Shown here one piece after another: positions 1 through 64,000 of a DNA stretch of 64,000 nt; position 1 is the first letter of the stretch; every line of letters starts with the position of its first letter. The translations under genes were made by a program, and so were the position numbers. The notes below the pieces were generated by a model that saw nothing but the letters and a program-made list of their open reading frames with translations, ran no database searches and was not told the DNA's origin. The stretch lies in NCBI GenBank assembly GCA_030247885.1, contig JAPDRO010000024.1:1-64000 (forward strand). The letters run 5' to 3'. Source of the stretch: Taxawa tesnikishii (nom. ined.) (Eukaryota; Ascomycota; Dothideomycetes; Dothideales).

Positions 1-63
1 CCCTAACCCTAACCCTAACCCTAACCCTAACCCTAACCCTAACCCTAACCCTAACCCTAACCC
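1..63. repeat. Telomere repeat tract, CCCTAA x10
   Basis: Ten perfect head-to-tail CCCTAA units followed by CCC fill the first 63 bases. The G-rich strand TTAGGG therefore runs outward to the left, so this is a true chromosome end, or at least the assembled part of one. TTAGGG is the usual telomere unit of filamentous ascomycetes. The array is short because the window or assembly starts inside it. There are no variant units before it gives way to ACTC repeats. Confidence 0.97.
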
Positions 64-104
64 ACTCACTCACTCACTCACTCACTCACTCACTCACTCA
101 CTCT
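64..104. repeat. ACTC tetranucleotide tandem tract abutting the telomere
   Basis: About ten copies of the tetranucleotide ACTC (equivalently CACT) follow the last telomere unit without a spacer. Degenerate copies recur at about 118-140. The junction CCC-ACTC could have arisen by healing onto, or slippage from, a CCCTAA-like seed. No coding potential. Confidence 0.9.
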
Positions 105-1190
105 TATTCTTACTCATTCTTACTCTCACTCACTCACTCTCTTTTTCAATGTTTTTTCTCTTTCTACTTTATTTCTTTCTTTCTATTTTATCTCTCTACT
201 TCTTTTATTCTTCTTATATCTTATTACTCTACTACTTTATTACTTTACTACTCTATTACTCTACTATTCTATTACTCTACTATTTATTACTCTATTATTT
301 TATTACTTTACTACTTTACTACTTTATTATTTTATTACTTTATTACTATATTTTTATTACTTTCTTATTCTTTTTTAAATATTACTTTAACTCTACTAAT
401 TTATTATTCCATTCTTATATTACTATATCTCTATTACTTTACTCCTTATCTTTTACTATAAATCTCTTATTTTAACTTTTTTTCTTATTTCTTCTTTCTT
501 TTATTTTATCTCTTCTTATTTTCCTATTTTTTACTTTTATTCTATTTCTATATTATTATATCCCTATTACTTAAACTTTCTTTCTTTATTCCTTCCTTAT
601 TATAACTCTTATTTTCTAACTTACTTATTTTATTCCTTCTCTTTTTATTACCTTTTCTTTTTATTATCTTCTTTTTCTTTTATATTATCCTCCTTACTTT
701 ACTTTCCTTTACTTTTTTTCTCTTATTCTTAACTAATCTCCTTTTTCTTTTTATATTCCACTATTTTACTTTAATTTCTTTTACTTTACTATTAAATCTA
801 TTAGTTTTTCTTTTTCTTTCTTTTATCTTTTTTTATCTTAAGAGATATATCTTTTCTCTTTAAAATATTATACTTGTTATAGAGAGAAATATTACCTTTT
901 TTTTTGAAAATCCTATATAGAGAAATATTGTTCCTTTCTTTAAAACTTAGCTTTTCTATGATTATCGTCTTCTTCATTTATATACTTACTTTTTACCCTT
1001 ATTTATCTAAACCCTAACTCTTAGTTCTATATTATCCTATATAATCCCTAAGGTTTAAGAAGAACTTTATTATACTTTAGGATTCTTTCTTAACTTCTTT
1101 ATAACTTAGCTTAAGTCTATTTAACTAAGTTACTTTCCTTATCTATTAGACTTCTTCTTAACTACTCTAACTAACTTATTATTAGGCGTT
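105..1190. repeat. Pyrimidine-rich subtelomeric low-complexity tract
   Basis: More than a kilobase is built almost only of T, C and A on the plus strand, with G nearly absent over the first 800 bases. It contains irregular repeats of TATTACTC and TTTATTACTT-like words (clearest at 220-360). One telomere-like word, AACCCTAA, lies near 1010-1017. The open frame at 149-475 reads as a run of Leu, Tyr, Ile and Phe and is simply a product of the composition. I see no gene here. The strong strand bias differs from the RIP-degraded blocks further in, which are AT-rich on both strands. Confidence 0.85.
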
Positions 1191-1266
1191 TACTTTTTGT
1201 TAGGACTCTTCTTGCTTGTCGGAGCTAGTAAGGACCTAACGTATTTACCTCTTAAGCTATTATCTA

Positions 1267-1362
1267 TTTTTTCCTTCGCTACTTCTTCTGTTTTTTCCTT
1301 CACTACTTCTTCTGTTTTTTCCTTCACTACTTCTTCTGTTTTTTCCTTCACTACTTCTTCTG
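1267..1362. repeat. 24-bp minisatellite, four copies
   Basis: Four tandem 24-bp units lie just downstream of the helicase stop codon; the left-most has one base different, and a partial fifth unit follows. The unit length is a multiple of three. On the plus strand it reads as the repeated octapeptide FSFTTSSV, within an open frame at 1197-1424. On the minus strand it reads TEEVVKEK, four copies continuing into a short Lys-rich tail that ends near 1195. The minus-strand reading has the charge pattern of a coiled coil and lies just past the helicase stop, so it could be a lost or alternatively spliced C-terminal tail of that gene. This is inference. Confidence 0.8.
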
Positions 1363-1409
1363 TTTTTTCTTATAGGTCGTTGCTATTAGTTGTCTCTGAC
1401 CTCGCTATC

Positions 1410-4400
1410 TTAGAACGACAATAAAGCCTTTGCCGCTACTCTGACTCCCTGTACCGCCATTCCGCCTCCAAATCTTGTCTCCTCTCCCAACCAGTCAAAG
1501 AAATCCTCCACCCCGGCGAATCTGCGCCGGAAGTGGTCCTCTAGCCATCTGGCTCCTCCGGCGCTCACGAATATCCCGTAACAGAGCGGCAGGACCACGT
1601 CTCCGTGCTCACACGCTTCTTCCTTACTGGTCTTGCTGAGCTCAGCCCTTTGGCAGATGGACTGAGGGTTTAGGCACCAGAAGCAGCTCGTGTACGGACG
1701 CAACCACTTTCGTCCGCGTGTCTCGTGCCGCTGCCGTACTCGACTGCGCTCGTGAAACACCTCATGCCGCCGGGCACACTTGGAGAACTCGTGCTTCCAT
1801 TCCTCGTCCATCGCACGGCAGAGCAAGCATGTCCGCGCACGCTGGCCAGGTCCAGACGGTAGTTGACAAGTTCGGAGTGAGCCTGCAGCCGCTCTTGCTG
1901 GATGAGATCGAGTCCGGTGTGGGCGGTCTGCCGTCTTGTCGCGTCCGAGGCTGCGATTGGATCCTCGTGAGCCGCTTTGCAGACGTCGCAAGCCACGTCT
2001 TCCGGCATGCACCACCTTCGGTGCTGAGCGAGATCGAGGTGTTCGCTCAGCGAAGTTCGGAAACATTGCTCGCCTCGTAAGTACTTGTGCACGGCCTGCT
2101 TGTCCCGTCGCTTGCGAAGTGACACGTCGTCCCTGCAGCTGCCCGTCTGCTCCGAACCGACGTCGACGTCGTCTTCGAGCTGTGCCTGCCACGTCGCCGG
2201 CAGGAGAACCATCGAGTACGCCTCCATCCCGTCGCGGCCGGCCCGACCCGACTCCTGCGCGAAGGTGACCAACGAGTCCGGCTCCTACGTTCATGACCAG
2301 ACGTACATGAGCGTGGTCGAAGCCTTCGGCAAGAGCGGTCGTGGCAACGAGATACGGGCGGTCGGAGGTATGGATCCAGCGATCAACGATGAGCTTCTTC
2401 TGTTCCGGCGTTCCGCTCTTTGCGGTGTATGCAGCACAACCAAGCAGTTGGCACAGGCTGTCCGCGTCCTCACACGTTCGGACGTATAGGACGATCTTGT
2501 CACGGGAATGATCGAACAGGTCGGAGTCGCGCCACGCGTCTTGCGCTTCGACCGCACTCTGCTCCAGAAGGCTGCCTTTGCGAGGGTCTGCCCTGCGGAC
2601 CATGTAGAATATGTTGGGTCGGTTGCTCGATGCTCTGATGGTTGTCGGACGGTAGAGGTAGTTGCGCTCCTCAAACTCCTCTTTCATGGACGGAGGCAGT
2701 GTGGCTGTCAGGTAGACAAACTGCGTCCTGAGATTGCGGACCGCAGTAAGGTCGACGATGCTCGATCGGTAGTCAACGGCAGTCACCGTCAGGTGGCATT
2801 CGTCGATCACGATTCGATCGAGTTTCTGCTGGACGATCAGGCTTCGTGCGTATTTCGTGAAGTGTGTTGTGGCCGCAGCCTCAACGCTGACGATTATCAG
2901 CGATGCTTCTCGACTTTCTCCCGGCAACCATTCGAGGTGAGCGATGTTCAGTTCCCGTATCCGCCGAAGCAGGTCTGCCCGAAGGGATACGAGCGGCACG
3001 ATGAGGATGGTGATCCCGGCATCAGGCAGCGTACACGGCAACATGAAGGACAGGCTCTTTCCGGCTCCGGTTGGCAAGATGGCCACCACCTGCTCCGTCC
3101 ACGACATGATCGTGGTGAGGGTCTGTTCCTGCTCCCTCGATTTCCACATCATTCTCTGGTTGCCGTAGAGCTTTCTGAGCCCTTCCAGCAGAGCCTCTGC
3201 CGACCACGGTTTGCGGGGCCGATAGACACCCTTGGCAAGTCGTTCCTTCAGTCGACACTCTTCTCCGTCCCTCTTTCGCTTCTTGCCTTTTAGCATCGTC
3301 TCCACTCCCAGAAGTCCTGCCACAACGTTGACGCGCGAAGTCCCATTCGGATCAGCCCGTCCCACACGTTGCCGAAGGTCGCTCCCGTCTGATTGGCATA
3401 CGCCCTGTTGACCGTGCGTGTCTTGTGGTTGCGCTGTCTCGTCATCGCTCGGATATCCTCCTCCATCTCCTCGGCGTCCTCGTCGTCTTCGTTGACTTCG
3501 AAGCAGCCTATGTTGCTCGCAAACTTGGTCTTGACGATGGCCACGCTCATCTGGCGCCAGTTGGAAACGTGAAGCCGGGGTGTGCACGCCCGAGCACTGG
3601 CTTCCTCCAGACAACGACTCAACCGTCCTTCGCCCCACACCTTTCCGTCTTTCTCCCACAAGAACGAGGAGAGCAGTGCCTTTGGTGATTGCTGCCGCAG
3701 AAAGACCTGTCGTAGCGGCACGACATAGACGAGGTAATCCAGCAACAGGTCGCCCACCGGATTGGCGAGAAACCGGATGTTTTCCTTGTACCTGCCCGTC
3801 TGCTGCTGACCTTTGTGGTATTTGACATGTATCATGACACGATCGTGGCGGAGTGTGATGGATCGTCGTCGTTGCGTGTTCCGCCAGGTCATGGAGAAGA
3901 ACTCGCTTTCGCGGATGGGCTGACCGCCACTGATGTGAACGAGGACACACAAGCGTTTCAAGAACTCCTGCACAGTTGCCTCGTAGCCGGCTAGCGCACT
4001 GTCCCTCCAAACGAAGCCGCTCGCTGATCGACGGTCTTGCTGAAGGAAAAGGCGGCACAGTTGCTCGGAACGCTCAACGGCGGCCAACAGAGCTTTGTCC
4101 GTCCCCTCAGCAGGAGAGCGTTGTCACGATGCTGGATCAAGCTCCAGCCGACGGTATCGACGTTGCCGCTATCTCTAAGCGCCCAAGACTGCATGCGGCG
4201 TAGGTCCTTCTGACCCAGCAGCAAGTCGTCGTACAGTAGCCGTTCGCACTCACGGTATTCGGAGAGCAGTAGCGTGGGGATCTGGTCCATACGCAGCTCT
4301 GTATCTTCGTATGTCAGGACCTGTTCGCTTTCGTCCCAACAGGCCTCATGATCACCCACGCTGTCCTTCGAGATGCGAAACAGCAACAGGCGCCAGCGGA

Positions 4401-5840
4401 GTATCTCCCCCATCGGCGTCTCGGCCGTCTGCTGCAGATAACTCTCACAGCATTCCTTGACGAGCGCGAGCGTTTCTCCCCACCCTGCCGCTCTTTGCGA
4501 GCACAGTCATAGAAGATCAGCAGCTGCGCGACCCATATCATCGCAGACAGACTGCTGTTGAAGTTGCCGGGTTCCATCCAGCCTTGCGTAGACGGCTTGA
4601 TGCTTAGCATCGCGCAGAAGCTCACTATTGGCGAGCGGTACCGTCGGGCTCCGGTAGTGTGACGGATAACGAGCATCCATAACTCAACCAGCCCATCTCT
4701 CAGTTGGCCCTTGATCCCTTCACCCGTGCCCGTCGCTCCCCGTTCTGCTAACCGACGGAGGTTATGCCACACCACCCTTTGCTTGTCCGTCGGTTCGATC
4801 ACGTCCTCTGGCCGGATCGTCTCCTCCGAGTCAGCACTGAAGTGGTACTCGTCACAGATCGCCACTCGCTCCAGGTACGACAGGAACTGTGACGCCAGCT
4901 TGAAGTAGACCTTGAGCGTGCCGGGCTCCTTGTAAGGATCGAACGGCCGAACCTTCCCAATCGACTCGACCTGCGACGACTGGAACCGACTGAGAACGAC
5001 GCGACATGGCCAAGTGAGCATACAGTCGGGTCCGTCGAAACACCAGCCGTGCGCCTCCCTGAGCACGTCCTCCATCGCATCGACGATCGTCCGCAGAGGA
5101 CATCCTTCGTCTCGCGAGGGCACGGCGATCGCTGCTCGGATCTCGTCTTTCTTCAAGCCGCAGACATGGTCGACGATGCCGGTCTCTCTGAGCCATGGTA
5201 CCACGGTAGAACGATGCTCGTCGAATCCGCGGACACGGTTGGCCGCAGATGCGGCGTCGCGCTCTGCCTGAAGGATGTCTTCTTCTTGCGTCCGGAAGAA
5301 GTCACGCTGGTGACCGGCTCGCCTCCGACCGCAAATCTCCAGGTCCGCTACTTGGACCTCGAAGTACCTCTGCCAGCTTCCGACCTTGAAGAAACGCTGA
5401 CAGGCGCGGTCGCAAGACCACAGCTTGTTGTGGGTATGGACCTGCTTCAAACGAGCATCGCCGCCTCGCTTCTGTCCGTTGACCCAGCCGTGTTGCCGCT
5501 CACAATGATCTTGCATGCCACGCGGAGTGCGGCATATATAGGGACAAAGCCTGCCTTCGCCATCTTTCCCGCCACACTTCAAGCCGTCGAAGTACACCGG
5601 AAGTCCCGTTACGGGAGGCTCTGTTGCTGCTGGATAGATGACATCTGCCTCGACTTGCGCAAGTTCGGTAAAAGACCCGACTTTGGCAATAATGTCCCGC
5701 CGTTGTTGTAAGCTGAGACGCTTGTGATGCACACGAAGATGTTTGGCGAGCTGCGAAGGTACGACTGCATACTGACAATGGATGCAAACAAGGATGCGGT
5801 GCTGGGCGACTACTTGGAAGAGACGATGAAAATCATCCAT
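1410..5840 (-). CDS. Telomere-linked RecQ-type helicase with OrsD-like N-terminal region
   Basis: The predicted protein is about 1,480 residues, starting MDDFHRLFQ. Near residues 18-39 is a C2H2-like finger (CIHC, then HLRVHH) as in OrsD/DUF3505-type regions of fungal subtelomeric helicases. The second half is a RecQ helicase: Walker A TGAGKS (about 3060), DECH box IDECH (about 2800), TATLP (about 2680), and motif VI QESGRAGRDG (about 2250). A C-terminal Cys-rich segment (CLLC, CFWC) follows. Position next to the telomere is typical of TLH genes of fungi, which have been linked to telomere maintenance without telomerase. The frame changes about five times (near 4480, 4100, 3310, 2290 and 1800-1850). 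At 4480, 4100 and 3310 a single missing base in a short run restores the family-like reading, so assembly error is at least as likely as decay. No intron fits these junctions. Confidence 0.85.
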
Positions 5841-6300
5841 CTGAGTCTTGGCTTGCCTTCACGGCTGCCATACTTGCGAGGCCAGACATAGCTATATTAC
5901 CTTTCTAAGGATTTAAAGGATCCATGTGATGCTCAGGATCAATTGTTTAGAGCGTACTGATCACGTCGCATAGACACAGGGCTGGTCTTTGTTTGGAGAG
6001 GCCGCCCTGCGAAAATGCGGGAGTGGCCTATGCACAAGGCGCCTCATCTTTTTCCTTTTAAGACCGCCGCCCTTGATGTTCCATGTATATGGCATATATA
6101 TGAGTGGTGTTTGGCATGCAGAGAGAATAACCTTATGACAGTATAGTGTGTGGGTTTCGAGAAGGTTGGGGCTCGGGAAGGCAAACGAATCGTGGTCAAC
6201 AGGTGCAAACGAATCGTGGTCGTTCCTCTAACCCTTAGGGTTATAGCCCACGCAAAAGCAAACGAATCGTGGCCATTCGTTTGACTTCTACGAGTAGGTA
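5841..6300. other. Non-coding spacer between helicase and AT-rich block
   Basis: This stretch has normal base composition and no open frame of note. It would hold the promoter of the minus-strand helicase. Its inner end carries the repeated 17-bp motif and the telomere-like palindrome described separately. AT-rich RIP-type sequence begins at about 6290-6310. Confidence 0.6.
6181..6283. repeat. Triple 17-bp motif with inverted repeat and telomere-like palindrome
   Basis: The word GCAAACGAATCGTGG followed by TC or CC occurs three times, at 6181-6197, 6204-6220 and 6258-6274. The third copy continues into the exact inverted complement of its own start: CAAACGAAT and ATTCGTTTG form a 9-bp inverted repeat with a 7-base centre (about 6259-6283). 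Between copies two and three lies TAACCCTTAGGGTTA (6229-6243), two telomere units meeting head to head. I know no family for this arrangement; it may be a transposon end, a protein-binding array or a fusion scar. Confidence 0.7.
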
Positions 6301-8300
6301 GATATAAGGAGTAGAGTTACGTAATATAAAGTTACGTAGTAGTACTTAGCTATTTAGGCGGTAGTAGGGAAGCGAAAGTTACTTTATTATAATAGTCTTA
6401 AAGTTAATTTTAAGCTTAGAAGCTTTATTAAATAAGAACTCTCTTATACGTATAATTAACTACTCCCTATTAAGAACTCTAATATAGTATTTAGCTTTCT
6501 AATAGAGTCAAAAAAGTATACTTTATAAAATACTTCCTCGTCCTTATTAATAGTACGAAGTACCTTCTTTATTAAGTTAGTAATATTAGGATTTAATATC
6601 TTACTTAAAAGTTAATCGATCTCCCTTTAAAGAACTTTATATTTCCTACTAATTTAGTAACTATAGCTACTTTTCTTTTTAAAGCTATTTCCTTTATATT
6701 TTCTTCTTTATATTTCTCTTCCTTTTCCTTCGAATTAGATAAAATAAGATCTTTAAGTATCTTATCGTCGTTTATATTCTTACGGAGATTATTACTAAGG
6801 TTGCGAGTATTTTATTTGTCGAGATTATTATATAAATTAATAAGAGTATTTAGATCCTAGTTAAGAAGTATATTAACTATTATCTTACGCTTACGTTCCT
6901 TTACTTTCTCTTCTTTAATCTTACGTCTTATTCCTTCTAAAAGTAACGAAAGGGGAAAGCTTTCTAGTATAAGTATATTCGTATTATTAATATTTATAAG
7001 TAGAGTTTTAGCATAGCTACTATATAATAGTTTAGTATTAGTAACTTTATAAACTTCTCCTTACTTATTAATAGTATATCCTAGTATAGTTAGGTACTCG
7101 TATTCTCCTTAGTTAAGTAGTAAATATCTCTTAAAGTACTCTTTAATATTTTCTAAGTCCTTAGGCTAAAATAGTTAACTCTTCTTAGAACCTTTACTTC
7201 TAGTATAATTGCGATATATATACTTATAAAGGAACGTATAAACTACTTACTTTATAGTAAACTCTTTTCTAGTTAGTCGTCTTATTTTAAAGAGGATTAT
7301 ACTACTAAGGTTAAACTAAAAGATATTTATATTTTTCGTAATTTACTATAAGTTATAAAGAGTTCTCTTAGCTTTTACTTACTTATCTCTTCTATTAAGA
7401 AGAAGTCTTTTTAATTAGATAGTATCTTCGAAGTCTTCTTAAAAGTTTAGTTTAAAGGTTATTTTTTCCTATAGTAGTCTTATAATAGTAAGAACTAGTA
7501 TTTACTAAGTCTTTCTTCTTCTTAGAAGATTTTATTACTTAAGTTAAGGGCTACGTAGTAGTATTCGTCGTTATTACTAATCCTCTTTACTTCTTTAAAT
7601 ACTTAGTAAAATAACTCGGAAATTAAGACGATAAAGTTATTAGCTTTAGTAGTACTAATAACTTAATAGCTAAGTAAGTTAAGTTACGATATAATAAGTC
7701 GTAAGTATAGTTAGACTTTAGTAAGTATATAGTAAGGAAATATTATCTTTTAGTAAGTTTCTAAGGTATTTATAACTACCGTACTTACGAATTATAGTAG
7801 CGTTATTAGTAGTAACTTTAGGGCGTAGTTTCTAGAGAATTTATAGTCTAATATATAAATTTAAAAGTTTATTACGTATTTTACTTTCTTAAAGGGAAAT
7901 ATAGCTAATATTTAGAGATTTTAGTTTTAAAAGAATCCTTCCTTTTACTTCTTCCTTACTATTCCTTATTACTACTATTAATTAATCCTTTTAACTTATA
8001 GCATAAAAGGAATATCTTTTTATATAAATATAAACTTCTTATCTTACGAGCTTTACGCTTTTATTTAGTACTAAGATAAGACTATAATCTTAGTAAAAAG
8101 TAATAAAGACTTATTACGAAAAGGAAAAGTATAAGAATAGCTAGGAAACTAATAATAAAAGAAATTATTAAGAGAGTTAATAAAGGAAATTATCTAAGGA
8201 AATAAATAGAAAGATTATTAAAATAATATAGAAATATACTTCCTTTCCTTTATAAGTCTATTCCTAGACTTAAGTTTTTATATAACTCTTAAAGCTATAT
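6300..8300. repeat. AT-rich RIP-degraded sequence, origin not recognised
   Basis: The composition changes abruptly to A/T-rich DNA dominated by TA steps, with CA/TG steps nearly absent. This is the footprint of RIP on repeats. All frames are closed at short distance. I could not assign it to an element; it may be part of, or adjacent to, the Ty3/gypsy fossil that follows. No terminal repeat pair was found by eye. Confidence 0.6.
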
Positions 8301-11300
8301 AAAACCTAGCCTACTAGCTAGCTAGCTACTTTATATAATCCTCGTACTATAATAAATCGAATCCTTATAGTACGCTAACGATTACCTTTAAGCCTATATT
8401 TTTAACGTTTATAAGTAATTTGTCCTTTAGTTCCTCGTCCTATAAATTAATTTCTAATCCTTTATCCTTAAGTAAAGGTATGCCGCCTTTAGTAGCTACT
8501 AACTAATCTTATAGCTATTTAGGTATAGTTAGGAAGATAGGCTAAATCTACGACTTTAACTAATTTCGAGTATAAGTCCCCTTTATTTTAATACTATCTA
8601 AGGTTTCTAGTACGTAGGTACTTATAAGAGTAACGCTTTTAATCTTAAAAGGACTATACTATTAAAATAGTAGCTTATCTTTTCGGATTTTCTTTTATTC
8701 TATATTATAGATAAGGACTTCTTATTTAATATTTAGCTATTTAAACGTAGTATTCTTTCGATTATTAAACTCCTTTACGTTTTACTCTTATATTTACCGC
8801 TAGTATAATAGTATATCTTCTAAAACTTTATCTTAGTATACTAACTACTATACGCGTATAGTTACTAGATTTATAGTTATTCTAATAGTACTTTAGTTTA
8901 GTACTTACTATAATAGGAATTTTAGTTTAATTAGAAGAATAATATCTCTTCTATATAGGATTTATACTAGGGATATATTAATAGATCGCCTTAGCGTAAT
9001 CCGGTCTACTTATAAGGTTTCTAGTAACTATACGTCCTAAGGCTTACTAAACTCGAAAGTAAGCTTTAATAAGTAGTTAATAAGGTTCGAATGTCCGCGT
9101 TTTATTAATCTATTACCTTTAAGATAATAAGCGAAAGTAATAATCTTCCGAATTTTATACTATATAACTAATATAAATATATAGCCGAAGTTCTTAGATT
9201 TTCTATTACTAATTAGTTTAGCGAAGTACTTATATTTATAAATAACGTCCTTATAAAGGAATCTTATAATAGTCTAGTTATTAAGCTTACGTAACGCTTT
9301 AGCCTCTAGTTACCTTAATACTAATTCTCTAGTAATAACAAGGTATTCCTTATTACTAGACGTAAGTATAGAAATAATATTTACTAACTATACTTCTCTA
9401 AGGACTTACTAGTAAACTAGATATAATTCCTTTATATCCTTATAGTTAGTACGTATTTAATACTCTAGGTAGTTCGTATAATATCTAGAAATATCTTTAA
9501 AGGTATTATTCTACTAGTAATAGTTAGCGACCTTTTTATAAGTAGCCTCTTATTCTTAGTAACTACTTTTATTATATAGGCTTTAAATAATCTCTCGCCT
9601 CTAATCCTTACTATTAATTACTTACTATAGTAGTATATTCCTAGTATTTCTCTAAAATAGATACTAACTACAAACTAGATAGTTAAGTACTTCTTTCTTA
9701 AATACGTAAAATTCCTTAAGATTTATAGTTATAGGCTTTTTAAAGTCGTAAGGTATTTCGCTATTTTCTAAGATTTCTCTAAGTAACTTTTTACTAACAA
9801 TATTCTAATAGTAGCTACTATAGTTATAGGGTATATTTTAATACTTCCGTTAACTATAATAGTATATATAAAAGTAGTAAATAAATCTACGTTAATAACT
9901 TTATTAATATCTTACTCGTTTAATATATTATTATTATTCGAAGGATAGTAAGGTCTCCGAGATAGCGTATTTATAGTAGTATATTTAGTACTAAGTATAT
10001 ATTAAACCTCGAATATAAATAGTCGTATCTAGGCTACTTATTAAGCTATAATAAAACTAGGAAGATTCGAGGACGATTTATTAAGCTACGCTACTAGCGT
10101 TTTAGTATTAACTTTTAAGATAAAGAATACGCTATATAAATACGAGCGTACTTTCTTTAGGGCCTTAAGTACTCCTCTATATTCGCGTTTTTTAGTATTA
10201 TAACTAGATTTCGTAGTTATTTAGAGGCTACTTTTGTATTATACTAAATACTATCTCTTCTTATTATTTCTAGCTAACTATATTAGTATAGTTCCCTATT
10301 TATAAAGGCTAGAATCTACGGCTAAAATAATAGATTCTACTCCTTTAGTATAATTAATAGACTTTAGTACTAGAGTATTAGTAAACTTTGCCTTTAGTAA
10401 CTTAACTACTTATTTAACTAGTTCTTCGAAGGAAAATACTACGTCTTTTATATAAGTTCGTATAGTAGTATTACTATATATATAAAGTTTTTACCTAGAG
10501 ATAATAGTATAAGCTTAAGCTAAGAAATACCCGAATATTTATAATATTCTTAAATTTATCTTATTTTAAGATCTTAATAACCTTAATAGTATCTAAATAT
10601 TTACTTTCTAAGTCGTAAATATAGCTAATAATCTTAATTCCGAATATATAAAATTAGGATTTTCCTTTAGTAATAATATAACTAGTACGTTCTAGATTCG
10701 TAAGAATACTATCTAGTTAATAAATATACTTTAGAATATATTTCCGAATACTAAGTACTACTTTTACGTTTCCTTCTTTATTAACTAGGCCTTTAATACT
10801 AATATTATTTAGAAATAGTAATACTACGTACGAAATATACGCTTCTAGGATTTTAGTAATAATTCTTACGAACTATACTACTAAGTTAGTAGCTCCTTAA
10901 AGTAGCGTCGTTTATCTTAGTAGTCCTAAAGGAGTTATAAATCCTATTATATCTCTATATTTTATAGTAAGTTCTATTTAATCGTATTTAGAGAAGAAGT
11001 TAATAAGAAATATTATTACGAGTCCTATAAATTACTCGCTAAATTTATTTAGATTTAAAGGTAAATTTCTATTATAGATAGTAATATAGTTAATATTTAT
11101 AGTTATATTAACGATACGGAACTTATTTTACTTCTTCTTAGTAATAAGAAACTATAGATTCTAATATAGGCTATAATAGTATTTTAGTAATCTTACCTTT
11201 AGTTATTCCTATAGTATCTCTATAATCTTAGGGATTATTACTTTAAGTATAAGGAACCTTAGAGCTTACTATACCTTATAGAGTATTATCCTAATCTCCT

Positions 11301-14300
11301 AAGGCGATATTATATCTAGTTTAACCTTTCCGATTTCTAAGAAGTCTTATACTAGTACTACTTCTCTATTATATAGTATTTCTAGTAGTAAATCCTTTTC
11401 CTTTAACTATAGCTACTCTCTAGTTTATAGTTTTATAATACGTTCCTTATTAAGATAAGTACTACGTTAGATCTTAGAGAATTTCGAAATAAGTTATTAT
11501 TTATATTACTTTACTAACTATAAAAGTAGTTTCTCTCTTACTAATATTCTTTCCTTTTAGTTAATAAGTCCTCTTAGAATTAAGCTATTAGATAAGGACG
11601 AATTAATTAGATTAACCTTATTTACCTTTTACTTATATAGTATCCTCGTATATATTATATTGTCTCTTCCCTAGCTCTTTATATAGGAGCGTCCTTACTC
11701 TTAAATTAGACTAATTATATAGGATAAATCGAATCTTTTAACTATTCGAATCTCGGCTATTTATAAATTTTTAAATATATATAAGAGGAAGGCTATAAGC
11801 GCGCCTTTTTAGTACTTTTAGTCTTACGTATTATTATATAACTGCGTAGACTAGATCCGTATATTTAAGTTATTACTATCTAATTATTATAGTCGTATTA
11901 TTCTTCTACTAGTCTTATTAGATACTATATCTAGTATAAGATTTCTAGACTTTAAATTTAGCGCTAAGCCTCTAGACTTTAAATAACCTTACGTTCTTAG
12001 TAGTAACTACTAGCTAATTATATTTATATAGCTCCTAGAGCTATATAAAGATTTACTAATAATCTTACTAGTAGCTTTACTATTACTAGCGCTCGATACT
12101 ACGCGTATACTTATATACGTAACTTTATACTTAGATCTTTCGTTTCTTACTAGTTTATTTAATAAGGTAAAAGCCCTACTAGTTATAGAGCTACTTACTC
12201 TTTTCCTTACCTTACTATAACTAGTACTATAAAGTAGTATAGTATTTCCTTTATAATATAATTCCGATTTATATAAGGATAAATACTAATAAAAAAGTAA
12301 AGATATTACTAGACTTATTATATATAGTACCTTCCTAGGTACTATCGTTATAGTTAATTACTTTTAGCTTAGATATACGTTCTTATAGTCGTCCTAGGAT
12401 AATGTTATTAAGGAGTTAGTTTATAATAAGGAAAGAAGTAGAAATCTTAATATTACTAAGACGGATAATAACTCCTTAAGTTATACTCTTAAAGGTACTT
12501 TCCTAGTTATGCTACGTAATACTAGACTCGGCTTATTACTAACGAAAATGCCGACTTACTTTACTATAAAAGTACTTATTAAGTTATATTTAGACTCGGA
12601 ATTAATTAGAGCCTAATATTTACTTAAGTAGTTATTTAGCGATACCTTTATAAATAGACTTTTAATATAAATAAGATCCTTATTTATAGTAGTAAATTTA
12701 TCGTCTTTAAGGGGTTTTTCCTCCTTATTTATAACTAGTAGTTTTACTTATAATAGCCGGATATTAATTCCTTTTCGATTCCTCTTATTATATAGGGAGA
12801 TAGTAAATTAGTATTATTATCCTTTAATAAAGAATACTCCTATTTACTACTAGCTATCGTCCTTAATAAATACGTAATATACTATTAGTTTTACGCTAGT
12901 ATTTCTAGTAACTAGATCCTCCCTAGCGTATTTCGGATTTTAATATTTAGCGAAGAAGTACTTAGCTACTACTAGTATAATACTAATAAGTTTATATAAT
13001 AATAGAGATACTCTTATACTCTTAGTTATTTCGAAGACTTCTTTAAGATTAACTTCCTTTTAGACTATCTTATCTTATCTTAGTATCTTTAGTTATATTC
13101 TACTATAAACTTTCCGTATAGTAGAGGGATCTTTTATACTTAGTTCTAAGCCTTTTACTATTTAACTTCGCCTTATATTACTTAGTAAAGTTAAATTCGA
13201 AGGTTCTAGTTTTATAGAATATTTAACGTACTATTTAGTTCTTATAAATTTTAAGACTAAAAGCTTACTAGTAGCCCTTTCCTTCTCTTTTAGCTTACTA
13301 ATTTAATAGTCTATAGAATTAGTATTACTTTACTTACTTCCTAGTACTTTATTAGTATATACTATAGTAATACTAATAGTTTTCTAAGAGGTTTCGACTA
13401 TATAATACTAAATAGTAACTTTATCTTTAGAGTCTTCTTCCCTATTACTAGCTAGTCCTTTAAGTAATACTTTTAATTCCTTTAGAAAGTCTACTATAAG
13501 GAACCTTACTTATATAAGGCGGCCCGAATATATATCTTTTTCTTCTTCTTTTACTCTTATTATCTAAATAACTACCTTCTTTAGTCTAAAGTATTTTAGT
13601 ACTTACTTATACTAAGAAGGTTCTCCTTTTCCTCTTAGTTATAAAGACGTTTTAAGGGCTTATTTTTACTACTTAAGAAGATACTATTACTATTATAGTA
13701 CGCCTAGCCTTTACGCTTATACTCTTTAAGATATATATAACTATTTATACTATAACTTAGTTTATAGTAAAACTAGTAATTTATAAGTCCTTAAGGGTAT
13801 ATAGGGATAGTATTTACCCCTATAACTAGGGATTCAAAGGCTCTCTAATACTATCTTCTAGTAGTTATAAGTATTACTCTTATAACGTTTTCTAAACCTT
13901 TCTATATATATACTAGTATAAAGTAATTAACTAGCTAGCTTACGTAAATAAATATCTTACTTACTTACTTAACTAGTTTTTTATAGCCTTATTAGTATAT
14001 TCTCTATATACTTAATTAGTCTTAAAGCTTATAGTTATATTCTTTTTCGAAGTATAGTATAATTTTACTATTTCCTTAAAATAACTATTATTAGTTATAG
14101 GGCCTATAATTCCTTAATAACTAATCTTCTTATTTAAGAACTTCTTAGTTACCTTTATAATCTTTATAAAGTCTCTAAAAGTAGCTAGATCCTCGCTATT
14201 TAACTATGCCTTCTAATATACTTTTTTCGATATAGAAGGTACTAGTTTACGTAATAATAAAGACGCTCGTTTAACTATATTTATATACTTATTTAGTACT

Positions 14301-15600
14301 TTCTTTTATAGAACCTAGAAGCGCTAATAATATCCTTTTAGTCCTCTAGAGTTTTACCTTTCTAATTCTTAGCCTTCTTATAAAAAGTAGCTAGTATAAA
14401 CTTAGTATTCCTTAAATAGTCGATATTATTCTTTCGGTACTTTTAGAGAATCTTTCTCTTTAAACTAGTTTATTTCCTATTTATATAGGAATCTAAAGAC
14501 TAAATAAATTTAGTAGGTCCTTTATTTATATATTAAGGAAGAGATCTAATAGACTTCTCTAAAGTAATAAAGTTATTAATATACTACTCTTTTTAGTCTT
14601 TAATAAACCGAGTAATATTACTACTAGTAAACCTTAAAGATTTAATAGTATCTAGCCCTAGTAAGTTACTACTAGTAATAAGGCGACGGAGATCTCTAAT
14701 AAATAAGCCTTACCTTCTACTTATACTAATAAATACCTAAATAGGAGTAGTAAGTTAAACTATAATAAAAGTAGTCGTAGTTTTACCTTAACTATTACTA
14801 GGAATATAGATAGCTTAACTATTAGACGAGGACGTCTCTATAACTAATAGAAGCTTGAGATTACTATTTAAAGTAAGTCTAGGAATATTATTATAAGTAT
14901 TAAATAGTATAAAATCCTCGTCGAACTAGTATCTTTTATTAGTAGTATAAAAGGTACTAAACGCTTCTCCTTCTTTAAAAGTAATACTCTAAGTAACGTT
15001 CTTAAATATAGTAAGTTTTATAGATATTATAGCGTAGTAATAATAATATAGTTTTCGTTATAGTAAGATTTCTAGTACTATCTTTAGTAGATAAATATAA
15101 ATCTCTATTTAGAGTAGTACTATTATCTCTATCTTTTATAATAGTTTAGTACTTTATACTTTATTTTTAATTTCTAGTAAGGTTCGTCCCTAATATAAGT
15201 ATACCTTAGTATCTATATAGTCCTTGTATTTTTAAATTTAGCTAGGCCTTTAATACTACTTACTCTTATAAGTACGCCTTCGACCCTTTTAGTCTAAATA
15301 TACTCCGATTTTAAAATAGGAAGCCTTAAGACGCTAACTATACGATACCTTATAAGGGTTCCTTATATATTATATTACTAATATAAGAGCTATTTCTAGC
15401 CTTTAAGGTCCTCCGTATTATCGTAAATACGCGAGTAATTAAAGGGGTTAATCGTCCTCCTAGTATCGACTAAAACTTCTACTATTTTCCTACTACTTTA
15501 CGTACTCTTTTTATTAACTATTTCCTTAAGGGCTTTATTTCTCCCCTAGTATAGTTACTAAAAATATAGTAGGGAGAACCTTATATTAAGTTAAGTTAAG
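8300..15600 (-). mobile_element. Ty3/gypsy LTR-retrotransposon fossil, RIP-degraded
   Basis: Minus-strand translation of short stretches recalls Ty3/gypsy Pol in the expected order. Reverse-transcriptase-like sequence lies at about 10650-10900 and integrase zinc-binding-like sequence at about 9450-9620, with Gag expected to the right. The element is thoroughly broken by a very large number of RIP-type changes, so it is old, and no intact frame remains. No LTR pair could be matched by eye, so both ends are estimates and more than one copy may be present. The family call rests on pattern similarity of short segments only. Confidence 0.5.
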
Positions 15601-15699
15601 ACTATAGAAGGTAGCTATGTAAGTAGTAATAAAGATAGTAGTTAGTAAAATATAAGATAAAAATAAGATATAGAAAAAATAGTTATTAATTAAATAAGT

Positions 15700-17037
15700 A
15701 ACTATCTTATATATAGACCGAATAAGTAGAAATTAAAGGTAACTTCTACGTAACTAATAACTTATAACTATCTAGCGGCTACTTTATTATACTACGTTAA
15801 GCTTTAATAATACTCGCTTTAAGTTATAAGGAACTAATTTAATACCTTTAAAGCTTACTTAGATATTATCCTTTATAATTACTTTATTAAAAGTAATATA
15901 AAAGGCTAGTAAGAAGGCTTCTTTCTTAACTTATATAGTAGAGTATTATAACTAGCTATTAATTTTCGCGTTATATACTTACTTTAAGGGAATAAAATAG
16001 CTTACGTTAAGTAGTTATAATAAATATAACGAGTATAAGAGTATATAAAGAATAATAATCTTTTATTCTCTATAGTAGTTATAAAAGTTATAATTATTAT
16101 AACTTTCGTAGCCGTCTATAATTAATAGGTAATATATACTTACTTAACGCGCCTTTATATATACGTTAAAGTACTTTAACTACTTTAAAGTAAGCTTATT
16201 TATCGTCTAGTTATTAGCGCTAGTCTTAAGTACTTAGTCGCAAGGTAAGTCTACGTATTAGTTTAATATAAGGACCTTACTATTAAAGATAACGAAGAGT
16301 AGGATAGCTTACTTAGTAGCGTAAATACCTTAGATAATTATAACTTACTCTTAGTTACTTAGTTATACCTTTTTAGAATTACTTTATTTCTTAGAGTTTA
16401 TAAAGACTATTTAAGTATTAATTATACTTATTATAAAGTCTATCTTATTAAAGTTATATATATCTTTATTTAAGATATTATACTTCTTCTTTATCTTCTT
16501 AACTAACTTAAACTAAAGTATTATAACGCGTACGTCTTCGTTTAAGGCTCGCTAATAATCGTATAAATAACTATATTAAAGCTTAACTTCCTTAGTATAT
16601 ATTTTAAACCTATCTACTTAGTACTTACTAATAGGCCCTTTACTATACGTAGCTAGTAAATTATTAGCTATTTCTTTTACTATAGTCCTTATAGCGCCTA
16701 TTCCTCGCGAGTCTAATTTAATTATACGTACTACTATTACTTCCTTCTTTATCTTTTATAACTTCTTTAAGTTAAGCTTATAGTCGTATTATACGAGCTT
16801 TTTATCGCGTCGTTGTTTTAAAGTTATTTAAGGGACGTCGAATACTTTAAACGCGTATCTTTAACTATTAGGAGAAGTTACTTAAGTAGCCTTAATAGTA
16901 AGGTATAATATACCTTTATTATAAGTTAATTACGCATTACGTTATAAAGGCATTATTATAATAGTTTATAATAGTCGCAATATTAGTAAGGGCGGACCGC
17001 TTAGTAATAGTAAACTACTCGGTAATAAAATACGTTA
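15700..17037 (-). mobile_element. Pogo/Fot1-type DNA transposon remnant
   Basis: This AT-rich segment matches, in the same orientation, the transposase remnant at 29300-30890; for example the words around 16440-16490 and 30350-30400 line up with mostly C/T and G/A differences. Its right end is a terminal repeat at about 16966-17037 that ends in ACGT at a TA dinucleotide, as in Tc1/mariner-pogo elements. The matching left end was not found. Coding capacity is destroyed by RIP-type change. Confidence 0.5.
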
Positions 17038-17145
17038 TTCTTTATATTATAAAGTTCTTTAGTTACATTAAAAGCTCGAAGATAATAGTTAATTACTATA
17101 AACTATAATTATCGGATATTTAGCTACTATTACTAATTAAGAACC

Positions 17146-17519
17146 TTTTAACTTGTGACAAAAGTGATGTCACGTGAGCATCTACTCTTGTATACCTTAG
17201 GTAGGGTTATACATGTTAACACTCCCCTAACCCTAGTAAGGGGTACAAGCGTGCAACGTCGCTAATGGATTCGAGGCTCGCAACCTTCCGGGCTTATTGG
17301 CCGACTCCGCGGCTTGCCGAGGCTCTACTCCCGTTTGGGATTTTACGCGCTTCTGCCACAACTCAGGTGGGAATCGAACTCGTGACCTTCTGTCGTACAT
17401 CGAGATCACGATTTAACCAACGCGCTAACCCGGGCTCATAACCTTTTAACTTGTGACAAAAGTGATGTCACGTGAGCATCTACTCTTGTATACCTTAGGT
17501 AGGGTTATACATGTTAACA
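17146..17519 (-). mobile_element. 374-bp TRIM (miniature LTR retrotransposon), young copy, looks whole
   Basis: Two identical 76-bp terminal direct repeats (17146-17221 and 17444-17519) bound 222 bp of non-coding DNA. The target duplication GAACC is perfect (17141-17145 and 17520-17524). Read on the minus strand, the terminal repeat starts TGTTAACA. Directly inside it is GGTTATGAGCCC, complementary to the anticodon arm of initiator tRNA-Met, as in half-tRNA priming known from copia-group elements. The other terminal repeat is preceded by the purine tract GGGGAG. An internal tRNA-like block carries A-box and B-box sequences. No open frame exists, so mobility would need proteins supplied in trans. 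It is not RIP-mutated although it sits in RIP-degraded DNA, and its terminal repeats are identical, so insertion is recent. A second full-length copy lies at 25884-26257. Confidence 0.88.
17370..17428 (-). promoter_or_regulatory. tRNA-like Pol III A-box and B-box inside the TRIM
   Basis: On the minus strand TTAGCGCGTTGG (17417-17428) fits a tRNA A-box and GAGTTCGATTCC (17370-17381) fits the B-box consensus GGTTCGANTCC with one difference. The spacing is that of a tRNA gene, and the sequence between them resembles a worn tRNA. No good acceptor stem closes, so I do not call a functional tRNA. The same boxes are still recognisable in the mutated copy at 25884-26257. Confidence 0.65.
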
Positions 17520-17524
17520 GAACC

Positions 17525-18358
17525 TTTAGTTTAAAGGTATATATATAAGTACTTATATAGTATTAATATGTTTAGCCTTAAAGATAATTAAGGGTAGTAT
17601 AGCTTCCTTAGTAGTATTTATATACTTAATTATAATTATTTACTTTTATTTACTTCCGATTTACTTTTAATTAATTACCTCGTATATATTAACTATTACT
17701 CTTAATATTTAACTTACTTCGACTATAAAGTTAAACTCGTTTATATTATAAAGGTACTTTAAAGAGTAGTTATATTATATAATTAACTTTATTACTACGT
17801 TAAATTATCTCTTTATAATATTATAACTTATTATATTAAAGCGTATACTTTTAATTTAATAAGTCTAAATACTTACTATCTTAAAATAGTAGGTTTTAAA
17901 GTAGTCGAGCTACTTCTTACTAATTAGTTAAAGAAAAGGTTATAAAGTCCTTAATAACTATATATATTTACGTTAAATTTCTTTAGCTACTTATATAACT
18001 AACGTAAATAAAGTAAAGAAGCTAGTATATATAAGATATATAATCTATTAAACTAACGTCTTTTCTTCCGCGTTCGAAAGGATTTATTATAATCTACGCG
18101 CTATTATACGTAAAGTTTATTTAACTATATAATTACGTAGGATATTATAAGGAATATTATATATACTAGTAGCCTTATAAATAAAAGGGTATTACTTCTC
18201 TTTTAAGGCATAAAGTACATTCTAAATATTAACTTTAATATAGACTAGTTTACTAGTTATAGAAGTATTTATAACGAGTAGTAATAAAGTTAAAAGATCG
18301 GAGGGTCGCGTTTTAGTAGTTTACTACTCTACCTAGTTTACTACCCCGCAGTTTACGT
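17525..18358 (-). mobile_element. Pogo/Fot1-type DNA transposon remnant with preserved right terminal repeat
   Basis: Segments around 17578-17640 align with 16265-16330, so this is another minus-strand relative of the transposons at 15700-17037 and 29300-30890. Its right end is a 60-bp terminal repeat at 18299-18358 ending ACGT against TA (18359-18360). The inverted counterpart of that repeat is at 22975-23034, with differences almost all C/T or G/A. The transposase region is closed in all frames. Confidence 0.5.
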
Positions 18359-18365
18359 TAGTCTA

Positions 18366-18437
18366 TAATAGTTGCGATGTTAGTAAGGGCGGACCACTTA
18401 GTAATAGTAGACTACTCGGTAATAAAACACGTTATAC
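18366..18437. repeat. Second copy of the 16966-17037 terminal repeat
   Basis: About 70 bp here repeat 16966-17037 in the same orientation, including the words TTAGTAAGGGCGGACC and ACTACTCGGTAATAAAA, and again end ACGT at TA. It lies immediately outside the terminal repeat at 18299-18358. This suggests one transposon inserted within the last few bases of another. From 18440 to 18750 the composition returns to normal with no gene visible. Confidence 0.65.
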
Positions 18438-18751
18438 TACTTAAATATGCGTCGAACTATTCGTATATAGTAGGAAAGGAGAGATTTGCATCTATATACG
18501 AGACGGTTACTATCTACTAGTAGGGGAAGCGCTCTTATAAGCGGCAAAGGGCAAGGTACTTGTTTAATTTTATGTTATATACTTCTCTAAGATTAATCTA
18601 GGAAACTTCCCTATAAGCGAGAGAAGTTCGCGTAGTGCCGCTACGTTAAGTCTCTTAGGAACACTAGTTCCCCTATTAGCGAGCAGTCAAGTGTACGGTA
18701 GTAGGCAGCCAAAATAGTCTGTAATATGAAACCCCTAACCCTACGATCCAA

Positions 18752-21700
18752 TCAAGCGTTCTTGGCGTCCGCGTCCAGCTCGAAATCATAAGTATCATCC
18801 TCCGCATCATCATCGCCATCGTACTCCGCCCACTGACCCTGAACATCACTGCCTTCGACGAGGGGCAACAAGAAGCATTCCTTGACCGGACCGCCAGTGA
18901 TACTGTACTCGATGTCAGGGTTTTGGAGCATGTTAAGACCGTCGACAGGATCTTTGACGAGGAATATCTTGGCACCCTGTGCTACGGTCGTGGAAGCATC
19001 GTTGGTAGAATTGTATGTGCACACTGCGGGGTAGAAGATGCTGAATGATGAGTCGACAGCAACGAGCATGCCGTCAGAGTCCCCACCTTCGTCGGCATCC
19101 AGGGGACGAGGCCCCTGTAGAAAGGTTAGCAGTCAGCTACGATAAATTTGTTACTTGGTATGCTTACACATAGACGGACGACTCTGGGAGGTGCTCTTGG
19201 TCGCCAGTGCGAAGACGGCTGACGCCGACCTTGGACATAGTGTTATTGTAGTAGTGAAGGATACCACCATTTGGAGTTGACAGGACCACGTCTTCGAATC
19301 TCTGCCAGAGCGAGTTGCATTGAGTGAAGTAACCAAGTTCAGCATCAGAGCTGTTAGCGGGCTGGATGTAGATGTTGTCATCACTGCATGCTGAGAGCAC
19401 GTAGTCGCCGCTCGAATTGGCAAGTACCAGGGTTGTGAAATCGTACCCATCCAAGTAGTCCTCAGCCAAGTCATACGGTTTGGTAGCAATGTCAGGACCC
19501 CGGTATCCGACTTCAGTAGCGTTAGAAATGACATATTCCGTAAGATCTAGAAGGGTGTAATTGCCGGCCGTCGAGTTTGCAATGGCGACGGCGCTAGAGT
19601 TATTGACATCTCTGTGATACAGCAACGGGACATCACGACGAGTCTTGCTTGACTTGCTCGAACTGTCGGAACCATTGGTCTTGTTCCTGTAGCGAAAGTC
19701 AGTTGAGGGGCACCAGAACGCATGACTTCATGAGCATGACTTACCCGATGCACCATGACTTGAGAGGAATATCCTCAAGCTTGTGAATAGTCCATTCCTT
19801 TTCCGCGAAGCCGAAGCCCTTCACGGCTGCCGAGACCTTGTTGTTGAAGCTTAGCACTGTTGAGATACCTGTGCAGTTATTCAACGTTTTGATGCCGGCA
19901 GAATCTACCCCTTCCTTTGTGACGTTTGCTTCGAGAGCAAAGGCTGCTTCGGCCTTGAGAGCTGGTTCTTCGATGATTCCAACGCTACCCTTGCACCTCG
20001 TGCAACCGTCGAACACGGTGACAGCCAACTCGAGCCCAATAGGAAGTCCGAACTCAACCGAAACAGAGACCTGGCCTTCGGCCTCGACACTCGGTCTGAA
20101 CTCAGGCTTGAATCCGACCTGTGTAGCCTGGCCCTTGACAAAGTCGTAAGTCCAATTAGCGCGCGCAATGCTAAACTCGCCACGGGCAAGAACACGTCCA
20201 GTTGCGTTAGCGGTAAAAGTGAGATCGGTACCGAGGGAAAGGATTGGACCGATGGTGACGAAGCCGAGGGTGAAGGGGGAGAGAGGAAAGTCGTAGAGGT
20301 TGTTCTTGAATTGCTTTTGGTAGACAGCCTGAGCATCAACACCCAGACCGACGCCGATAGTCATGTCAAAACTGGCGCTGGCTTGACCGGCGGTGATACC
20401 TTGCAGGCCGTTAATGGTGATGTTTCCTGCGATCTTTGCACCACCAGACACGCCGCACTTGACGCAGTAGAGGTTGACGTATTTTCCCGAGGTGACGGTT
20501 ACAGTCTTCTTCGCGCTCGGCGTTTTCTCGTTCTCGCTTGGCTGGGTGCCGAACGACTTGAGTAAGATGGCATCGCCCCAAGGGGAGTCCACTATCTTGG
20601 TCTTGCTGTCGATGGGCTTGCAGTTCGTCTTTAAGTTGTTGCAATCCGTGGAGTTGCGAGGGAGAAGGAGACGTGAGACGCCAGTGTCAAAGACGTTAGG
20701 CTTTCCGGTAATGATGTTGTCTGGTCTAGTTAGTATCGAATTCAGCACAGAAAAGAACGGACAGATACCCACAAGCAAGAGTGCCAATGGACTTTGCAGC
20801 ACTGACTACACTAGTGCCAGCCTTCTTTACTGTATCCTTCAGGCTCGTGGCAGCGCTCTTAATTTTGTTAAAGAATTCGATCTTCCGCTTGCGAAGCCGG
20901 ACTTCCCTGCGACTGTGGTGTGCATTCCTCTTCGAGACGGTCACAGTGCTTCCAAACTCACCGGAACCGGTAGAAGAAATGCCGTTGATGATTGTGGTGT
21001 CAGAGTCATGGTCGTCTAAAATATAATCAAACTGCTCGTCATTCGTATTGTCCTCGGAGTAGTAATCATCATCATCTTCCTCTGTGTCAAGCGTGACATC
21101 GTCCAGGAGGCTGTCGAAACCAAATCCACTAGAATTGTCATAGCCGAGGTTGTCGTCAAGGACCTGATCGAACGAGTTGCCCAGACAAGCAGTAGGAAGA
21201 CCGTATACTGTGTCCTCTGGAGCCACACATGGACCGGAGCTTATAGTCGGGAGTGGGCTGAAAGCAATGTCAGCGCCAGTCGCAGTTGGACCTGCACTCA
21301 TTGTGTTGTCTTCAGAATACGTTGTTGGGACTGGACTGTAGGCAACATCAGTACCAGGCGTAGTCGAGGCTGCAGTTGGGTTGTTGTCATCGCCTCCCCA
21401 GAGTAAGCCGGGAAAGGTTCGATCATCGAGCCCGAGGAAGCAGCGGGGAAGGGGAGTCAGAGTCGATTTCAGCAGGTGAGTACGAGCCCCAGACGACGTT
21501 AGCGTCGTGGACGGCATCCTGAAGTGGGATGGATACACCGGTCACAACGACTACCAAGCTGGCACCATCGTACGTGGCTGCACTGGCAGAGAAGTAACAA
21601 CGTTCGCCGTTGTCGAAGCCTCCGCATCCATCAGTGTATGTGACAAACAGCACGCCTCCCTCAGTGCCCCAGTTGTCTTGACCATGTGCGAAAGCGTTGG

Positions 21701-22312
21701 CGTCAGAGAAGGTAACCACCAAGGTATTGTCATTAGGTGCAGTGACAGTGACATGCGCGGAATGATCCAGAACGACTGAAGGATTCTTGAAGTTGGGTGT
21801 TACAATGGCGAAGACGGAGGCATCATATGAGCCTGCAAAAACAAATGAGTATAAGTGCCACGGTGGATACGAGAGGAAAACGCTTCATATGAGGTATAAG
21901 ATCGATCAGGGATCATACCTAGAATACTGGGCTGGATGTAGTGCATAGCTGAGCCCGAACCAGACCGCTGAGGCGTGAGATGTTGATGGTCATCCATATC
22001 GTGGTCATCGGGTATAGTTGGCAAGAGCGTAGGAATTGCGCCAAATTTCGAGAAGGGGAACGCATAGGCTGTTTCCTGAACTGTAACTACGCTAGTAGCG
22101 GTAGCATCCTCGTACGTTTTTGTGGTTGTGGTCATGATTGATGCGAGATCAGTGACAATCGTGGTGGTTGTGGGATGCACTACCGTATGGATCGTCCCGT
22201 TGACGGAGTTTCCCGTAGAGTTGAGTGCATACGTAGTGCTGTTTCCAGAAAGCCCTGCGGGCAGTGCAAGGGCGGAAGAAGCTCCCAAAAGGGAAAGAGT
22301 CCACCACCTCAT
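18752..22312 (-). CDS. Large secreted protein of unknown function, about 1,100 residues
   Basis: The start MRWWTLSLLG at 22312 begins a clear signal peptide ending near ALA-LPAG. Introns fit at 21833-21918, 20726-20768 (with a TACTAAC branch site), 19687-19744 and 19115-19169. The N-terminal third is Ser/Thr-rich, then a beta-rich segment (VTVTAPNDNTLVVTF, YTDGCGGF). A long acidic linker of Asp/Glu/Asn follows, then a basic stretch, then a second beta-rich domain with paired cysteines (CVKCG, CTRCKG), and a C-terminal domain ending in an Asp-rich tail. Many NxS/T sites fit an extracellular glycoprotein. One frame change near 21445-21454 falls between two runs of four identical bases and fits two missing bases. 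From memory it resembles the fungal secreted DUF7029/DUF7223-type proteins, unverified. It is the only gene on its island between transposon blocks. Confidence 0.75.
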
Positions 22313-22974
22313 GGCGAATTTTGAGTGAAAGAAGGCAGTAAGTGCAAAGAGCGGACGGTTCTGAATAGAACCTGGATAACAAGAAGACAACAGGATCGTA
22401 TAAAAGAGATGTGATACTAGGTGCTGCTGCGCTGGGCGGAAAACTTGAGGGGAGACACGCTAGGCATTTATACAGCACATCAGTCACCCTGGAGCAGTGA
22501 ACGCTGTACACAACAGAATGCACTCAGCTCGCCAAGTCTCAAGTTCATCTCGCTTGATCGAATCTGGACCATGAGTGCAGCTGACCGTTGATGAAAACCG
22601 CACTCAACAACCAGACATAGTCAGAGGTGTTGCACCGGGCGATGTGACTATAAGGGATTGCGGTGCATCGTAGAGGCACGTTGGAGACCGAGTCCATGGA
22701 AAGTTAATGCCAAGAAGCACGAGGCTGGCTGAAGTAGTCTCCACAAACACTTTTAACGTTTGGCTAGCACCACTGTGATACCTGTGTGTATACTGGTAAT
22801 AGGGGTTGTGCGGCATCAAAAACGTTGAAGTGGAAAAGGAGATGAGAAAAGTAAACGAAGCCTCCTCGGCTACGCCTATACGTGCCGGCCCTTTCCGCCT
22901 CGAACCCCTATGGTCACTCGTCAAAAGTATCGGGATTCCCGAACCTAAATCCTACCCTCAGATGCAGTACTATA
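22313..22974. other. Upstream region of the secreted-protein gene
   Basis: The composition is normal, with small unconvincing open frames on both strands. It would hold the promoter and 5' leader of the minus-strand secreted-protein gene. No defined binding site was recognised. It ends at the TA of a transposon terminal repeat. Confidence 0.5.
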
Positions 22975-23034
22975 ACGTAATCCGCGGGGTAGTGAATCAA
23001 GCGGGGTAGCGAATCACCGAAATGCGACCTTTTA
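22975..23034 (+). repeat. Pogo-type terminal inverted repeat facing right
   Basis: Starting with ACGTAA after TA (22973-22974), these 60 bp are the inverted counterpart of 18299-18358. They share the word GCGGGGTAGT and a GCGACC end. This copy keeps more C and G than its partner. It marks the left end of an element that runs rightward. That element was itself split by the transposon starting at 23222, and its other end was not found. Confidence 0.65.
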
Positions 23035-23557
23035 ACCCTCTACTATTACTACTAATTACTATAAGTACTACTATAGTTAGGAAATACGCTTCTATAAAAG
23101 AAAATATCTAAAAGGTAATATCTACTATAAAAAATAATAAGTACTTATTAACTTATATAATTACTCTTATATTTAATATTTAAACTTAACTTTATATAAT
23201 TATATATTTAAATAAACTCTAATGTATTTTATAAGTAAGTTAGCTACTTAAGTAAGTTAGCTACCTTACGAAACTAAAACGCTTATATAATAATATTATA
23301 TAATATTATAATACTTTATAGTAGTTTATATTATAAGATAATAACTACTTAGTTTAAATAGATAATTATATAACTTATTAAGCTAAGCGGGAATCTCTTT
23401 ATTTCTTAGCTACTATTATAAATAGCTTAATTAATTAATAAGTTATAATTAGTTTTACTATATATTTAATTATAGTTAAGTACTTAGTTTAACTAGTTAT
23501 AAGCTTAAGTTTATAATAACTTACTACTTAATTAAGTATAGTATATTTTATACTTAG

Positions 23558-23774
23558 AAGGGCTATAATAAGTAGTAAGACTAATATAATTAATACTTAT
23601 ATTAAAAGGGCTACTATAAGTAGTAAGACTAATATAATTCCTATATATAAAAGAGCTACTAAAAGTAGTAAGACTACTTATAAAAGTATACTAGTACTTA
23701 GAAGGACTATAAGGTAGTAAGACTAAGTACTATAGAGTATAGTAACTAAAAGGGCTATAATAAGTAGTAAGACT
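23558..23774 (+). repeat. Five-copy 26-bp motif in the copia leader
   Basis: The phrase AAGGGCTATAATAAGTAGTA, continuing GACTAA, recurs five times with small differences. Copies start near 23558, 23606, 23651, 23701 and 23749, separated by unequal spacers. All lie between the left LTR and the start of recognisable Gag sequence. Regular reuse of a short motif in a retrotransposon leader suggests an RNA element such as a packaging or translation signal, but that is inference. Confidence 0.7.
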
Positions 23775-25883
23775 AATTATATTAAGTAAAGCTCTTTATT
23801 ACTACGAGCTTACTAAGTATTATAAAGCCTACTTTACTTTTATAAATACTAAAGTCTACTAACTTATTACCTTCCCTTTCGCGCTAATTCGATTTTACTA
23901 TATTATTTTAATTTATATAAACGACTATAATAAACTTAATAGACGAATTCTTTAGTAAGAAGAGGCCCGTTTCTATTCTTATAAGAAGGAATTTAAAGAG
24001 ATAGTTTATACTTATAAGAAAGTAATTAATAGGAGAAAATATTTAGTTTATTATTAAGAATAAATTAAAAGAAAAGGAGGGTATATAGACGATAACTTTA
24101 TCTTTAACTTTAGGGGAAGAGTCTATAATAACTATATAGTTTCTTACCTTCTTATTTTATATTTAAGTTAATATAAAAGCTAAATATTAAATTACTATTT
24201 ATATTAGTAAGGATAACTAAGACTAGATTAAGAACTTAGATATAACTATAGCTAAATAAAAGGAGCCAAAGAACAAATACTTAGATAAGCTTTAAATAAT
24301 AATAAGGTAGTACCTATAAGATTTTATTAACTATAAAATAAGCCTAGAAATAACTATAAATAAAGTATAGACTTAACTAACTAAGCTAAGTAAGAGGGTA
24401 GCTACTACTTAACTAAATATAGTAACTATTAAGAAGCTAAGTAAGAGACTCTAATAGTTACTTTAAGCTTTACTAAATAAATATACTATCGTAAGGGATA
24501 CTATTAATACTTAAATAAATTTACTAATTAAAGAGTCGATCCTTAAGTTCTAAAAGAAAGAAGCTTCTTTTAAGGCTAAGGCTAGCTAATTTACTCTTCT
24601 TACTAAAAGGTATTAATAATAAAAGACGTCCGATAAAAGGAAATCCTAGTTACTAAATTAAGCTAAGTATTATCTTTATAATAGTAACTACTAGCTAAAA
24701 ACTACTCCTTTCTTGAAGATATAAGGATTATAGTAAAGGATAAAAGGAAATAAAAGAAGTCTTAAGCTAAGCTAAAGAGGAGTAATAACAATATAATAGA
24801 CTTAATTAATAAGCTCTATAAGGAAGTTATAAACTTAAAGTAAGAAAGAATAGGCTTAAAGTAAGAAAAGAAAAAGTATAAAGCCTTTAAAGTTAAGGAA
24901 ACTTTAACCTTAAGTAAATCCTAGACTATAAAGTTAAACTTATTAAGCTAAGATTAAGAGTCTATAAACCTTATTAAGGAAGTTACTTATCTCTCTAAGG
25001 AAGTAAGAAGTAAAGTTCCTTACTAAAGCTAAGCCTCTAATACTAATATAAGTTTATATATAACTAACTAGCTCTAGTTATTTAAGGGACTACTTCGAGA
25101 TATCTTAAGACGAAAGATTATAGTAAGAGGAGGAGTTTTATTTTTAAACTATTAAGGTATAGTAGAAATAATAAATAAGAATAAAAACTTAATCTTTCTA
25201 TTAAAGATACTCTATATTCCTAATCTTAAAGCTAACTTATTATCTAAAAGGAAGATATACGAGAGCGGACTTTATAGAACCTTCGATAAAGATAATATAT
25301 ACTTAAAAGATAAATAAGGAAATATTATAGTAAAGGTAAAGTATAAAGGTAATATTTATATTATAAATAAAATTACCTCGCTAAATAATTAATATACGTT
25401 TCGAGTTATATTAAGTACTTATTAGGATTCTATTCTATTAAATTTACGAAATAAAATTACCTACTAATAGGTAGAATTTATATAGCTCTAAGAGCTAAGT
25501 AATTAGCTAGCTAATATACCTAAGGATTTACTAATAAAAGTTAAGGTAAATATTATATAGCTCCTAGAGTTATATAAAGATCTAATAAATAGTCCCGAAA
25601 AGGTACTAGTAAAAGATATAGCCTAAAAGTAAAGATACTAACTATAGTATAAAAGGCTTACTTATCTTAAGGCTAAAAAGATTAGTAACTTATATAAGGT
25701 TATAATACTTACTAAACTAATCTAAATTAATAAAAGCTATTAATATAAGATTTATATGCTTACTAAGATTAGGAATAAGAAGGGACTTCTCTTAATAAGA
25801 AAGCTAGAAGTACTTAACTTAGTCTATATAAATATTTACGAACTATTCGAACTATTATAGTAAGGGTATATTATATTCCTTCT

Positions 25884-26257
25884 TATTAATATATATAACC
25901 CTACCTAAGGTATATAAGAGTCGATACTTATATAACGTTACTTTTGTTATAAGTTAAAAGGTTATAAGCTCGAGTTAGCGCGTTAGTTAAATCGTAATCT
26001 CGATATACGATAGAAGGTTACGAGTTCGATTCTTACTTAAGTTATAGTAAAAGCGCGTAAAATCCTAAACGGGAGTAAAGCCTTAGTAAGCTACGGAGTC
26101 GACTAATAAGCTTAGAAGGTTACGAGCCTCGAATTTATTAGTAACGTTATACGCTTATACCCCTTACTAGAGTTAGGGGAGTATTAATATATATAACCCT
26201 ACCTAAGGTATATAAGAGTCGATACTTACGTAACGTTACTTTTGTTATAAGTTAAAA
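25884..26257 (+). mobile_element. 374-bp TRIM, older RIP-mutated copy, full length
   Basis: This copy has the same length and architecture as 17146-17519, in the opposite orientation. The terminal repeats are 25884-25959 and 26182-26257, and the target duplication CTTCT is perfect (25879-25883 and 26258-26262). Differences from the young copy are almost all C to T or G to A. The primer-site region reads GGTTATAAGC, and the purine tract and the A/B boxes are still recognisable. It interrupts the copia element in the same orientation and was mutated along with it, so it inserted before or during the RIP of that element. Confidence 0.85.
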
Positions 26258-29200
26258 CTTCTTATTATAAATAACTACTTAAGGAAAGTTTAAATCTATA
26301 GACTAAGGACTAGGGATAAAGTTCCTACTTACCTTTAGTAATAAAAGAAGAAAGTAAAACTTTAGAGTAAAGTTAAGCTTAAGGCTATTAGAAGTAATAA
26401 TACTCCTAAGCTAAAGGAAGTCTTTTAAGAGTAAGAGAAATAAGAGGGAGTCTAACTATAATTTACTATTACTTAAATATCTTTATAAAATAGAGTTATT
26501 AAAAGAAGTAACTAAACTATAGAGTTTAATATAAGGGTAATACTTAAGGACGTAGGGCTATTAAACGAGTTCTAGTTCGAGGTAATATAAACTAATATTT
26601 ACCTTAGAAACCTTATATCTAACGGACTAGTTATTAATAGTAAATAACTTAGTCTTAAGGAAGCTTTTACTAAAATTACCCTATTAATCGACTATATTAG
26701 AGTCTAGGGTTATAAAGTTATTACTTATATAAACTCAAAATCCCTACCTTTATTCTTAAGATAAAATAAGCTAATAAATAAAGGTAAAGTTAAAGTCTTT
26801 ATAAGCTATATTAAAGGTACTACTAAGTAATAAAAGCTCTAGGTACTAGATATAAGAAAGATAATTATAAGTAGAGTAGTTAAGTTCTTTAAGAATAAAA
26901 AGAAAAGGAATATTAAGCTTAATATACTCGTTAAATCTACTTTAAATATAGTACCCTAAAGGAGGCTAATTAGTAGACTAAGGAGGTAGCTAATAGAGCT
27001 TATACTAAGTATTTATAAGGATATACTATAGTAGGAGGAGCTTCCTAAGACTATAGATTAGGAGGAGTCTTATATAACCTAATAAGAAGAGTCTCTACTA
27101 AAAGAACTATAATAAGAGAAGCGAGAGATAATTATTTTAACTTAGCTAAAAACTATATTCTCTTACGTTAAGATTCTTACCTTAGTTTTACTAAAGAAAG
27201 TCTTTTCTTACGTCGAAATCTTAATACTTAAGAAAATAAGAAGAAATCTCGATAAAGATAAGTTAAAAATTAACTATAAGTTAGCTAAGATTTCTAAGGC
27301 TCTTATAACTCTACTTATAAAAGAAGAATAAAGTTAAGTTATCGCTCTTTCTAGGGTTAATTAAGTAGAGGAGGAGTTTACTTTTATAGTAAAAGGTAAG
27401 ATAAATATCCTAATTTTGCGAACCTATTTAAAAGCTATTTATAACTCTATTTAGAGAGAATTTTAAAAGGAGACTATTAAGAAGGAGCTAAATACTTTGT
27501 AGGTAAACGTAACGTTTAAAATAGCTACCCTACTAAAGGGGTATAATATTATATTAAGTAAATAAGTTTTCGATACTAAGTTTAACTTAAATAGATTTCT
27601 AAATAAGCTAAAGGCTAGGCTAGTAGTAAGAGAATTCTCCTAAAAGTACGGTATTAATTTTAAATATACTTTTACTCTTACCTTAAGGTATAATACTCTA
27701 AGAGTCTTCTTAGCTATTATTATAATCGAGGATCTAGAGTACTATTAAGTAGACGTTAATAATACCTTTACTAAGTTATTCTTAAAGGAGGAGATTTATA
27801 TAGTACCTTTACCTAGTATTAATCTTGCCTCTAGCTAAGTACTTAAGGTTCTTAGGAGTCTATATAGTCTTAAGTAAGTAGCGAGAGACTAAAACTAGAA
27901 CTATATACTATAGCTTTAAAAGCTAGGCTTCGTTTAAAGTAAGGTAAACTCGTATCTTTTAATTTACTTAAAAAGGAAGATACTTCTCCTTATCTACGTA
28001 AATAACATCTAAGTAGCGTATAAGGATATTAATAATATTTTATAGTTTAAAGAGGCTTTTACCTTTATCTTTAAGATTAAGGACCTAAAAGAAATTAACT
28101 TTATCCTTAAAGTAAGAATTATAAGAAATAGGGAGGCTAAAATAATTAAAATAAACTAGTCTTATTATATTAAAGATATTCTTACTAAATATAATATAGA
28201 GAAAGATAAAGCTTACTTAGTAAAGGTACTATTAAATAGCTATAATATACTAAGACTAGCTAGACTCTAAGATATAAGAGTAAACTAAAGAGAGTACTAG
28301 TATCTAATTAGAAAGATAGTTTACCTTAGTATTTTAATAAGGCCTAATATTACCTTCGCTTTAAGTAGACTAAGCTAGTACCTTATAAATCTAGTAGAGT
28401 TTTATACTAAGGTAACTAAGGGAATCTTAAGGTACTTAAGATTAAATGCTAACCTAGTAATTATTTTAAGAGTATATTAAGACTAATATTTAACTAGCTT
28501 TTCTAACTTTAACTATATAATAAATAAACGAGATAGGATCTTTATCCTTAGTAATATATTTATGCTCGGAGAAGGGCTAATTAACTAGATAAGTAAGAAG
28601 TAAAAGTTAGTAGTAACCTCTACTATAGATACTAAATATATAGTAATATATACTTACTTAAAGTAATTATAATAGCTTATACTACTCTTAAGAAATATAA
28701 GCTATTAGTACCTTATTAGTAGTAACCCTTTTAAGCTAATAGTTTAAGAGGAGCTAAAGTTTACTATTAGATTACCTATTATACTTAAAGGAGATAACTA
28801 AGCTACTTTCTCTCTTATTTAAGATACGTATACTTATAATAAATTAAAGTATATCGATATAGCCTATTATTATATTAGAAATTTATATAAGAGGAAGAAG
28901 ATTAATATTAACTTTATTAGTATATAAGAGATAATTACTAATAGCTTTATAAAGCCTCTTTAAAGTTAGCATTTTTAGAGGTTTATTAGTTAACTTAGAC
29001 TATCTAAAGAGGACTAATTTAGCTAAGGAGGAGTATTATAAGATAATAGCTACCTAGTCCGAATAGATAGTTATATAACTTATTAAGCTAAGTAAGGAAT
29101 CTCTTTATTTCCTAGTTATTATTATAGATAGCTTAATTAATTAATAAGTTATAGTTAGTTCTACTATATATTTAGTTATAGTTAAGTACTTAGTTTAACT

Positions 29201-29299
29201 ATTTATAAAATAATATATAATTATTTAGAAATATTACTATCTTTTATATCTTTTATTTCTACTTTATAAGTATAAGAATTATACTTAGTTTTACTATAA

Positions 29300-30890
29300 T
29301 AACTATAACGCTACTTTACGCGTACTTTCTTTATAACTTTCTTACTATTATTATTATTATTACTTTCCTTAATAGTAACTAAATTAGCTACTTTACTTAC
29401 TATTAAAGTCTCCTCTATTTATACGTATTACTTTTTACGACTCTTACGCTTTATAGTTACCTTAATTATATCTTATAGACGCGCTATTTCTTCGTATATT
29501 AATATTATCTTATACGCTATTTACTAAGTACTCTTAGTTAATTACTTAACTTACTTATTTAAAGAGCTTACTAAAGACCTTTAATATTTTTATATACGAT
29601 TTTAAATTAGCGTTAACTACGCCTTTATTTCGCTAGTATTACGTAGTATTTTTACCTCTTATTTAACTATACTTAGTATAAGTAGTATTAGTATATATAG
29701 CCTTATATTTAACTTTAATAATATAGCTTCTAAGTTATATAAAACTAGCCTAGCGCCTCGAAACTCTACGTAAATATTCTCTTATATAAAAGCCTTCTTA
29801 AAAGCTACTTTAAAGGTAATTAAGAAGGTTTCTTTTATAATATAATAAACGCGACTATATACTAAGGCTAAGATCTTATTATTATATAAGCGCTTTAGTA
29901 GTAAGTAGTAAACGATATTAAGTAACTATAGTAAGTATAAGGAATATAAAAGTATATAGAGAGTTATAATATTATTTTCCTTATAATAATCTTAGAATTT
30001 AACTAAGTAGTAACTCTCGTAACTATTAATAATAAGTAGCTTATATACCTTAATAATATAAGCCTTTATATATATATCGAAGTACTTAAACTATATAAGC
30101 GTAAACTTATTATTAATTTAACTAGTAAAAGAGACTTAAATAATTTAGTTATAAAGTAAGTTGTTAAATTAAGTTAAAATAAGGACCTTACTTATAAAGA
30201 TAATAAAAAGTAAGATAACGCGCCTTATAGTCTTAACGCCTTATATTAAGGTAACTTACTTATAATTACTAGGTTATAGTTTCTTTTATTTACTAAGTTT
30301 CTCTAAGCTTATAATAATTAGCTAAGATAATATCTTACCTATTAGAAAGCTAGATTTATTAAAATTATAAGTATCTTTATTTAAAATATTATACTTTACC
30401 TTTATTAATTAAATAAGTATAAACTAAGGCTAAATAACTACTAAATCCTTATAAGTAACTTACTAGTAATTATATAGATAACTCTATCGCGTTCGTAACT
30501 TAAGCGTACGCTTAATAAAGTTATTAACTTAGTTCTTATTAATAGGCTTTTTATTACGCTCTCTTAGTAGTTTATTTATTATATCTTATATATTTCCTTT
30601 TAAGAGTAATACGCTATATAAACTCTCGTCTAATATATATTATATTATTACCTTCTCTTCTAGTTTTATAAGGTACTTTAATTTTAGCTTATAGTCGTAT
30701 TAAGAGCGCTATTTAACGCGTTAGTTTTATAGCGTTAATTAAAGTATAATATATATTACTATAGCGTATTTCTTACTTTAAATTTACTTAAATATAATAT
30801 TAGAGATAATAAGGTATATATTTCCTTTAGTATAAGTATATTATACGTTACGTTATTAAGGTATTACGTAATATTACTACGTAGGTATTT
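29300..30890 (-). pseudogene. Pogo/Fot1 transposase remnant
   Basis: Minus-strand reading shows short stretches recalling the HTH-psq/CENP-B-like DNA-binding N-terminus (about 30600-30750) and a DDE-type catalytic region to the left, the order of Fot1/pogo transposases. All frames are closed by many RIP-type changes. It belongs to the transposon bounded by 23222 and 30945 and aligns with the remnants at 15700-17037 and 17525-18358. Confidence 0.55.
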
Positions 30891-30947
30891 TAGTTTTATA
30901 AGGTAGTTAACTTACTTAAGTAGTTAACTTACTTATAAAACACGTTA

Positions 30948-31397
30948 TAGGAGTTAGTAAATAATTATAGGACTTAGTAGATTATATAATGAGACGAGAG
31001 TCCCATCGCCGAGGGTATAATTTATAAGATAAAGTACTATACGAAATCTAGTCTTCTATGCGCTTACGCTTAGCTCCTTACTCGGAGTAGAGCCGGTGAG
31101 GCGGCCGATCCTTAACTAGAAAGTAAGGCTTGAATTGTTGCTTGGTAACGCCGGTACCGACAGAGACGTGAAGGTGATAAGCAAGAGAGGCTAGTAGCAG
31201 GCAGAGCTGGGTTTGGTGTTGAGAATACCGTGGAAGCTATCAGGAAGGGCCAGGCTTGTCAATGAAGATCTCATACAGGGGTCTTACCGGGAAATGGTCT
31301 TCACGGGGAAACAGTTAGCAAGCATTCGCGACCATGCAAGCCTACCCTCTCACTACTTCATTACCATAGTATACTACCATAGCTGTGTATAACTAAG
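30948..31397. other. Transition from AT-rich block to euchromatin
   Basis: Base composition returns to normal between about 30965 and 31080. No open frame, RNA gene or repeat was recognised. Confidence 0.5.
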
Positions 31398-31580
31398 GTG
31401 GACGAAAATCCATCTCTCCAAAGGGCTATCAAGGCCTTGCAGACATACGAGTGCTCTTCTGTAGCTTCTGCAGCTCGGAAATACAACGTCTTTTACACCA
31501 CGCTTCGGAATCATTACCGAGGACACTCGTCAACCCTAATCTTGGGTATCTGCGCAAGTACGATTTCATATGCGATGTAG
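31398..31580 (+). pseudogene. Truncated pogo-type transposase N-terminus (HTH-psq)
   Basis: A 60-codon open stretch reads DENPSLQRAIKAL, then SVASAARKYNV and TTLRNHYRG. This is the helix-turn-helix psq pattern at the start of pogo/Fot1 transposases (AI.A, AA..Y.V, TL..R..G). There is no ATG; the stretch begins at GTG. Similarity ends abruptly after HYRGHSST, where sequence resembling 33262-33345 begins. It is a 5' fragment of a transposase, not an active gene. Unlike the nearby copies it kept normal base composition, perhaps because it is too short to attract RIP. Confidence 0.65.
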
Positions 31581-31635
31581 GAAGAAACACATAAGCTAAG
31601 AACTTCGTCATTCCTGTCGCCAATCCAACATCATT

Positions 31636-32816
31636 TCACATCTGGCTTTTCACCCACTCAATACCCGCCAACAAGTCCTTGACAAACTGTCCACTTTCTG
31701 GCAATTGTGGGAACAGCCAGAAGCAATGTGGAAACCTGCCTCAGCGCGTAAATTACCGTACCCTCATCACACGGAGCGTTGAGAGTCAACTTACCCAGCG
31801 TAATGATCGTGTTTTGTCTTCACGCCCTTCTCCTTGAGCGCCTGCTCCATGGCCAACGAATCATCTCTTAGCGGGTCGAACTCGCAACTGACGAAGTATG
31901 TAGGCGGAAACAGCGCGTGGTTGTCCTCGGCCAGGAGTGTGAAAAGCTCGCTATCCTGCGGATTCGGTTCGGCCGCCGAGAAGAATATATCCATACTTTC
32001 TCTGTCGATAATGGGGACGTCCACGGAGTTTTCTTCCCAGGCTTTGTACGTGGACTTGTACTTTGCGGGTACGTTGTCCGGGTGCACGGTGATTGGTACG
32101 AGTGCGATGACACCTTTGAGGCCTGTCCTGAGGTCTGAATCGCGGATCGCTCTGTTTGCAAGGGCAAGAGCGAGACACCCACCAGCCGAGCTGCCGATGG
32201 TGTAGACTTTGCTGTTGTCTGCGCCGAGAGAGGAGGCATTTTTGTGAGCCTATGGTATGGATCTTAATAAGAGTTTATGAAGCTGGACGTAGTTGTATGT
32301 GTTATCTCGACTGACCCATTTGTAAACCTTCCACGAATCCTCGAGCTGTGTTGGCGCCTTGTGCTCAGGCGCAAGGCGGTACTCGATATTCACGACCACT
32401 GAGTTGGTATGCTCGGAGACTATGCGGCACATTGGATCGTCCATATTTAGATCGCCCAGCATGAAGCCGCCTCCGTGAGCTAGCTTGCCTCGTCAGCAAT
32501 TTGTCCACTCTCCACTAGGGAGCCCACTGAGGCCAAGCCCACGCCACCTCTTCTTCCGCGATAAGGATCAGTCTGACTTACTCCAAATTGCCAACGGCAA
32601 GCCGCCCTTACTCGACTTGGGCATATACACTCGGTACCGGATCCCGTCCACGTCGCCTTCCTGGACCTTAACGTTTTCACTTGGAGGAGGCAAAAGCGGT
32701 AGGATCATCTGGACCAGGCCGTCCAGTTGAGCACGCATTTCCGGTGCTTGACCGCGGAGGACTGCGCGGCCGCCGGTGGCTGCTTCAAGGTCTTGCCAGG
32801 ACTGTGCGTAAGGCAT
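31636..32816 (-). CDS. Alpha/beta hydrolase fold-3 (hormone-sensitive-lipase-like) esterase
   Basis: Four exons (introns 32480-32581, 32250-32315 and 31736-31794) give 317 residues in one clean frame. The oxyanion-hole motif HGGG straddles the first exon junction region (IWTHGGGFM). The nucleophile elbow is GSSAGG, the acid region CEFDPLRDD, and the catalytic His lies in HYAGFPHCF after the last intron. Family members hydrolyse short- to medium-chain esters or lactones. There is no signal peptide, so it is probably cytosolic. Substrate cannot be inferred. The second intron has the less common donor GTCAGT. It is the first intact gene inside the euchromatic side of the transposon block. Confidence 0.88.
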
Positions 32817-33561
32817 CTTGAAATGTTTCGAGTGAAGGTATATGGAATGCGGTTTGCTGCTAACTCATGAGAGGGAATTGTTTAATCGGTGTAGCAGGAG
32901 GAAGGCTGGAAGACCCTCGGCCAACGATCGCACCTTATATACACCCACGCTTCACCAATGCTCGACAGCAAGGCCACCAACTCCTTCGCGGCATCTCACC
33001 ACCTACAGGAAGCTGCTCGAACCTCGAAGGCGTATCGCGTCAGCCTTGGCTGGTTCTGTTCAGGATCTCGAACAGCATTGGCGGGGTAAGGAGGGGAGAC
33101 GAACTTCTAACAGGCTTGCAGCAGCTTTGGCGGCCTAGTCGTTTACGAATTCGGTATAGTAATTCCATTGGTCCGCCCTACGAGTGTACAAGTGTTTCGA
33201 CATCTACGCTCACTCGGCGGGATTCCAAGACTTTTGACAAGGTATTATACAGTATCCCAGGTGTCTGCGCAAGTGCGGTTTCATGTGCGACGTCGGATAT
33301 ATGTGGGCTGTTTAGGAGCTTCGTCACTCCCGTCGCCAAGGAAAGCAGTTCCAAGTTTCGATGCGCGCCTGCCAACGCACAAGACGTCTGCTCTTCGCCC
33401 TACCCAGCAAATGCTCTTGCGTTCTCAATTGAAGCTCGTTCTAAGCTCTGCCTCGAGGCCAACGTCCTCGTCGTACCCTTGACGGTCAGGGTAGAAGTAG
33501 ATTGAAGCTCCACCTCAATTGCACCTTGGCTGTCTGGATTGGATCCCAATTTGCTGCAGCG
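32817..33561. other. Divergent intergenic region with a duplicated gene-like fragment
   Basis: This lies between divergently transcribed esterase and channel genes and should hold both promoters. The minus strand at 33178-33375 is open without an ATG. About 85 bp of it (33262-33345) reappear at about 31540-31622 with mainly transition differences. The open stretch reads LATGVTKLLNSPHISDV and may be a worn gene fragment; I do not recognise its family. Confidence 0.5.
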
Positions 33562-35579
33562 ATGGTGAAGTGGTCGCGGCTCTTCAACCTCGACGGCTCC
33601 GATCGCAGGCATCTGCACGATGAGTTCCAATCGCGTAAGCCCTTGTGTCTCTATCCAGAATTCCAATGGCTGCCTTAACACGCCCGACCAGTGCTGCCAA
33701 CCCACCGCAACGATACCATTCCCTCCGCAATCCCGGCCAAAGAAGTAACCAAAGTTGCCCTCCGCCTGAAGCACCAGATCGAACAGGTCATCCCCTGCGA
33801 ACTTCCAGAAGAGTCTGTCACCAAAGCTCACTCCTCCGTCATCACACCCGCCGTGGTCGCGACCGCCAAATCCGCCGGGAAGATCCATGCGCCAGGCAGC
33901 TCCGAAGCTCCCCGCCGGATTACAGCGCGTGTGTCATCTACTGCCTCCTGATTTGCAAGAAGTGGTTCAAGCATCAAGCGGCGTTGGAGCTTTGGGACGC
34001 GGATCTGCATGATGTGAGAGCTGTTGCTTGCGAGGTATTGGCGAAGAAGATCATCGAGGACGAAGACGACACTGGATATCTTCTCGAAGAAGTCTTGTTG
34101 AAAAGATACAGCGTTCTCGTGAACAACGAGGAGACCATCCCCGCGAATGCAATTGAGCGCGCAGTTGACCTGCACGCTTTGCGGGTTATCGGAAGCTCGG
34201 GATACCAGAAGTGTATCGCCCATCTCTGGCGAGGTTGGCTTGTCCAAGATGACGATGACCCGTCTCGCTTTGTGGACTACAAGCGAAAAGCATCCACTGA
34301 ATACTGGGATCACTTCGATCCTGACCGCATGCGAGTTCCCGCGTACCAGACCTTCGTTCAAGTCGCCCTCAGCATCATCTATCTCGGCCTGTATACGGGC
34401 GCTATCAACACAATCAACCCGTCTGGAGATCTCGACCTCGTCGAAGGGCTGCTCTATATCTTCACGGTCGGTTACATTTTTGACGAGATCGCCAAATTTT
34501 GGAAAGTAGGCCGATACTACCTCGCCTTCTGGAACCTTTTCAACAGCACCCTGTACGGTCTTCTCACAGTATCTTTCGTCACACGCATGATCGCGCTAGG
34601 TCACCATATGGACGATCCGAAGCGTGGCCAGTTCAACGAGCTCAGCTACAACTTTTTGGCCTTTACCGCTCCAATGTTCTGGATGCGTTTGCTGCTGTAT
34701 CTTGACACGTTCCGCTTCTTCGGTGCCATGCTTGTCGTGCTCAAGGTCATGATGAAAGAATCACTCATTTTCTTCGCCCTACTAATTGTTGTTCTGATCG
34801 GATTCCTACAGGCGTTTGTGGGGATGGATCAGGCTGACAATAACCTCGACGCCACGAGTTTCATCGTACAGGCCATGGCGAACGCGGTCATGGGCAGTCC
34901 GGAATTCGATGGCTTTGATAACTTTGCGCCACCGTTTGGTTTGATTCTCTATTACATTTACAATTTCATAGTCATTGTTGGTAAGTCGCAATACAGTCTC
35001 TCATCTCGTTTCCATTAGCAACTTTAGTTGACGTCGGAAATAGTACTTCTCAACATCCTTATTGCGCTTTACAACAGCGCTTACGAAGACATCACTGACA
35101 ACTCGATCGACGAGTACATGGCACTCTTCGCCTCGAAGACGATGCAATTTGTGCGCGCACCTGACGAAAACGTCTTTATCCCACCCTTCAACCTGGTCGA
35201 GCTCTTCTTCCTCGTGCTTCCGTTCGAATGGTGGATGTCCAAAGAATCCTACGAGCGGCTCAACGACTACGTCATGGGTGCTCTGTACTCGCCTGTTCTG
35301 CTGATCACGGCAGCGCTGGAGACGCGGACGGCGTACAAGGTCAAGTGGAACCGCAAAAGGGGCGAGGAGGATGAGGACACGACTGAGGAGTGGGAGCAGA
35401 TGGAGGATGAAGTTGACTTTGAAGGTGAAGGCTGGAGCAAGAGGGTTGAAAACACAAGACCCAATGTCGAGACCGACGCTACGCTAAGCGAGGTTAAGGA
35501 GTTGAGGAAGGAGATTGATGAGTTGAAGAGCTTGTTGAGGGGGATAAGTAGTCGCGAGGGGACGCGGAATCCGTCTTGA
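33562..35579 (+). CDS. YVC1: Yvc1-like vacuolar TRP cation channel
   Basis: Three exons (introns 33635-33691 and 34981-35043) give about 632 residues. The N-terminal cytosolic region (ACVIYCLLICKKWF, ELWDADLHDVRAVACEV, SSGYQKC) is characteristic of fungal TRPY channels. Six membrane segments follow, from about 34350 to 35080, with the pore region near SPEFDGFDNFAPPFG and the last helix VVLLNILIALYNSAYEDI. The acidic C-terminus (EEDEDTTEEWEQMEDE) and a final coiled coil match the calcium-sensing tail. Family role: release of calcium from the vacuole under osmotic or mechanical stress. One frame change near 33860-33920, within a Pro/Ser-rich linker, fits one missing base; no acceptable intron was found there. 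Confidence 0.88.
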
Positions 35580-35950
35580 GATGAGTATCAAGATGAGGAG
35601 GCGGTGGGCGGAAGGGAGTAAGACGAGGAAGAACAGTAGGCTTGGATTGATGGGGATAGACATGTCCTTGGCTACAATACTATTCAAATCGATGATCGAC
35701 CAATGTTCATCCGATGGGATTTTGAGTGGCTTTTTTGAGCGTGTAAATCATCTCGGCCAAAGATGCAAGGAACTCAACCAGCTTGGCGATCATTCCTAAT
35801 TGAGACACCGGTAGAGGCACGGAAATGTGTTACGCATCACACCACCCATCGTTTTGACTCACTATTACTCGTCAACTCGCTTCATAAAGGTGCTAGAACT
35901 TCCCTAACACCATCTGCCGTCTTGCACCACCTCTTGAAATCAATCCCGAG
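35580..35950. other. Intergenic region, tandem genes
   Basis: It holds the 3' region of the channel gene and the promoter of the kinase-like gene. No open frame of note and no recognised site. Confidence 0.5.
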
Positions 35951-37358
35951 ATGACCTCCTGCGATCTGACCACAGAAGTCGGGACTCTCGAATACCTGCG
36001 TGCAAAAGGATATCGGTGTACATCTGTGGAACGATTAAACGGAGGGTTCTCAGCATTCGTTTACAGAGCCAGCCTGACCCAATTGAATGGCTCAAAGCCA
36101 AGAAGCATCATCGTAAAACACGTCGAGGACTATGCGGCAAGAGTGCCGGCTTACAAGCTGAGTCCAGCACGTTTGGTATGTCAATGTTTAATGACCTACG
36201 TGCTCTTACGGAGGCATGTGTGAAGAACAACTTTGCTGGCTCCGAGAACACTCGTTTGTCGTGGCACTGGTGACCTGCAGAAAAGAGGGAAGGAAGGGTT
36301 AAAAGTCGCCAGTGTCAATCCCTCAGCGTACCCATTGGTGCCGTGTGGCCTTCTCTCGTCAAGATGCAGTGAAAATTTCGCTGATTCCATCGAAGGCTTA
36401 CGAACACGAAGCCCTTGCCACACTCCCACAACTCCTCGGACAAGACAGCACATCGCGCGTCTGCCTACCAACTGCGCTCCACTTCGACGCCCACACGCAC
36501 ACCGTCGTCATCGAAGACGTCGGCGCCCTGCCATCACTGAAGGAGTTTTTGTCCAAGGAAACTCCAACGTCCGTCTGTCAACAGATCGGCTCAGATCTCG
36601 GCCAGTTCCTCGCTCAGGTCCACCTGCTGTCCGCTACTCGTCCATCGGTACTGCGCAAGTTCGGAACAAACGAGGCGGCAAAACAGCTTTCCGCGCTCGT
36701 GTATTTTAACCAACTGCCCTCCGCCGCCGCCAAGTACGGTCACAGTGAGCCGTTCATTGCGGAAGCGGCGGCGGAGGGAGAGCGCGAGGTTTTGGAACCA
36801 GGTGAGGATGTCGTACTCACGCTTGGTGATTTTTGGACCGGAAATGTTCTCGTTCTTCCATCGTCGGCGGGCCGGGAGAGTGGAGTGGCACGATTGTTCG
36901 CATTGGACTTTGAGCTGTGCAAGCCCGGAACGGCGGCTTTTGACATCGGGCAGATGGCAGCGGAGATGTATTGTCTGGCCAAATTCAAGGACTGGGAGAA
37001 GGGGATGGCGCTGCTGGAGGGATTCTTGGGCACGTATAGGGATGCGATCTCGAATGCCGGTATGGATCAGGAAAGTGAAGGAGATGAGGAAGGATACGCC
37101 CGCAGGATTGGAGGAGATGTCGTAGCTGATATGAGCTCGAGCAGGCCAGCGAGACGGCTGGTCGACCCTGCCAAAGTCTCCATTCGAATCGGAGCCCACT
37201 TGGTTGTTATGGGTCCCATGGGTTGGGCTAAGACGGCGGGGGATTTGGGCGTACGAGAGCTGGCAGAGGAGGGAGTGGAGCTTATACGCACCGGATGGTC
37301 GAAAGACGTTGCTACCTTGAAGGATTCCATGGTCGGCACGCTGTATCTGCGAGCATGA
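35951..37358 (+). CDS. APH-fold phosphotransferase (aminoglycoside/methylthioribose-kinase-like)
   Basis: The start ATG at 35951 gives MTSCDLTTEVG. A 151-nt intron (36176-36326) joins two clean frames into 418 residues. Seen motifs: a glycine-rich loop region LNGGFSAFVYRA, the nucleotide-binding Lys in IIVKHVEDYAA, the hinge VVIEDVG, the catalytic loop LGDFWTGNVLV, and the metal-binding ALDFELCKPG. The catalytic loop has Leu-Gly-Asp in place of the usual His-Gly-Asp. The fold phosphorylates small molecules such as choline, methylthioribose or fructosamine. The substrate here cannot be told, and many fungal homologues are uncharacterised. The last 100 residues extend the usual APH domain with a helical region. 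The long intron is the least certain part. Confidence 0.8.
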
Positions 37359-38161
37359 AACTCGCGTCAGAAAGCTCGACAGTTACAAAAGTGGTGTTCC
37401 AGAACGGAGCTGCTCGCACATTTGCGTGGTTGTGGCTAAAGATCTTATGCGCATTCCCACATCTGGCGGAGCAACATCACGGTTCGAGAGTAGGGAGTTA
37501 GAAAACGCCCCTATCAGGCACTTGACCAACCTGTGATTGGGTGTGATTGGTCAGTGATGGTCGCTTGAGAACAACGGAAGCACTCTTGTGCAAGAACACC
37601 AACGAGTATGACTGATACTCGGACGCGGGTCAGACTATCTTGTTTCAAGCATCGTGGAAGGGTACGAAGGGTACGAAGGGGGTCGTGAGAGGTTGGTGTT
37701 CGTAAGCCTTGTAGAGACCACACTAGGGAAAGCGGTGAGCTGGTAATCATAGCATACGTACCACTCTGTTTCATAGATGTGTGATTGAAAACTAACGGCT
37801 TGAGTGAGGCCAAAGCAAGGCCATGATGGAGCTCAAGTGAGGCTGACTGCGGGCACCCTTCGCTTCCGACTATTGATGGAGGAAGGTAATATTTACACCA
37901 AATTATCCTTAGCACGAGCTTACCTTACTTTCTACACAGGCTCGCTTACGCACGAGCGTACCAAGCATTAGCGTAGATGCAATCGGCGCAGGTGACACGT
38001 GTTCAAAACGGGCCGCATGAATGTTACTCCCCATGAATCCCGGTTGTTCGTTTCTTCTATTCATCTACTCGAGGTCCTTTTCGCATTTTCTGCACTCTTA
38101 CATCATCAGTACCCTCAATATCCATTCCAAGAAACGCCCTCACGCAACAAGAGCGAAACGG
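37359..38161. other. Convergent intergenic region
   Basis: It lies between the 3' ends of the kinase-like gene and the tryptophan synthase gene. Small open frames on both strands lack codon structure or recognisable motifs. I see nothing to annotate except a likely shared terminator region. Confidence 0.5.
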
Positions 38162-40390
38162 CTAAAACCTCAAATCCCAACCAATTTGCGGACCCAACTT
38201 GGGCAGCTCATCTGCCACACTCTGCACGTCCTTATCACCGCGTCCGCTGACACAGATAACGACATCCTGATCCTTCCTCATGGTCTTGGCGAGCTCAATG
38301 GCGCCAAACACTGCGTGGGACGTTTCCAATGCCGGAATAATGCCCTCAAGCTGGCTCAGCAGCCTGAATCCGATGAAGGCCTCGGCGTCCGTAGCGGCGA
38401 TGAATTTCGCCCTGTCGCTGTCTTTCCAGGACGAGAGTTCGGGTCCGACACCGGGGTAATCCAGGCCGGCGGACACGGAGTGCGTGTCAGAGATTTGGCC
38501 GTGCTTGTTCTGCAGGATGTAGGTGCGCACGCCGTGGAGCACACCCTTTGTGCCACCGGAGAGGGTGGCGGAGTGCTTGTCCGTGTCGAGACCCTCACCG
38601 CCGGCTTCGACGCCGAGCAGCTTGACGGATGGGTCGTTGGAGAAGGGGTAGAACATTCCGACGGCGTTGGATCCGCCGCCTACGCACGCGACGACCGCAT
38701 CGGGGAGTTTGCCCCGCTTGGCTTGCATCTGTTCCTTTGTCTCGTTGCCGATGATGCTCTGGAACGTCCGCACGATGGTAGGGAAGGGGTGTGGGCCGAT
38801 GGCGGATCCGATGATGTAGTGTGTGGTGCTGAGATTGACGACCCAGGCACGCAGCGCCTCGTTGACAGCGTCGCGGAGAGTGCGTGAGCCGGCTTCGACG
38901 GCGATGACTTGCGCGCCGAGAAGCTTGATCCGGAAGACGTTCAGCGCTTGACGGCGCACGTCTTCAGCGCCCATGTAGATGGTGCACTTCATGTTGAACT
39001 TGGCGCAAACGGTCGCAGTCGCGACACCGTGCTGGCCTGCGCCGGTCTCGGCAATGATTTCCGTCTTGCCCAAGCGGCGCGCGATCAGCACTTGGCCCAG
39101 TGCGTTGTTGATCTTGTGCGAGCCTGTATGGTTCAAATCTTCACGTTTCAGCCAGATGTTGGCGCCGCCTGCGTGCTCCGTCAGGCGCTCTGCAAGATGC
39201 AAATGGCCCGGACGACCCATGTATGGGTAGTAAGAGCGGAACTCCTCCCAGAACTTGGGGTCGTTTGTCGCCGCGGTGAAGCCGTCCTCAAGCTCCCGGA
39301 GACAATCCATGAGCGACTCGGGAACGTATTGGCCACCGAACTCACCGAATCGAGCAGGAATGGCGGACGAGTCCATAGGGCCGTCCGTGTTCAAGGCATC
39401 CAGCTGGTCAGCCAGACCGGGTCCATCGGGCGTGTCCTCTTCCTTTACCACGCCGTCGACGTGCACGCCGTTAGGCTCCTTGGCAGCGTCCATAGTCTCA
39501 ACGATGCCAACCTCACGGGTTGTGCTGTCCTGCGTCACCCGCCTGCCGGTAATGTTGGCGCAGTATTCCTCCACTGCCTTTGCACCCTCACCGGCCGGCG
39601 CTTGATCCAGGGTCGTGATGATCTGACTGCCGATGACCACGCCCTCGGAAATGCTTCCAACACTTAGGAAGTGATCTCTCGTGCTGACACCGAATCCGAC
39701 CGCAGCAGGCACATTGCCCGACTCCTTGTGTACCCTGTCGACCAGTTCCGGAAGCGCTGCGTTCAGCGTGCCCGTCGCTCCCGTCACACCCATCCTCGAC
39801 ACAACGTAGATGAAGGAGTCGGCAATCTTGCACAGTAGCTTCATACGCTTCTCCGACGTCGCAGGCGCGATGAGCGGAACATACGACAACCCGGCCTTCT
39901 TGCAGTGGTTCCTGAACCTCACAGCCTCCTCCGGCGGCAGATCCACCATGATGAATCCATTGATGCCCGCCTCCTTGGAGTCCTGCAGCATCTTCTCCTC
40001 GCCATAGCTCAGTAGCGGGTTGTAGTATCCCATCAGCAGCACCGGCGCCCGCAGGCCCTTTTACGCGCATCCCGCACCATCTGCAGACAGTCTGTGATGT
40101 TGACGCCATTCTCCAGCGCCTTAGTGTTCGCTTTTTGGATGGTTGGGCCATCGGCAATGGGGTCTGTGAAGGGCATACCCAACTCGATGATGTCGGCGCC
40201 ACCAGCCTGCATGCCGAGCATGATGTCTGGTGTCTCTTGGGCAGTAGGGAAACCGGCGGTGACATATGTTACGAGAGCGGGCTGATTGACCCATCAGCAA
40301 CTGAGTGGTACGACCTGCGGATCGCAGCATGTTTGAACATACCCTGTCCTCCTTCTTGCACTGGGCAAAAGTTCTCTTAATGCCCTCCAT
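38162..40390 (-). CDS. TRP5: Bifunctional tryptophan synthase (alpha-beta fusion)
   Basis: Two exons (intron 40282-40342) give about 722 residues, the normal fungal length. The N-terminal alpha domain ([41 protein letters not shown]) cleaves indole-3-glycerol phosphate. A linker leads to the beta domain ([28 protein letters not shown] with the pyridoxal-phosphate lysine, [29 protein letters not shown]), which condenses indole with serine. The product is cytosolic and completes tryptophan synthesis. One base appears missing in the run at 40059-40062; adding it joins VRDARK to [14 protein letters not shown] exactly. An essential biosynthetic gene broken only at a homopolymer points to an assembly error. 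Two Gcn4/Cpc1-type sites lie upstream. Confidence 0.97.
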
Positions 40391-41500
40391 GGTGGGCTTA
40401 GGTATGGGTGGAGAGCGGCGACGGTGAGGGAAAAGGGTTGTGGTTGTCTGCCTGGTTCAACTGAGGTGTTGTACAAGTACAGTAGTATATATATCCCTCT
40501 GGTATGGACGTATGTAGTGAGTCAATTGGAGTGATAGAGAAAGTGAGTCAGTCACACGGAGAAATAGTGAGTGAGAGTTGAATGACTTTCAAGAGCCGCA
40601 ACGTTTGCCCCTCCCCGAAGCCGCAACGCAGGGTCCACGAATGACACAAGTTCTGGCCCGAGCCTTTTTTGCTCCTTGTACAGTGTACGAGTTGAAACCA
40701 AACAACATCATATATGGTCACGTATTGTGTATTGTATGCTCACCATATACTGCGGTACTGCTTGTTGACAGGAAGGTTGTCCGGTTTGATGACCAGTTCC
40801 ATACAGCACAACACCGCGTTGAGTGTATGCACCGGAAGCACAACATGCAGGAACAGAAGCAGGGCATCACTCCCGCTCCACGCATGTACGCACTGCAGGT
40901 GAAATACGGTCGTGGGTCGTAACAATGATTCATTTGCGCATGATCCTTGAGCCGTGTGTGTGTTCCTATCAGCACAATAGGCGTTTCATATTTCGCTATC
41001 ACTCTTCGCCCTCGCTAGCCTCACCGTCTCAGTTATATTTCGCCTCTCTAACCTCTCGCTTCTCTCCTTCGTCTACGGGATTGGGATAGTACGAAGGAGA
41101 TCCTCGACTATACGCCGCGACGATGCAGTTGCCGTCCGGAAGCCGGTCGACGTCTCTACACGCCCATCAACCGTACTGGCCTTGAGCCAATTGTCGAGGG
41201 GCGCTGGATGTGACTGCACGCCAGAATCGTGCTCGTCGTTTCAACAAGAAAGGGGTGAACCGATCGAAGGGTGCGATGAACTTCAACGCCACAAATATAC
41301 CAGAGGAAGAAGGCCACAATGGTCACTCCACCCTTGGCAAGACTACAAGCGTAAGCGATGCAGTTCAGTGCCCTACGGTATACAAGGTGGTTCTCTATGT
41401 CAGGGACTCTCTGGGCGACGCTCGACATGAACTTATAAACCTTATCTCCGGTCGATTATAGCTTGCTTATGATGGTGCTCTCATCACTTGATCCCAAGCA
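40391..41500. other. Intergenic region upstream of tryptophan synthase
   Basis: The first 170 bases are the TRP5 promoter. The remaining kilobase, up to the 3' end of the membrane-protein gene, holds only short frames with no conserved motif on either strand. A transcript could exist here but nothing in the sequence supports one. Confidence 0.5.
40518..40550. promoter_or_regulatory. Two Gcn4/Cpc1-type binding sites upstream of tryptophan synthase
   Basis: TGAGTCA occurs at 40518-40524 and 40544-40550, 128 and 154 bases upstream of the tryptophan synthase ATG. It is the reverse complement of the bZIP site TGACTCA bound by Gcn4 in yeast and CPC1 or CpcA in filamentous fungi. Paired perfect sites at this distance fit general amino-acid control of the gene. 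Confidence 0.75.
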
Positions 41501-43001
41501 CTAATGGAGGCCGGCTTTGCCCTTCTCGGGGTCAGGATCACCGTACCCTCGCTTAGGGGCAGGATTCCGTCCCTCGGTGGTCTTTTTGAAAGCTTCACGT
41601 CTGAAAATTTCCACTCGAAATTCTTCCCTGCCCTCAATCAGACTCTTTTTCTCTTGGTAGTCGGAGTTCCAAGCTCCACTTGACGGGCGTTCGTGAGGGA
41701 AGAAGTCCCACGTTACTAGACTAGACTCCTCATGATGGGTCAGTCTAAGCCATGCGTAAAGATCTTGACGTCTCTGCGGTTTCTCCTTCAAGTCACTGGG
41801 GCGTCCAAAATCCCAGCCTGACCTGTTGTTCGCGGGAGCGTCGGAAGCTCCGGGCCACTCGAGTTCGAGCTCCCAGTCTTTGTCATTGTTCTTTTCGAAG
41901 TCGACGTCTTTGGGCCATTCGAATACTGTTGCTCTCAAGTGTGAACCAATCCAACAAGTGTAAGGTAGCGCTTCCGCCAAGGGATCATCGTATTCCTTCT
42001 TTCGCTCATGCCATCGGCGCCAGAGCTTCGAATCATCACAACCAAACTTGTAGGTGATGAGTACGGTAGGAATCACAATTAACGCAACGGTGTACATCTG
42101 AACTGCAAGAGTGGACATGCCTATGGCAATGATGTGGACTGCAAAAGCGAGCCAGCCAATCCATCTGAACCTATTCTCATCATCAGCATGATAGGGGAGA
42201 CATTGTATCGATCCGAAGGGCCTACAGTTGATATAACCAGTCTGGCTCTGGCTCCACATTCCGTACAAAGACATCCCTGATCAGCGGCTCGGGTATGTAC
42301 ATGGTAACAACTTTGGCATCAGACATCACAACCAACGTCTTGGCTAACTGGAATTCTTGCTTCCTCCATGGTTGGCCTTTGGCGTTCTTGTCCTTGTTGG
42401 GCTTCTTTGCGCCCTTCGATCTGCCTTTCTCGTTGTACAGTTTGAGTGCATGGAGGTATGTTCCAGGGAGGGGTTCGTTGATGTTCTCTTTGACAGCGCT
42501 GTCAACGGCGGCGCGGTTCGCATCCAGGACGTAGGTCCGAACTACGATTGAAACAATCATAGCTATGGCGTTAGCGAAGCCGTACCAATCTCTGGACATG
42601 ACCGCCATCGCCACGAGGAATCCCATGAAGGCGAAAGAGAGAGCAGCAGAGAAGAGACGGTAGTGCCACCACGTGCGACCGTCCTTTACGTATTCCCAAT
42701 ATACAACGCTGCGAACATTTTGGAAATCCTGAACGAGCGTCCATCTTGTGAGCCAGGAAGAGAGTTCCGGAGTGTACATGCCACCACTGACATTGTACAG
42801 GTGAAAAGATGGCATTCTGTCCTTGATCTGATCTCCAGCGATGACATAAGCACCGAGTAAAGGTAGATATTCCAGCCATCGGCTCGCAACCAAGCGACCG
42901 ATACACGTATCGACTTCTTCGGCACCCAGTAGAGTTACCAGACCAAGCGCATCGATACGGAAAGGTGCCCACGTATTGAGGACGAGCCAGGGATAGCGCA
43001 T
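41501..43001 (-). CDS. Multi-pass membrane protein of unknown function
   Basis: Two exons (intron 42171-42237) give 477 residues from the ATG at 43001 (MRYPWLVLNTWAPF). An upstream in-frame ATG at 43154 would add a 51-residue Arg-rich segment and seems less likely. Membrane helices are visible in AALSFAFMGFLVAMAVM, FANAIAMIVSIVVRTYVL, and, after the intron, IGWLAFAVHIIAIGMSTLAV and MYTVALIVIPTVL. Between the pairs is a Lys-rich loop (KGAKKPNKDKNAKG), and the C-terminus is a charged soluble tail. The exon junction (EPEPDW-FRWIGW) preserves the frame. I do not recognise the family; it looks like a conserved ascomycete hypothetical protein. Confidence 0.75.
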
Positions 43002-43879
43002 TGCGCGGGACGGGATATTGCGGGCAAGACAGCTGATTCGGGTAAGACGCAGTCGGCAAGCTGTTATGATACCGGGTCGGTGAGGTTGAGACAACCGCTG
43101 AGCGCAAACCACAATAGGATGGTGGTCCGCCTTGCGCGAGGCGCTGTCGTGCATTGAAAGAAGCCAGTTGCTGTGGCTCTGCAGAGGCCGCCTCGCAGCC
43201 TTGTTGCGGATCGGCCAGCCACGTTTGCCGCACGGCTGGCCTGATCCTCCCTCCGGCTAGAGCCGCAGCACTCGTGCACTTGACAGCCTCGCGCCATACT
43301 ATTGTGTCAGACTACTGTATCGGTCTTGCAAGAGACGCGTGCTAGAAGACACGCCGGCCCTTTGTGTGCATGTACATGTATATAAGCAGACGCATCTCAT
43401 CGTCGTCTTGGATGAGCCGGATAAGCTTATCTCATGCACCAAACCCTGGGAACGGGCAAAGTCACCGTGCCGAGTGGAAATACAGAGCCCGAGTTCCCCC
43501 AGTGGACAGATTAGTCTCGTCGCTTACAATCAACACCGTACAAGACTGGCTGTGCATGAAGAAGAATTGACCAAGTCCCACACCTCGAGTTTGACTCAGC
43601 GACGAGCATACTCGTCTATTCCTTATCTGGCATGAATGAGATGAGATAAGATGCGGGACTGATGACTACTGCCGATGTTTACTCGGTGGCGTCATTCGCA
43701 CTTTTGCGCAGACGTGCATTACCAATATGCCGTTGCTTAACAATCACTCAATTGGAGAATGGGCAAATATATAAATACTGGCGAGCACTGCAACTGCGCC
43801 TCCTCCGTCTCTCACATCCCCTTTTCTCATAACCCATTGGAGCCTCATTGCCTTCTCGATCTATATTCATACTACAGCA
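43002..43879. other. Divergent intergenic region
   Basis: It lies between the starts of the membrane-protein gene and the flavin oxidoreductase gene and should contain both promoters. Short frames on both strands show no conserved features. Confidence 0.5.
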
Positions 43880-44994
43880 ATGGCATCCAACAGCAAGCTC
43901 TTCCAGCCCCTCCAGGTTGGCCGCTCGCAACTCTCCAACCGCCTGATCATGGCCCCATTGACCCGTTTTCGCGCTTCGGATGACCACGTTCAACTTCCCT
44001 TCGTCAAGGACTACTACGCCCAACGCTCTTGCGTCCCCGGCACCCTCCTTATCACCGAAGCCACCTTCATCTCCCCTCGCGCATCCGGCTACCCGAACGT
44101 GCCAGGCATCTTCAACGACGCGCAGATAAAGGCGTGGAAAGAGATTGTGGATTCCGTACACAGCAAGGGCGGCTTCATCTACCTGCAACTGTGGGCCCTG
44201 GGTCGTGCCGCGCGTCCAGACACCCTCAAGGAGGAGTTTGGCCTAGACGTCGTGTCGAGCTCCGACCGCGCCATGAGCGACAACTCCCCCACCCCCGTCC
44301 CTTGACTGAGGATGAGATCCAGCACTTAATCCAGGACTACGCATCCGCGGCTAAAAATGCAGTCGAGGGTGCTGGTTTCGATGGTGTCGAGATCCACGGC
44401 GCGAACGGCTACCTCATCGACCAGTTCACGCAAGACGTCTGCAATATCCGCACAGACCGCTGGGGTGGCAGCATCGAGAACCGCTCGCGGTTCGCATTGG
44501 AAGTGACCAAGGCCGTCGTCGACGCCGTCGGCGCCGACAGGACCGGTATCCGTCTGTCCCCATGGAGTACGTTCCAAGGCATGAAGATGGAGGACCCGGT
44601 TCCCCAGTTCACCCACCTTATCAAGGGCCTGAAGGAGTTCAAACTCGCATACCTGCACCTGGTCGAGTCCCGCATCACCGGCAGCGCCGACATCGAGTCC
44701 ACTGAGAAGATCGACTTCGCGGTCGATACGTGGGGCAACACCTCGCCTATCTTCATCGCCGGTGGATTCAAGCCTGCCAGTGCGGTCCGCGCCGTCGATG
44801 AGGAGTACACGGACAAGGACATCGCCATAGTCTTCGGTCGCTATTTCATCAGCACCCCGGATCTGGTCTATAGAATCCGCGAGGGCATTGATCTGGTGCC
44901 GTATGACAGGGACACGTTCTATGTGCCCAAGTCTGAGAAGGGATATATCGATTACCCCTTCTCTGAGCAATTTCAGAAGGAGTCGAAGCTGTAG
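43880..44994 (+). CDS. NADH:flavin oxidoreductase, Old Yellow Enzyme family
   Basis: The uninterrupted gene gives about 371 residues, the normal family length. The TIM-barrel signatures are SNRLIMAPLTRFRA near the N-terminus, FIYLQLWALGR, the substrate-binding EIHGANGYLIDQF (His and Asn of the active site), GGSIENRSRF, and the C-terminal FMN phosphate-binding segments IFIAGGF and VFGRYFIS. These cytosolic FMN enzymes reduce activated C=C bonds of enals, enones or nitro-olefins with NAD(P)H; some act in alkaloid pathways, but no such cluster is seen here. The frame changes at 44299-44301, where one missing C restores PTPVPLTEDEIQ. No intron is needed. Confidence 0.92.
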
Positions 44995-45222
44995 AAGAAC
45001 AGGAATGGTTTGCTGCGCTGCTGCACTAGACGCTAGAGAGCCAGACGATTAGATGTATATACCCCCCGATGCAATGAACAAAGGAACATTTCCCTGAAAT
45101 CTATACGCAGATTCCGAGCCTTGTCTTCTCTACAATGTGCTGTGCCCGACAAACCTTTTCCAATATCCGCACATCTCATCTGAGTCCCAGAAACACCTGA
45201 CGAACAACATGTCCACGGCTCA

Positions 45223-46692
45223 CTACCTCTTCTCCCAAACCTTCCTCCCCGCAACCCACGTCTGCAGCACCTCACCCTCATCGTTCAACACGACAAAATC
45301 CGCCCTCCGCCCACTTTCCAACTTCCCCTCGTCCGATCCCCCATCAGATCCGCCACGTTCTCCGTCACGCACTGCACCGCCTGCGCCACATCGCAGCCGG
45401 TCCAGCGCATCAGATTCTGGACGCACTCCTGCAGACTCGCGCAACCGCCGACCAGCGTGTCGGTGCCATCGATGACGACCCTGGAGCCGATCTTGCGCTG
45501 CTGGTGCGGGATCTGCGCGTGGCCGGGGTAGACGCCATCGGGGAGGCCGGCGAGCTCGATGCTGTCGGTGATCAGGACGCACTTGTGCGGGTTGGCCTTA
45601 TAGAGCATGGAGGCGACGGAAGGGTGCAGGTGGTGGCCGTCGGCGATGATGCTGTAGTAGGGACTCTGGACTTCCGGATCCGTCGTGCGTGCGCTGACTA
45701 GGCCGGCGAGCCCGGGGTCGCGGTGGTGTAGGGGGCCATGGCGTTGAGGGTGTGGGTTAGTGCGGTTGCGCCCGCGCGCACGGCTGATAGGCCCTGGGCG
45801 TAACTTGCGGTGCTGTGGCCCAGGGAGACTTTGATGCCTTTGCTGGTCAAGCCTTTGACGAGTTCTGTCGATGCTTCGAGCTCGGGTGCTAAGGTTACGA
45901 GCTTGAGGATCTTTGAGGATGAAGCTGTGGGCCCGTAGACATGGGTTGGGGAAGTGGTGGCTGGAGCGAATAGATCTGAGTTGTGAGCGCCTTTCTTGGT
46001 CGGATGGAGGTAGGGTCCTCGGCGTGGGCGCCCAGGAGGGTGGCGCCGTCTTCGATTTCGCGTGGGTTTAGGGAGGGAAGAATCTGCAAGGCAAGGTTAA
46101 TGTTGTGTACCTCCGCAACGTGTGGCTTCCATATCCCTGAAAGGACTCCCTCTATCCTTTTTTGCATCTTGCATATGGACCGCTTTTCGTGTTGATTCGT
46201 AGAGGTAGCGCGACAAACAGTGGATATTGAGGAACAGTCATGCTTGATATGTCCTTGGCAATGTTGGGTTGGGTTTGGTAAAGACAGAAAAGAGCACGAG
46301 CACGTTGGTTTGGCAAGAGAAAACAGGGTGACGGAGATGCAATACGGAAGTCTATCTACCTTTTTGAAGTCGTCTCCGGAGACAGTAGGAATAGTGGCAT
46401 AGAAACCCGTGACACCTTGGGTGACGAGGTATTTTGAAACCTTGTCAATCTCTGCCTGGTATTGCTGGTCGTTCTCAAAGTGGGTGAAATGGAAGCCCAG
46501 CAAGCCATTGGTCTGCAGCTCCAGAAAGCCCGGAGCGATGATGGCCTCTTCGAGATCCACTGCCTCGCCGCCAATATACCCAGTACGGTATAGGATCTCG
46601 CCAGTGTCGTCGGACACAACGAATTGATCCTCGACGAGGGTTCCGCCTCTTGCCAGGCGGCAGTTCATGAAAGTGGTGAACCAGCCCGACAT
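45223..46692 (-). CDS. N-acetylglucosamine-6-phosphate deacetylase
   Basis: Two exons with a rather long intron (46084-46359) give about 398 residues. Seen in order: APGFLELQTNGLLGFHF (the amidohydrolase metal-site region, with QTNG where HxH often stands), GAHAEGPYLHPTKKGAH, SLGHSTASY, THTLNAM, IADGHHLHP, ITDSIEL with the catalytic Asp, and a C-terminal beta strand ADFVVLND. The enzyme removes acetate from GlcNAc-6-phosphate in amino-sugar catabolism. Three single missing bases, each in a run (45338-45342, 45731-45735 and about 46017), restore the family sequence. The neighbouring oxidoreductase gene is convergent. No other GlcNAc catabolic gene is visible in the window. Confidence 0.9.
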
Positions 46693-47548
46693 GGCGTTGG
46701 AGAGCGCGAGTGAAGGGTTAAGCGAGACGGTGTGGGCAGGCGGAGTGAATCGAATCCTATGAACAACGGATAGAGCGCCAGGCTGGGTGTGATGGTGATT
46801 GGTGATGCTCTTCTGAACGCTACACGAGTAGGGTTTGGCAGCTACTCAGCAATCGACTGATGGCGGCAGATGGCCTCTAACGGTGGATCACTGGATCACT
46901 GGATCACCCCCACCCCACGCCCAGTTCGGTCAACTTGCCGAGCTGCCTGACCATTTTGGGATCGGGACTCTGCGTGTGTTGTTCTCTTTCCAGACGGTAA
47001 TCAAGCCCGGCCAGCATGCCTGTCTTAATAAGGATGGGCCGGCCCAGTTGTCAGAACGGGAGGCTGGCGGTCGCGCACTGCGGCCGTGTCCGATTGCATC
47101 GGGCATGGCAAAGACGCGTGGCTGCCCGCAAGCCGACTCTGTGATAAGTTTGGCGGTAGATAATGGTAGCTTCGCTCGCTTTGTCCAAGAATGTACAATG
47201 ACGCAATGGCAACGGCTTGGCGCGATGCAAGCTGGGCTGGGTCACGCTGGTGGGTTTGCGGTTTGCCTGTCCCTGCCGGGTGGAGGTACATGTAACCTGC
47301 TGCTGCTGCTGCTGCTGCTGCTGCAAGTGCCACACTGCAGACGCATACGCATTCGCCATACGTCTTCCCTGTTTTGCGACTGCTGCGGCACCGTCCGTAC
47401 ATCCTTCGATCTGAGTATATCTCCTCCTCCGCCAGCTGTCGCATTGGCCGCCAGCAACCACGACTTCCTCCCCCCCCCCCCCCCCCATTCTTCTCCTCCA
47501 CACCCCTCCTCTCCTCTCTGCTGCTGCTGGATCCGTGCATAGAACACC
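46693..47548. other. Divergent intergenic region with simple repeats
   Basis: It should hold the promoters of the deacetylase and SMP/C2 genes. It contains GGATCACT three times in tandem (46885-46907), a (CTG)9 microsatellite (47297-47324), and a run of 17 C at 47470-47486 within a CT-rich stretch just upstream of the start of the SMP/C2 gene. CT-rich tracts before the start are usual in filamentous fungi. Open frames in this region are made by the repeats. Confidence 0.6.
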
Positions 47549-50500
47549 ATGGCGGCCCAACAGCAGCACGGCCCAGGAGGCCACTATTCCGGAAACAACC
47601 CAATCCCTACCATCAACCAGTTCATTGAGAGGCTAGACAGGGAGAAGAAAGAGCGTGACCAGGCGATTGACGAACAAAAGAAGGCAAAGGCACAGGCCAA
47701 GGCGCAGGGTCATTCTGCAGACGGCGATGCGAAACCCCATCAGGGAGAGCCTGTAGCAGTAGAAGGCAGCCAGAAGAGGGTCACCGATCCCACGACCGGC
47801 CAGGAGGTCACCATTGAAGATGTGAACGACAAGATGATTGAGCGGGCCAAGAACCCTCAGGTACACGACTTGTGGCATACTCGGCTCAATCGTTGCTGTT
47901 TACTGACTTGACTAAAGCTCTCCGTTCCCAATGCCAATCTCAACAAGGACACGGTAGGCCGTGATATCCGTTCTATCTTGGAGCCGCCGCTGATATCTTC
48001 CAGCCTATCAAGACGGACCCTTCACAACCCTACGCAGAGTACAAGCATGCTCAGGATGTCACAGCACCTCCGGAGCCAACGGCAGAAGGTAGCACCTCGG
48101 ACGTTCCGATACATGGCGAGAAGACCAATATCCTATTCCATCCTACGCCGTCCATCAGTTACGAACCAATGTTCGCTGCTCTGGAGCAACGAGCTGGCAT
48201 TCTTGGCATTAGCATCTTCCTTGCCGTCGTTGTGCTAGGAAAGATGTTTGGCGGCTCTCTGAAGGGACTAATTCCTCTTGGCTTCTGCTTGACATCCGGC
48301 GTGTGGCTGTGGATGAAAGAGGTAGTGCGAAGCGGCAGAGAAATGGAATGGTCAAGTGAAAAGTTGCGCGGTGAAACTGTGAGTTTGATGACAACGGCGA
48401 GACGAGCGTGCGCTTACGAATCTGTAGGCCGTAGCGAACCTGTTGCCCGAGTCTGTCGAGTGGATGAACACTCTCATGGGCATAGTGTGGGGACTGGTGA
48501 ACCCAGACATGTTCCAAAGCGTAGCCGACACGTTGGAGGATGTTATGCAAGCCTCCGTACCAGGCATAATCGAAAACGTCCGAGTCGCGGAAATCAACCA
48601 GGGAAGCAACCCAATCCGGATCCTGAGTCTGCGTGCCTTGCCGGATTCCCATATGGGGGACATGAAGAAGGCCATTCACGAAGAGAACAAGAAGACCAAG
48701 GACCCACAGGAGGCCGCCGCAGACGAGGAGGGCGGAGATTACTACAACCTAGAAGTCTCCTTTGCCTACCACGCCGAGCCCAGCGGCAAGCGGGCATCTG
48801 ACAAGGCCAGGAACATGCACATGCAGCTGATTTTCTACCTCGGAGTCAAGGGTCTCTTTGGTGTCCCGCTGCCCATCTTTGTCGAGCTTCAGGAGCTTGT
48901 TGGAACTGTTCGATTGCGGTTGGCCATGACTCCCGAGCCACCGTTCCTCAAAACGCTGACGTTTACCCTTATGGGTGTGCCGCATGTAACAGCAGGCTGC
49001 GTTCCCATGGTCGAAAAGGGTGTGAATATCCTCAACCTCCCGCTCATCTCAAACTTCGTCAACTACGCCATCAGCGCAGCCGCTAGCATGTACGTCGCGC
49101 CCAAGTCCATGTCCCTCGACATGAGGGCGATGCTTCAAGGTGACGACATCACAAAGGACGTACAAGCCTTGGGTGTCATGTGGATTCGCATTCATCGTGC
49201 TGTTGGACTCAGCAAGCAAGACAAGCGTGGCAGCAAGCATGGAGGCAGCGATCCGTACATTACCCTCTCTTTCTCGAAATACGGCAAGCCGATGTACTGT
49301 ACCAGGGTCATCACTGACGAGAGATATCCAATCTGGGAGGAGACAGCTGCGTAAGCATCCTTGGCCATTCTAGACTTCGTCCAACCCGCTGACGGCAATA
49401 CAGATTACTCGTTACCCCGGAACTCATCAAAGCTGACGAGAACCTGAGCGTTGAGCTTTGGGACTCCGACCGCCACAGCGCTGACGATATCGTGGGCAAG
49501 GTCGAGCTTTCCATGCAGAAGATGATTCAGCATCCCGGCAAAATGTATCCGCAGGTATCTAAGCTGCAAGGTATGGATGCAGGCAGCGATATGCCTGGCG
49601 AGCTTCACTGGGAAGTCGGGTACTTTGGCAAGCCCCAGTTCAGACCCGCTCTCCGTACCGATGGCAAAAACAAGGCGTTGCCTGAAGAGCTCCGTGACAA
49701 GCCAGAATTCCAGGATGAGAAAGGGACGGCTAATACCGAGACGGATGACGCGGTGCAACACACTCCACCGGACCCGCTCTGGCCTAGCGGAATATGCAGC
49801 ATTGTTGTTCACCAGATTGTCAATCTTGAATTGGAGAACATCAAGGGCACCCACGGCAGCCGGAATGGCAGGGAGTACGAGCCAGCCAAGCCTTACGGAG
49901 AAGGAAGCGATGAAGAGGGCGCCGAGCTTCCGACTAGCTACTGTACTATCCTATTCAATGACGAGCTTGTAAGTTACCCTACCCGCGAACAGAGTGCAAC
50001 ACACTCACGCTCGCAGGTATACCGCACTCGTGCAAAGGCTGTCAGCAGCCAGCCGATTTTCAATGCAGGTACCGAGCGCTTCATGCGAGATTGGAGATCC
50101 GCCGTCGTTACCGTCACTGTCCGCGATCAGCGCAACAGAGAGCACGACCCTATTCTGGGTGTCGTTCCCCTCAAATTGTCGGACATTCTCGAGACCAGCT
50201 CGCAAGTCACTAGGTGGTATCCTCTCGACGGTGGTATCGTGAGTGTCTCCATTTCATTTTGTCCTCTCCGTCACTGACACCCTTGTAGGGGTTTGGCCGC
50301 ATCCGCATCTCTCTCCTCTTCCGCAGTGTCGAGACACGTTTGCCGCCCAACATGCTCGGATGGGATGTCGGTACCTTTGAGTTTTTGTCGGACCGTATCG
50401 AGGCACAGAACTACAATCACCACCCTAAGCTCAAGCTGCGTACTGGGGGCTCGGTTGGAAAGATTCCACGCACACGGTCGCATGCTGACAAGCAAAGCTC

Positions 50501-51542
50501 TGGCTACTACTTCGATCTCTCCGACCACAGACACAAGGCCGACGTTCGTCTGCCCGTCAAGTACCGCTACCGGAGCCCGGTAGTTTTCGAGTTCCATGTG
50601 ACTGGAAAGAGGAAGGCGGATGCCTATGCCGTCCTGTGGCTGCAACATCTCGTGGACAACGAAGAGACACAGATCGACATTCCTATCTGGCGTACATCCT
50701 CACCACAACGTCTGACGCAAAACTACGTCACCGAGGAGAACATAAGGGCCATGAACGGTCTGGACGACCTGGAAGAGGTCGGTCGTCTCAAGTTCGCCGG
50801 CCGCTTCAAGGCCGGTATGGACGAGAGCCACGAGCAATTTGTCTCGGACAACGACTCGCGCGAGACGTACGAGACGTGGGAAGCCTGCCTCTCCGAGGGC
50901 GTCCGCCAGCGCGTTGTGGAGAAGGAGCTGCCAGAACGCGTCCAGGCTCTGCACGACCAGTCCCTGTTGGAAGGTCGTGATACCTTGAAGCAAGCCGACA
51001 ACGACGAGAAGTCCAAATGGCTGAACAAGGACGGCGCTGACTGGAGCGGTGCTTTCGGCGAGGACCCGCAGGCGTACATGGACTCGAACGGCAGAAAGGT
51101 GCGCGAGCCGGGCAGCCAAAGGCCGCTCCACGATCCACATGACCCCAGCAGCGACGACGACAACGGGTCCACTTCCGACAGCGCTTCCGACGACGATCTG
51201 GGCATCCAGGAGAATGCCAACCTGCAGTCTTCGCGGCGGATGAACGGCGGAGGCGTCGCGGACGGGAGACGGAGTTATGAAACGACGCGCACGACCGACA
51301 CTACGGATACGGCCGGCACGACGGACACGTACGGCACGAACTCGACGTACTCGGGCGATAGCAAGAGGTTGAACAAGCGCAGCGAGGAGAGGAAGCACAG
51401 AGGTCTTATGCAGTGGAAGCCGGCGAGAAACTTGAAGTTCGCAAAGGACGAGGGCAAGCTCGGCATCAGGAAGCTCAAGAATAAGCTCACTGGTGGTCTT
51501 GAGGGACGGAAGCCGGGCGTCGAGACCGAGACTGGGGGCTAG
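47549..51542 (+). CDS. SMP and C2 domain protein, Mug190/tricalbin-like
   Basis: Seven exons (introns 47861-47917, 47954-48003, 48379-48427, 49351-49403, 49969-50016, 50239-50288) join in one frame to 1,228 residues. A charged N-terminus with a coiled coil (RLDREKKERDQAIDEQKK) precedes a hydrophobic hairpin (GILGISIFLAVVVLGKMF, LIPLGFCLTSGVWLWM). An SMP lipid-transfer domain follows (LPESVEWMNTLMGIVWGLV, then VPHVTAG). A first C2 domain is at about 49170-49520 (HGGSDPYITLSF) and a second at about 49790-50300. The Ser/Asp-rich tail is disordered. The layout matches extended synaptotagmin/tricalbin proteins at ER contact sites and, in detail, fission-yeast Mug190 homologues. Expected role: lipid transfer or tethering between ER and plasma membrane. 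Confidence 0.88.
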
Positions 51543-52404
51543 ATATGCGACGCGACAGTGTTGCTGTCGTTCCTCGAGCCTCAGCTGGTGTGTAGAAAAA
51601 CAAGACGGGGAGGGTCGTTGGTTGGATGGTCTAGTATGCTCGTCGATCGCTTTGTCGCAGCACTCTCTTGTTGTCTTTCCAACGGTAGTACCCCATTTGG
51701 TTCTACGGCGCATGTTTTTGTGTGCAATGAAACATTTTCTCTAATGGACGATGATGAAGACGCATTGAGCGCTGGGTGCCCTTGTCTGCAATCGTTGTGC
51801 CTCACCTTTCATTGTCTCGAGCGGTGTTGCAACTCGCGCCTTGAGCGACCGCGCAGAAACCCATCTTCTCCTCGAACCAAGCCGTGTCCGCTCACGCATG
51901 CATCGGATGGCTACCGACCACGACACTGCTAAGGGGGAAGGTTTGTGGGTTGTTGTATAAACGATGGGTCAACTGACCAATTCCTTTTCGTCACCAGCGA
52001 AGCTAATACAGTCTACGGGATTGTGGACAGGATTCCCCGTTGGGCTGATGATGGAACCAATCAGCTCCGTGGAACAGCTCGGACTGATGGTAGTATCGCC
52101 GAGTAGACAGCATGGGTATACTTTGCTTGAATGCGTGCGACGATTGCGCTGCTGTGGGCGGCAAGGTATTAAGTGCACCAAGTATTGCTTCTGCCGTGAT
52201 GAGTGCGCAGAAGACAGGGGTTGACATGGGACAGTCGTGCTTGTTGCGCTGCCCCTTCTCCCTGCGTTGCTATGATGAAACGGGAAACTGTTGTACAACG
52301 TACGTATGTAAGTAGATATACAGCGGACATGTCTTTGGTAAACAGTCGGGATCCGAGCCATGCCTCGCACTTCGGTCCCAGCCAGACCGGACCAGCCCAC
52401 GCAT
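51543..52404. other. Convergent intergenic region
   Basis: The 3' regions of the SMP/C2 gene and the ferredoxin reductase gene meet here. Short open frames on both strands show no recognisable domain. No RNA gene was found. Confidence 0.5.
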
Positions 52405-54048
52405 CTATCCGTCCAAAATCCTCAGCATTTCCTCCACGCTCTTACACTTCTCCCTCTCCTTGCCCTTCTCCCTTCCCCTCCTCTTCTCCTCCTCATCGAT
52501 AGTCTTCCAATCCCTCCAATCCACGCTCCTGATCCCCCTCTTCCGGACCTCTTTTGCACTTCCTCCCACCCTTTCTTTTCCCCTCCCCTCCCCCTTCTCC
52601 CAGAAACGGAACCCGATCCCCCAGTCCTTGGCCACGACGTCGGCACTGGTGAAGGCGTCGTCCATGGTACTCGCAATCACGCCGGTCGGGCCCCTCTTCA
52701 CCCATCCCGCACAGTACACGCCGGACACATGGCCGGCCGCGAGGCCGCCCGGGCCACGGTCGGGCGCCATGACGCGGCCGTACAGATCGTTGGGGATGAT
52801 GCCCATCTGCTTATCGAACGGAATGCCCAGGTCTTCGAAGCCTTCGATGGGTTCGGAGAGGTATCCGACGGACTTGAAGGCCAGAGTGGTTGGCAGGACC
52901 TCGTCGACGCCGCCTTCTTTCTTCCGCACGCGCAGGTTGCGAAGACCGGCGAGGTCGTCCAGAGCGATGGTGGAGGGGGCACGGTGTATTCCATCTCCTC
53001 GAAGCGCACGCCGCCGAGTTGATCGCCTCCCGGACCGGAGGGTGAGAAGCCGGTGGGACTTCGCATGTAGAGTAGCGTCCACTCCTTCTCCGCCTGTGTC
53101 CTCTGTGCCGTCGACCCTTTTTCCAACAACTGCGCGATCCTGCTGAGCTGGCGGGGAGCTTCTTCGGGTTGTCGGGCAGCAGACCCTTGGGCAGGGCTTC
53201 GAACGCGACGGCGGGGAGTTGCAGCAGCTCGCGGATTTCCTTGATCGTGTAGGGTGCTTGCAAAGGCCCTCGGCGGCCGACGATGCGGACCCGCTTGACC
53301 CTGCTCTTGCTCAGAGTCTCGATTGCGTTCTCCGTCATGTCCGTCCCGCGCAGCCGGTCCAGGGGTGACAGGAGCGTGCGCGCGACGTCCAGCGCGACAT
53401 TGCCTTGCCCGATGACGACGGCTTCCTCGCCCGAGTCCAGCGGAGGGGCGAGGTCGGCGTACTCGGGCAGTCCGTTGTACCAGCCCACGAACGCTCTTGC
53501 GGAGAGCACGCCCTTCAGGTCCTCTCCCGGCACATCCAGTCGACGGTCGCGCGAGGCGCCGTACGCGAAGAGGATAGCGTCGTAATGCGGCGTCAGAGCC
53601 TTGAGCGGGAGCTGGTGTTTCTTGTTTCCAATCGACACGTTGCCGACGAAGGTGAAGGTGTCGTGCGCTGCGACTTCGGAGAAGGTGTCGATGCAGTTCT
53701 AGCACTTGGATGAGTCTGTCAATTCCGAGTCTCCGAGGTTTCGTCAGCAGCAGACGGGGCACTTACTTTTACTTCGGGGTGGTCGGGCGCTACGCCGAAG
53801 CGCACCAGACCGAAGGGCGAGGGCAGGGCCTCGTACATGTCGATGCGCACATCGGGGATCTTCTTCAGCAGCCGGTGGGCGCTGTAGAAACCTGCTGGGC
53901 CTGAGCCGATGATGGCGCAGCGGAAGGGTCGGGTCACGGCTGCGGTGGTGTAGGAGCGGCGGACGCTGTTGCGGAGGCGGTTGGAGGGGCTTCTTGTTGT
54001 GCCCGCGAATTGCGCGATGCAGGTCCGGCAGACATAGCGGGTCCGCAT
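52405..54048 (-). CDS. ARH1: Mitochondrial NADPH:ferredoxin/adrenodoxin reductase
   Basis: Two exons (intron 53699-53766) give about 525 residues. The first 35 residues are Arg/Ser/Thr-rich without acids, a mitochondrial targeting sequence. FAD binding is shown by IIGSGPAGFYSAHRLLK, the family signature by GLVRFGVAPDHPEVKNC, NADPH binding by VVIGQGNVALDVARTLL and RIVGRRGP, and the C-terminal FAD contact by YCAGWVKRGPTGVIASTM. It passes electrons from NADPH to the mitochondrial ferredoxin for iron-sulfur cluster and haem A synthesis, an essential function. Two single missing bases in runs (52975-52979 and 53153-53156) explain two frame changes. The C-terminus has a Lys/Glu/Arg-rich extension. 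Confidence 0.93.
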
Positions 54049-54481
54049 GTTCCTGTTGACTGCAAAAGGCAAAGGCAAAGGCAACGGAGAAGACGATAGA
54101 TGGAGCACGATAGAGCAGGGATTCCGTATCAGTCGCCGGTGCAACCTTCGATGCTTGGCATGGGGTAGATTGGGCAGATTGGGCAGATTAGATGGCTTGC
54201 ATGACGCTAAGCCGATCGATGCTGATATATTGATTGTTGCTGCAGCGACGCGCCGTTTTGTTTGCTGCAAATCCGGCTCCAGGCCGAAGAGACAAGCCTC
54301 TTAAGCGCAACGAGGCCATCCGTCTTCCTGCTCTCAGACGCGCATCCGCATTCCTCAGACCAAGCCTAATCACTAAATCTCATTTCCACTCTCGTTCCCA
54401 TCCTCGTTCTCGTGCGTTGGCCCGCGTCCCTCACTCGTTACCTTGTGGTGGTGTCCTGATCTGTCGCTTCTGTACGCAGTA
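54049..54481. other. Divergent promoter region
   Basis: These 433 bases separate the start codons of the ferredoxin reductase and the four-span membrane protein, so they hold both promoters. TTGGGCAGA occurs in close direct repeats near 54171-54187. No further element recognised. Confidence 0.5.
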
Positions 54482-56439
54482 ATGGGTGTTGAGCCGCCCT
54501 TCCTCTACGACCCTCCGTCCCGCACCAGCCAGTACGTGGACCCGTACTACAACTTCAATCCGAAAGCAGTCACTCAGGCCAGCTATGCGCCGCGACCCGC
54601 TCCCAGGCCCAAGAAGGAGGGCCCGTTGATCGACTTCAACAAGCATCCCGACAGCTACATGATCGTATCCGGTTCCCAGCAAGGACTGGAACCTATGCCT
54701 CCGGACACCAAGAAGAAGGTCGTCGTAACGAGATGGATACAGTTTGGCCTGAGGGCGGTGCAGCTGCTGGCAGCCGTTGGCCTGCTCGTCTGTGTCATCT
54801 GTATCACAAACACTGCAGCCACCCAGGGCTGGATCATCAGGATTCCTGTAAGCTACCACTGCAACTGCGTCCGCCCTTCCCGGAGCCGCAGACTGACCGC
54901 TTCCAACAGCCCGCATGGGACAGTCTCATGAGCCTATACGCCGTCTACCACCTTATCCGTCCGGCTAAGAGACGGCCGGCAGCCTCCTCGGCCAGCTACC
55001 ACTTCTTCGCCCTGTGTATGGACGTTGGCCTGATTCCCTTCTACGTCTTCACCGCCTTGTTCGCAAACGCGAACTGGAATGCCACTCCCGGCACCGACGG
55101 TCGCTGGAAGTCCTTCTTCTCCACCGACGGCGCGCTCGAGTCGCTGCTGCTCACCACATGGCTCGTGGCCATCGTGCTCGGCGCACTGCACCTCGTCAGC
55201 ACCGGCTTCGACCTGTATCTGGTCGTCATGTTCCGCAAGATCGCCCGCCTCCCACCAGACATGAATCCCTTGGAGGACAACCTGACCAGCAGAGGCAGCA
55301 AACACAAGCACAAGAACAGCGAACTGACACTCACCTCTCCTTCCGAGAAGAAACTCTCCTGGATGTCCGGCAGCACGCTCACCGTCAACAGCCCGACGAG
55401 CCCGGACCGGATGTCGAAAGAGCAGCTGATCCCGAATGCGAACGGCCGTCCAATGTCCTTCGTGCACACCCGCACCGACTCGGACGCCCGCTACTCCGGC
55501 CACACGGTGGAATCCGCTCGCTTCTCGCAGCAACAACAACAACAACAACAACAACAACGCAACAGCTTCTACTCGCAACCCGCTTCCTCCTGCGGCTCCA
55601 TGTACCAACAAGCGCCCTCCGCCCGCACCTCGCGCGCCGACCTTCCTCCCTCCCACTCCCGCACCCAGTCCCGGGTGTCAGCATCTTCGCACTCGCGCTC
55701 CCGCAGCCGCTCCCGCAGTCGTTCGCGCCACAACACGACCCGCCTCAGCGTGCACGACCCCATGCCGGACCGCCTCGCCACGCCGCTCTCCTACTACACC
55801 GGGTCCGAGGGGCCCAGCCGCTACTCGACCCCGAATCCGGGCCCGCAGGCCGCGGTCCCCGCCGCGGTCGCGAAGCAGCAGCAGAAGGAAGCCCTGCTCA
55901 ACGACAACTGGTACGTCTACGACGGCTCGTCGTCGGACCTGGGCGCCAACCGCCTCACGCCCGCGCCGCGGCACGAAGAAGGAAGCAGCAGCAGTACACC
56001 GCGGGATCGGCCGCACGACGAGCTGGCGGCTCGGCACGAGGAGAGGGAGCTCCGCGACCTCCTGCCCGGCGCCTTGCGGCTCTCCCCGACCATCTCTCCT
56101 CCTTCTCCTCATCCTCATCATCATCATCATCATCATCATCAAAGCCCCTCGCCCAAACCGCAAGGGCCCGCCGCTGCTCAGCACAGCTACGGGATCCACC
56201 CTCAAGACGCCGCCGCCGAGGACGACGACAACGGCCAACCCATCGGCCGCGCGCTGACGACCGGGTCGAGCAAGAGCGGCAGCTCCAGCCTCTATTCCGA
56301 CGAGATGCGCGGCGGGAGGTCGAGCCCGAAGGCCCGGTACTACGGCGACCTGTCGGCCGCGACGAGGGGGTTCGCGGCGGTGCTTATGCCGGCGGTGCGG
56401 CGCCGTCGCAGCTCGCGCCCCAGCAGGAGAGGGTGGTGA
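54482..56439 (+). CDS. Four-span membrane protein with low-complexity cytosolic tail
   Basis: Two exons (intron 54848-54909) give 631 residues. The N-terminal 80 residues are Pro/Tyr-rich. Membrane spans are visible in LRAVQLLAAVGLLVCVICI, the short SLMSLYAVYHLI, CMDVGLIPFYVFTALFAN and LLLTTWLVAIVLGALHLV, a four-span pattern as in MARVEL- or Sur7-like proteins, though I cannot assign a family. The tail of over 350 residues holds a (CAA)n-coded Gln run at about residue 330, an RS-dipeptide stretch (SHSRSRSRSRSRSRH), and a (CAT)n-coded His run. A frame change at the G run 56366-56370 probably cuts the true C-terminus. With one more base the frame continues to 56552 with a better-conserved-looking end (VVSRSGADIADASVMYLPE). 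Confidence 0.75.
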
Positions 56440-57332
56440 GTCGGTCGGGCGCCGACATCGCGGATGCGAGCGTCATGTACTTGCCTGAGGACAGGGGAGG
56501 GGCGGGAGGAACGCCAGTGGAGGAGAGGTTGTCAAGGGGTGGATGGGGATGAGGAAGAGGGAGGTTAGTGGTGTTGCGTGAACCGTCTTCGAGAAAGACG
56601 GGAGTGGAGCAAGGAATGGCCAGGTTGGTCCTGATGGGTGGGGTGGGAGGGGTTGTGATGGTTTAATGATCTGATTCGGGTTTCGAAGTTTTCCGAAATG
56701 TCTCTTGAGGTTGGAAAGCTGCTGTTATGAGAGAGTTTATGGGTTTTCTCTTCTGGATATTTTTAACACCTTTTGATGCGTAGCAGCGACAGATAGCGAA
56801 CTCGATGTGACATACTTGTAATTTGGTGACTCGTCTGTTACTGAGGCATGCAATTCGAAAAGGGTTCTCTCACCAACGCTATCAGCTGTGCTCGGCCGGC
56901 AGTCCACTAGGCATTCACTGGGAGGTTGTGGTGCACGCCCGGGCATGGCAGGAACGTCTCTTGTCAAACTACCTCCCACCGCCTCTGCTGACTTTGTTGA
57001 GACAGCATAATACCCCATCCCTCCCTTCTCCCCAGCCCCTTCCGTTGGGAACCCGCGCCAGAAAGGTAACGGAATCAGGAAGGTATATACGGTGGAGGGC
57101 TACCGCTATCCCCGGTATGCATGTCAGCTGCTCTGGGCTGGTCTTTGTTGGAGAGTGACAAGGAACAATGCCACAGGACAAGGCTTTGGGGGCCGTAGTG
57201 AGATCTGTCTGAGTACTTTGTACAACTCTGAGAACCTGCTGTGGAGAGCTAGCTGCCGTGACGGGCTCCCGCCGCACACGGCCGGCACGCGTCGCTGCCG
57301 TCATTATTATAAAAATACACGTCTTATCCACG
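56440..57332. other. Convergent intergenic region
   Basis: It lies between the 3' ends of the membrane-protein gene and the oxalate decarboxylase gene. The first 113 bases may be the real C-terminus of the former. The rest shows no gene, repeat or RNA. Confidence 0.5.
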
Positions 57333-58793
57333 CTACAGCTTCGCCTTCACCACCTGCTTCTCAACGTTCAACTCCTCGATAAACTTCTTACCCAACTTAG
57401 GGTTCTCCTTGAACAAATGTTCGGCCACATTCCGCGCCGGTGTCTCGCCCAACCACTGGTCCAGCGAGAAGTCTACTCATAGTCAGTCGGGAGCACTACG
57501 CTAAGCGGGCAAGGAAACGAGGCCGGGACGGTGTACCTTCAAACTTCGGAGCTTTGAAGATCTCCAGCATCTCGACTTCTTCGGTATCGCTGAGATTCTC
57601 CACGTAATGCCCCATCGCCTTTGGGACGATACCGACGTCTCCGGGGGCGTAGTCGAATGTGCGGGTGGACGTTGAGGAGCCGAAGACGGTCACTCTGGCT
57701 CGGCCTCTGATGAAGAAAGACCATTCTGGGCGGTATTAGCGTGGAAGCAAAGGGGAACAAGCGGAAAAAGAGAAACAGGATACGAACCGTCGGCGTTGGG
57801 ATGCCAATGCATCTCACGAATAGCACCGGGCTTGATGATGACATGTGCTGCGGCAACGGTGGCTGAGAGGGGAAGTTGGAGGTATCGGTGATGCGGACCT
57901 CACCGCCTGGTGTTTTGATCGGTTCCTGCGCGAGCATCTTGTGCGTGAAGCGTAGTTTAGATGTCTTCGGCAATGCGGCTTTTGACATCTCGTCTTCGGG
58001 GGAACCGGGGTTGGAGCCCTGGAAAATGTACTTCTCCTTGGCTGGCACGTGGTTGAAGACCTCGGGCGCGAGACGGAAGTTCTTAGCCAAGACGGACTTG
58101 GGCGTATGTGCAATCCAGTCTGAGAGCAAGAAGGTCGAGTCCTCGCTAAAGTTGCCGTCGTCAAAGACCAAGAGGAACTCGCAGCCACCCTTGCTGAGGC
58201 CTTGCAGTGAGTGAGGATGGCCTGCTGGGAAATACCAGAGATCACCTTTCTCAACATTAGCAAGGTAGTTGCCACCCTCGGTGTCTAGCGCTGTAACTCT
58301 GGCTTTGCCCTCGAGCATGTACGCCCATTCAGCCTCCTTGTGCCAGTGCAGCTCGCGGATGGCTCCCTCGTCCAGGCGCATATTCACGCCTGCGAGCTCA
58401 ACGCTAGTAGGCAGCTCGCGAATTGTCGTCTGTTCATGCTCAGTCATAGTCATGCGGTACGTGTGAACGTGGTAGCTATACCTGGCGAGCCCATCCGCCC
58501 TCCTCGATACGAGTGTGAGAATCGGCGAAAGACCACTTCATATTGGGCATTGTGCCATGGTCGGTCGAGGGTGGCCGCATCATGTCCGGACTCTGCATCT
58601 CTCTCGTAACATTGCGTGGTCCCAGCACAGACGCACCTCCTTTCGCGGAGAAGGGCTCAGGGCGCTTGCCATCCTCGCTATAGGGGTCGTTCTTGAAGTC
58701 GTAAGTGTCCTTGTCTTCCGGGCCAAAGTGAGGCTGCGACTCGGAGGCGTACTCCTTGAGTGCTTCGTTGACCTTCTTGACGGGAGGAGCCAT
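57333..58793 (-). CDS. Oxalate decarboxylase, bicupin, no signal peptide
   Basis: Four exons (introns 58430-58481, 57726-57787, 57473-57536) give about 427 residues from [12 protein letters not shown]. Each half carries a manganese-binding cupin. Cupin 1 has [14 protein letters not shown] and [10 protein letters not shown]; cupin 2 has [17 protein letters not shown] and [11 protein letters not shown]. The active-site lid region [14 protein letters not shown] carries the Ser-Glu-Asp-Ser pattern that separates decarboxylases (Glu present) from oxalate oxidases. The reaction turns oxalate into formate and carbon dioxide. Lack of a signal peptide suggests an intracellular enzyme for acid balance or oxalate tolerance, unlike secreted relatives. 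One missing base in the G run 57869-57872 restores [20 protein letters not shown]. Confidence 0.93.
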
Positions 58794-59654
58794 GGTCGGT
58801 TGCGGAACAGTTGTATGCTTGCCGGCTAGGAGGTCAAGAAGCCGTTGACCTTGCAGTAAAATCCGGTTCGCACGACGCAAGCGATGCACGATATCCAGTG
58901 AAGCCGCGAGTTAACCGTGAAAGGGAAGGATCTTGGCAGGAAAGGCGGAGTATTCAACACTTACACCGGCAGTGCTGTTATACCACCTCCGGAACACACG
59001 GATTGCGTTGTGACGTTTGGTGTTTTTGATGACGACAGATGCGTGTGTCCCTGCAACTGTTCATCCCGGCTATATCACACCAAACCAAGCATGGAGCGGC
59101 AGTTGGCCATACGCGCTAAGAACTGCGAGACGGAGACGCACTCCGCAGCCGGCATTTGCTGCATGCCGGCTCGAGACAGTTGTTGTAGAGACTCTCAAGG
59201 TGTTTTCCGACATGCCATGTCCTCCAAGATGGTTTGTAGTCTGGCCAAGACATTCAGCGATCAGTCGATTCGGGCCTTTGACTGTTCTGCGCAACGGAAG
59301 TGTATCGCCTAAGGTTACACGGCGCGATCCACCAATCAACTAGCCGGCTTCGAGCATGAGCCAACTCTCGCCGGGCAGAAAACGTCGGTATTGGCTGCGT
59401 TTGGCGCAGACAACCATATCACATCGCTTCATCCAGAACGCGCGACGACGTCGGACACATGATACACCCGTTCTATTCACAAGGAATCACCTGGCCCACC
59501 CATCCTGGACGGTCGACGAAGTAGGCCTGCTGTTGCGCCCCAAGATTTTGAACTCGTTGAGCTTCCACCACCCGCGCTACAACCAAGGACCACCGACTCC
59601 GGGAGAGCGCGCAAACGCAGTGAGAAGCTCCAGAGGCTTCTCCACGACCTCGAG
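58794..59654. other. Divergent intergenic region
   Basis: It should hold the promoters of oxalate decarboxylase and the SPX transporter. Overlapping open frames at 58917-59343 have no recognisable domain and no splice context, so I do not call them. Confidence 0.5.
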
Positions 59655-62440
59655 ATGAAGTTCTCCCACAGCATCCAGTTCAATGCCGTCCCGGACTGGA
59701 GTAGCAACTACATATCCTACAGCAATCTGAAGAAGCTGTACGCGCGCCCGGCACTGCGCGTCGCGCGCCCGACCTGGCTGACATACTCGGCAGGATATAT
59801 CAACTTGAGAAGCAGGTCCACCAGAACGTGCGTCAGGATGCAGAAGACGCCGAATCATCCCCCTTCTGAGCGGCACCGTCGAAGATCCAGACAAAGTCTT
59901 CACGCGCGCTCTGGACCATGACCTGGAAAAGATTTGCTCCTTCTACCAGCTTAAGGAGTTGGAGATCTACGGCGAGGTCGATGCTCTGCTGAGGGACGAA
60001 CACGCTTTCGAGCTCGAACACGACGGTGTCGACGGCGACGATGGCAGGTCAGGTCGGCGGAGCAGCTTCATGCCGAAGAGACAAGGGAGTATTTTCAAGA
60101 ACTTTGGCTTTGGCGGTAAAAAGCGGCGTACAAGCACGATGAGCCGGTCCAGGGAGGAAATAATCGAGGAGGATGAGAGTGACGAGGAAGCAAACGAGCG
60201 CTCGATCCTGAAAAAGACGCCACCCAAGGACGGGCCAAAGAACGTTGACATGAGCGCAAGCCAAAACACGCTTGACGAACGCGACGATTTTAGGTTGTCT
60301 AACGAGGACAGGAGGAGGCCAAGCACCACCTTCGACGAGGACCAGGCGCTCTCTGAACTGTACGATGCGGGCGTCACGTTGAAGAAACGCACCATTAGCC
60401 TCTACGTCAACCTCTGCGAGCTCAGGTCTTTCATCCAGCTCAACAAAACTGGCTTTTCAAAGGTTCTCAAGAAGTACGACAAGACTCTGGATCGCAAATT
60501 GAAGAGCCAATATGTCAAGGAAAACGTCGACCCGGCGTATCCTTTCAAGCAGGAGACTATGGACCACCTCACCGACAACATCCAGAAGATCGAGCAGGCA
60601 TATGCCGACATTGTCACGAGGGGCGATGTGGAACTTGCACGCCGCGAGCTGCGGTTGCATCTCAGAGAGCACGTTGTCTGGGAGCGTAATACAGTCTGGC
60701 GAGAGATGATCGGTATCGAGCGCAAGGCCCAGGCTGCGAACATGGGCATTCGCCAGACTATGCTCGGACGCGATACCGATCCTTCCAAAGCCAGACTACA
60801 GGGCGACGAACCGGAGGAGGCGACGAAGGAGGTGGTGACACCTATCGGAAAGTACAGATGTCCGCGCTTCCTCCTCACTTCGACATTCTACATTCTGCTA
60901 GGCATTTTCGCCTTGTTCATGATCTTGCTCCTGGTTCCAATCATGGACAAGCCGGAACAACAGAACTGTCTGGCACTTGTCGTCCTTGTCAGTCTGCTGT
61001 GGGCTACTGAGGTAATTATGAGGATTCTTGCATTTGCTGAGATAGACGTTGACCTTTCTGTCAGGCAATTCCGCTGTTCGTCACTTCCCTTCTTGTACCG
61101 TTCTTGGTGGTCATCCTCCGGGTTGTAAAGTCAGACGTACCGCCGCACAGAAGGCTTGAGTCCAAGCAGGCAGCATCATACGTCTTTGCCGCCATGTGGA
61201 CTCCCGTCATCATGCTGTTGCTCGGTGGCTTCACCATCGCAGCCGCGCTGTCGAAGTACAATATCGCCAAAATGATGGCGACGTTTGTTCTCAGCAAGGC
61301 AGGCACCAAGCCTAGAACGGTGCTGATCACGACAATGTTCGTCGCCATGTTCGCAAGCATGTGGATCAGTAACGTTGCAGCACCTGTGCTTTGCTTTTCT
61401 ATCATTCAGGTACGTAGTTCGGTGCTGCGAGGGCGCCACTGTTGCTGACGTGCCGGTCAGCCTATCCTTCGCAACCTCCCCTCGGACTCCAACATGTCCA
61501 AGGCACTTCTCCTGGGCATCGCCCTCGCATCCAACATGGGCGGCGCCGCTTCGCCCATCGCTTCCCCACAAAACCTTATCGCGCTGCAAAACATGACACC
61601 ACAGCCCGGCTGGGGAATTTGGTTCTTCGTTGCGCTTCCCGTCTGCATAATCAGTATCCTGTTAATCTGGGTCCTCCTGCTCGTGACCTTCCAACCGGGC
61701 CGGAACACGACTATCGTGCCGATCCGGCCCATGAAAGACCGCTTCACCGGCATCCAGTGGTTCATCAGCATCGTGACACTTGTCACTATCGTGCTGTGGT
61801 GCGTGTCGCACCAGCTCGAGCCCGTGTTCGGCGACATGGGCGTCGTCGCCATCATCCCCATCGTGCTCTTCTTCGGCACGGGAATCTTGACAAAGGAGGA
61901 CTTCAACAACTTTCTCTGGACCATCATCATCCTGGCGGCAGGCGGTCTGGCCCTTGGTAAGGCAGTCAATAGCTCCGGACTCCTGCACACGATTGCCGAG
62001 GCCATCACCACACGCGTCGAGAACTTGAGTCTCTATGGCGTGCTGATCGTGTTTGCGGGCCTGATTGGCGTTGTTGCGACCTTCATCAGTCATACGGTCG
62101 CTGCGCTCATCGTGCTCCCACTGGTGCAGCAGGTCGGTGTCGGAATGAGTGAGCCGCATCCCAATCTCCTGGTCATGGGCAGCGTGCTCATGGCTTCCGC
62201 TGCCATGGGTCTACCCACTAGCGGCTTCCCTAATATGAGTAAGTTCCACCGTACTACTGTAGTCCTTTGAAAACAAATGCTGATCGGGTTGCAGCTGCCA
62301 TCATGATGGAGGATAGCCAGACCGGTCAACGGTACCTCCAAGTCCGCCATTTCCTCACGAGGGGCGTTCCGGCTTCGATTATTGCCTTTGTTGTCATTGT
62401 TACCGTTGGCTATGGTCTGATGCTTGCGGCTGGGTTCTAA
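59655..62440 (+). CDS. SPX-domain low-affinity phosphate transporter (Pho87/Pho90/Pho91-like)
   Basis: Five exons (introns 59738-59793, 61012-61064, 61410-61460, 62239-62294) give about 856 residues. The N-terminus MKFSHSIQFNAVPDWSSNYI is the classic SPX start, and LNKTGFSKVLKKYDK is the inositol-pyrophosphate-binding helix. An acidic and basic insert (RRSSFMPKRQGS, EEDESDEEANE) splits the SPX domain. About 12 hydrophobic segments of the SLC13/divalent-anion transporter type follow, including SNMGGAASPIASPQN and ASAAMGLPTSGFPNM, the paired substrate-binding hairpins. In yeast this family transports phosphate at the plasma membrane or vacuole with SPX feedback by phosphate status. One missing C in the run 59859-59863 restores SSPLLSGTVED. 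Confidence 0.94.
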
Positions 62441-62923
62441 GTTACAGAACTAGGAGGACGTTGCTGCTGCTGAAATACAGAACTATGTGCGTGTTTTTTG
62501 CCATGTCCTATTTACTGTCTTTGTAGATCTCTTCGAAGGGTTTAACGGCAGACGAGCGGCCTTTGCGTTCGTTTTTCCCTACTGTGGACCAATCGGAGAG
62601 TTTGACTCCACCCAACGTTCCAAACCGAAAGACTTGCCAAACAAGTCGAGGAACCTGCTCGGGGAACTCCGTGCTGGGCTGCACGCGTACGGGCGGATTC
62701 ACCAATGTGGTGATAGGATGTTCGACAGTGCACAGACGGCTCGTACACATAACGGAAAGGCTCCTCTCGCCTTCATGCCTCATCTTTTTACTAATTGTTG
62801 GCTTGATAACTCAAACATCTGTTGTTCTGCGATGTCTTGGTGTGTGATCATAGCAGCTTCTCCGACCCGAACAAAACTTAGTAATCCAATGCTCGTCGGA
62901 TACACTCTTGTTCATCAAGGACA
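62441..62923. other. Convergent intergenic region
   Basis: It lies between the transporter stop and the 3' end of the minus-strand gene at the right edge. No supported feature. Confidence 0.5.
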
Positions 62924-63900
62924 TCAGATAGCCGATAGAGAAGCCTGGAGGGTACCAACCCCAAAAGCCCAGAACATACCGATTGTAGACGCCACGCCAA
63001 ACCCGCCTTGGATATCGCGCTTGCACACCGACCAAAAGATACCGAACACTATGCTCAACAGAAAGCCTACGAAACCTGTGACAAAGAACCTGGGCCAACT
63101 GATCTCTTCCACCAAGTGGATGCCCCAGCCTACAGTCAATGGGCTGACGCCCTGGTTCTGGGTCGCATGACGCTGAGGCCGTTGAAGGACGATTTTACGT
63201 TTGGGAAAGTGGTCGATACAGAATGTGGCTTCCTTACAGTGACCTGGATTGCGATACAGGTGGACCGGATAACGGGGTCCGATGGGTGGAAGCTCTTTGC
63301 TCCTGCAAAACTGGTACTCTCGCTCCGTTTTGGGTGGTACAGCGTGGCAGCGGTGTACGTCAGCGTTGTCACTGCCGAAAAACCCAAACTAGAAGGGCAA
63401 GATCAGTTAAAACAGCGTGGAAGTTGTGCGAGTGCGAGCGGGCATGAATAGTGGCCTACCTTCACAAAATGGATCTTTGATACCCTTTTCAGGCAGAAAA
63501 GTCTTCGCATAACCGACATGCTCGAGGCGTATTGATCATGCAGCAATCTGAAGAGGCACTCGTCAGATGCGATTGAACACACCGATGGCTGGGTCAGTTT
63601 GGTCGTTGTCTTGCTGTTGTCAATGCAGGTCAAAAGGAAAAGGGGGTCTGTGTTTTGCAGCGGTGTTGGGGGCTGTGGAGTGTCTGTCCGCACGTTGGGC
63701 GTTTTTGGTTCGGCGGTTCCCTCGCCCTGAACCGAAGGCACTTGATACAGAGGCAGGCCAGGCCCCCCATGGGTACGCCCAGCGACGTTTGGTGCGACCG
63801 TGATGCACTTTGTATATTTCCGTGCTGGCGTTGTCCTTGAGTGGAAAATTTTCTTCGGTCCAGAAGCCTGGTAAGATTTCTCTCGTCAATGGCGGTCATG
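62924..63900 (-). CDS. Hypothetical membrane-anchored fungal protein, start uncertain
   Basis: The last exon (63388-62924) follows an intron (63389-63459). It carries the reading TFCIDHFPKRK, then GWGIHLVEEISWPRFFV and one long membrane helix (FFVTGFVGFLLSIVFGIFW) near the C-terminus. The previous exon ends in SVCSIASDECLFRLL, then RRLFCLKRVSKIHFVK, joined across the intron to FGFFGSD. This pattern, with a D-x-LF-x-LL motif, IHFVK and a terminal GWGIH-W helix, recalls a very common group of uncharacterised ascomycete proteins. Upstream of about 63640 the frame is unclear (possible missing bases near 63755-63770), and the true start may lie beyond 63900 or outside the window. No function is known to me. 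Confidence 0.6.
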
Positions 63901-64000
63901 GTTGGGAAGTAGTCGTAGGAAACATAGCCACAGGCCTGTACTCTCCGTCAGGGAATCACACACTCTAGCCGGTCCAAGCAACCGATTCTACTTACGCAGA

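Follow-up and report, generated by a model that had tools for sequence, protein, structure and literature searches.

Among the transposable elements in the window, as we call the whole 64,000-nucleotide stretch of Taxawa tesnikishii DNA analysed here, is a 374-bp TRIM with a sequence resembling a tRNA-type Pol III promoter between its terminal repeats. The preliminary description of this locus saw in this arrangement an element that is half SINE and half LTR element. The locus thus raises the question of what the tRNA-like sequence is, and whether its boxes could drive the RNA from which the element is mobilised.

A complete TRIM with identical terminal repeats

We found that positions 17146-17519 are a real TRIM, a non-autonomous LTR retrotransposon (Table 1). 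Two direct LTRs, a primer site and a purine tract lie within a total length (374 bp) below 1000 bp; there is a target-site duplication and dispersed copies exist elsewhere in the genome. The longest ORF overlapping the element encodes 58 aa, and it carries no mobilisation genes. The repeats, 76 bp each and identical in sequence, had been described beforehand together with the 5-bp duplication, the primer site, the purine tract and the lack of coding capacity, and all of these features were borne out. The raw repeat call was 80 bp because AACC stands before the second repeat as well; the LTR ends were set at 76 bp because the target duplications of other copies fix them. On the sense strand, T runs reach a length of four only in the LTRs, each of which has a TTTT (element positions 59 and 357). 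AT-rich blocks (GC 0.23-0.29 in 2-kb steps) alternate with stretches of GC 0.45-0.58 over window positions 1-32000, and the very start of the window has a C-rich skew of -0.41 and is perhaps a chromosome end.

Table 1 Features of the TRIM locus and of a related insertion in the window
Feature	Position	Strand	Remarks
Complete TRIM	17146..17519	- (sense strand)	374 bp; ends from alignment of 21 copies and duplications
5' LTR	17444..17519	-	76 bp, TGTTAACA...GTTAAAA; identical to 17146-17221
3' LTR	17146..17221	-	76 bp
Target-site duplication GAACC, one side	17141..17145	.	
Target-site duplication GAACC, other side	17520..17524	.	
Primer-binding site GGTTATGAGCCCGG	17430..17443	-	14 nt, abutting 5' LTR
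Polypurine tract AGGGGAG	17222..17228	-	abutting 3' LTR
tRNA-derived block, like host tRNA-Ile(AAT)	17361..17428	-	51/61 aligned bases identical
Box A-like TAGCGCGTTGG	17417..17427	-	A-box segment shares 12/13 aligned bases with tRNA-Ile
Box B-like AGTTCGATTCC	17370..17380	-	B-box segment shares 11/12 aligned bases with tRNA-Ile
TTTT in 3' LTR	17160..17163	-	
Second TRIM copy, diverged (RIP-type)	25884..26257	+	nested in Copia copy; duplication CTTCT
Diverged Copia copy (candidate partner family)	23358..29206	+	76-78% identity to L087; split by nested TRIM 25884-26257

A probably recently active family marked by RIP

The genome search for further copies proposed in the preliminary description located the family at 31 or more genomic places, comprising at least 21 full-length copies and at least 10 solo LTRs. 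These counts are lower bounds, and the 31 places were taken with their flanks. When the LTR alone served as query, the same 10 solo LTRs came up again, but of the 42 LTRs that belong to full copies the listing had only 30; solo LTRs with heavy mutation may therefore have escaped detection. A weak self-palindrome match from this search (C3:13455-13487) was left out of the count. Perfect 5-bp duplications flank 17 of the 21 full copies, the exceptions being L055 (one mismatch), L060, L061:1450 and L065, and 7 of the 10 solo LTRs, the exceptions being L070 and two in L072. At L072 (G000:C1:105549-107010), two solo LTRs lie in inverse orientation with crossed flanks (TTAAC..GATAA and GATAA..TTAAC), which suggests an inversion by recombination between them. 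Another locus, L061 (G000:C30:1420835-1422858), holds three full-length, strongly RIP-mutated TRIMs in about 1.6 kb, two of them with perfect duplications. The flanks (150 bp per side) are AT-rich at 20 of the 21 full copies, with GC of 0.17-0.28, and have a GC of 0.42 at the remaining one.

Seven copies, that of the window included, are little diverged, with 0-6 substitutions relative to the window copy; one of them also has a gap of one base. All seven have the same tRNA-like block, and six agree throughout the internal region. With several near-identical copies in the genome, the family has probably been active recently. The other 14 copies carry 26-99 substitutions relative to the window copy, nearly all C>T or G>A. 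In these diverged copies CpA was mutated at 525 of 602 site-copies, compared with fractions of 0.15-0.36 in other contexts, and this pattern is RIP of the CpA type. The LTR pairs within individual copies differ at 0-7 sites.

The internal block is tRNA-derived but no longer a tRNA

The tRNA-like character of the internal block, described earlier together with its A and B boxes, was upheld by comparison with host tRNAs. The block aligned best with host tRNA-Ile(AAT), at a local alignment score of 52 that none of 500 dinucleotide shuffles reached (shuffle mean 17.8, s.d. 3.4); the comparison covered 13 host tRNA sequences, several with introns left in, so that the source may be a tRNA closer still. 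For the host pool, RF00005 scored 63 of 926 candidates; 20 nuclear tRNAs were taken from among the matches listed, and three initiator genes were added. The alignment spans element positions 92-159, with identities at 1/1 position before the A box, 12/13 within it, 21/27 between the boxes, 11/12 in the B box and 6/8 after it. The box segments thus match tRNA-Ile at 23 of 25 aligned bases and the rest of the block at 28 of 36. Both boxes lie on the sense strand at tRNA-like spacing; box A lacks one base of the tRNA form. The 5' acceptor stem of tRNA-Ile aligns at a single position out of seven; the primer site occupies that place, and the block begins one base past its 14 nt.

The similarity is confined to one strand. 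The antisense (plus) strand of the block showed ordinary tRNA similarity, its score being reached by 63 of 500 shuffles, and we rejected a tRNA-like sequence on that strand. We likewise rejected an intact tRNA: the Rfam tRNA model had no match in the TRIM, ARAGORN at its default setting was silent, two of the five T-stem pairs are kept, and the RNA fold of the block was no better than that of shuffles (z = -0.56), as was that of the whole internal region. ARAGORN called the block a tRNA once its threshold was lowered to 80%, at which it also called an unrelated stretch on the opposite strand, and at 60% it called a third, further stretch. The block is thus tRNA-derived but no longer a tRNA, having lost the cloverleaf and kept boxes A and B. 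A second, weak tRNA-like stretch lies at 17222-17358 on the minus strand (element positions 162-298), where 10 of 500 shuffles reached the score obtained against the 13 tRNAs; this stretch could reflect origin from a tRNA dimer.

Three other places for such a sequence were considered. The TRIM LTR showed no similarity to eight host tRNAs (121 of 300 shuffles reached the sense score and 216 of 300 the antisense score), and a tRNA-like promoter in the LTR was rejected. The first 400 internal nucleotides of the Copia element described below contain no such boxes, its score being reached by 184 of 200 shuffles, so inheritance of the block from that candidate helper was also rejected. Finally, a genome search at E values up to 10 found internal sequence solely within the 21 LTR-bounded copies, a count that is itself a lower bound, and a free SINE relative, with dispersed copies outside LTRs, was rejected on this result.

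The copies of the family, whose alignment the preliminary description proposed as a test, do not reveal whether the boxes were selected, since they differ mainly through RIP after insertion and their sites therefore reflect mutation context. RIP-type mutation affected box A at 18 of 98 site-copies, against 37.0 expected from context, and box B at 14 of 70, against 17.4. The context-corrected ratios were 0.49 for box A and 0.80 for box B, compared with 1.10 between the boxes, 1.22 just after box B and 1.09 in the other internal sequence. The low value of box A is due to a GCGCG run, in which 2 of 56 site-copies changed. Because the only other GCGCG run, at element position 170 and outside the boxes, was spared equally (4 of 56), we do not read the box A ratio as selection. 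Closer agreement of the boxes than of the rest of the block with tRNA-Ile would be expected if the boxes had once been selected; the same segments are also the most alike among all tRNAs.

A primer site matching interrupted initiator tRNA-Met genes

In three host genes (L074, L082 and L084), part of the anticodon arm is perfectly complementary to the 14-nt primer site; we take these genes to encode initiator tRNA-Met because they have a CAT anticodon, an A1-T72 pair and the T loop ATCGA. The primer-site pattern occurs 13 times in the genome: in seven TRIM copies, in the three initiator genes on the opposite strand and in three LTR retrotransposons. Read backwards, the pattern occurs twice. The initiator genes (each :1501-1514 of its locus plus adjoining sequence) lie at G000:C1:570408, C11:89597 and C29:579415, respectively. 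ARAGORN reported no tRNA at L074 or L082 and miscalled L084 as tRNA-Gly because the genes are interrupted. The interruptions fall in the D-arm region and are GT...AG stretches, 53-59 bp long, whose branch motifs resemble CTAAC, CTGAC or TTAAC. L074 has two of them and L082 and L084 have one apiece; all use the same two positions, of which one splits box A. By their motifs these stretches look like spliceosomal introns in a tRNA. A search of the open-access literature gave no case of spliceosomal-type introns in a tRNA among the matches listed, and none appears in passages of PMC4090602 and PMC11782384.

A resident Copia family as candidate helper

A Copia element at L087:1985-7476 encodes Pol_BBD, gag-pre-integrase and RVT_2 reverse-transcriptase domains (RVT_2 E value 6.3e-53). 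Its terminal repeat was reported as 172 nt and measures 167 nt as bounded by GTTTA duplications. The element shares with the TRIM 17 nt at the primer site, the junction of purine tract and LTR (GGAG/TGTTA, the slash marking the boundary), a 5-bp target duplication and an LTR that abuts the primer site with no spacer. It differs in coding for domains and in LTR and internal sequence that are otherwise unlike those of the TRIM. The primer site is identical in three Copia copies, the other two of which align to L087 at 98-99%. Beyond the 17 nt shared at the primer site, no exact match between TRIM and Copia loci is longer than 11 nt, so the two are paired on the strength of short signals and timing.

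The timing comes from the state of the reverse-transcriptase copies. Among 47 RVT_2 matches in the genome, 30 cover nearly the whole domain (4 with 0-5 stops and 26 with 11-15) and 17 are fragments with 2-11 stops. Three of the four least-stopped copies belong to the Copia elements with the exact TRIM primer site, and the Copia family with the fewest mutations thus goes together with the young TRIM copies. The fourth, on C31, falls outside the exact primer-site matches; two short stretches of it align with this family at 94-95%. On the basis of the common primer site, the junction and this timing, we infer that the Copia family mobilises the TRIM in trans. The diverged Copia copy in the window has 13 stops in its reverse-transcriptase match (G000:C17:27509-28207). 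It is split by the second TRIM copy, so that within the window itself a TRIM copy is nested in a copy of its likely helper.

Position of the boxes and the source of the mobilised RNA

In tRNA genes, Pol III is expected to start 10-20 nt upstream of box A. Box A of the TRIM starts at element position 93, with 16 internal bases before it, and this spacing would place the Pol III start between positions 73 and 83, a stretch that includes the boundary between the 5' LTR (last base 76) and the primer site (first base 77). The resulting transcript, about 280 nt long, would run from the primer site onwards and contain a few bases of the 5' LTR at most. Under the standard scheme, neither first-strand synthesis nor strand transfer could go ahead on an RNA without the 5' repeat, and the predicted Pol III transcript is unlikely to serve as the mobilisation RNA. 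The Pol III promoter and the half-SINE, half-LTR design of the preliminary description are therefore disfavoured as the source of that RNA, since 16 bases before box A would put the start at the junction of LTR and primer site. The boxes may have some Pol III function, but are unlikely to drive mobilisation.

The reading we consider probable is a Pol II-driven TRIM, mobilised in trans by Copia, with a degraded tRNA-Ile-like passenger or spacer. Its RNA would most likely be started in the 5' LTR by Pol II. The 5' half of initiator tRNA-Met, annealed at the LTR-abutting site, would then serve as primer for reverse transcription, as the sequence match suggests, and resident Copia enzymes would reverse-transcribe the TRIM and integrate it with 5-bp duplications. 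A single capture, with a SINE as the source or through template switching onto a packaged tRNA, may have brought in the tRNA-Ile-like sequence, which would have been copied along ever since. The location of the block argues against the usual role, that of a promoter for the mobilisation RNA; the block is therefore most likely a passenger or spacer and at most a site for stray TFIIIC or Pol III activity.

We weighed this reading against others. That the block acts as RNA, helping the primer tRNA or the reverse transcriptase to load beside the primer site, is unlikely. In HIV-1, tRNA-like elements near the primer site are said to aid such loading, and here the block starts one base past that site and is unchanged in 7/7 little-diverged copies, though these are young; however, it has no stable or tRNA-like fold (z = -0.56, Rfam tRNA model silent), and the Copia partner lacks such boxes (184/200 shuffles). 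We regard as quite improbable a Pol III-driven TRIM of the TRIMp3 kind, in which the internal boxes drive the mobilised RNA. Sense-strand boxes A and B at tRNA-like spacing would fit it, as would the lack of a four-T run between boxes and 3' LTR and, from PMC10886601, a size within the Helenus range (311-1263 bp) and precedents in Cassandra and, by sequence only, Helenus. In those precedents, however, the promoter is in the LTR, whereas here the boxes follow the primer site, and a start no more than 4 nt inside the LTR end, or past it, would leave almost no 5' R/U5 to serve the first strand transfer.

Something of a long shot, too, is a two-polymerase mini-retroelement, in which an internal Pol III RNA of about 280 nt, running from the primer site to the TTTT of the 3' LTR, would exist beside the Pol II LTR RNA and compete for or guide the Copia machinery. 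A SINE inserted in the TRIM and still acting as a SINE, with a short Pol III RNA from the block, would account for the degraded tRNA-like head with boxes kept, which is typical of SINEs; with internal sequence confined to the 21 TRIM copies (E up to 10; lower bounds), we hold it to be very unlikely. Chance matches to the A and B boxes are hardly credible: one shuffle in 200 equalled a consensus A+B scan of the TRIM, which preferred an A-box position other than 17417-17427, and the tRNA finders were silent by default and called unrelated stretches at lowered thresholds, but the 61-base alignment to tRNA-Ile was equalled by 0/500 shuffles and is specific to the sense strand (antisense 63/500).

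Comparison with known systems

TRIMs of the size seen here, with LTRs, primer site and purine tract and free of genes, include the SMARTs, and PMC10886601 names a Copia helper for SMARTs and some other TRIMs. In passages of reports on TRIMs in two ascomycetes (PMC4112212 and PMC4646964) no tRNA-derived block is mentioned; the former uses 'tRNA' a single time, in naming a synthetase gene, and the latter never does. The nearest relatives in design are the Helenus or TRIMp3 elements (Kojima 2024, PMC10886601), described there as TRIMs with tRNA-derived sequence in their LTRs from fungi, animals and one plant. The fungal members, from Pucciniales and Agaricomycetes, have mostly initiator-tRNA anticodon-loop primer sites and inferred Copia helpers, and the same text explains TRIMs with small-RNA genes by SINE insertion into an LTR that then provides a Pol III promoter. 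Like Helenus, the element here is a TRIM with tRNA-derived sequence in which boxes A and B are kept (23 of 25 segment bases), and, like its fungal members, it has 5-bp duplications, an initiator-tRNA anticodon-loop primer site and Copia as the likely helper. Unlike Helenus as characterised there, which has the tRNA sequence in both LTRs and upstream of the primer site, it has this sequence internally only; and whereas the fungal hosts of Helenus are Pucciniales and Agaricomycetes, the host genome here shows CpA-type RIP, a sign pointing to a filamentous ascomycete. Cassandra, as treated in PMC10886601 and in passages of PMC7215508, is likewise a TRIM with a fragment of a Pol III gene, but this is 5S rRNA rather than tRNA, is placed in the LTR and is found in plants.

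The supposition that no such element had been described therefore holds in part. Going by PMC10886601, tRNA-bearing TRIMs as such are already known, with the tRNA sequence in LTRs; what appears to be new is a tRNA-derived block that is internal, in an element whose LTR has no tRNA similarity. Among the titles and abstracts listed from the open-access literature, no TRIM with an internal tRNA-derived block was found. A family with several near-identical copies and tRNA sequence outside the LTR, where a normal mobilisation RNA would not be expected from it, suggests that capture of such sequences need not be driven by promoter function, and the matched TRIM and Copia pair, with the same primer site, resides in one 29-Mb genome. 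With the promoter in the LTR in both Helenus and Cassandra and the boxes behind the primer site here, the TRIM of the window is set apart from both.
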